IMG/VR virus record: IMGVR_UViG_3300034685_000218
Location: 1 to 30,538 of that record
Origin: a virus
Length of the DNA stretch: 30,538 bases
Direction: 5' to 3' (one strand)
Part shown: positions 1-30,538 of the stretch, in pieces
How the letters are laid out: each line of letters starts with the position of its first letter
Numbering within the stretch: position 1 is the first letter of the stretch
Position numbers and translations under genes: made by a program
Notes under the pieces: model-generated
What the model was told of the DNA's origin: nothing
The model's database searches: none
The model's input: the letters and a program-made list of their open reading frames with translations, nothing else

Positions 1-2
1 AA

Positions 3-185
3 GTCTTAGAAATCGATCCAGAAACTCAAAATATAACATTGTTTGGTAGTTTATCTGGTACAGCTAAATGGATTGGTGGTGTCTTAGCTCCAAATGGAAA
101 GATTTATGGAATTCCGTTTAATTCAACCCAAGTCTTTGTCCTACAACTATGGTCTTATTTTGGACCGTATCTAAACAAATTTTAA
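3..185 (+). CDS. Repeat-containing tail fibre/propeller protein, C-terminal end (partial)
   Basis: Reading frame open from the window edge to TAA at 183-185. The translation begins VLEIDPETQN and continues with one repeat module (ITLFGSLSGT, GGVLAPNGKIYGIP, TQV), then a short unique tail ending YLNKF. The same module occurs at the right edge of the window (29963-30538), so this is almost certainly the 3' end of that gene, with an unknown number of repeats lost between the two edges. The repeats (about 43-45 residues, Gly/aromatic-rich with a LAPNGKIYGIP core) look like beta-propeller blades. Function as a receptor-binding or fibre protein is inferred from its place after the baseplate gene. 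Confidence 0.8.
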   Translation, partial: VLEIDPETQNITLFGSLSGTAKWIGGVLAPNGKIYGIPFNSTQVFVLQLWSYFGPYLNKF

Positions 186-223
186 TTAAGCTAACAATTT
201 AATTAATATAAGGAGGTATCTAT

Positions 224-424
224 ATGAAATGCTTTATTGTTCCTAACGACAATGAACTTAGAAAAGACTTATCCGAGGCTAAGATTGTTATATGCTCAGT
301 AAAATTGACTAACGGAAACGTTGTGGATATAGCAGACTATTCTTATAAGCAAAAGCCAGAACTACAGGAATTACTCAATCGTTGTGAGGAAGCAGATATT
401 GAGATAGTAGGGGAGCATCCATAA
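224..424 (+). CDS. Small hypothetical protein downstream of tail fibre
   Basis: A 66-residue protein with a strong AAGGAGG ribosome site about 8 bases before the ATG. No recognised domain. It is acidic and soluble, with a beta-rich N-terminal half (FIVPNDNE, KIVICSVKLTNGNVVDI) and a helical, acidic C-terminal half. It is the first gene after the tail fibre and its TAA overlaps the next ATG by one base (TAATG), so translation is probably coupled to the metallophosphoesterase. Function unknown; a small tail or tail-chaperone role is possible from position only. Confidence 0.75.
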   Translation: MKCFIVPNDNELRKDLSEAKIVICSVKLTNGNVVDIADYSYKQKPELQELLNRCEEADIEIVGEHP

Positions 425-1485
425 TGACTCAGTACGAAAAAGAAAAGCTAATAAAGTTAAGAAAAAGAGGCTATTCTTGGCGACAGATATCGCGCGAATT
501 TAAGAAGGATAAGCAATGCCAAAATTACTCGTATGAAAGTCTTAGAGGTATATATAACAAGCTAATGGAAAATAATGAAAGTTTGAAGATGCTAAATATC
601 TTATCTCAGCGTAAAGTTATATCGCTATATGACCTTGCAGACGATATGGATATTTCACCAAAACGCGTTAAACAAACTTTAGACGCACTAATAAATTCAG
701 GAAAGAATATCACGATTAAGGATAACATTGTTGTATTCAATGAACCTAAGAAGGGAGCTGAAATAAACTTAGACAATGCTAACAGTGATTATATAAAATT
801 CGGAATTGTGTCGGATACTCACATCGGCTCGAAATACCAGCAGTTAAGCGCATTATACGACTTTTATGAAAAATGTAAGGACGAAAAAGTAGATGTTATT
901 TTTCATGCTGGCGACTGGGTAGCTGGACGCGGAATTTATAAGGGACAAGAATATGATTTATTTTTGCACAGCATGAAGGAACAAAGGGAATATTTAGCTG
1001 AAAAATATCCTAAAATTGGAATCAAAACTATTGGAATAACTGGAAATCACGATGAATCGTGGACAGCGATCGCAGGAGAGCAACTAATAAACTTAGCCGC
1101 AGAACAGCGCGGTGATATTGAAATAGTTGCAGAGTACCAGGCATTTGTTAACTTTGGCGGTTTCCGAATTTGTTTGTATCATCCGGACAGCGGACAAGCC
1201 TATGCTATATCTTACAAACTTCAAAAACTTGTAGAATCTTTCACAGCCGAAAACCTGCCAGATATCGTTATTATGGGACATTTTCACCAAAAAGAATATG
1301 TGACTATCAGAAGCGTTGAGTGCTTCCAAGCTGCCTGCTTTGAGTCTCAAACACCTTATGAAGTTAGAAAGAATTTGCACCCAGTTATCGGCGGGTGGAT
1401 CGTGGAAATAGCAAGGATAGAAGACAAGGTTGAAATTGCGCCTAAATTTGTTAAGTATAAACCAAGGAAGGATGACTGGCTATGA
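424..1485 (+). CDS. HTH-metallophosphoesterase (calcineurin-like)
   Basis: A 353-residue protein. Residues 1-50 form a helix-turn-helix-like segment (RGYSWRQISREFKKDK) and about 55-105 a winged-helix-like segment (VISLYDLADDMDISPKRVKQ). The rest is a calcineurin-like phosphoesterase with the dimetal motifs visible in order: D131-x-H133, G163-D164, GNHD at 207-210, H253 and GHFH at 285-288. Such enzymes hydrolyse phosphodiester or phosphomonoester bonds with two metal ions. The HTH fusion suggests it works on or near DNA. It sits between the tail fibre and lysis genes. Its 3' end overlaps the next gene (ATGA). The substrate cannot be read from sequence; nuclease or nucleotide hydrolase are both possible. 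Confidence 0.88.
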   Translation: MTQYEKEKLIKLRKRGYSWRQISREFKKDKQCQNYSYESLRGIYNKLMENNESLKMLNILSQRKVISLYDLADDMDISPKRVKQTLDALINSGKNITIKDNIVVFNEPKKGAEINLDNANSDYIKFGIVSDTHIGSKYQQLSALYDFYEKCKDEKVDVIFHAGDWVAGRGIYKGQEYDLFLHSMKEQREYLAEKYPKIGIKTIGITGNHDESWTAIAGEQLINLAAEQRGDIEIVAEYQAFVNFGGFRICLYHPDSGQAYAISYKLQKLVESFTAENLPDIVIMGHFHQKEYVTIRSVECFQAACFESQTPYEVRKNLHPVIGGWIVEIARIEDKVEIAPKFVKYKPRKDDWL

Positions 1486-1862
1486 ATTCTATCAAAACTA
1501 AGATTGATTTAAACAAGTTAGCCGAAATAGCAGAAATAACAAAGCCCGCAAGAACAGGAAAAGGTTGGAAAGTTAGGCTGGAACCTTACGAAGAACAACT
1601 AAAACAAGCATTTAAAATGTATATCTCTTTTCTACAAAATCTTGTAGAAGAGCACTTTGTGGGATATAACCGTTTCACTCATGTAATAAAGCCATACAGG
1701 ATTTTATTTTCTTATGCTGCCCTAACTTTGTTAAACAACATTCTTTTACCATACTACTACCTGCAATACGCCCCTGCCTTGGGAGAATACCTGAAAGACG
1801 ATGAGGCAATTTTATTTGAGGACTGCATTGGATTGAGGAGTGATGAGAATGCAAACAGATGA
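1482..1862 (+). CDS. Hypothetical protein in pre-lysis region
   Basis: A 126-residue protein starting 4 bases inside the phosphoesterase stop (ATGA overlap) behind an AAGGAAGGA ribosome site. No family recognised. The N-terminal 60 residues are charged; the middle (FSYAALTLLNNILLPYYYLQY) is hydrophobic and aromatic but is broken by Asn and Pro, so a membrane segment is not certain. It is co-transcribed with the lysis genes. Function unknown. Confidence 0.75.
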   Translation: MNSIKTKIDLNKLAEIAEITKPARTGKGWKVRLEPYEEQLKQAFKMYISFLQNLVEEHFVGYNRFTHVIKPYRILFSYAALTLLNNILLPYYYLQYAPALGEYLKDDEAILFEDCIGLRSDENANR

Positions 1863-2100
1863 ACGCTTGGCGAAGTTAGAAGCAAAGGCTGAAGCGATAG
1901 AAAAAGAAGTGAATGAAATAAAGTTTGATGATATAAAAGAAATCAAGAAAATGGTTCACGATATCCAAACAAAGTTAAACGGATATTTGGAGAACAGAAT
2001 CAGGACAATTTTGTGGAGTACTTTCGGCAAAATCGCGATAAGTATTCTAACGTCGTCTGCAGTTATTTCATTTGTAATATCTCTTCTCATGCGGAGGTGA
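1849..2100 (+). CDS. XhlA-like coiled-coil/one-TM protein (holin accessory)
   Basis: About 83 residues. The frame is open from a GTG at 1840, but TGAGGAG at 1834-1840 is best spaced for the ATG at 1849, giving MQTDERLAKLEAKAEAIEKE. Residues 1-50 are a heptad-like coiled coil; about 58-80 (FGKIAISILTSSAVISFVIS) form one membrane helix, followed by a short basic tail (LLMRR). This architecture and its position just before an endolysin resemble haemolysin XhlA-type phage proteins, which help holin-mediated lysis at the inner membrane. The family assignment rests on architecture only. Confidence 0.7.
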   Translation: MQTDERLAKLEAKAEAIEKEVNEIKFDDIKEIKKMVHDIQTKLNGYLENRIRTILWSTFGKIAISILTSSAVISFVISLLMRR

Positions 2101-2106
2101 TTAATA

Positions 2107-2589
2107 ATGTTAGACACAATTCAGAATCTTGTAAAAGCGTTATACACAGATTTTTCTGCAAGGTACAAAATAACCGACTATCCAAAACTCCATGACGTTT
2201 TTGCCATAATCGCGACCGAATCGTCTTGGGTTCCTAATGCGGAATCTAAATACGCAAAAGGGCTAATGCAGATATCGGAAAGTGCTGTGAATACCATCAA
2301 CGCGATATATAACACAAGTTATACTCATGATGATATGTTAAATCCATCTCACAATATTTCAGTTGGGCTAAAATACCTGCGTTGGCTATGGCGTGCATTT
2401 AAGAAATTCGAATGCAGAGAAATGCTAACAGTCTTAGCCTATAATTGGGGCATTGGAAATGTTATCAAATGGCTGAGCGAGGAGAAAGACAACACAAAAA
2501 TTGATGAATCTGTACCGAAAGAGTCCAAAGACTATTTGGTTCAGTACATTTATTGGAAAGAGAAATACAGAAAGGTTCTGAAAACATGA
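2107..2589 (+). CDS. Endolysin: soluble lytic transglycosylase (SLT domain)
   Basis: A 160-residue single-domain protein with a GGAGGTGA ribosome site. It shows the goose-lysozyme-like SLT motifs: catalytic Glu38 in IIATESSW, the KGLMQIS motif at about 51-57, and AYNWGIGNV at 111-119. These enzymes cut the MurNAc-GlcNAc bond of peptidoglycan to give 1,6-anhydro-MurNAc. No signal peptide is present, so release through a holin is expected. That fits the adjacent XhlA-like and holin-like genes. Confidence 0.9.
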   Translation: MLDTIQNLVKALYTDFSARYKITDYPKLHDVFAIIATESSWVPNAESKYAKGLMQISESAVNTINAIYNTSYTHDDMLNPSHNISVGLKYLRWLWRAFKKFECREMLTVLAYNWGIGNVIKWLSEEKDNTKIDESVPKESKDYLVQYIYWKEKYRKVLKT

Positions 2590-2933
2590 ATGTTAACATT
2601 CTTAGCGTAGACTATGACTTGATAATCGATACTAAGAAACTTTTAGAATACTGCGATAAGTATAATTTTGACAAAGACACCACGCAAGGCTTGTTCCTTG
2701 AGTATGAACGGCGAATAGTTGTACGTGATGATATTAGCCCAGAGCAAATCGTCCACACAATATTGCATGAGATTATACATGCCATCGCAGAGATAACAGG
2801 GCAAACAATGTTAAATGGTTCTAAGAAAGGCGAAGGTATGACCAACGCTTTAGCATTCGGACTTGTGAGTGTACTAAAAAATGAAAACCTGTATAACATT
2901 TTTGGGCAATATTTGAAGGAGGTAAAGAAATGA
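2586..2933 (+). CDS. HExxH putative zinc metallopeptidase
   Basis: The frame is open from 2553, but the ATG at 2586 overlaps the endolysin stop (ATGA) and follows an AGAAAGG site, giving 115 residues. It contains HEIIH at 61-65, a zincin active-site motif, preceded by a hydrophobic helix (EQIVHTIL) and followed by AIAEITG, as in small phage ImmA/SprT-like proteins. The third zinc ligand is not obvious; E81 or E83 in SKKGEGM are weak candidates. Its place in the lysis cassette suggests peptidoglycan-peptide or host-protein cleavage, but this is inference. Confidence 0.75.
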   Translation: MNVNILSVDYDLIIDTKKLLEYCDKYNFDKDTTQGLFLEYERRIVVRDDISPEQIVHTILHEIIHAIAEITGQTMLNGSKKGEGMTNALAFGLVSVLKNENLYNIFGQYLKEVKK

Positions 2934-3241
2934 CGATAAAAGAGAAAATAAAAGCATTTTGTAAAAACGTGGTGAATGTTATAAAAAAATACTGGTGGAT
3001 ATTTCTTGCAATACTCGTGATAATATTCTTGCCGCGAAGACGTAGAAAGCACTCTCAAACAAACTTAGACGATATTAAGAATAAAAAGGAACAGGAACTA
3101 AAGGACTTGAACGATAAACTTGATAACCTGAGAAAGGAGGCAGATAAAATTGAGAAAACTGATAAATTTAACAATGTTAATGATGCTGTTGATTACCTCA
3201 ACGATCTTTTGCGAAGATTACAGGATAATTCAAAAAAGTGA
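2930..3241 (+). CDS. Inner-membrane spanin-like protein (Rz-like)
   Basis: A 103-residue protein with an AAGGAGG ribosome site, overlapping the previous stop. A basic N-terminus is followed by a membrane helix (YWWIFLAILVIIFL, about 22-35), a basic patch (PRRRRKH), then a long charged coiled coil to the C-terminus. This is the classic i-spanin layout: anchored in the inner membrane with a periplasmic coiled coil that helps disrupt the outer membrane at lysis. The next gene starts inside its 3' end in another frame, like the Rz/Rz1 arrangement. Identity is by architecture only. Confidence 0.68.
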   Translation: MTIKEKIKAFCKNVVNVIKKYWWIFLAILVIIFLPRRRRKHSQTNLDDIKNKKEQELKDLNDKLDNLRKEADKIEKTDKFNNVNDAVDYLNDLLRRLQDNSKK

Positions 3242-3527
3242 GGATGGACGCTATTACTTGGATGAAAACACCGTTATACTTCTCGCTAATTATATAAAAA
3301 AGTTAGAGGATCTGAATATGAATTATCAGGCACAGATAAGTAATCTTGAAGAACAAGTAGCTAACCTGAAAGACCTTATTTCAGCTTATGAGGAAGAGAT
3401 TAATAAACTTAGTCAAGACAATAAAAGTTTGAAAGATCAAATTGATTCATTGTCGTGGCAGAGAACAACACTTGGAGTTATTGCCGCGATATCCATTGGA
3501 GCGGTTATAATATTATTTCTAAGGTGA
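3150..3527 (+). CDS. Secreted coiled-coil protein with C-terminal TM (u-spanin-like)
   Basis: A 125-residue protein starting at TTG 3150 with a near-perfect AAAGGAGG at 3133-3140, inside the preceding spanin-like gene (92-base overlap, different frame). Residues 1-21 form a signal-like segment (LTMLMMLLITSTIFC). They are followed by a long coiled coil (about 45-100) and a C-terminal membrane helix (TLGVIAAISIGAVIILFL). A secretion signal plus C-terminal anchor is the layout of unimolecular spanins. The Cys at 21 is not in a standard lipobox (TIFC), so lipidation is doubtful. Together with its neighbour it suggests a host with an outer membrane or similar outer layer. Confidence 0.7.
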   Translation: MRKLINLTMLMMLLITSTIFCEDYRIIQKSEDGRYYLDENTVILLANYIKKLEDLNMNYQAQISNLEEQVANLKDLISAYEEEINKLSQDNKSLKDQIDSLSWQRTTLGVIAAISIGAVIILFLR

Positions 3528-3536
3528 GGTGATAAA

Positions 3537-3707
3537 ATGCACAAGTTGAAAAGTAGAAAGTTTTGGCTTGCTATCATTCTTACAGCTATTTTCATCATCA
3601 TGAAGTGGTTTAACAAGTTAGACGATTCTAACTTTATGCAGGGAATCCTTACTTTGTTTGGAATATACACTGGTGCTAATGTTGTAACTAAGTTTATACC
3701 GCATTGA
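3537..3707 (+). CDS. Small two-helix holin-like membrane protein
   Basis: A 56-residue protein read directly from the sequence: MHKLKSRKFWLAIILTAIFI, then a polar loop (KWFNKLDDSN) and a second hydrophobic segment (QGILTLFGIYTGANVV). AGGTGAGGTGAT lies just upstream. A KSRKFW start followed by two short membrane helices resembles many small phage holins. It is the last gene of the lysis block. A holin for the transglycosylase is the likely role, and it was inferred from topology and position. Confidence 0.75.
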   Translation: MHKLKSRKFWLAIILTAIFIIMKWFNKLDDSNFMQGILTLFGIYTGANVVTKFIPH

Positions 3708-3838
3708 CATAGGTTCGGGAGCACTTGGTTTACAATTCCTTAATTATGTCTTATCGGTCCCTTTACTTTCTCTTCATTATTTTGAAACATATAGAGGTAT
3801 ATAATTAAAGTGACGATAAAAAAGAGGGAGGGATAGAC
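3708..3838. other. Intergenic gap between lysis block and cargo unit
   Basis: No coding frame with a ribosome site is visible. A TATAAT-like box lies at 3800-3805 and an AGAGGGAGGGA ribosome site at about 3822-3832. Nothing else is recognised. Confidence 0.5.
3800..3805 (+). promoter_or_regulatory. Candidate -10 box for the cargo unit
   Basis: TATAAT about 35 bases before the ATG at 3839. No good -35 box lies 16-18 bases upstream (TTGAAA is too close, with 13 bases between). A separate promoter for this GC-richer unit is plausible but weakly supported. Confidence 0.35.
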
Positions 3839-4276
3839 ATGAAAGTAGTGATTAGGGAGGTTGGCAAAAGGGAATTTGAATTTGCGAAGAGTGGTGAGAC
3901 ATTGAGGGTTTACTTCACATGGAGCGGTAACCCAGATCCGAATCCTAGAGAATTTCTTGAAGATGTAGATATCGTTGAGGGGTATACGATTGCAAGACAT
4001 CCATTCCTTCGAGATTTTCTCAAGCGCAATGGTTTCTTTTGGAATCCCGAGATAAAGCAATGGACACGCACGAAACCGGACTACAAAGAGCTCAAAAAGA
4101 GGATGCGGAGAGCACAAGCGATTGAGGATCTCAAAAATTTGGTGGATCTGTGGAAGAAAATCCGGAAAACAGACCTCCCCACCGAAAAAGCCAAGGAGTT
4201 CCTGAAAGAGCAGCACTACACAGACGAGGAAATAGCCGAGATTATGAGGGAAATTGAGGAGGTGAGAGTATGCTAA
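3839..4276 (+). CDS. Unknown cargo protein with FFWxP-W motif
   Basis: A 145-residue, strongly charged protein with an AGGGAGGGA ribosome site. No family recognised. A predicted beta-rich N-terminal part (KVVIREVGKREFEF, LRVYFTW) leads to the motif HPFLRDFLKRNGFFWNPEIK at about 54-73 with a following W-x-R. The last 55 residues look helical (LPTEKAKEFLKEQHYTDEEI). A similar FFWxP...WxR segment occurs in the 13285-13602 gene on the other strand. The gene is GC-richer than the core and contains no GTTAG/CTTAG words, so it is probably imported. Its 3' end overlaps the DUF1874 gene by 7 bases, suggesting a joint role. Confidence 0.75.
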   Translation: MKVVIREVGKREFEFAKSGETLRVYFTWSGNPDPNPREFLEDVDIVEGYTIARHPFLRDFLKRNGFFWNPEIKQWTRTKPDYKELKKRMRRAQAIEDLKNLVDLWKKIRKTDLPTEKAKEFLKEQHYTDEEIAEIMREIEEVRVC

Positions 4277-4596
4277 AGTTGATGAACTCCGCCATGATGC
4301 CTCAGCCGGGGCTGTACAGAGTACAGAAAATCTCCCCAGAGCAGGCCAGGGAGATTCTTAAGAAGCACAACAACACCTTTGAATCCTATATCGGCTACGA
4401 GGATACAGCAAGATTCATGTCACAGATCCTCGGAGTAGACGTGCCTGTAAACAGAGCAGAGACCGTGCTTGCAGACGAGGATGAAATTTTAGTTTGCAAA
4501 CTCAAGTACCGCGTCGCAAAACCAAGCGACAAGGGGAAATTTACTCCCTCTGATGAAGATTATGAGTGGTTTTGGGTTAAATACTTAAAATCTTAA
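4270..4596 (+). CDS. DUF1874 (STIV B116/AcrIII-1-like) protein, active-site His replaced
   Basis: A 108-residue protein matching the DUF1874 pattern: an N-terminal LMNSAMMP strand, SPEQAREILKK helix, YIGYEDTARFMSQILGVDVP core (40-59), NR, a KLKYRV strand and an acidic C-terminal segment. In AcrIII-1 ring nucleases of this family the core reads IGH-x-x-T, and the His is needed to cut cyclic tetra-adenylate made by type III CRISPR. Here the residue is Tyr43 (IGYEDT). It may bind cyclic nucleotide without cutting it, cut with a different residue, or have another role. The overlap with the upstream gene implies co-translation. Confidence 0.85.
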   Translation: MLKLMNSAMMPQPGLYRVQKISPEQAREILKKHNNTFESYIGYEDTARFMSQILGVDVPVNRAETVLADEDEILVCKLKYRVAKPSDKGKFTPSDEDYEWFWVKYLKS

Positions 4597-4610
4597 TTCT
4601 TAATGTGGTA

Positions 4611-4686
4611 GACCCGCTAGCTCAGCCGGAAGAGCAGCTGACTTTTAATCAGAAGGTCGTGGGTTCGAATCCCACGCGGGTCACCA
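4611..4686 (+). tRNA. tRNA-Lys (anticodon TTT), CCA encoded
   Basis: A 76-base cloverleaf: acceptor stem GACCCGC paired with GCGGGTC, D-arm GCTC/GAGC, anticodon stem around CTTTTAA (anticodon TTT; the outermost pair is G-A), variable AAGGTC, T-arm GTGGG/TTCGAAT/CCCAC and a genome-encoded ACCA end. It lies just after the cargo unit. It could be a phage-carried tRNA or a remnant of an integration target. No integrase or duplicated 3' end is seen, so phage cargo is more likely. Confidence 0.93.
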
Positions 4687-4760
4687 GAAAAGCCTCCCTT
4701 TGTAATGTTACCTCTAAGTTCATTCAAAAATAGTTAGTCTCGGCTAAGACTCTATGCAAT

Positions 4761-4820
4761 AAAAAAAGTCCCTTTCTCCCAGGGGGTTAGGAGAAAGGGA
4801 CAAATGTTTTTGTTTTGTCT
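4761..4820. terminator. Bidirectional terminator between converging operons
   Basis: Perfect 12-bp stem GTCCCTTTCTCC (4768-4779) / GGAGAAAGGGAC (4790-4801), 10-base loop, an A run on the left (T run for the minus strand) and a T-rich stretch on the right. It separates the rightward late/cargo/tRNA unit from the leftward replication operon. Confidence 0.9.
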
Positions 4821-4863
4821 ATTCGGGAGGTGGAGGGAGGTATGGGCCTCTTCTACCTATAGT

Positions 4864-5076
4864 TTATCTCATTATATTTTTTTTGTCAAGACTTTCAATG
4901 TTAGTCGTGCATTGAATAGTTAGCCTTAGATTCCTTATTTCTTTTATTTGGTATATTTTCCCGTTTTGTTCGATGTAAAAAGGATGGAGTAATGTTAAAG
5001 CAGTTAGAAAATCTCTTGCTTCTCGAATATTATTTGTTTCCAAAATAAGTTCGTTTTTTCTAATCATCTTAGTCAT
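4864..5076 (-). CDS. Small hypothetical protein, end of replication operon
   Basis: The frame is open from a GTG at 5085, but AAAAAGGGG is better spaced for the ATG at 5076, giving about 70 residues. No family recognised. It is basic, with a helix-rich centre (NIREARDFLTALTLLHPFYI). The last gene of the leftward operon, directly downstream of the methyltransferase. Function unknown. Confidence 0.65.
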   Translation of the reverse strand: MTKMIRKNELILETNNIREARDFLTALTLLHPFYIEQNGKIYQIKEIRNLRLTIQCTTNIESLDKKNIMR

Positions 5077-5091
5077 CCTTAACACCCCTTT

Positions 5092-5862
5092 TTAGCCTTC
5101 TTTTTCCAACCTTTGCACAGCTAAATTGCAATACTCTTTACTAATCTCGATTCCTATGCATTTTCTCTGCTCTTTTCTAGCTGCAACAAGTGTCGTACCG
5201 CTCCCCGAAAATGGATCCAGTATTATATCCGTTGTGTATGCAAATAGCTTTATGCATCGTCTAGGCAGTTCTACAGGGAATGGCGCGGGATGTTTTATTT
5301 TTGTGCGTGATTCACCGCTAAATTCCCACAAGCCTATTACCCAGGATAAAAATTCTTTCTTTGTTATATCTGTACTTCCTCGCTTTTTCTTTCTCCACAC
5401 TTTCTTAAACAGGACTAATATTGTTTCAGCTGGCGATGAGATATAAGGCGTTGTTGCAGATAACCAGCTCCCCCACTTCAATCTGTTTTTTATGTGTTTT
5501 TTATTCCAAATTATAGTTGCCCGATACTTAAAGCCTATTTGCATAGCAACGTGCAAAACGTCTGAACTCAATGGCACTATCTCGTTAAGATTATTAGCTA
5601 TAATTGGTACATTTATGCATATTCTCCCATCATCCTTCAGCAAATTATATGCCTTTGTTAGCCAGTTAGCAGTAAAATTCATGTATTGCTTATAGCTAAC
5701 TTTATCGTTGTGCTGATCGTATTGAACACCGACATTATATGGTGGTGATGTAATTATTAAATCTATTTGATTAACATAGTTAGATAAATCTACTTTTAAG
5801 AAATCGTTGTTGAGTAGAACGATATTGTTTTTAGAGTAAATAACATTAGACTGTTCTAGCAT
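5092..5862 (-). CDS. DNA methyltransferase (SPPY type, beta class)
   Basis: A 256-residue protein with the catalytic motif TSPPYNVG at 38-45 near the N-terminus and the S-adenosylmethionine motif DPFSGSGTTL at about 216-225 near the C-terminus, the beta-class order. An SPPY catalytic motif is typical of N4-cytosine enzymes, though some N6-adenine enzymes share it. No restriction endonuclease gene sits beside it, so it is an orphan phage methylase, probably protecting phage DNA. AAGGAG lies 7 bases before the ATG; it overlaps the resolvase gene by 17 bases. The recognition site cannot be read. Confidence 0.93.
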   Translation of the reverse strand: MLEQSNVIYSKNNIVLLNNDFLKVDLSNYVNQIDLIITSPPYNVGVQYDQHNDKVSYKQYMNFTANWLTKAYNLLKDDGRICINVPIIANNLNEIVPLSSDVLHVAMQIGFKYRATIIWNKKHIKNRLKWGSWLSATTPYISSPAETILVLFKKVWRKKKRGSTDITKKEFLSWVIGLWEFSGESRTKIKHPAPFPVELPRRCIKLFAYTTDIILDPFSGSGTTLVAARKEQRKCIGIEISKEYCNLAVQRLEKEG

Positions 5863-6154
5863 TATTATTCTCCTTTAACTTCATGAATATTTTGAGTGGC
5901 ATAATACACAAATATTCATGCCTATCTGCTTTTACAAATAATAAATCTTTATTTTCTATCCATTTGTACAACTCCTTAAATCCATTCTGTCTAACTTTGA
6001 CTTCAGCAATAAGACCATCTATTATAAGATCTCCTTTGCAAAATTCAGTTGCGCCAGATAAAGGCACACGTATGGCATTAATTTTATGCGAGCGCAAGAG
6101 ACTAACTAAGTTATGCTCTCCTCTGTATCCTTTATTTCTGGATTTTTTACCCAT
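5846..6154 (-). CDS. Hjc-like Holliday junction resolvase / PD-(D/E)xK nuclease
   Basis: A 102-residue protein that starts KSRNKGYRGEHNLVSLLRSH and continues RVPLSGA, GDLIIDGL and AEVKVRQNGF. RGEH, GD and E-x-K are the metal-binding residues of archaeal-type Hjc and related phage resolvases. Such enzymes cut four-way junctions during recombination and before packaging. GAGGTGAG precedes the ATG. It fits a recombination set with the annealing protein and helicase upstream. Exact substrate is inferred from the family. Confidence 0.88.
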   Translation of the reverse strand: MGKKSRNKGYRGEHNLVSLLRSHKINAIRVPLSGATEFCKGDLIIDGLIAEVKVRQNGFKELYKWIENKDLLFVKADRHEYLCIMPLKIFMKLKENNNARTV

Positions 6155-6158
6155 CTTC

Positions 6159-6329
6159 TCACCTCTTTTCTAACTTTCTTTTATAATACTCAACTTCTTT
6201 TTCCAGCTTATCAATCTTCATCCGCATTATAACCCTTTCTTGTTCTCTGTCCGCGTCACCTGCAGCAATTAGAAGTGACATCAAAATCATTCCAAGTACA
6301 GCGCCCAGCATAAAAAACACGACTAACAT
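6159..6329 (-). CDS. Small membrane protein with cytoplasmic coiled coil
   Basis: The frame is open to 6362, but GTAGGAGGTGA fits the ATG at 6329, giving 56 residues. One hydrophobic helix (MLVVFFMLGAVLGMILMSLL) is followed by AAGDADREQER and a charged coiled coil to the end. This Gly-rich N-terminal helix plus charged tail is common in small phage proteins of the replication region (DUF3789-like). Role unknown. Confidence 0.7.
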   Translation of the reverse strand: MLVVFFMLGAVLGMILMSLLIAAGDADREQERVIMRMKIDKLEKEVEYYKRKLEKR

Positions 6330-6343
6330 TCTTAGTTCACCTC

Positions 6344-7588
6344 CTACTTTATTATTTCCCATTCACCACGCGCGGAGTTTCGTACCCATCCTTTCTGGCT
6401 AAGTCTGTTAAGTGTTACTGAGAGTGAATTTTTCGATACTCCCGTTAACTCCGCTAACTCGCTAATGCTCAACGACTGCCTATCCTTTAACAAACTTAGT
6501 ATTATATCCTGCAATGAGTTTCCTGTTTTTACGTTATCGTCTAATTCTATTCGTTTTATAAAAGCGTTCCCGCTTTCCCACGCGACCTGGAATCCTATTG
6601 GCTCATGGTATCCAAAGTTAGATTTTCGATTATACAAACATATTTGCATAACGTTAAGATTGTTAGGCATAAATATTGTTTTCACCTCCCAAGTCATGCG
6701 TGCCAAATTTTCGAAAAAGACGGAACCAACAGGCATGACTCCATCGTCCTTCTCTTTGTGCGCCTTGCTGATATGCGTTATAATCGCTACCGATATGCCT
6801 AAGGATGTTATTTTTCTTATATTTTGAAAGAAATCTATAACCGCGGCAGCATCTACAATATCTCCGCTAATAGCCATTGCTGCTGAATCTAAGATAATGA
6901 ATTTAATGTTATTTTCCTCTACATTTGTTAGGATATCCTCAAGCTCATCCCTAAGTGCGTGCTGAGCTGGGTAATAAAACGGTGGTTTCAATTCTACATC
7001 TTGAACATCCTCCGAAATAATTTGAGAAAACCTATCACTCATCAGTTCAAAATCCATTTCCCAATCCACGTAAAGCGCATTTGCTGGTGTCGTTTTACTG
7101 CCGTACAAATCAAATCCGTTATGCACTAACAAAGTTAGATACAATGCGAGCAATGACTTTCCTGCGCCACCAGGTGCATAAAACAAGGTCGGAACACTTT
7201 GGGGAATAAGGGGATATAAAAGATATTTTTTTGCTGTAAATTCTCTTTTTTGCAATATTTGTGCCTTTTTGGGTGAGTAATACAAATTGTATACTTCTGT
7301 TGCAAATTTTTCCAACACGCCCTCCCATTGGATGTTTGAAAGCAAAGAGTTAGCCACAACTGACTTAATATGTTTTGCGGTGGTGTTTCTTGATTGGGAG
7401 GATGTCGTGTTAAAGTGGCCTAAGAATATTCGATACCGGTTATTCTGAATCACCGCGGTAATTTTCAAAATTCCGACTAAGTATGCTCCATGCTCTCTGA
7501 CCTTCGATAAATCGATATAAACCATACCTTCTGGGACATTGAACATAGCCGAAAATCCAATTGGCGTTTGTGAAATAGTTAGGTTCAT
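6344..7588 (-). CDS. RepA/DnaB-like AAA_25 replicative helicase with C-terminal winged HTH
   Basis: A 414-residue RecA-fold ATPase: Walker A APGGAGKS at 138-145, a downstream VDWEMDFE segment typical of the RepA-like group, Walker B FIILDSAA near 230-237, and the VAIITHISKAHK sensor at about 267-278. The last 60 residues form a winged helix (SISELAELTGVSKNSLSVTL). The N-terminal 110 residues are unrecognised and do not look like a primase. It is probably the hexameric helicase that starts phage replication. No polymerase or primase is in the window, so host enzymes are likely used. GGAGG precedes the ATG. Confidence 0.85.
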   Translation of the reverse strand: MNLTISQTPIGFSAMFNVPEGMVYIDLSKVREHGAYLVGILKITAVIQNNRYRIFLGHFNTTSSQSRNTTAKHIKSVVANSLLSNIQWEGVLEKFATEVYNLYYSPKKAQILQKREFTAKKYLLYPLIPQSVPTLFYAPGGAGKSLLALYLTLLVHNGFDLYGSKTTPANALYVDWEMDFELMSDRFSQIISEDVQDVELKPPFYYPAQHALRDELEDILTNVEENNIKFIILDSAAMAISGDIVDAAAVIDFFQNIRKITSLGISVAIITHISKAHKEKDDGVMPVGSVFFENLARMTWEVKTIFMPNNLNVMQICLYNRKSNFGYHEPIGFQVAWESGNAFIKRIELDDNVKTGNSLQDIILSLLKDRQSLSISELAELTGVSKNSLSVTLNRLSQKGWVRNSARGEWEIIK

Positions 7589-7591
7589 ATA

Positions 7592-7873
7592 TCATTCCTC
7601 CAACCAATTCAAGGCATCTTGCTTTGTGTTGCTTTTGACCCGAACACGTTTATTTACGATGCTTTCTAACTGTGTTAGAAGGGCATTATTCTCCTTTCTG
7701 AGCCTAACTATTTCTGTCCATATTGCTTGGTTTTCTTGTCTTAGTTTCTTTAACTCCTCTAAGAGTGTTTTATACTCTCTTGAAACTCTTCCCGATGTTC
7801 TCGGCGTTAGTCCCCTTTCGTGATAAAAGTCCAAGAAATCTCCCGAACAAGGAAAGTCAATTAAATCCTCCAT
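7592..7873 (-). CDS. Coiled-coil hypothetical protein
   Basis: A 93-residue protein with GGAGGG upstream of the ATG. Residues 30-75 form a clear coiled coil (TLLEELKKLRQENQAIWTEI). The short N-terminal part is acidic/aromatic and the end is basic. Tightly packed just upstream of the helicase gene, so a helicase partner or loader is possible, but no family is recognised. Confidence 0.68.
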   Translation of the reverse strand: MEDLIDFPCSGDFLDFYHERGLTPRTSGRVSREYKTLLEELKKLRQENQAIWTEIVRLRKENNALLTQLESIVNKRVRVKSNTKQDALNWLEE

Positions 7874-8097
7874 CGCAAGCCCTCCTTTTCAAAAAAATAT
7901 TTGAGCAGTTCTATTTCAATTTTATCTCTTGTTGCGCACAATTTGCACGTGCAACCGTGGAAGTAGTCTCGCGAGTGCTTCTTATATCTTTGAAAGAGTT
8001 TTTCAAGAATGTTATACGCGTCTTCGTAACTTTCACATCGCTTGAGAACAGATAAGAATTTGTTGAACAATCTTTCATCTATTTTTCTGTTCTTCAT
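7861..8097 (-). CDS. Small protein with CxCxxC motif
   Basis: The frame is open from a GTG at 8106; AGGTGA is best spaced for the ATG at 8097, giving 78 residues. It is basic and helical, with HGCTCKLCATRD around residues 48-59, a partial zinc-ribbon-like cluster (three Cys, one His nearby). Overlaps the coiled-coil gene by 13 bases. A nucleic-acid-binding role in replication is possible; no family recognised. Confidence 0.68.
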   Translation of the reverse strand: MKNRKIDERLFNKFLSVLKRCESYEDAYNILEKLFQRYKKHSRDYFHGCTCKLCATRDKIEIELLKYFFEKEGLRWRI

Positions 8098-8124
8098 TGT
8101 CATCACCTAACAAACTTAGCGGGG

Positions 8125-8853
8125 TTATTGTCCCCCGCTAAGTCTGTCGGAAAGATTTTGAAGGTAGGTTATAATTTCTGTGGCTTGTTGTTTTGTGAGA
8201 CTTTTTGCATGTTCTACATTCCACTTCTCTTTTATTTCTTTTTTTATTTCCTCTTCGTTCGTTTCCGTAAGCTGGGCGACTTGCTTTATCAGGATGTGCA
8301 GCATTTTAAGCTGTTTTTCCGTAACAGGCTCTACCGCAGGTGTGGGGGCTTCTTTTTCTTGGTGTATTTCCTCCAAATCTTCTAAGTCTTGTGTAAAAAC
8401 ATTAGACGCACCTAAACCTGTTAGAACAGCATCTACGTGTGCACGTTTCTTTGCCATCTTCAGAATGGTATTTTGGAACACCCACGGATTCGAATTCCAT
8501 ACATTTTTTTCTCTTGAATTGCATGCTCCGTATCCAACACCGACAATAGTTCCTGCTGTGGTTCGTAGCGTACAACGAAATTGATAAAAGATAAAATCCT
8601 CCCGTTCAATTTCCTTTTCCAGCTGAAAATCGGCGATAAGGTTAAAGAGCCTGGTTAGCTTTTCTGCTCCGCTTTTGTACAGACTTGGCTTTTGGCTCTG
8701 CACCTTCTTCCCGGCGGGATAACCGAAGTCAATCCCGTCCTCCAATACCTTCTTTTGTAGTTCTCTGAACAAGTCGTATTGTTGCTTAATAAAGTTAATG
8801 TTCTCTAACTTGATTTGGATAAGACTTTCATTTTCTGGTACTATTTCTGTCAT
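8125..8853 (-). CDS. Probable single-strand annealing / recombination protein
   Basis: GGAGGTGGAGAAA points to the ATG at 8853 (242 residues); the frame is open to 8862. Recognisable segments are DFGYPAGKK...LYKSGAEKLTRLF, GTIVGVGYGACNSREKN and KMAKKRAHVDAVLTGLGASN, which are shared by a large group of phage proteins encoded beside recombination genes. The C-terminal 65 residues (TEKQLKMLHILIKQVAQLTE) resemble a helical tail seen in phage recombinases. Annealing activity is an inference from context (resolvase, helicase) and this family resemblance. Structural comparison with Rad52/Redbeta would decide. Confidence 0.65.
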   Translation of the reverse strand: MTEIVPENESLIQIKLENINFIKQQYDLFRELQKKVLEDGIDFGYPAGKKVQSQKPSLYKSGAEKLTRLFNLIADFQLEKEIEREDFIFYQFRCTLRTTAGTIVGVGYGACNSREKNVWNSNPWVFQNTILKMAKKRAHVDAVLTGLGASNVFTQDLEDLEEIHQEKEAPTPAVEPVTEKQLKMLHILIKQVAQLTETNEEEIKKEIKEKWNVEHAKSLTKQQATEIITYLQNLSDRLSGGQ

Positions 8854-8865
8854 TTTCTCCACCTC

Positions 8866-9291
8866 CTAACTAAATAGTCGTTTTTCAATCTCATTTATTT
8901 TCTCCTGAGATAATTCTTGATGATTCTCTGGTTTCGGCATTTGTCGTATTTTGTGTATCCATTGTTTCACTTCAGCCCAGGTCATCAACTCTGGCGAGAT
9001 TGGAAGAACAACATTCTTAGCCGCAGCTAATTGCTTTAGGTATTTTGCTGTCTTTTTTGATACCTTTGGGGTGATGTCTGCTTGAGCAACCGCAATAGCC
9101 CACAGAGCTTTCCTTCTCAATTTCATGTCTTCTATTGGGGGGATATTTTCAATTCGACTATCGTCGTTAGCCAGGACCTTTTGAATAACTATCGAACCAA
9201 TAATCTGTTTGATACCAGCCTTTTCATTCTCTGTAAGTTCCTTAGCCTCGTCTAATATGCTATCTATTTTCTCGCACAATTCCAACAGCAT
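8866..9291 (-). CDS. Hypothetical replication-region protein
   Basis: A 141-residue, mostly helical protein with GGAGGAGGTG before the ATG. No family recognised. The end (WAEVKQWIHKIRQMPKP) contains a Trp pair and a basic helix; the middle has a Lys-rich helix (KVSKKTAKYLKQLAAAKN). It is the second main gene of the early leftward operon, next to the HTH gene and the putative annealing protein. A DNA-binding accessory role is possible. Confidence 0.7.
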   Translation of the reverse strand: MLLELCEKIDSILDEAKELTENEKAGIKQIIGSIVIQKVLANDDSRIENIPPIEDMKLRRKALWAIAVAQADITPKVSKKTAKYLKQLAAAKNVVLPISPELMTWAEVKQWIHKIRQMPKPENHQELSQEKINEIEKRLFS

Positions 9292-9292
9292 G

Positions 9293-9502
9293 TTATTTCA
9301 CCTCCTCCACCGCATCCGGGAAAACGGCCAAAATTTTGCGGGCATTTCGCAGATTAATTGGCTTCCCGCTTCGTATTCTTTCAAACACAGCTCGCGAAAT
9401 ACCCAGCTCTCGGCATATTTCGAAGATATACATATTTTGGTATCGCTCTTCTATCTTGGCAAAGTCTACCTTGAATCTTTTAACCCTTTTGGGCTTTGTC
9501 AT
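9293..9502 (-). CDS. Small HTH protein (probable regulator)
   Basis: A 69-residue basic protein: a Lys/Arg-rich start (MTKPKRVKRFKVDF), then a helix-turn-helix of Cro/C1 type (FEICRELGISRAVFERIRSG), then LRNARKILAVFPDAV. It is the first sizeable gene of the leftward operon and overlaps a 19-codon leader frame. A role in controlling its own promoter is reasonable; the palindrome at 9578-9593 is a candidate operator. A full lysogeny repressor would usually be larger. Confidence 0.78.
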   Translation of the reverse strand: MTKPKRVKRFKVDFAKIEERYQNMYIFEICRELGISRAVFERIRSGKPINLRNARKILAVFPDAVEEVK

Positions 9503-9558
9503 CTTTTCACCTCCTCATATTTTCCTTCCGTAGAAACTCTTAAATTCATCTTAATCAT
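9499..9558 (-). CDS. 19-residue leader peptide frame
   Basis: ATG at 9558 preceded by a strong AAAGGAGG. It encodes MIKMNLRVSTEGKYEEVKR and its TGA overlaps the ATG of the HTH gene (ATGA). The last codons carry that gene's ribosome site. It looks like a leader that couples translation to the operon; it may have no function as a peptide. Confidence 0.5.
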   Translation of the reverse strand: MIKMNLRVSTEGKYEEVKR

Positions 9559-9577
9559 GTTATTCCTCCTTTACATT

Positions 9578-9593
9578 GTTAGTATAGACTAAC
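9578..9593 (-). promoter_or_regulatory. Early leftward promoter -10 inside a palindromic operator
   Basis: GTTAGT-4-ACTAAC is a perfect palindrome. On the minus strand it contains TATACT (9581-9586), a good -10 box, 20 bases before the leader ribosome site. No clear -35 is present, so activator dependence is possible. A repressor bound here would block the early operon. Confidence 0.5.
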
Positions 9594-9621
9594 TTTCGAA
9601 ACAAAAATAAAACTCGTGCTT

Positions 9622-9660
9622 GTGTTAGTCTTGGGTAAGATAATTAACCGAGGCTAACAC
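9622..9660. repeat. Imperfect inverted repeat GTGTTAG ... CTAACAC upstream of early promoter
   Basis: GTGTTAG (9622-9628) and CTAACAC (9654-9660) enclose a 25-base imperfect palindrome with GGGTAAG and TTAACCGAGG. Both arms follow the wider intergenic pattern GTTAG-n-CT-n-GGnTAAG. It lies 30-80 bases upstream of the -10, so it could be a second regulator site. Confidence 0.5.
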
Positions 9661-9676
9661 TTCAGACACAAATACA

Positions 9677-9696
9677 GGGGAGGGCGAAACCTCCCC
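9677..9696 (-). terminator. Terminator of the ubiquitin-like operon
   Basis: Stem GGGGAGG (9677-9683) / CCTCCCC (9690-9696) with a 6-base loop, 7 bases after the last stop codon of the leftward cassette. On the minus strand it is followed by TGTATTTGTG (weak T tract). TTTT follows on the plus strand. Confidence 0.7.
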
Positions 9697-9702
9697 TTTT
9701 CT

Positions 9703-9963
9703 TCAGTGTCTGTTTTCCATCAGGAGGGCTTTCACCTCCTTTTCGATCCCGATAAAATCCTCAATTCCTGTGTCGGGATCGAACACTCGCGAACCTGCGA
9801 ACAAGTTTGCGTACCACTCCGCGAGCTCTTGAGGCGACTTTTTCATTGTCGAAAGGTCAAACTTCATCTCCATCTTCAACCCCTGTAGTTGGGGATCTGA
9901 AGAAGTAGAGGTCCAGATTTGTATCCAAAACTCCGGGGTAGTACATAGTTTTTTCCAGTCCAA
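9703..9963 (-). CDS. Unknown accessory protein of the ubiquitin-like cassette
   Basis: An 86-residue protein starting at TTG 9963 with AAAGGAGGTG about 7 bases upstream, inside the JAMM gene (107-base overlap, other frame). It is acidic and has aromatic stretches (EFWIQIWT, ELAEWYANLFAG), one Cys near the start and no recognised domain. The precise ribosome site and position as last gene of the cassette support a real gene. It may be a substrate, adaptor or regulator of the conjugation enzymes; it does not look like a beta-grasp protein. Confidence 0.7.
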   Translation of the reverse strand: MDWKKLCTTPEFWIQIWTSTSSDPQLQGLKMEMKFDLSTMKKSPQELAEWYANLFAGSRVFDPDTGIEDFIGIEKEVKALLMENRH

Positions 9964-10468
9964 ATTTTTTCACCTCCTTTCTCCTGATTTTTTCCAGCCC
10001 GATGACGTCTATTTCTGGGTCTACAACTACGATTTTTTCCGTTTCGAGGAGAAAAATAACTCCCTCGTGTAGAACACGAAAACTTGCCCGCATAAAGCGA
10101 GACTCCACAAAGAGAAGAGATAGAGCGAAATTGGTGTTGATGAATTCCTGGTCTGTAGTCGAGAAGCTCAAGCACCCGGCGGGGTGCTTGTGAACAACGC
10201 AATCGTATCCAGCCGGTGGCGGTTCCTTGTATTCCACCGTGCTGGCGGTAACCACTTGTTCGGGGATATAATATTCCTCCCCGAGCAAAATCTCTTGCCC
10301 TATCTCTGCAATTTTTGCAAAAACAGAAAACTCTGTCGGGACGCATTTGTCTATCGTGCGTACCACACTCTCCAGAATCCGCGGGACTACGACGCTGTAG
10401 TCTGCTCTTCCGCAGACAACGGGGAGCCCATTATCCCACGGATAAGGTCTTCCAACGAAAAGCTCCAT
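9857..10468 (-). CDS. JAB/JAMM metalloprotease (deubiquitinase-like)
   Basis: A 203-residue protein with the complete JAMM zinc motif: H93-x-H95-x7-S103-x2-D106 (HKHPAGCLSFSTTD), and an upstream acid, E46, in the TEFSVFA strand. These enzymes cut isopeptide or linear bonds after ubiquitin-like proteins, or mature their C-termini. The ATG at 10468 has an exceptional GGGAGGAGGAGA site and lies inside the E1-like gene (82-base overlap). The C-terminal 40 residues (after VVDPEIDVIG) are unrecognised and overlap the next gene. Confidence 0.92.
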   Translation of the reverse strand: MELFVGRPYPWDNGLPVVCGRADYSVVVPRILESVVRTIDKCVPTEFSVFAKIAEIGQEILLGEEYYIPEQVVTASTVEYKEPPPAGYDCVVHKHPAGCLSFSTTDQEFINTNFALSLLFVESRFMRASFRVLHEGVIFLLETEKIVVVDPEIDVIGLEKIRRKEVKKFGLEKTMYYPGVLDTNLDLYFFRSPTTGVEDGDEV

Positions 10469-11034
10469 ACTCTCTCCTCCTCCCTAGGAATCTTTTTTGA
10501 AGTTATCATCCCCACCACAAGTGCGGCAAGTATCTGCGGGGGGACTAAGAAGGACGGGGTAACGGAATATCGGACAGGTTCCGACCCCCATACCTTTTTC
10601 GACGGGTTAGCATGGATCGTCATGCTGAACCCGTCATAGCCCAATTTTACTCGCGGGACTTGTCGGAGCCCCGCGGGAACGTCTGCAAGGACGTCGCGGC
10701 AGTCGACAATTACCTCCGGCAGCAAGAACAATATTTCTGCCGGAGATAACTCTTCGAGCTTTTTTTGGAACAGCAGAATCTCGCCGTCTCGGCGCTCATA
10801 TATGAGCTCCAGGACAGCCTTCGTTTTTGGGCCGCCTATATGTTTTAGTTTAAACGGTGTTCTGTTCAAATTCGAGGCCTCAACGACATCGGGATCCACC
10901 AGGACGAGGCGCTTGACCCCGACAAGTGCGAGGTCGAGAGCCACCCAGCTCCCGACCCCGCCGACGCCGATTACCATGGCAGTCGACGGTACGTGAAGAT
11001 TTAGCCCGGCCTGTCGGAGATAGATATCAGCCAT
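10387..11034 (-). CDS. ThiF/E1-like activating enzyme
   Basis: A 215-residue Rossmann protein. Nucleotide loop GVGGVGS at 23-29, ribose-binding D47 in LVDPD, NLNR at 55-58 with the conserved Arg, the GGPKTKA lysine motif (67-73) and VDCRD at 110-114. This is the adenylation domain of the E1/ThiF/MoeB family, which activates a ubiquitin-like C-terminus with ATP. It lacks the Cys-x-x-Cys zinc pairs and its only cysteine is C112. It overlaps the E2-like gene by 8 bases behind GGGGAGGTG. The C-terminal region is short compared with MoeB, so it is a minimal E1. Confidence 0.92.
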   Translation of the reverse strand: MADIYLRQAGLNLHVPSTAMVIGVGGVGSWVALDLALVGVKRLVLVDPDVVEASNLNRTPFKLKHIGGPKTKAVLELIYERRDGEILLFQKKLEELSPAEILFLLPEVIVDCRDVLADVPAGLRQVPRVKLGYDGFSMTIHANPSKKVWGSEPVRYSVTPSFLVPPQILAALVVGMITSKKIPREEERVWSFSLEDLIRGIMGSPLSAEEQTTAS

Positions 11035-12088
11035 TTGTCCACACCTCCCCGACAGGTTGTAAACTTTCCACTTGTTTCGACAGCGTCCTCGACGCCTCGT
11101 TATCGAAGGCGCTGTCTAAATTGCCTGTTTCGAGCAGTTTTGGGAGCTGCTCGAACAGGATTTTACAATCTTTTCCTACCAAATCACCCAAGCATACCTC
11201 GCCCTCTCCACTGATATTTGGGTGATTTGCGGATTGGACGTATACATCTTCATCTTCAGGATCGATCTCTACCCTTTCGGCGTAGTAACCGAAAGGGGCC
11301 TTGTACAGTTTGCCCCCGTACTTCACAAATTTCATTTCAACCCGAGGATAGACAAATCTACCCTCTTGATATTGCCACCCCTTTTCGGTGGCCTCTCTCA
11401 AGAACTCCAAGGCGCTCCAGAAAATATTTTCTTTTTGTTTCTCGAGTTTTTCTTGGAGTTCTTTTACTTTCGTTTGCCATTGTTTGGTATAGATTTCGTA
11501 CATTTCCTTGACGCTGGTCGATATTGCCTGGTAAATCCCTTGCATGCCGTCTGTTCTGCTCAACTGGATAGAATAGACGGCATTTCCCAGGACTAGAAAG
11601 CCCTGGGGAACTATTTCTATATTGGGCAATTCTTCATTGGGCAATTCTGGCAGTTTTTCTTGTGCTGTGGGTTGTGGCTGCGCACATATTGTTGTGGTAA
11701 CTTTTGCGGTTTTTTTATCTTCTATGTATTGCTGCATCAATTCCTTCAACTTTTTTGTTATTATTACGCTTAATTTTTCTAACCCTGTTTTGTTGATTTC
11801 GTCTAAGTCCCCCGCGCCAAAATAGGTGCGGAGGAATTTTACAAAGCCAGAACATTCGGTCGAGAAGTTTGTATCATCGGGGTGGCACAAATCTGCCTCC
11901 TCTTCGTTCACCCCGAATTCTTTGTAGAAGTATCGATGGACTCGAAATAACTTCCTTAGCAAGGGGGTGAGTCTCATTTCCCCTCGGCCGAGGTGAAGCC
12001 AATCCAAAAATGCTTCACCTTCCGCATCACACGCAATGGTTGCGTATGAGCGGAAGCTCTCTCTTTTTAATTCTACCGTTACAATCAT
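11027..12088 (-). CDS. E2-like protein (prokaryotic E2 family, PRTRC-B-like)
   Basis: GGAGGTGG indicates the ATG at 12088, giving 353 residues (the frame is open to 12121). The C-terminal part carries the E2 signature: H289-P-N, G, and the Cys299 active site in HPNISGEGEVCLGDL, as in eukaryotic HPN...C-L enzymes. It follows a beta-rich segment (FVYPRVEMKFVKYGGKLYKA). Residues 1-200 are unrecognised, with a long helix at about 205-245 (KVKELQEKLEKQKENIFWSA). The protein resembles family D prokaryotic E2 proteins linked to PRTRC-type cassettes. Cys299 would accept the ubiquitin-like protein from the E1-like neighbour. Confidence 0.85.
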   Translation of the reverse strand: MIVTVELKRESFRSYATIACDAEGEAFLDWLHLGRGEMRLTPLLRKLFRVHRYFYKEFGVNEEEADLCHPDDTNFSTECSGFVKFLRTYFGAGDLDEINKTGLEKLSVIITKKLKELMQQYIEDKKTAKVTTTICAQPQPTAQEKLPELPNEELPNIEIVPQGFLVLGNAVYSIQLSRTDGMQGIYQAISTSVKEMYEIYTKQWQTKVKELQEKLEKQKENIFWSALEFLREATEKGWQYQEGRFVYPRVEMKFVKYGGKLYKAPFGYYAERVEIDPEDEDVYVQSANHPNISGEGEVCLGDLVGKDCKILFEQLPKLLETGNLDSAFDNEASRTLSKQVESLQPVGEVWTNG

Positions 12089-12109
12089 CTTTCCACCTCC
12101 AAAAATATA

Positions 12110-12133
12110 CCCGGGGAGCATGCACTCCCCGGG
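12110..12133 (-). terminator. Intra-operon hairpin between the Ub-like and E2 genes
   Basis: Perfect 9-bp stem CCCGGGGAG / CTCCCCGGG with loop CATGCA, 7 bases after the Ub-like stop codon. On the minus strand it is followed by TATATTTTT, so it can act as a partial terminator. On the plus strand it is followed by AGCTTTTTT. It would yield more Ub-like transcript than enzyme transcript. Confidence 0.8.
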
Positions 12134-12140
12134 AGCTTTT

Positions 12141-12359
12141 TTACGCGGCCTCGTTATAGGCCGCGATTATGAATGTCCCTGTTCTCGGGAAATCTGCTGG
12201 GGACAATTCTGCATTTGTTGTTGCATCCTTGACCGTGAATTTTTTAATCGCGCATTTTCTGGCTGCATTCATTATTTCTTCTTGTGTGATATCTCCCACT
12301 TTTTCAAAGACTACGTCTTCTTTATAGATTATCGTCGATTTTTCTTCTACTTCCCACAT
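12141..12359 (-). CDS. Small ubiquitin-like (beta-grasp) candidate
   Basis: AGGAGG is spaced 8 bases from the ATG at 12359 (72 residues); the frame is open from a GTG at 12368. Predicted pattern: two strands (STIIYKEDVVFEKVG), a helix (TQEEIMNAARKCA), a strand (KKFTVKDA), a turn with PADFP, and a final strand (TGTFIIAAYNEAA). This strand-helix-strand order fits a beta-grasp fold, as in PRTRC protein C-type partners of E1/E2 cassettes. The C-terminus is AYNEAA and has no Gly-Gly. Assignment rests on size, pattern and being first gene of an E2-E1-JAMM operon. Confidence 0.7.
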   Translation of the reverse strand: MWEVEEKSTIIYKEDVVFEKVGDITQEEIMNAARKCAIKKFTVKDATTNAELSPADFPRTGTFIIAAYNEAA

Positions 12360-12394
12360 CCTCTTCACCTCCTTTCTTTTTTATTCTCACTTCG

Positions 12395-12422
12395 ATTATA
12401 TAGGACAAACGTTACAAATCAA
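12395..12422 (-). promoter_or_regulatory. Promoter of the ubiquitin-like operon
   Basis: On the minus strand: TTGATT (12422-12417), 16-base spacer, perfect TATAAT (12400-12395), about 36 bases before the ATG of the Ub-like gene. The spacer contains AACGTT, part of the sequence CAAACGTT that also occurs at 12558-12565. Confidence 0.75.
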
Positions 12423-12880
12423 TACAAAAATGCAAAGAATAGTTTAAGCAAATACTAAGATATTGTTACATCACAATGGTGAACTGCCGTTATATTTTTT
12501 GCGTAATGTTGCGTTTCGCTTTTCTCGTTCACATCTGCATTTCCGACATGCCTTACGCAAACGTTTGTTTTGGGGTGTTTTTTGAGGGGGGGTGGTAGTT
12601 TACCCATGGAACCCCGTCGGACCCACCTTGCTGCCCAAAATAAAAGGCGTAGCGGGCAAGTTAGACTGGGCTAAGTCTGTTTTGAATGTATAAACCGAAG
12701 GAGTACTGGGAACGCTGAAGCAGAGCGAAAAGCACGGGTAGAAGAAGGTGTAGTGGGTGGAAGGACAGGTCACAGTTCGGGGCAAGGATGGGTTAGGTCG
12801 GGCTAAGATTAGGCTGGGTGGTTCGAAAAAAGGTGGGGAGAAAGGTTAAAACGGGTTGGAACAGTACGGGGCAAAAAGAA
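12423..12880. other. Non-coding stretch with inverted repeats and a G-rich plus strand
   Basis: No supported gene over about 460 bases. It holds a 9-bp inverted repeat TTTGCGTAA (12498-12506) / TTACGCAAA (12553-12561), a palindrome CAAACGTTTG (12558-12567), a run of G-rich tracts from 12574 to 12850, and two copies of the GTTAG-GGCTAAG motif (12660, 12792). Short hairpins such as CGCT/AGCG near 12713-12727 are visible. An untranslated RNA ending at the hairpin at 12881, or a replication or regulator region, are possible; I recognise no known RNA. Confidence 0.5.
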
Positions 12881-12901
12881 AGCCCGGCATCGTGCCGGGC
12901 T
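12881..12901. terminator. Strong bidirectional terminator
   Basis: Perfect 9-bp stem AGCCCGGCA (12881-12889) / TGCCGGGCT (12893-12901), 3-base loop, T-rich on both sides (TTTCTTTTTGC on the minus strand). It ends the leftward three-gene operon from 13602 and would also end any rightward transcript from the G-rich stretch. Confidence 0.85.
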
Positions 12902-12954
12902 CTTCTTCTTGCTTTTATTCCCCTTTTCTCACCTCCTCGTCTACCTCTACTCGC

Positions 12955-13107
12955 CTATCGATCGTTCAATTTCAATTCGTTCATTACACCTCCTCTTCCA
13001 AGTGGAGTAGTTTTTGCATACCCACTCGTAGACTCTATCGTACAACCTTGCCAATATGGACAACGAACATTTTCTTGAAAGAGTCTTTTCAGGCTACCCA
13101 CCGGCAT
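12955..13107 (-). CDS. Small 50-residue cargo protein with CPYWxxC
   Basis: Read directly on the minus strand: ATG at 13107 with GGAGA 8 bases upstream; translation MPVGSLKRLFQENVRCPYWQ, then GCTIESTSGYAKTTPLGRGG and VMNELKLNDR. The CPYWQGC pair of cysteines is the only motif. It begins 5 bases after the stop of the 48-residue gene. Coding status is moderately supported by spacing and ribosome site; function unknown. Confidence 0.45.
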   Translation of the reverse strand: MPVGSLKRLFQENVRCPYWQGCTIESTSGYAKTTPLGRGGVMNELKLNDR

Positions 13108-13111
13108 ATAA

Positions 13112-13258
13112 TCATTCTCCGGAGAGCTTGGTTGCGCTTAAAAACGCTGGACCAAGTAGCCATTCAATGAATTTCTCTTCTTTTGAGTCGGGCAACAGAT
13201 CCCATCTGATCTGAAAATCCCGACCGTCAAAAAAACTTCTCATTTTCAACCTGACCAT
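13112..13258 (-). CDS. Small 48-residue cargo protein
   Basis: Read directly on the minus strand: ATG at 13258 preceded by GAGGAGGAG; begins MVRLKMRSFFDGRDFQIRWD and ends ATKLSGE. It follows the 13285-13602 gene after 26 bases. The central helix (SKEEKFIEWLLGP) is followed by a short tail. No family recognised; probably works with its upstream neighbour. Confidence 0.62.
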   Translation of the reverse strand: MVRLKMRSFFDGRDFQIRWDLLPDSKEEKFIEWLLGPAFLSATKLSGE

Positions 13259-13284
13259 AAAAACTCCTCCTCCTCAAGATTTTT

Positions 13285-13602
13285 TTACCCTTTGACCCCT
13301 ATTACGAGACATTCGTAATAGGGGTCTACCTGCACCGTAAAACCTTTCTTCTGTAGCCATTCAATTATTTCTTGTTTTACCTTCTCCTCCCTTTTTCGGC
13401 GCCACGACGCATGTGGCGCGGGCTTCCAGAAGAAAGTGTTTTGTTTCAGGATCTTCGGTGCGTCTTCGTCCTCTAGGAGACTCCTTACCTCCTTTTTTCT
13501 CGCAGTCACAGGCCTCCCGTTTAAACTATACTTTACTGTTTTGTATACGTGGTTCGCGCTTTCTTTGTACTCAAATTTAAGTTCCAGCCTTGCCCTTGCC
13601 AT
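13285..13602 (-). CDS. Basic cargo protein with FFWxP-W motif
   Basis: A 105-residue strongly basic protein with AAAAGGAGG before the ATG. Beta-rich start (ARLELKFEYKESANHVYKTV), then KILKQNTFFWKPAPHASWRR at about 54-73, a helix (KVKQEIIEWLQKKGF) and a final strand. The FFWxP...WxR segment resembles the protein encoded at 3839-4276. Own promoter with TTGACA/TACAAT. It contains no GTTAG/CTTAG word, unlike the phage core. Function unknown; nucleic-acid binding is suggested only by charge. Confidence 0.75.
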   Translation of the reverse strand: MARARLELKFEYKESANHVYKTVKYSLNGRPVTARKKEVRSLLEDEDAPKILKQNTFFWKPAPHASWRRKREEKVKQEIIEWLQKKGFTVQVDPYYECLVIGVKG

Positions 13603-13634
13603 TTTCCTCGCCTCCTTTTTTATTCCTCACTTTT

Positions 13635-13662
13635 ATTGTATCGCCTCTGTGCCGTTTGTCAA
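13635..13662 (-). promoter_or_regulatory. Promoter of the three-gene cargo operon
   Basis: On the minus strand: consensus TTGACA (13662-13657), 16-base spacer, TACAAT (13640-13635), 33 bases before the ATG at 13602. Confidence 0.78.
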
Positions 13663-13706
13663 TTACGCTTTCGTAAAGACTCGATTAAGAAATGTTTAAC
13701 CCAAAG

Positions 13707-13852
<146 letters not shown>

Positions 13853-13959
13853 TGTAAGAATGTTAGTATTTCACTTAAGGGAAAGAGATAAAATATGCAA
13901 AATAAAGATAAATATAGCGAGCACGGCGGTTTTGACCGGCCTACCTGCCCACAAATTTG

Positions 13960-14007
13960 CCTGTTAAGAACCTTGTTAGGAATCTTGTTAAGAACCTTGT
14001 TAATAAT
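13960..14007 (+). repeat. Four tandem 12-bp iterons
   Basis: Head-to-tail units CCTGTTAAGAAC, CTTGTTAGGAAT, CTTGTTAAGAAC and CTTGTTAATAAT with no gaps. Further CTTGTTAAG/GTTGTTAAG copies follow at 14042-14089. Evenly spaced short direct repeats beside an AT-rich block and an operon divergence are typical of an initiator-binding region. Confidence 0.8.
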
Positions 14008-14035
14008 CGCAAATCCGCTTGTAATCGGCGTTTCA

Positions 14036-14094
14036 GACACACTTGTTAAGGTTGTTAAGAAGTGTGTCGGGGATCTTGTTAAGATTCCCTCGGT
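14036..14094. repeat. Two hairpins built on the iteron word
   Basis: GACACACTT (14036-14044) / AAGTGTGTC (14060-14068) with loop GTTAAGGTTGTTAAG, then GGGGATCTT / AAGATTCCC around a GTT loop (about 14069-14093). Neither has a T tract, so they are not obvious terminators; they fit a replication or regulator region. Confidence 0.65.
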
Positions 14095-14108
14095 AAACTT
14101 ACTTAGTC

Positions 14109-14136
14109 TTGTATAACCAATTTCGTGTGATATAAT
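14109..14136 (+). promoter_or_regulatory. Main rightward (late) promoter
   Basis: TTGTAT (14109-14114), 16-base spacer ending in TGA (extended -10), TATAAT (14131-14136), 54 bases before the first gene of the ParB-to-tail operon. Confidence 0.75.
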
Positions 14137-14190
14137 ACGCTTAGAAAAGCCTAACAATAATAAGGTAACTAAGCAAAGGAGCGTGTTACT

Positions 14191-14745
14191 GTGAAAGAAG
14201 GCATTTTAGTTGAGCGTAAGAAAGTTAGCGATTTGAAATACGCGCCGTACAATCCACGGACAATTTCCGAGGAAATGTTCAAAAAACTGATAAAATCGCT
14301 ACAACAGTTTGGATATGTGGAGCCGCTTGTGTGGAACAAGAGGACAGGGCATGTTGTAGGCGGAAATCAAAGACTGAAAGCATTACAAGAATTAGGCGTC
14401 GAAGAAGTTGATGTTATTGTAATAGATTTACCTTTGGAACAAGAAAAAGCTTTAAATCTTGCTTTAAACAAGATAGAAGGCGAATGGGATATTCCAAAAT
14501 TAAAGGAAATTTTAATTGAACTTTCAGAAAGTGTTATCAAAGAAGATTTGACAATTACAGGTTTCTCTATTGAAGAAATAGAAGGACTTATTGGAAAAAT
14601 TGAAGAAAATATATCTGAAGCAAATATTGAACAATCTTTAGAACAATATATTATCATTATTGAATGTGAAAATGAAGAACATCAAAAAGAATTACTTGAA
14701 CGATTTTTAGCGGAGGGGTTAAAGTGTCGTGCACAGTCATTGTAA
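14191..14745 (+). CDS. ParB/sulfiredoxin-domain protein of a DNA-modification pair
   Basis: A 184-residue protein starting at GTG with AAAGGAG 9 bases upstream. Residues 5-100 form a ParB-like domain: KVSDLKYAPYNPRTISEEMF, VEPLVWNKRTGHVVGGNQRL (GG-N-QR core) and a helical part (LEQEKALNLALNKIEGEWD). In phages, ParB-like proteins with this NPR...GGNQR pattern often sit beside DNA methylases, terminases or base-modification enzymes and can hydrolyse nucleotides. The C-terminal tail ends in the overlap with the ABC-GNAT gene (22 bases). It is more likely part of the modification module than a partition protein, since no ParA is present. Confidence 0.85.
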   Translation: MKEGILVERKKVSDLKYAPYNPRTISEEMFKKLIKSLQQFGYVEPLVWNKRTGHVVGGNQRLKALQELGVEEVDVIVIDLPLEQEKALNLALNKIEGEWDIPKLKEILIELSESVIKEDLTITGFSIEEIEGLIGKIEENISEANIEQSLEQYIIIIECENEEHQKELLERFLAEGLKCRAQSL

Positions 14746-15836
14746 AAGAATCTAACATTGTTAGAACACCTAGAGTTATTCAACTTGAAGGAATGTTTGA
14801 TCTTTCACCTTCAGAAAAATCTAAATTAACTTGGGAAGTAAGTTTACCTCTTCAAGAGCGAGAGTGGAATGTAGGACTTATTGTCGGTCCTTCAGGAAGC
14901 GGAAAAACTACAATTGCACGAGAACTATTTAAAGATTATATTATCGACCAATTTCCATGGAGCAAAGACAAAGCAATTGTTGATGAGTTTCCTAACAATA
15001 TTTCGATACATGAAATAGTTGAAATTCTAACAAGTATAGGTTTTTCTTCTCCTCCAGCGTGGCTTAGAAATTATAATGTCTTATCCAATGGAGAGCAATT
15101 TAGAGTATTTATTGCAAGAGCATTGGCAGAAAAAAGAGAAATTACAGTAATCGACGAATTTACATCTGTGGTGGATAGAACAGTTGCAAAAGCAGTATCT
15201 TATACTGTTCAAAAATATGTGCGAAAACATAATAAAAAATTTATTGCAATATCTTGTCATTACGACATATTTCAATGGCTTATACCGGATTGGATCTTTG
15301 AAGCTGGCGTAAATAATTTCCAGTGGAGTGATGGACTTCGGCAACGTCCAAACATTGCGCTTAAAATTGAGAAAGTGCATTCAAAAGCGTGGGAATTATT
15401 CAAAAATCATCACTATTTGAACAGAAATTTAAATAATTCCGCCCAGTGTTATCTCGCTTCTTGGGGCAATGAACCTGTTGCATTTTGCGCAGTATTACCA
15501 CAACCTATTTTAATATCCCAGCAAATGATTTGGCGAATTTCACGCATTGTTGTTCTTCCCGATTATCAGGGACTTGGTATTGGAATGGCGCTGTTAAATT
15601 ATGTTGCTTCGTTATATGCAACGAAAGGCAAGGTCGGAATTACAACGTCTCATATGGGGATGATTCGTGCACTAGAAAAATCACCATTGTGGAAATTAAA
15701 ACATCGAGGAATATACCGAGCTCATTCATCCCTTAGTTTGCGAAGAACAAGCTCATTTAATCGCTTAACTTGTTCTTTTTATTACATCGGCCGCCCAAAT
15801 TTTGAAGATGCAAGATGTTTTGAAATTCCTAAGTAA
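14724..15836 (+). CDS. ABC ATPase-GNAT (Mom-like) fusion, probable DNA base modification
   Basis: A 370-residue fusion; GTG start with GGAGGGG upstream. Residues 45-190 are an ABC-type ATPase: Walker A GPSGSGKTT (55-63), signature LSNGEQ (120-125), Walker B TVIDEF (141-146) and H179. Residues 212-350 are a GNAT fold: KAWELFKNHHYLNRN with H229-H230-Y231, and the acetyl-CoA-type loop RIVVLPDYQGLGIG (274-287). HHY plus this loop resembles phage Mu Mom, which alters adenine in DNA. There are no transmembrane segments, so it is not a transporter. Few GTTAG words occur between 15063 and 15729, hinting at separate ancestry. Confidence 0.82.
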   Translation: MSCTVIVKESNIVRTPRVIQLEGMFDLSPSEKSKLTWEVSLPLQEREWNVGLIVGPSGSGKTTIARELFKDYIIDQFPWSKDKAIVDEFPNNISIHEIVEILTSIGFSSPPAWLRNYNVLSNGEQFRVFIARALAEKREITVIDEFTSVVDRTVAKAVSYTVQKYVRKHNKKFIAISCHYDIFQWLIPDWIFEAGVNNFQWSDGLRQRPNIALKIEKVHSKAWELFKNHHYLNRNLNNSAQCYLASWGNEPVAFCAVLPQPILISQQMIWRISRIVVLPDYQGLGIGMALLNYVASLYATKGKVGITTSHMGMIRALEKSPLWKLKHRGIYRAHSSLSLRRTSSFNRLTCSFYYIGRPNFEDARCFEIPK

Positions 15837-15859
15837 GTTAGAAAGGTGAGGCGACGAAG

Positions 15860-16222
15860 ATGGCGAAGAGAGGAAGGCCAAGAAAAACAATTGACTATGA
15901 TCTTGTTTATAAATTGGCACGTATATTTTGCACACAAGAGGAAATTGCAAGTGTGTTAGATATTCATGTCAGAACGTTGCAAAAAAATCCAGAATTTCGC
16001 CGTGTGTTTGAAAAAGGCAGAGAAGAAGCAAAAATATCACTTCGCAGGATGCAGTACAAGAAAGCCATGGATGGAAATGTAACAATGTTAATTTGGCTTG
16101 GCAAGCAGTATCTTGAACAACTGGATAAACAGAAGATTACGCAGGATCTTGAAGTAGACCAAAAACAAGCACCGCAGATAAAAATAGAATTAGTCGATGC
16201 TAACACTCTTAAGCAGGAGTAA
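15860..16222 (+). CDS. terS: Terminase small subunit
   Basis: A 120-residue protein with AAAGGTGAGG before the ATG. Basic start (MAKRGRPRKTIDYD), then an HTH (IFCTQEEIASVLDIHVRTLQ), then an NPEFRRVFEKGREEAKISLR helix and AMDGNVTMLIWLGKQYL, as in small terminase subunits that bind the packaging site. Seven bases before the large subunit gene. Confidence 0.9.
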   Translation: MAKRGRPRKTIDYDLVYKLARIFCTQEEIASVLDIHVRTLQKNPEFRRVFEKGREEAKISLRRMQYKKAMDGNVTMLIWLGKQYLEQLDKQKITQDLEVDQKQAPQIKIELVDANTLKQE

Positions 16223-16228
16223 TAAACT

Positions 16229-17386
16229 GTGGGTAAGACAAGAGTGATAAACAAAATCTGGCAGTTCATAGCAACAAATTTAGACAAAGATACGATTGTT
16301 ATATATGGCGGTGCTGGCGCGGGAAAATCTTACACTGTAGCACGATATCTCATTTACAGAGCGCTTCTTGAACCGCTAAGAATCTTAGTTGTGCGTAAGG
16401 TTATGAGAAGCTTGCGCGATTCTGTGTATCCCATTATTCGTGAAGCCCTGTCTGAAATGGATGTTGAGTACCAAGATAAAATAGCCGAGTTTCGAATTTT
16501 GATTAAAGATTCTGAGATATGGCTAAGAGGTTTAGATAATCCTGAGAAACTTAAATCATCTGAATTTAACATGATATGGCTAGAAGAAGCCACGGAATGC
16601 ACAAAAGACGATTTTCTTTACCTGCAAATGAGGCTAAGACGAAAAAGTAAATCGCTTAACCAGATGTTTATTACATTCAATCCCGTTAATGTAGAATGGC
16701 TAGTAGAGTTAGTCAAAGATAAGAATGTTCCATCGTTGCGTGTTACTTACAACGACAATCCATTTTTGAATAAAGAATATTCCGAGCTGCTTGAACAACT
16801 GAAACATGAAAATGAGGAACTGTACCAAATATACACTCTTGGTGAATTTGCAACACCGCAGACAATCATATACACAAACTGGGATGTCGTGAATAACCAG
16901 CCAACAAAGTTAGATGATGTATTTTATGGACTGGATTTTGGCTTCAATAATCCAACATGTTTGCTGAAAGTAGGAATCAAGGATAATGAAATATACGTGT
17001 TAGACGAGCTTTATAGATCCCACTTAACCAACTCTGAGCTTATAGAACAGTTAAAAGAGTTAAATGTATCTAAGAATGTTCCTATCTTCGCAGATTCAGC
17101 CGAACCGGATAGAATAAAAGAAATACAGCAAGCCGGATATTGGATACAAGGCGTGAAAAAGAATGTTAAAGATGGGATAGATAAAGTTAAACGAAGAAAA
17201 ATAAATATAATTAACAGTTGCGTGAATACAATACGCGAAATAAAAAACTACTCTTGGCGCAAAAAAGGTGATACAATATTAGACGAACCAGTAAAGTTTG
17301 ACGACCACGCAATGGATGCTTTGAGATATGCAATCACCGGATATTTTGAACAATCTAAGCCAAACATATATGTGTTAGATATATAA
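16229..17386 (+). CDS. terL: Terminase large subunit (PBSX-type)
   Basis: A 385-residue protein from GTG 16229 (GGAG upstream, rather far). ATPase part: Walker A YGGAGAGKS (26-34), Walker B MIWLEEATE (115-123) and the FITFNP coupling motif. C-terminal RNase H-like nuclease: FYGLDFGFN (D236 acid), ADSAEPDRI and FDDHAMDALRYA (late acid pair). It drives DNA into the head and cuts the concatemer. Standard length for the family. Overlaps the downstream frame by one base. Confidence 0.97.
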   Translation: MGKTRVINKIWQFIATNLDKDTIVIYGGAGAGKSYTVARYLIYRALLEPLRILVVRKVMRSLRDSVYPIIREALSEMDVEYQDKIAEFRILIKDSEIWLRGLDNPEKLKSSEFNMIWLEEATECTKDDFLYLQMRLRRKSKSLNQMFITFNPVNVEWLVELVKDKNVPSLRVTYNDNPFLNKEYSELLEQLKHENEELYQIYTLGEFATPQTIIYTNWDVVNNQPTKLDDVFYGLDFGFNNPTCLLKVGIKDNEIYVLDELYRSHLTNSELIEQLKELNVSKNVPIFADSAEPDRIKEIQQAGYWIQGVKKNVKDGIDKVKRRKINIINSCVNTIREIKNYSWRKKGDTILDEPVKFDDHAMDALRYAITGYFEQSKPNIYVLDI

Positions 17387-17403
17387 TGCTAGGAGGGACT
17401 AAT

Positions 17404-18591
17404 ATGTTTGAATTTATAAAAAGATTGTTTGTTAAAGAAAGCAGAACACAGGCAACAATATTAGAAGCGTATAAGTATGTTAGACAACCAAATTTCCAGG
17501 CGATGATTTCAGAAGGATACAAACAAGTACCTTATGTCTATGCTGCTATTAATCTCATAGCTCGAGCAGTGGCTAATTTGCGTTATGTCACTAAGAAAAA
17601 TGAAACTGTGTTAGAAACCGAAAATGAGTTTTGGAATTTGTTTTCCAACCCTAATCCATTTCAAGGCCAAACATCGTTTTTGAAAGAAATAGTGACATGT
17701 CTGCTCACAACAGGCAACGCATTTATTGAAATAATATTAGCCGGAAATAAGCCAAAAGAATTGTATAATCTTGCACCGGATAGAATGAGAATAATACCGG
17801 GAAATCAAAAGGGGATTGTGAAAAGATATGAATACACGGTCAATGGTTACACATTGGAATTACCGGCCGAAGAAGTTATTCATATAAAGTTATATAACCC
17901 TAACGATGATTTTTTTGGACTCTCTCCTCTGCACGTATTAGCCTATACGATTGATCAGTACATTGAAATGAAAAAATGGCAAAATGGATTACTTGCAAAC
18001 GGCATGAGACCAAGCGGTGCATTTGTGAGCGAGGCGCCTTTGGGCCAAACACAATATGAAAGATTGAAAGAGGAGGCTAAGAATTATCAAGGCGCGGCTA
18101 ACACCGGGAAACCGCTGATTCTAGAAGGTGGCTTAAAATGGCAGCAAATATCATACAATCCAGATCAATTTGATTGGAGTTCTGCACAAAAAATATTGTT
18201 GCGCGAAATAGCGGTTGTTCTCGGTGTAGCACCAGAACTCATCGGAGAGCCAGAATTCAAAACTTATTCCAATTTCCAAGAAGCTAACAGGCAGCTGTAT
18301 TCTAACACTGTTATACCACTAGCAGAAATGATAATTGAAGAATTTAATAGAGAATTGTCGCGATATTTTTCTAACATTCTTATAGCAATTGATTATGATT
18401 CAATTGATGCATTGCAAGAAGAACAATCACATACGTGGGACCGTGCCGTTAAAGGAGTACAAGCCGGCATATTAACTCCAAACGAAGCCAGAGAATTGCT
18501 CGGATATAAACCGATAAAAGGCGGAAATTACACGATGGTATCTGCCAATCTTATACCTATGGGGTTGGGAATAGATGAGAGCGAAGAATGA
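17404..18591 (+). CDS. Portal protein (HK97/SPP1-type)
   Basis: AGGAGGG is spaced 6 bases from the ATG at 17404 (395 residues; the frame is open from 17386). Recognisable portal segments: YVYAAINLIARAVANLRYV, FLKEIVTCLLTTGNAFIEII, LYNLAPDRMRIIPG, EEVIHIKLYNP and the helical C-terminal part (GVAPELIGEPEFKTYSNFQE). The ring of this protein forms the DNA channel and head-tail joint. Followed by the morphogenesis protein with a 17-base overlap. Confidence 0.95.
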   Translation: MFEFIKRLFVKESRTQATILEAYKYVRQPNFQAMISEGYKQVPYVYAAINLIARAVANLRYVTKKNETVLETENEFWNLFSNPNPFQGQTSFLKEIVTCLLTTGNAFIEIILAGNKPKELYNLAPDRMRIIPGNQKGIVKRYEYTVNGYTLELPAEEVIHIKLYNPNDDFFGLSPLHVLAYTIDQYIEMKKWQNGLLANGMRPSGAFVSEAPLGQTQYERLKEEAKNYQGAANTGKPLILEGGLKWQQISYNPDQFDWSSAQKILLREIAVVLGVAPELIGEPEFKTYSNFQEANRQLYSNTVIPLAEMIIEEFNRELSRYFSNILIAIDYDSIDALQEEQSHTWDRAVKGVQAGILTPNEARELLGYKPIKGGNYTMVSANLIPMGLGIDESEE

Positions 18592-19414
18592 TATAAGAAA
18601 GTTATTCCCGCTTAACTTAGAGTATGGGCTTAAAAGATTGTTAAACAGTTATGAGCGCTATTTCACCGGCGAATATAGACGCATATGGGAAGAAGCAAGA
18701 GAAGAAAAATCTGTAACATTGTTAGAAAGTAAAAGTCTTGGATCTATCGTGCAAGATGTACTTTCAACCGTTGTGGCACGAGCTTTAACTAATACAGAAG
18801 ATATGCTAAGAAACTTATATTTAGCTGCTGGTATTGTTGGCTTTGAATCTGTTATGGAAAACGTTGCAAAAGATAGGGTTCTGCGCTTTGTAGAAGTTGA
18901 ATGGCGAAAACGCGGTGCCGGTCTTATAACTAAGATAAACAACGAGCAGCGTAATGTGTTAGAATTCGCGCTAAATTACTACATAGCGGCGGAACCTACA
19001 TCGCCTTATGATTTGTCTAGAAAACTTAGACCGTTTATTGGACTCTCAGAACCACAGGCAAATAGACTACAGAAATTAGCAGAAGAATTAGGTAAAGAAA
19101 TGTCGCCAGCACAAGTGCAAAAAGCGCTTGAAAAATACTCCCAACAAATGATAAGATATCGTGCTAAAGTAATAGCACGAACCGAGCTAAATTATGCGTA
19201 TAACCACGGTGCAATAGCTAACATTAATGATATAATAGACGGAACAGATATTAAAGTTACTAAGATATGGCTAACAACAGAAGACGATAGACTGTGTGAA
19301 GAATGTGCAGCAATGGACGGAAAAAAGGCTGATTTAAATGGCAGTTTTGGAGAAGTAGACGCCCCGCCGCTTCACCCCAACTGCCGGTGTTCCATTATTT
19401 TTGATACAAAGTAA
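18575..19414 (+). CDS. Head morphogenesis protein (SPP1 gp7/Mu F type)
   Basis: A 279-residue protein. The C-terminal third has the family signature: KVIARTELNYAYNHGAI, then W-x-T...D-x-R...C-x-x-C (DDRLCEECAAMDGK) and PPLHPNCRCS. This Cys/His-containing minor head domain is found in proteins that bind the portal and enter the capsid. The N-terminal part is helical. Located between portal and protease as usual. Confidence 0.92.
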   Translation: MRAKNDIRKLFPLNLEYGLKRLLNSYERYFTGEYRRIWEEAREEKSVTLLESKSLGSIVQDVLSTVVARALTNTEDMLRNLYLAAGIVGFESVMENVAKDRVLRFVEVEWRKRGAGLITKINNEQRNVLEFALNYYIAAEPTSPYDLSRKLRPFIGLSEPQANRLQKLAEELGKEMSPAQVQKALEKYSQQMIRYRAKVIARTELNYAYNHGAIANINDIIDGTDIKVTKIWLTTEDDRLCEECAAMDGKKADLNGSFGEVDAPPLHPNCRCSIIFDTK

Positions 19415-19433
19415 AAGTGAAGGAGGTATAATT

Positions 19434-20564
19434 ATGAAAATAAGAAGTTTTCAAATTAAGAATCTTAGTTTTGAAGAACAGGATGGCTTTGCTTATTTTG
19501 AAGGTTATGCCGCCATATTCGGTAATGAAGATCTTACTGGTGATATTATAGAAAAAGGCGCATTTAGAAAAACGTTAGCCGACTTAAAGGCATCTAACAA
19601 AGTTATACCGCTGCTGTATCAGCACAACCCAGACAAGCCAATTGGAGTTGTAAAAGAAATTTTTGAAGACGATAGAGGATTGTACATCAAGGGCGAAATA
19701 AACTTGCAGACTGAAAAAGGCAAAGAAGCTTATGCGCTATTAAAGCAGGGCGCACTAAATGGCTTGTCTATTGGGTACGAAGTAATGAAATACACGCATC
19801 GCAGCGGTAAAAGAATCTTGACCGAAATTAAGTTGTGGGAAATAAGCATTGTTACATTTCCAGCAAATGAACAAGCTAATATTGTTAGAGTGAAAAAAGT
19901 TGTACCATACCAGAATCTTCCACTTGCTGATTTAGATACTGCATGGGATGCAAATAAAGCACGCGAAAATGTTAGAAAATGGGCAAGTTCAGATGGTTCC
20001 GGTGATCTAGAAAAGATAGACTGGGCTAAGTATCGTAAAGCATTTTTGTGGTATGATGAAGATGCAGAAGATACACTTGGAGCGTATAAATTACCAATTG
20101 CAGACGTAATTGATGGCGGATTGAAAGCAGTTCCACGAGCTATTTTTGCAGCAGCTGCAGCAATACAGGGTGCGCGCGGTGGTGTGAATATACCTGCCAG
20201 CGATATTGAACTTATTAAAGCACATCTCGATAAGTATTATACAAAGTTAGACAGAATACCGCCGTGGGAAGAAGAAGAGAAAAATATCGAGCTGGATATT
20301 TATACAATGTTAGGTATATCTCAGATTCTTGAAACTAAAGAAGGTAAAGTGTTAAATGCACGAAATAAAGAGCTAATAAAGGAAGTCATTATGTCTTTGG
20401 CTAAGCTTCTCGAAGCTGCAGGAGAAGACGAATTCGTTAAGGCACTCGGCGCTAACACTTCTGAGCCGTCCAATGACACTCAAGAAGAGCAAACCGAGCC
20501 GCCAGAAGAAAAACATATAAGAAAGTTAGATGAGGCTATAGCCAAACTGAAAAGGTTATTTTGA
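19434..20564 (+). CDS. HK97-family prohead protease
   Basis: GGAGG fits the ATG at 19434 (376 residues). Protease domain (1-160): FEGYAAIFGNEDLTGDIIEK, catalytic H64 in LLYQHNPDKPIG, S112 in GALNGLSIGYE and EISIVTFPANEQANI. The long C-terminal extension includes WASSDGSGDLEKIDWAKYRK and YKLPIADV...GLKAVPRAIFAA, a module often joined to this protease, then a charged tail. It cuts the scaffold delta region of the capsid protein and itself. Confidence 0.95.
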   Translation: MKIRSFQIKNLSFEEQDGFAYFEGYAAIFGNEDLTGDIIEKGAFRKTLADLKASNKVIPLLYQHNPDKPIGVVKEIFEDDRGLYIKGEINLQTEKGKEAYALLKQGALNGLSIGYEVMKYTHRSGKRILTEIKLWEISIVTFPANEQANIVRVKKVVPYQNLPLADLDTAWDANKARENVRKWASSDGSGDLEKIDWAKYRKAFLWYDEDAEDTLGAYKLPIADVIDGGLKAVPRAIFAAAAAIQGARGGVNIPASDIELIKAHLDKYYTKLDRIPPWEEEEKNIELDIYTMLGISQILETKEGKVLNARNKELIKEVIMSLAKLLEAAGEDEFVKALGANTSEPSNDTQEEQTEPPEEKHIRKLDEAIAKLKRLF

Positions 20565-20578
20565 AAGGAGGATTAACT

Positions 20579-21673
20579 ATGGAAAACAAACTTAGTGAGT
20601 TTATCGATACCGTAGAAAGTGGCTTGAAGAAAATAACAGATGAAAAAGAAGAGCTAAAAAAAGAAGTTAAAACACTGGCTGAAAAACTTGAAAGCATCGA
20701 GATACTTGTGAAACGTCCGATGGCTACAAAAGAGGGTGAGAAAAACATGGAATTGAAAAAAGCGTTCTTTAACTTTGTTAGACACGGAGTAATAGAAACA
20801 AAAGCGCTGGTAGAAGATACTACAGGACAAATACTTGTTCCCGAAGACTTGCAAGCGGAAATAATGCGCGCTTTGCCTAAGCTTACTATTATGCGCAACC
20901 TCGCAACCGTACGACAAACTAACAGAGATAGATTGAGATACAGAAGTTTGACAGAAGTAAGCGTGGGCTGGGGCAAACTTGAAACCGGCGCGGCTATTAC
21001 AGAATCAACGCCAACACCCAGCGAAGCTTACCAGTACGTGGAAGATCTCTATGGCCTGGTGAAAATCGGCGAAGATGAGCTAATGGATAGCGACCAGAAT
21101 TTGGAATCAATTATCGTGGATTCTTTCGCACGCGCTATCGCTGCAGCCGAGGATACCGCATTTATCGCCGGAACCGGACATGCAAATGGAGAGCCGGACG
21201 GAATTTTGAACGGGACCACAGTTGCAAGGGTAACCGCGGGACAAGCTGGCGCGATCACAATAGACGACATTTTGGATCTTATTTATGCGGTTCCTGCGCA
21301 ATATCGTAAAAATGGTGTGCTTATAGTTAACTCAAAAACTGAGCTTGCCCTAAGAAAGTTAAAAGACAACGATGGTCAGTATCTCTGGCAGCCTGCAGTT
21401 CAAGCCGGTGCACCTGCAACATTCGCAGGATTTCCTATCTATAACCAGGACGATATTGACGAAATACCGGCTGCCGGCTCTACTGGCAATGTTGCGATAT
21501 TTGGAGATATTAAGTCGGGGTATCGCATCATAGACAGGCTTGGGATAACAGTTCAAAGATTGAATGAATTGTATGCTGAAAGTGGCTTGGTTGGAATAAA
21601 AGTTCATTATCGCGTGGGCGGAAGCGTTATAAGACCCGACGCGATGAGAGTTTTGCAAGTTCCCGCAACATGA
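20579..21673 (+). CDS. Major capsid protein (HK97 fold)
   Basis: AAAGGAGG is spaced for the ATG at 20579 (364 residues). Residues 1-50 are a coiled coil (VESGLKKITDEKEELKKEVK) that acts as the internal scaffold (delta) and is removed by the protease. The rest shows family segments: GQILVPEDLQAEIMRALPKL, VEDLYGLVKIGEDELMDSDQ, AIAAAEDTAFIAGTGHANGE, LYAVPAQYRKNG, and GYRIIDRLGI. The main shell protein. Confidence 0.97.
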   Translation: MENKLSEFIDTVESGLKKITDEKEELKKEVKTLAEKLESIEILVKRPMATKEGEKNMELKKAFFNFVRHGVIETKALVEDTTGQILVPEDLQAEIMRALPKLTIMRNLATVRQTNRDRLRYRSLTEVSVGWGKLETGAAITESTPTPSEAYQYVEDLYGLVKIGEDELMDSDQNLESIIVDSFARAIAAAEDTAFIAGTGHANGEPDGILNGTTVARVTAGQAGAITIDDILDLIYAVPAQYRKNGVLIVNSKTELALRKLKDNDGQYLWQPAVQAGAPATFAGFPIYNQDDIDEIPAAGSTGNVAIFGDIKSGYRIIDRLGITVQRLNELYAESGLVGIKVHYRVGGSVIRPDAMRVLQVPAT

Positions 21674-21677
21674 TTTT

Positions 21678-21697
21678 GAGGGCGGATTTCCGCCCTC
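21678..21697 (+). terminator. Hairpin after the capsid gene
   Basis: Perfect 8-bp GC-rich stem GAGGGCGG / CCGCCCTC with loop ATTT, 5 bases after the capsid stop. No T tract follows, so it may protect the 3' end of an abundant capsid message or weakly reduce read-through. Confidence 0.6.
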
Positions 21698-21711
21698 GTT
21701 GAGGTGATAAT

Positions 21712-22200
21712 ATGCGCATAGTTTCTTATACACCAGATAGTTCTTTGCCCCTAACAATTGATGAAGTGAAAAACTTTCTTAGAATAACACATACAGATGA
21801 TGATGCAATGTTGCAAGAAGCTATTAAACGTATAACAGAGTTAGTCGAAGACATTTCAGGATACACGCTTAGGCCGACAACAATAAAAATATGCGAATCT
21901 AACATACTATCGCGTTACATTGCCATGCCGTTTATACCCGTGGATACAGTTGCAGAAGTTATTGCCGACGATGAGGATATAACGCAACTTGTAGAAATTG
22001 AAGCAGATGAAATTGTTGTGCTGCCACTTTATGGATATAACAAAGTTTATATAACCTATCAAACTAAGGCTGCGGACAAGGAGATTTTGAAACAAGCAGT
22101 TATGCAAGGTGTAGCGCTTGAATATGAGCACAGGGACGGTACTTCTGTGACCCAAAGAATGTTAGATATACTTAAGAATGTTAGGAAGGTGCGCATATGA
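21712..22200 (+). CDS. Head-tail connector (gp6-like)
   Basis: A 162-residue protein; starts with LTIDEVKNFLRITHTDDDAM and LVEDISGYTLRPTTI, the pattern of gp6-like connector proteins that form a ring under the portal. GAGGTGAT lies upstream. Overlaps the next gene by 4 bases. Confidence 0.9.
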   Translation: MRIVSYTPDSSLPLTIDEVKNFLRITHTDDDAMLQEAIKRITELVEDISGYTLRPTTIKICESNILSRYIAMPFIPVDTVAEVIADDEDITQLVEIEADEIVVLPLYGYNKVYITYQTKAADKEILKQAVMQGVALEYEHRDGTSVTQRMLDILKNVRKVRI

Positions 22201-22517
22201 ATGCCGGAGAATTAAGACAAAAACTTACAATTCAGACGTTAACTCGCACACCAGATGGATATGGAGGATATACAGAAGCATGGAATGACTTTGCCACAAC
22301 TTGGGCGAAAATACAGCCCTTACGTGGCGATGAAAGGTACAAAGCACAGCAAGTTATGAATACAGTTTCTCATAAAATAACGCTAAGATACTTAGATGGA
22401 ATTAAGCCACAAATGCGTGCAATATCTGGATCGCGAATATTTAACATTCTTGCAGTCATAAACGTTGAAGAAAAAAACGAGCTAATAGAACTGCTATGTG
22501 AAGAGGTGATCTCGTGA
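22197..22517 (+). CDS. Head closure protein (SPP1 gp16-like)
   Basis: A 106-residue protein: LRQKLTIQTLTRTPDGYGGY, WAKIQPLRGDERYKAQQ, then HKITLRYLDGI, the usual pattern of head-tail adaptor/stopper proteins. Start ATG overlaps the connector stop. Confidence 0.92.
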   Translation: MNAGELRQKLTIQTLTRTPDGYGGYTEAWNDFATTWAKIQPLRGDERYKAQQVMNTVSHKITLRYLDGIKPQMRAISGSRIFNILAVINVEEKNELIELLCEEVIS

Positions 22518-22867
22518 ACATAAAGGTTAAGATAAAAGGCACAGATGAAGTTATAAAAAACTTAGACAGTTTTAACAATCATATAGAAAAAGAAGTCGAA
22601 AAAGAGATAATTAACACAGCAACAAAAGTCCAAGCCGGGGCAAAACAACGATGTCCCGTAGATACAGGATCGCTGAGAAATTCAATTTCTATAAAAAAGT
22701 TAGATGATATGGAGGTTGAAGTTGGAGCATATATGCCGTATGCAGCTTATGTGGAATTCGGAACGTATAAAATGAAAGCGCGACCATATTTATTCCCAGC
22801 ATTCGAAGAAGAAAGGCCTAAGTTTCTTAGGCGCCTTGAAAAAATAATGGGAAGCGATATGAAATGA
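22514..22867 (+). CDS. HK97 gp10-like neck/tail protein
   Basis: A 117-residue protein from GTG 22514 overlapping the previous stop. Segments KRCPVDTGSLRNSI-like (CPVDTGSLRNSISIKK), PYAAYVEFGTYKMKARPYLF match the gp10 family, found at the neck of long-tailed phages. Confidence 0.92.
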   Translation: MNIKVKIKGTDEVIKNLDSFNNHIEKEVEKEIINTATKVQAGAKQRCPVDTGSLRNSISIKKLDDMEVEVGAYMPYAAYVEFGTYKMKARPYLFPAFEEERPKFLRRLEKIMGSDMK

Positions 22868-23247
22868 AATCACCACTTTTGGAATTACAGCAAAAGGTTT
22901 TTCAATGGCTAACAACCAGCCTAACATGCGATGTTTACGATGCGGTACCGGATGGAGCACCTATGCCTTACGTCGTCATTGGCGAAGATACTGCAGTAGA
23001 TTATGCAACAAAGTTAAACAAAGGATCTGAAATAACACTAACAATACACATATGGAGTGATTACGACGGCTACGCTGAGGTTATGAATATAATTGAAACA
23101 ATCGTAGATACATTTAATGATTCTTCAATGCAACTAACAAACATAGAGGTATTTGGAACAGTTGATATGGTTGAAGTAATGCGGGATCCGGACGGTTACA
23201 GGCACGGAATTGTGAGGATTAGATTTCAAGTTCTGGAGGTGAGTTAA
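22864..23247 (+). CDS. Tail terminator (DUF3168)
   Basis: A 127-residue protein: LELQQKVFQWLTTSLTCDVY, VPDGAPMPYVVIGEDTAVDY, LTIHIWSDYDGYAEVMNIIE, GIVRIRFQV. This is the DUF3168 pattern for tail-terminator/completion proteins. Overlaps the gp10-like gene. Confidence 0.92.
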   Translation: MKSPLLELQQKVFQWLTTSLTCDVYDAVPDGAPMPYVVIGEDTAVDYATKLNKGSEITLTIHIWSDYDGYAEVMNIIETIVDTFNDSSMQLTNIEVFGTVDMVEVMRDPDGYRHGIVRIRFQVLEVS

Positions 23248-23248
23248 A

Positions 23249-23641
23249 ATGGCAATTTTTAAGGGTGTAGATGTTTTGTTGTATTTGCCGGGAACACCAG
23301 ACACTCCTATCGCCGGGCAACGAAATGCAACACTCAGTCTTAGCAGCGATACCATAGATACAACCGCTAAAGACACAGGAGATTGGCGAACATTCTTAGC
23401 CGGACTTAAGTCTTGGACACTCAGCTGCGATGGTATATATACAACATCAGACAGCGGAATTTTAGCGCTTGAAAATGCATTTATGAATGGAACGGTGATC
23501 AATGTTAAGCTTGCAAAAGATACGGAATGGAGCGCAACAGGGCAAGCAATCATAACATCCTTAGATTACGATGCATCGCTTGAAGACGCAATGACAATCT
23601 CGATTGAAATGCAAGGTACGGGCGCTATAACTATCGCCTAA
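23249..23641 (+). CDS. Major tail tube protein, copy 1
   Basis: A 130-residue protein: GVDVLLYL, PIAGQRNATLSLSSDTIDTT, AKDTGDWRTFLAGLKSWTLS, then an ASLEDAMTISIEMQGTGAI end. TP901-1-like tail tube pattern. It is close to the next gene over the full length, with short differences near the middle. GGAGGTGAG lies before the ATG. Confidence 0.92.
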   Translation: MAIFKGVDVLLYLPGTPDTPIAGQRNATLSLSSDTIDTTAKDTGDWRTFLAGLKSWTLSCDGIYTTSDSGILALENAFMNGTVINVKLAKDTEWSATGQAIITSLDYDASLEDAMTISIEMQGTGAITIA

Positions 23642-23662
23642 CTTTGTTAGGAGGTGAATGAA

Positions 23663-24055
23663 ATGGCAATTAAGGGCGTAGATGTTGTTGTAAAAGTAGA
23701 TGTGTCCGGAGTTCCTACAATCATAGCCGGACAGCGAAATGCAACACTTAGCCTTAGCGGGGACAATATAGATACGACCGCAAAAGATACCGGCGACTGG
23801 CGAACATTCTTAGCCGGACTTAAGTCTTGGACGCTTAGTTGCGATGGACTTTATGTAGATGGAGATTCAGCTTTAGCAGAGTTGCAAACACGTTTTGAAG
23901 CTGGAACAGCAGTAACAATCACAATGGAAAAACCCGGGGTATGGACTGCAACCGGAGATGCTATCATAACATCCTTAGATTACGACGCAGCGCTTGAAGA
24001 TGCGATGACGGTATCCGCGGAATTTCAAGGCACAGGCGCTGTAACTATTTCATAA
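23663..24055 (+). CDS. Major tail tube protein, copy 2 (tandem paralogue)
   Basis: AGGAGGTG fits the ATG at 23663 (130 residues; the frame is open from a GTG at 23654). Same family as copy 1: AGQRNATLSLSGDNIDTTAK, DWRTFLAGLKSWTLSCDGLY, and IITSLDYDAALEDAMTVSAE. Copy 2 has its own N-terminal VVKVDVSGVP and different residues in the ELQTRFEAGTAVTITME region. The two may form mixed or alternate tube rings. Confidence 0.92.
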   Translation: MAIKGVDVVVKVDVSGVPTIIAGQRNATLSLSGDNIDTTAKDTGDWRTFLAGLKSWTLSCDGLYVDGDSALAELQTRFEAGTAVTITMEKPGVWTATGDAIITSLDYDAALEDAMTVSAEFQGTGAVTIS

Positions 24056-24091
24056 ACTTAGCTATATCTAACAATATTAAGGAGGGATAAG

Positions 24092-24409
24092 ATGAGTAAG
24101 CCTTTTGTTGTTGTTGAGTTAGACAAACCAAGAAAACTTAGATACGGGATAAACCAATTAATAATGTTAGAGGAAATGCTAAATATTCCTATAACAGAGT
24201 TAGCCAATAAACAGCCTGGGCTTAAGGAAATAAGAACGCTTCTGTGGTGCGGGCTTATATGGGAAGATCCTGACTTAACCGTTGAACAAGTCGGAGAACT
24301 TATGGATGATGCGGATCTTGTAGAACTTAGCGCAAAAGTGAATGAGGCAATAATGCAGTCATTCGGAACACCAAAAAACTCGACAAAGGCGACCGCGAGG
24401 AAGAAGTAG
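24092..24409 (+). CDS. Tail assembly chaperone, short form (gpG-like)
   Basis: A 105-residue protein with AAGGAGGG upstream. Helical, acidic: LRYGINQLIMLEEMLNIPIT, LLWCGLIWEDPDLTVEQVGE. It lies just before the tape-measure gene, as all gpG-like chaperones do. Near its end it carries the slippery run at 24373-24379. Termination here gives the short form that coats the tape-measure protein. Confidence 0.9.
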   Translation: MSKPFVVVELDKPRKLRYGINQLIMLEEMLNIPITELANKQPGLKEIRTLLWCGLIWEDPDLTVEQVGELMDDADLVELSAKVNEAIMQSFGTPKNSTKATARKK

Positions 24410-24732
24410 AGCCGTGGAGCTATGACGAAGCCTTGCGCGTCGCCCTAACTTACTTAAATATAACACCATTAGAAATGCTTAAGCTAACACCAGCTGAGCT
24501 AAATGAAATGATAGAAGCTTACAAAGTTAGACGTAAATTGATAGATAACGATATAACTACCAATGCCTGGCTAACTGCTGTGTTTTATAGGCAAAAAAGA
24601 TTGCCACGCCTTGAAAGATTCTTACATAAGACTGAGAAACGTAAATCTAAAAAATCCATAGAACAAGCACGAAAAGAGTATTACGAGCTCGTTCAGCGCT
24701 TCAACCAGAAAGGTGGTGACACACATGGCTGA
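24092..24732 (+). CDS. Tail assembly chaperone, frameshifted long form (gpGT-like)
   Basis: By -1 shift at A-AAA-AAC (24373-24379) the ribosome enters the second frame, open as LDKGDREEEVEPWSYDEALR then VALTYLNITPLEMLKLTPAE and on to the TGA at 24730-24732. About 213 residues in total: 96 from the first frame and 117 from the second. The second part has the usual T-domain layout (NEMIEAYKVRR, then a basic helix). The frame has no ribosome site of its own before 24433, which supports expression only by frameshift. Confidence 0.88.
24373..24444 (+). promoter_or_regulatory. Programmed -1 frameshift signal with stem-loop
   Basis: Slippery heptamer A-AAA-AAC in the reading frame (24373-24379), 8-base spacer, then a 13-bp stem: 24388-24400 (GGCGACCGCGAGG) with 24431-24444 (CCTTGCGCGTCGCC, one bulged C at 24438, one G-T pair). 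The 30-base loop contains the stop of the short form. Textbook geometry. Confidence 0.9.
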
Positions 24733-27730
24733 AGCGGGAAATATAAAGATTGTTTTTTCTGCAGAAACTACGCAATTAAAACAAGCTTTTTCTACAATTA
24801 AAAAAGAAATATCTAACATAGAAAAACAGTTTAAGACATTTGAAGATGTTGGCAAGACTCTAACAAAGTCAGTTACATTGCCGCTGCTTGCCTTTGGCGG
24901 CGCTGCTTTTGCTGCAGCCGCCAAACTTAGTTATACAGCTGATAGAATCTTAGATCTTAATCAAATAACTGGATTATCTACAAAAGCAATTCAAGAATGG
25001 CAACATGTAGCACGAATTGCAGGAGTAGAGCTAGAAACTGTTACGAATGCAATTAAAGGACTTGTTAGGCGACTGCCACAGCTTGAAGATGAAGGCGGGC
25101 AAGCAGCTGAACAACTTTCTAAGCTTGGACTAACATTCAAAGATATAAAAACAATAGCACCAGACAAGCTTGTAGATATAATAATAGATCGTCTTGCGGC
25201 TATGGAGAATATTTTAGAAAGAAACGCTGTAGGGTCTGCGCTGTTCGGTCGTGCGTGGGAAGATATTGCACCAGTTTTGGGTCTTGGCGCGGACGCAATA
25301 AAAGAAGCACGACAAGAAGCGCATGACCTCGGGCTTGTGTTAAGTGATGAAGCTTTACAGGGAGCTAACAATTTTAGACTAGAATTAGAAAAGCTAAAAG
25401 CACAATTGAATATAACATTCCTGCAATTTGGACAAGCAGCTATGCCAGTATTGCAATCGCTAATGAATGCTATTAGAGACATTTTACCAGTCATACAAAA
25501 TTTGATAAACGCATTTGCAAGTTTACCACAATGGCTGCAAAATTCAGTTGCGATAATGCTGGTTTTTGCTGCTTTAATTGGGCCACTTATATTAGGATTG
25601 GAAGCGCTACTAAAGTCTATTGTTGCGATTAAGTCGACTATAGTGGTCATTATCTCTACAAGCAAAACAATGTTAGACGTGCTTAATAAACTTATCGTAG
25701 CAGTTCAAGGACTGTCGTACGGCGCCAAAGTGTTGTCTGGCATCATAGGCTTTTTGATTGTTGATTTTATTTCAGGAGCAATACAAGCGGAAAAATTCAA
25801 ACAAAAGGTGAACGAATTAAAAGATGCAATGAACGCGGCAGCAAGTGATGCCGAAAGATATGCAGCAGCAATGCAATTGTGGAAGACAACAAAGAGTGTT
25901 GAGGCACTAAATAAAGCACTAAAAATATTAGACAAGTATAACATTTCATCTACTCAAGTAATCGAAAAAGCGGAAGAGTTAGGTGTTAGCTATGAAGAAG
26001 CAGCAATATTGCTAATACGCCAAGCAGAAGCTACGAACGAAGCAGCACAAGCAACAAATAAATTAGTTAGTGAATTATCATCTCTTCAAAAAGTACAATC
26101 CAAAAACTTACAGAGTTTTGATGAAGTCCACGAAATATCAAAGGAACAAGAGAAAACAAGCCCATTCTCTAATCTTGTTAGAGATATAAAAGATCTTTCA
26201 AGAGAGTCAAAGAGTGTTAACCTTGAGCCATTGAAGCAATCCGTGGAAGACATGGTAAAACCGTCTTTGGAATTGCACACCAATTTCTCAACATTGTCAC
26301 AAGATTTTGCTACTTTAAATCCTGTAATAGAAACAAGTCTTGGAAACTTTCAACTTGTGGAGGGGCAATTGCAACTAACAGGTTTTGCCGCTATGGATAC
26401 AGGCATAAAATTCGAAGGCTTAAAGGTAAATTTCGAAACCACCGAAGAATCGGCATCTGGATTTGGCGGCACATTAGAAAAGGGCGTGCAACCAGCAATA
26501 ACTAATGTTTCAGCTAACATTGATAGCCTTTTGCTTCCTACCATGGAAGCGGTTTCAACCGCGTTCGATACATCGCAAATCCCCGTAATAGGGTTTAGTT
26601 CCACATTAGAAAGTGAGTTACAAGGCGCCATAATGGAAAGCGCCGGAAATATTGAAGGTGAATTAGTTCCGGCGATTGAAAACATCGGCACAACATTTGA
26701 AATTGCGTCTACAATAGTGGAGGGTGAGTCTTGGAATATTGCACAAGAAAACATAGATTTGACTACAGGAATTGTGAATGCTTGGGAAAATACAAGCGAC
26801 ATATTAGTCGGTAACTCGATAATTCCCGACATGATAGGTGCAATTGAAACATTGTTTAGTGGCATGCAACAAAATTTGTCTGGTGCTTCTGAAACAATAT
26901 CCGGTGCTGTCGTCGGTGCCTTCCAAACGATCAGCGATACTATCCAGAACGAGGCAAAGCCGGATATAGAAAAAGCAACCAGCGACATGCAAGGCTTTTT
27001 CTCGAATTTAGGCTTGTCTGCGAAGGATATCCAAAAAACGGTGTCTAATGCTTTCAAGAGAATGAGCGATGATATCGCGGGTCATTTGTGGGGATTGCTT
27101 TCGGGTACAGAAACAATCGGAGAAGCGATGGAAGGAATTTGGGGCGCAGTAGGAAACATGTTCAGATACGTTTTTTTGCAACTTATGGGGCAAGTTATTC
27201 AGAATAGCCTAACAGGTTTAGCTAATTGGGTTGCTGGTATGATTGGGCAAGCTGCCGCTGCTGTTGGTGCATTTTTGGCACAAGCATATGCAGGGCTTGT
27301 AGCATTCTTTGCGTTTTTAGGCCCCGGCGCACCTATCGCTGCTGCCGCAACCATGACAGGAGTAGGTGCTGCAATTGTTGCATTTGGAGCGTGGGCAGTT
27401 GGGGCGATAAAAGGGGCCTTGGGACTTGCAGAAGGTGGAATCGTAACTGGTCCAACTCTAACAATGTTAGGTGAAGGTGGAAAGAAAGAAGCCGTTATTC
27501 CGCTCGAACGTGATAACGTAATAGCGGCAAGTGTGGGAGAGGCAGTTTATTCGGCGATACTTACTGCCATGAAGGTACAAGCTGCCACGACTTCAACAAC
27601 TGGAATAGAATCCGAGCAAAAAATAGTGTTAGAAATAGACGGAAATACTTTTGCACGTTTAATTCTGCCTAAGTTGCAAGCTGAGGCAGATAGACAAGGA
27701 CTGCAATTATTAGTGCAGGAGGGGATGTAA
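24725..27730 (+). CDS. Tail tape-measure protein
   Basis: AAAGGTGGTG fits the ATG at 24725 (1001 residues; the frame is open from 24713). Starts IKIVFSAETTQLKQAFSTIK, then a long coiled helical region with AARIAG-like and KAIQEWQHVARIAG segments, a hydrophobic part at about 265-295 (QNSVAIMLVFAALIGPLILG), an Ala/Gly-rich hydrophobic C-terminal domain at about 835-900, and LAEGGIVTGPTLTMLGEGGK, KEAVIPLERD near the end. It sets tail length (about 1.5 angstrom per residue is the usual family rule) and is ejected before DNA. Confidence 0.95.
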   Translation: MAEAGNIKIVFSAETTQLKQAFSTIKKEISNIEKQFKTFEDVGKTLTKSVTLPLLAFGGAAFAAAAKLSYTADRILDLNQITGLSTKAIQEWQHVARIAGVELETVTNAIKGLVRRLPQLEDEGGQAAEQLSKLGLTFKDIKTIAPDKLVDIIIDRLAAMENILERNAVGSALFGRAWEDIAPVLGLGADAIKEARQEAHDLGLVLSDEALQGANNFRLELEKLKAQLNITFLQFGQAAMPVLQSLMNAIRDILPVIQNLINAFASLPQWLQNSVAIMLVFAALIGPLILGLEALLKSIVAIKSTIVVIISTSKTMLDVLNKLIVAVQGLSYGAKVLSGIIGFLIVDFISGAIQAEKFKQKVNELKDAMNAAASDAERYAAAMQLWKTTKSVEALNKALKILDKYNISSTQVIEKAEELGVSYEEAAILLIRQAEATNEAAQATNKLVSELSSLQKVQSKNLQSFDEVHEISKEQEKTSPFSNLVRDIKDLSRESKSVNLEPLKQSVEDMVKPSLELHTNFSTLSQDFATLNPVIETSLGNFQLVEGQLQLTGFAAMDTGIKFEGLKVNFETTEESASGFGGTLEKGVQPAITNVSANIDSLLLPTMEAVSTAFDTSQIPVIGFSSTLESELQGAIMESAGNIEGELVPAIENIGTTFEIASTIVEGESWNIAQENIDLTTGIVNAWENTSDILVGNSIIPDMIGAIETLFSGMQQNLSGASETISGAVVGAFQTISDTIQNEAKPDIEKATSDMQGFFSNLGLSAKDIQKTVSNAFKRMSDDIAGHLWGLLSGTETIGEAMEGIWGAVGNMFRYVFLQLMGQVIQNSLTGLANWVAGMIGQAAAAVGAFLAQAYAGLVAFFAFLGPGAPIAAAATMTGVGAAIVAFGAWAVGAIKGALGLAEGGIVTGPTLTMLGEGGKKEAVIPLERDNVIAASVGEAVYSAILTAMKVQAATTSTTGIESEQKIVLEIDGNTFARLILPKLQAEADRQGLQLLVQEGM

Positions 27731-27731
27731 G

Positions 27732-28094
27732 ATGGCACTAATAAAGTTTTATAAAGGTGTAGATGAATACACACCGCCCGCTCCTGTGGACGTGGCTCTT
27801 AATTATTATGATCTAACAAATTCAGAGAGAACAGCGGACGGAACAATGCAGATGGAATATATTGCAACAAAAAGGCGATTAGATGTTTCGTGGAAATATA
27901 TGAAAGACTCAGATTTTCAGAATATGCTAAGTTTCTTATCTTTGCATAAACCATTTTTCTATGTAGCTTACAATGTTTCAGGAGTCGAAGAAAGTTATCT
28001 TTGTTATTGTGGAAATATAAATACAAAGTTAGGTTATATCTTAAATGGGCAACGCTATTGGGAAGAAATCACAATAGCGTTTATCGAGGTGTAG
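27732..28094 (+). CDS. Tail tip-proximal protein, function unknown
   Basis: A 120-residue protein; ATG one base after the tape-measure stop, with AGGAGGGG inside that gene's end. Aromatic-rich: DVALNYYDLTNSERTADGTM, ATKRRLDVSWKYMKDSDFQN, PFFYVAYNVSG. It sits where distal-tail proteins are found but is shorter than them. Probably a tail-tip part. Confidence 0.82.
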   Translation: MALIKFYKGVDEYTPPAPVDVALNYYDLTNSERTADGTMQMEYIATKRRLDVSWKYMKDSDFQNMLSFLSLHKPFFYVAYNVSGVEESYLCYCGNINTKLGYILNGQRYWEEITIAFIEV

Positions 28095-28097
28095 CAT

Positions 28098-29966
28098 ATG
28101 CTAAATGTGACGCAAGAATTCAAGGATGCACTCTGGTCTTCTTCGCGAAAATTGTATGCTAAAGCCAATATAGTTTATACGGATGTTTTTGTTACAAGAA
28201 ATGTAACAATTACACAAGCATCTAATGCATATACAAGTTATCCTCAACAAGTTAACAATGGAAAAGAGAAAATTTCATATAAGATTCTTAGTCTCGATGG
28301 AAGCTGTACCCTTGATGGAAGCTATAAATTAGCACCAACAGTTGATGAGCTAAATTCGATAGAAATGGGCTATTGGTCTTCCAATATCGCAGATATATAT
28401 GGCAACGTTTCAGATACCTTGGAAATTAACTTCGAAACATCGTCTGTGGGCGGTGTAATAATTGCTGGCGATGATAAACGCGGTGAATATCCTGTTGATT
28501 TCAGCATAACATTGTTAGATGAAAATTCCCAAGTACTAGATTCGTTCAGTATAACTAATAACGATGATATAATATTTTATTATTCACTTCCTGTAACAGT
28601 TGCTGGTGTTGCAAAGGCCCAGCTTCAGATTACCAAATGGAGCACGCCAAACACGAATCCGAAAATAGCTGAGTTCTTTACACGCCTACAAGAAACTTAT
28701 TACAACGATGATATTGTTAGCATAAACATGTTAGAAGAGGTTAAGTCCGAAGATTCACGTTTAATGATTAGTGGTGTCTCAACTAATCAAGTTCAATTAT
28801 CCTTGTACAATAGAGATAACAAATTTTCAGCAGGAAACACGTCTTCACCACTCTACGGTGCACTGACACCGCATAGAAAAATTAATGTTTATATCAGTTA
28901 TAAGGATTTTGAAAGCAATCCGCCACAAGACGGCGAATTCGTTAATCTTGGCGAATTTTGGACAACAGAATGGAATGTACCAGAAGATAAATTATATGTC
29001 ACTGTTACTGCGCAGGATAAGCTAACTTTATTAGATCAATCTTTGTATAGAACAAGCGTCTTAAAACGAAATGTTAGCTTATATGAGCTTGCTGAGGATG
29101 TTCTAATTGATGCCGGCTTAAAAAGTGACGAGTATTGGATAGATTCTGCCTTACAAAGTTATACAATTCCTTATGGCTATTTCAAAGTTATGTCTCACAG
29201 ACAAGCTCTTCAGCGCATCGCACAAGCTTGTTTGGGATTTGTTTATTGCGGAAGAGATGGGAAAATATATATAAAAACAATCGATACGATGTTCCAAGGG
29301 AACAGTGTTGCAACGCTAACAAAGTCAGATTATTTTAAGAAAATTAATCCAGTATTACATAATGAGATAATTAATTATGTGGAAGTTACAATGTATCCAC
29401 TCGTAGAAGAAACACAAATCGAGACGCTTTATGACTCTTCTGTTCCAATACCGATTGAAGCAGATGAAACTAAGATTGTTACAATAGAATACAATAATAT
29501 ACCCTCAAGCGTTAACATAACTGCTAAACAAGCGCCGGTTGGTTTTACTATAACTAACATTGATTATTATTCTTGGGGAGCAGATGTAACCGTATATTCG
29601 CCTAACGCCGGTGATTTCATACTCAAAGCAGATGGAAATCCAATTAAGGGCATGGGCAAAGAAATCGCGATTGTAAAAGATGATAATAGTATTGCACAAA
29701 ACGGCGTGCTTAAACATTTAATAAAAAATTGTCATTTAATTCAGCAACGCGATCACGCCGAAGAGTTAGCTAACAAAGCTTTACAGATTTCTTCCATTTC
29801 TCGCAGAACATTTACAGTAAATTGGAAAGGCGATCCGTCTTTGGAGCTTGGCGATAAGGTCTCTATTCAGGACGATTTTGAAACTGCTGATTTTTACATT
29901 GTTAGACAAGAATTTCAATTTAATGGTGTTTTAAGATCATCTATAAAGGGGAGGCGAGCAGAATGA
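28098..29966 (+). CDS. Baseplate/tail-tip protein
   Basis: A 622-residue beta-rich protein. The centre contains VSINMLEEVKSEDSRLMISG, a segment like gp27/Dit-associated hubs (NVYISYKDFESNPPQDGEFV, VTVTAQDKLTLLDQSLYRTS), and RQALQRIAQACLGFVYCGRD. The late part (HAEELANKALQISSISRRTF, LELGDKVSIQDDF) is typical of siphovirus tail-tip hub proteins. The first 200 residues look like a carbohydrate-binding beta domain (inference). It overlaps the fibre gene by 4 bases. Confidence 0.82.
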   Translation: MLNVTQEFKDALWSSSRKLYAKANIVYTDVFVTRNVTITQASNAYTSYPQQVNNGKEKISYKILSLDGSCTLDGSYKLAPTVDELNSIEMGYWSSNIADIYGNVSDTLEINFETSSVGGVIIAGDDKRGEYPVDFSITLLDENSQVLDSFSITNNDDIIFYYSLPVTVAGVAKAQLQITKWSTPNTNPKIAEFFTRLQETYYNDDIVSINMLEEVKSEDSRLMISGVSTNQVQLSLYNRDNKFSAGNTSSPLYGALTPHRKINVYISYKDFESNPPQDGEFVNLGEFWTTEWNVPEDKLYVTVTAQDKLTLLDQSLYRTSVLKRNVSLYELAEDVLIDAGLKSDEYWIDSALQSYTIPYGYFKVMSHRQALQRIAQACLGFVYCGRDGKIYIKTIDTMFQGNSVATLTKSDYFKKINPVLHNEIINYVEVTMYPLVEETQIETLYDSSVPIPIEADETKIVTIEYNNIPSSVNITAKQAPVGFTITNIDYYSWGADVTVYSPNAGDFILKADGNPIKGMGKEIAIVKDDNSIAQNGVLKHLIKNCHLIQQRDHAEELANKALQISSISRRTFTVNWKGDPSLELGDKVSIQDDFETADFYIVRQEFQFNGVLRSSIKGRRAE

Positions 29967-30538
29967 CATGGCAAACACCTAAAACAGATTGGCAAAAAGC
30001 GGATGCTCCAACAAAGAACGATATGAACCGTATTGAAAGCAACACAGAAGAATTAAACAATGTTTCAGTTAAAAAAGATAGTTCAGATACCATAACAGCA
30101 CAGCACACTTTTGATACACCAGATGCACCTTTTGTACTTGGAAATAATGCTAAAACAAAGTTTGTTGATGGATTGCATACAGATATGTTAGATGGAAAAC
30201 ATATAGACGAAGTAATGGCATCACTGACCACAAATAAAAAACCACTTGCATTGAATTATGATCCGTCTATAAAATATATAACATTGTTTGGCAGTTTATC
30301 TGGTACAGCTAAATGGGTTGGTGGTGTCTTAGCTCCAAATGGAAAGATTTATGGGATTCCGCGGGATGCAACCCAAGTCTTAGAAATCGATCCTAAAACT
30401 CAAAATATAACATTGTTTGGTAGTCTTTCAGGTGATACATACAAATGGTACGGTGGTGTCTTAGCTCCAAATGGAAAGATTTATGGAATTCCATATTCTT
30501 CAACTCAAGTCTTAGAAATCGATCCTGAAACTCAAAAT
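29963..30538 (+). CDS. Tail fibre/propeller protein, N-terminal part (runs off the window)
   Basis: ATG at 29963 overlaps the previous stop (ATGA), with GGGGAGGCGAG upstream; 192 codons to the edge, no stop. The N-terminus TWQTPKTDWQKADAPTKNDM is typical of tail proteins attached to the baseplate. Residues 75-90 (FVDGLHTDMLDGKHIDEVMA) match the GLDADLLDGKH-type fibre motif. From about 106 on come repeats of 43-45 residues with GGVLAPNGKIYGIP and TQVLEIDP. It continues as the partial gene at 3-185. Confidence 0.88.
   Translation, partial: MTWQTPKTDWQKADAPTKNDMNRIESNTEELNNVSVKKDSSDTITAQHTFDTPDAPFVLGNNAKTKFVDGLHTDMLDGKHIDEVMASLTTNKKPLALNYDPSIKYITLFGSLSGTAKWVGGVLAPNGKIYGIPRDATQVLEIDPKTQNITLFGSLSGDTYKWYGGVLAPNGKIYGIPYSSTQVLEIDPETQN

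Follow-up and report, generated by a model that had tools for sequence, protein, structure and literature searches.

The overlapping ParB-like and ABC ATPase-GNAT genes described here are likely to form a phage DNA-modification module. Our preferred reading is an ATP-driven acyl modification of the phage DNA before packaging, comparable with the action of TmcA on tRNA, and we give it a probability of about 60%. ParB-like proteins accompany DNA-modifying enzymes, and this association is the main support for DNA as the substrate; DNA modification, already proposed in the preliminary description, is the likeliest role. The invariant motifs of the fusion, a published protein family, the linkage to ParB and to the terminase large subunit (TerL), the ParB relatives found with methyltransferases, Mom and DpdB, and a structural match with TmcA all favour such a role. 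Counted against it are a GNAT domain that lies nearest to canonical GNATs, a marginal profile likeness to Mom and gaps in the genomic context.

The gene pair and the fusion protein

The window, i.e. the whole stretch of DNA analysed, is the IMG/VR virus record IMGVR_UViG_3300034685_000218 with a length of 30,538 bases. A ParB/Srx-fold protein of 184 aa is encoded at 14191..14745 (+ strand, GTG start) and the ABC ATPase-GNAT acyltransferase fusion of 370 aa at 14724..15836 (+ strand, GTG start). Both reading frames have exactly the coordinates given in the preliminary description, and the overlap noted there amounts to 22 nt. Shine-Dalgarno-like sequences precede both starts, AAAGGAG before 14191 and GGAGGGG before 14724. 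As had also been proposed, the pair leads a rightward gene block ahead of the terminase: it is followed by the terminase small subunit TerS (15860..16222, + strand; phrog_309, 5.5e-13), by TerL (16229..17386, + strand; Pfam Terminase_3, 1.3e-40) and by a portal gene from 17386 (Pfam and PHROGs annotation of the window). TerL is most similar (45%) to that of Thermoanaerobacterium phage THSA-485A, a hint that the host may be a thermophilic Firmicute. The leftward block contains a separate N6/N4 DNA methyltransferase gene (5092-5862, − strand; Pfam 3e-48), and there may thus be two kinds of DNA modification in one phage. Between the divergent blocks, at 13710-13850, lies a long potential hairpin in which GAAA/TTTC microsatellite arms flank an AT-rich centre; the fold z-score of the region that holds it (13700-14130) is −6.8. 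A CTTGTTAAGAA-like repeat occurs seven times at positions 13960-14086, immediately 5' of the ParB-like gene, in several cases with a spacing of 12 nt. This repeat was not found upstream of ParB in 115 relatives and was dropped as a ParB-binding array or a part of the module; it is perhaps an origin or a regulator array of this particular phage.

According to Pfam, PHROGs and two AlphaFold2 models alike, the fusion consists of an ABC ATPase (residues 1 to ~205) and a GNAT domain (residues ~208-356; 15345..15791, + strand). Pfam matches to both halves (ABC_tran, 1e-9; Acetyltransf_1, 3.3e-8) are above the curated cut-offs, and the models have mean pLDDT values of 93.8 (full fusion) and 91.1 (GNAT domain modelled alone). 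PADLOC gave only weak ATPase matches on the fusion.

Conservation was assessed in an alignment of 91 sequences, in which the others are 36-51% identical to the window protein. The ABC half has all key motifs of an ABC ATPase and a fold match with Z ~15. Specifically, the Walker A motif GPSGSGKT (residues 55-62; 14886..14909) has invariant G55, S57, G58, G60 and K61, the ABC signature LSNGEQ (120-125; 15081..15098) has invariant S121 and G123, and in Walker B, ITVIDE (140-145; 15141..15158), D144 and the catalytic Glu145 are both invariant. The same holds for S148 and R152 of the D-loop SVVDR (148-152; 15165..15179) and for Cys178-His179 of the H-loop (15255..15260). In the GNAT half, H230 and Y231 of the HHY motif (229-231; 15408..15416) are invariant, and so are R274 and W323; in the CoA pyrophosphate loop QGLGIG (282-287; 15567..15584) Q282 and G283 are invariant while G285 and G287 are kept in at least 90%. 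All these motifs are on the + strand. A single chain joining a full ABC ATPase to a GNAT domain with HHY and a cofactor loop had been claimed, and every one of these elements is there. Since the key catalytic residues are kept in all 91 aligned sequences, both halves are probably active enzymes.

The family itself is already known. The fusion matches phrog_11143, a phrog with no assigned function, over residues 8-358 (1.6e-108) and is a full-length member of it. It is 40.8% identical, over 82% of its length, to QAX98348.1 of Aeromonas phage AsFcp_2, the exemplar of the 'GNAT coupled with an ABC ATPase' for which DNA-base acylation was predicted (Iyer et al. 2021, PMC7824862); that paper credits the prediction to Iyer et al. 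NAR 2013. Both the fusion and the predicted DNA-base acylation are therefore published, and the window protein is a further member of the family, homologous over most of its length and with the same ABC and GNAT layout. Unlike the published system, the window has an overlapping ParB-like gene beside the terminase, and the text of Iyer et al. 2021 makes no mention of ParB. Our literature search found no experimental test of the ABC-GNAT family. The name COG2401 for such a fusion was found in no paper. Tenacibaculum phage pT24 is named as a carrier by Iyer et al. 2021 and was also matched here; its homolog (L010, 3696) is interrupted by an in-frame stop within the GNAT portion, and the annotation splits it into two genes.

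Relatives are widespread. Among INPHARED phages, 74 records contain them, with 32-43% identity among the matches listed, and the carriers include phages of Gordonia, Rhizobium, Aeromonas, Porphyromonas, Streptococcus, Leptospira, Lactococcus and others. Scans gave 580 or more matching stretches in viral contigs and 441 in genomes, redundant loci included. The best 80 genome matches are mostly from planctomycetes and Nonomuraea; where downstream sequence is available, the majority have a terminase nearby and are probably prophages.

Relation of the GNAT domain to Mom and to other acyltransferases

It had been suggested that the GNAT domain resembles Mom of phage Mu. It does belong to the GNAT superfamily, with the fold and the Q-x-x-G-x-G/A CoA loop, and the invariant H230-Y231 pair is situated between the first strand and the CoA motif. 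Profile alignment places HHY of the ABC-GNAT family on the His-Tyr of Mom. Furthermore, ParB-like genes are found beside true Mom genes. These features link it to Mom, but identity with Mom is not supported. Pfam Mom (PF25680) does not match the window fusion at E up to 0.1, and a distant relative from Leptospira phage LE4 reaches E 0.059 and 13.5 bits against a cut-off of 27.1. Comparison of the ABC-GNAT family with 13 Mom proteins by hhalign was marginal (P 0.003, probability 10%). Conversely, when Mom was compared with the rest of Pfam no other family, canonical GNAT families included, matched at E up to 10. In view of the missed Pfam Mom match and the strong matches to canonical GNATs, the sequence comparisons do not place the window fusion in the Mom family, and the weak profile likeness is taken as a lead. 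The fusion and Mom (PF25680, 8bv8) have in common the GNAT superfamily, the His-Tyr pair in register and late phage genes, and some Mom phages have a ParB-like neighbour gene as well. Mom has no ATPase, whereas the window protein has an ABC ATPase and a GNAT domain with a classical QxxGxG CoA loop. Aeromonas phage PX29 encodes both Mom and an ABC-GNAT protein, suggesting that the two probably do different jobs and are probably not interchangeable.

Structure searches with the full model are dominated by ABC ATPases, and the GNAT domain was therefore modelled and searched separately. Its top match is 1y9k (Z 13.4, rmsd 3.3, 133 aligned residues), and further top matches, among them Naa50 and RimI, are likewise canonical protein or small-molecule GNATs. 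In sequence and fold the domain stands nearest to canonical GNATs, the outcome that the preliminary description had named as speaking against its proposal. The Mom structure 8bv8 is not among the 50 GNAT-domain matches listed, which are canonical GNATs; its absence there is not read as pointing to a different fold.

Such matches could mean that the enzyme acetylates a phage or host protein, e.g. a terminase subunit, RNA polymerase or a DNA-bound host factor, and that the ABC and ParB parts bring it to DNA. Besides the fold, terminase being the most constant downstream neighbour would suit a protein target, and a phage GNAT that acetylates host RNA polymerase, Rac, is known (cited in PMC7824862). 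Generic GNAT fold similarity says little about the substrate, however, protein acetyltransferases would not normally be expected to contain an ABC ATPase, and ParB proteins of the partner's type are found fused to DNA methyltransferases and next to Mom. We consider a protein target unlikely.

Foldseek searches with the full and with the GNAT-only model both list, at ranks 17 and 18, TmcA (tRNA(Met) cytidine acetyltransferase, 2zpa). Like the fusion it combines a P-loop ATPase and a GNAT domain in one chain, and its target is a base amino group. Unlike the ABC-type ATPase of the window protein, the ATPase of TmcA is of the helicase type, and its substrate is tRNA; the fusion is not a TmcA, and the likeness is limited to a working analogy. 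Since TmcA works on tRNA, an acyltransferase acting on RNA or free nucleotides instead of duplex DNA might be considered. Given the different ATPase, and given that the ParB partner and the late position of the genes indicate DNA, such a substrate appears very improbable.

The ParB-like partner and the genomic context

The assignment of the upstream gene to ParB-like proteins was confirmed by Pfam: ParB_N (PF02195, 1e-7) is above the curated cut-off and is the only family to reach it. In comparison with partition ParB, the 184-aa protein has the ParB_N domain and, at the Pfam cut-offs, no central HTH domain. In PHROGs it matches phrog_620 (1.5e-43) and the ParB-methyltransferase phrog_498 (4e-41), and in PADLOC it matches a ParB-methyltransferase model. 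The nearest relatives found are the ParB parts of ParB-adenine-methyltransferase fusions, to which its ParB domain is 42-44% identical. As in these phrog_498 fusions, and as in the case of DpdB, a ParB-like ATPase in deazaguanine insertion into DNA (PMC12839542) that is found beside DpdA, the partner would be a DNA-modifying enzyme. What differs is that the window ParB is encoded apart from its partner and carries an additional small C-terminal module (IVECxxEExQxxLLERFxxEGLxCRA, common to most partners of ABC-GNAT), and that an acyltransferase is its partner. ParB-like genes also overlap or closely precede the true Mom genes of Microbacterium phage Antuna and Arthrobacter phage LeeroyJ (Pfam Mom 1e-46 and 2e-60, respectively). 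In Mycobacterium phage GodPhather (L226, 1694-3858) a DAM-like and a phage GNAT-like domain form a single fusion protein, and the ParB-like gene that follows overlaps its gene; this would be another pair of ParB and a putative DNA-modifying acyltransferase.

Context counts come from the best-scoring, partly redundant relatives and are biased as frequencies. Of the 153 relatives whose upstream sequence is long enough, 134 have a ParB-like homolog as the immediately preceding gene (viral loci, 70 of 78; genome loci, 64 of 75), with an overlap of most often ~20 nt. TerL is found downstream on the same strand within 4 kb in 101 of the 129 relatives that have at least 3 kb of downstream sequence (56/65 viral, 45/64 genome). 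The context is not universal: ParB or the terminase linkage is missing in AsFcp_2, pT24 and the loci L006-L008, and the ABC-GNAT gene of T4-like and jumbo relatives is situated away from the terminase. The paper on Leptospira phages LE3 and LE4, which carry the pair, contains neither 'restriction' nor 'methyl' in its text; this silence neither supports nor excludes modified DNA there.

The tight linkage to terminase across unrelated phages could also be explained by a site-specific DNA mark that steers packaging or late transcription, instead of a bulk protection against restriction. Dam methylation at pac of phage P1 is a precedent for packaging control, and in two other phages, phiFL3A and Javan630, ParB-adenine-methyltransferase fusions are similarly placed 0.8-1.6 kb upstream of terminase genes. 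The T4-like and jumbo relatives argue against such a mark, for which there is moreover no known recognition sequence, and we regard it as rather improbable.

A candidate frameshift and the proposed mechanism

In six phages, Lactococcus P335, Streptococcus phages MismyG, Javan141, Javan420 and Javan523 and an Oenococcus phage, ABC and GNAT are encoded in different frames (−1). The set comprises the loci L013 (P335, 5470-5760), L012, L212, L222, L223 and L224. Specifically, the ABC reading frame stops early, at 225-226 aa, and GNAT goes on in the −1 frame. In all six there is no start codon (ATG, GTG or TTG) between the last stop of the −1 frame and the HYL motif, and in spite of this that interval codes for the conserved Trp, Phe and His-Tyr. 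Lactococcus and Streptococcus phages have a common site, CAG GTT TTT C[AG]A T(T/A)(T/C) CCC CAC, and the candidate frameshift site sequences are CAGGTTTTTC and, for the P335 ABC-GNAT, CAGGTTTTTCAATTTCCCCAC. The heptamer is non-canonical, and in Javan420 the frame is broken once more within GNAT. The frame split fits a programmed −1 frameshift joining ABC and GNAT, for which these sites are candidates.

If acyl modification of DNA is the function, as we prefer, the module may work as follows. The GNAT domain would bind acyl-CoA and move the acyl group onto the amino group of a DNA base, with the His-Tyr pair and Arg274 located in the active site or close to it. The ABC domain is envisaged as an ATP-dependent dimer, in which binding and hydrolysis would be coupled to holding or distorting DNA in such a way that a base reaches the GNAT site. 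This role is modelled on the ATPase module of TmcA acting with tRNA cytidine, and by that analogy we infer that ATP may drive base access in the window fusion. The ParB-like protein would be an NTP-dependent subunit for DNA loading or targeting, a role that ParB relatives probably also have in fusions with adenine methyltransferases and, in the case of DpdB, beside DpdA. Placed in front of the packaging and head genes, the module would be expressed in such a way that the DNA is marked before packaging, probably against restriction.

Taken further, the system may be an ATP-powered DNA base acyltransferase that represents a new class of modification and is present in hundreds of phages, the ABC dimer and the ParB-like NTPase loading or opening DNA for a canonical GNAT as in a TmcA that works on DNA, and the −1 frameshift in phages of lactic acid bacteria yielding free ABC and ABC-GNAT from one message. 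We put this combined proposal forward tentatively, as a possibility that has somewhat less than even odds.

One type of ParB occurs both with methyltransferase fusions and with Mom, and it may be a partner of phage DNA-modifying enzymes in general. Isolated carriers of the system that grow on laboratory hosts exist, namely Lactococcus P335 and phages of Gordonia (Jace) and Leptospira biflexa (LE4); Pseudoalteromonas SL25 is another isolated carrier. If the DNA of these phages is acylated, it would contain a new DNA base, reached by an ATP-coupled route, which could find application in countering restriction, in sequencing or in epigenetic chemistry.
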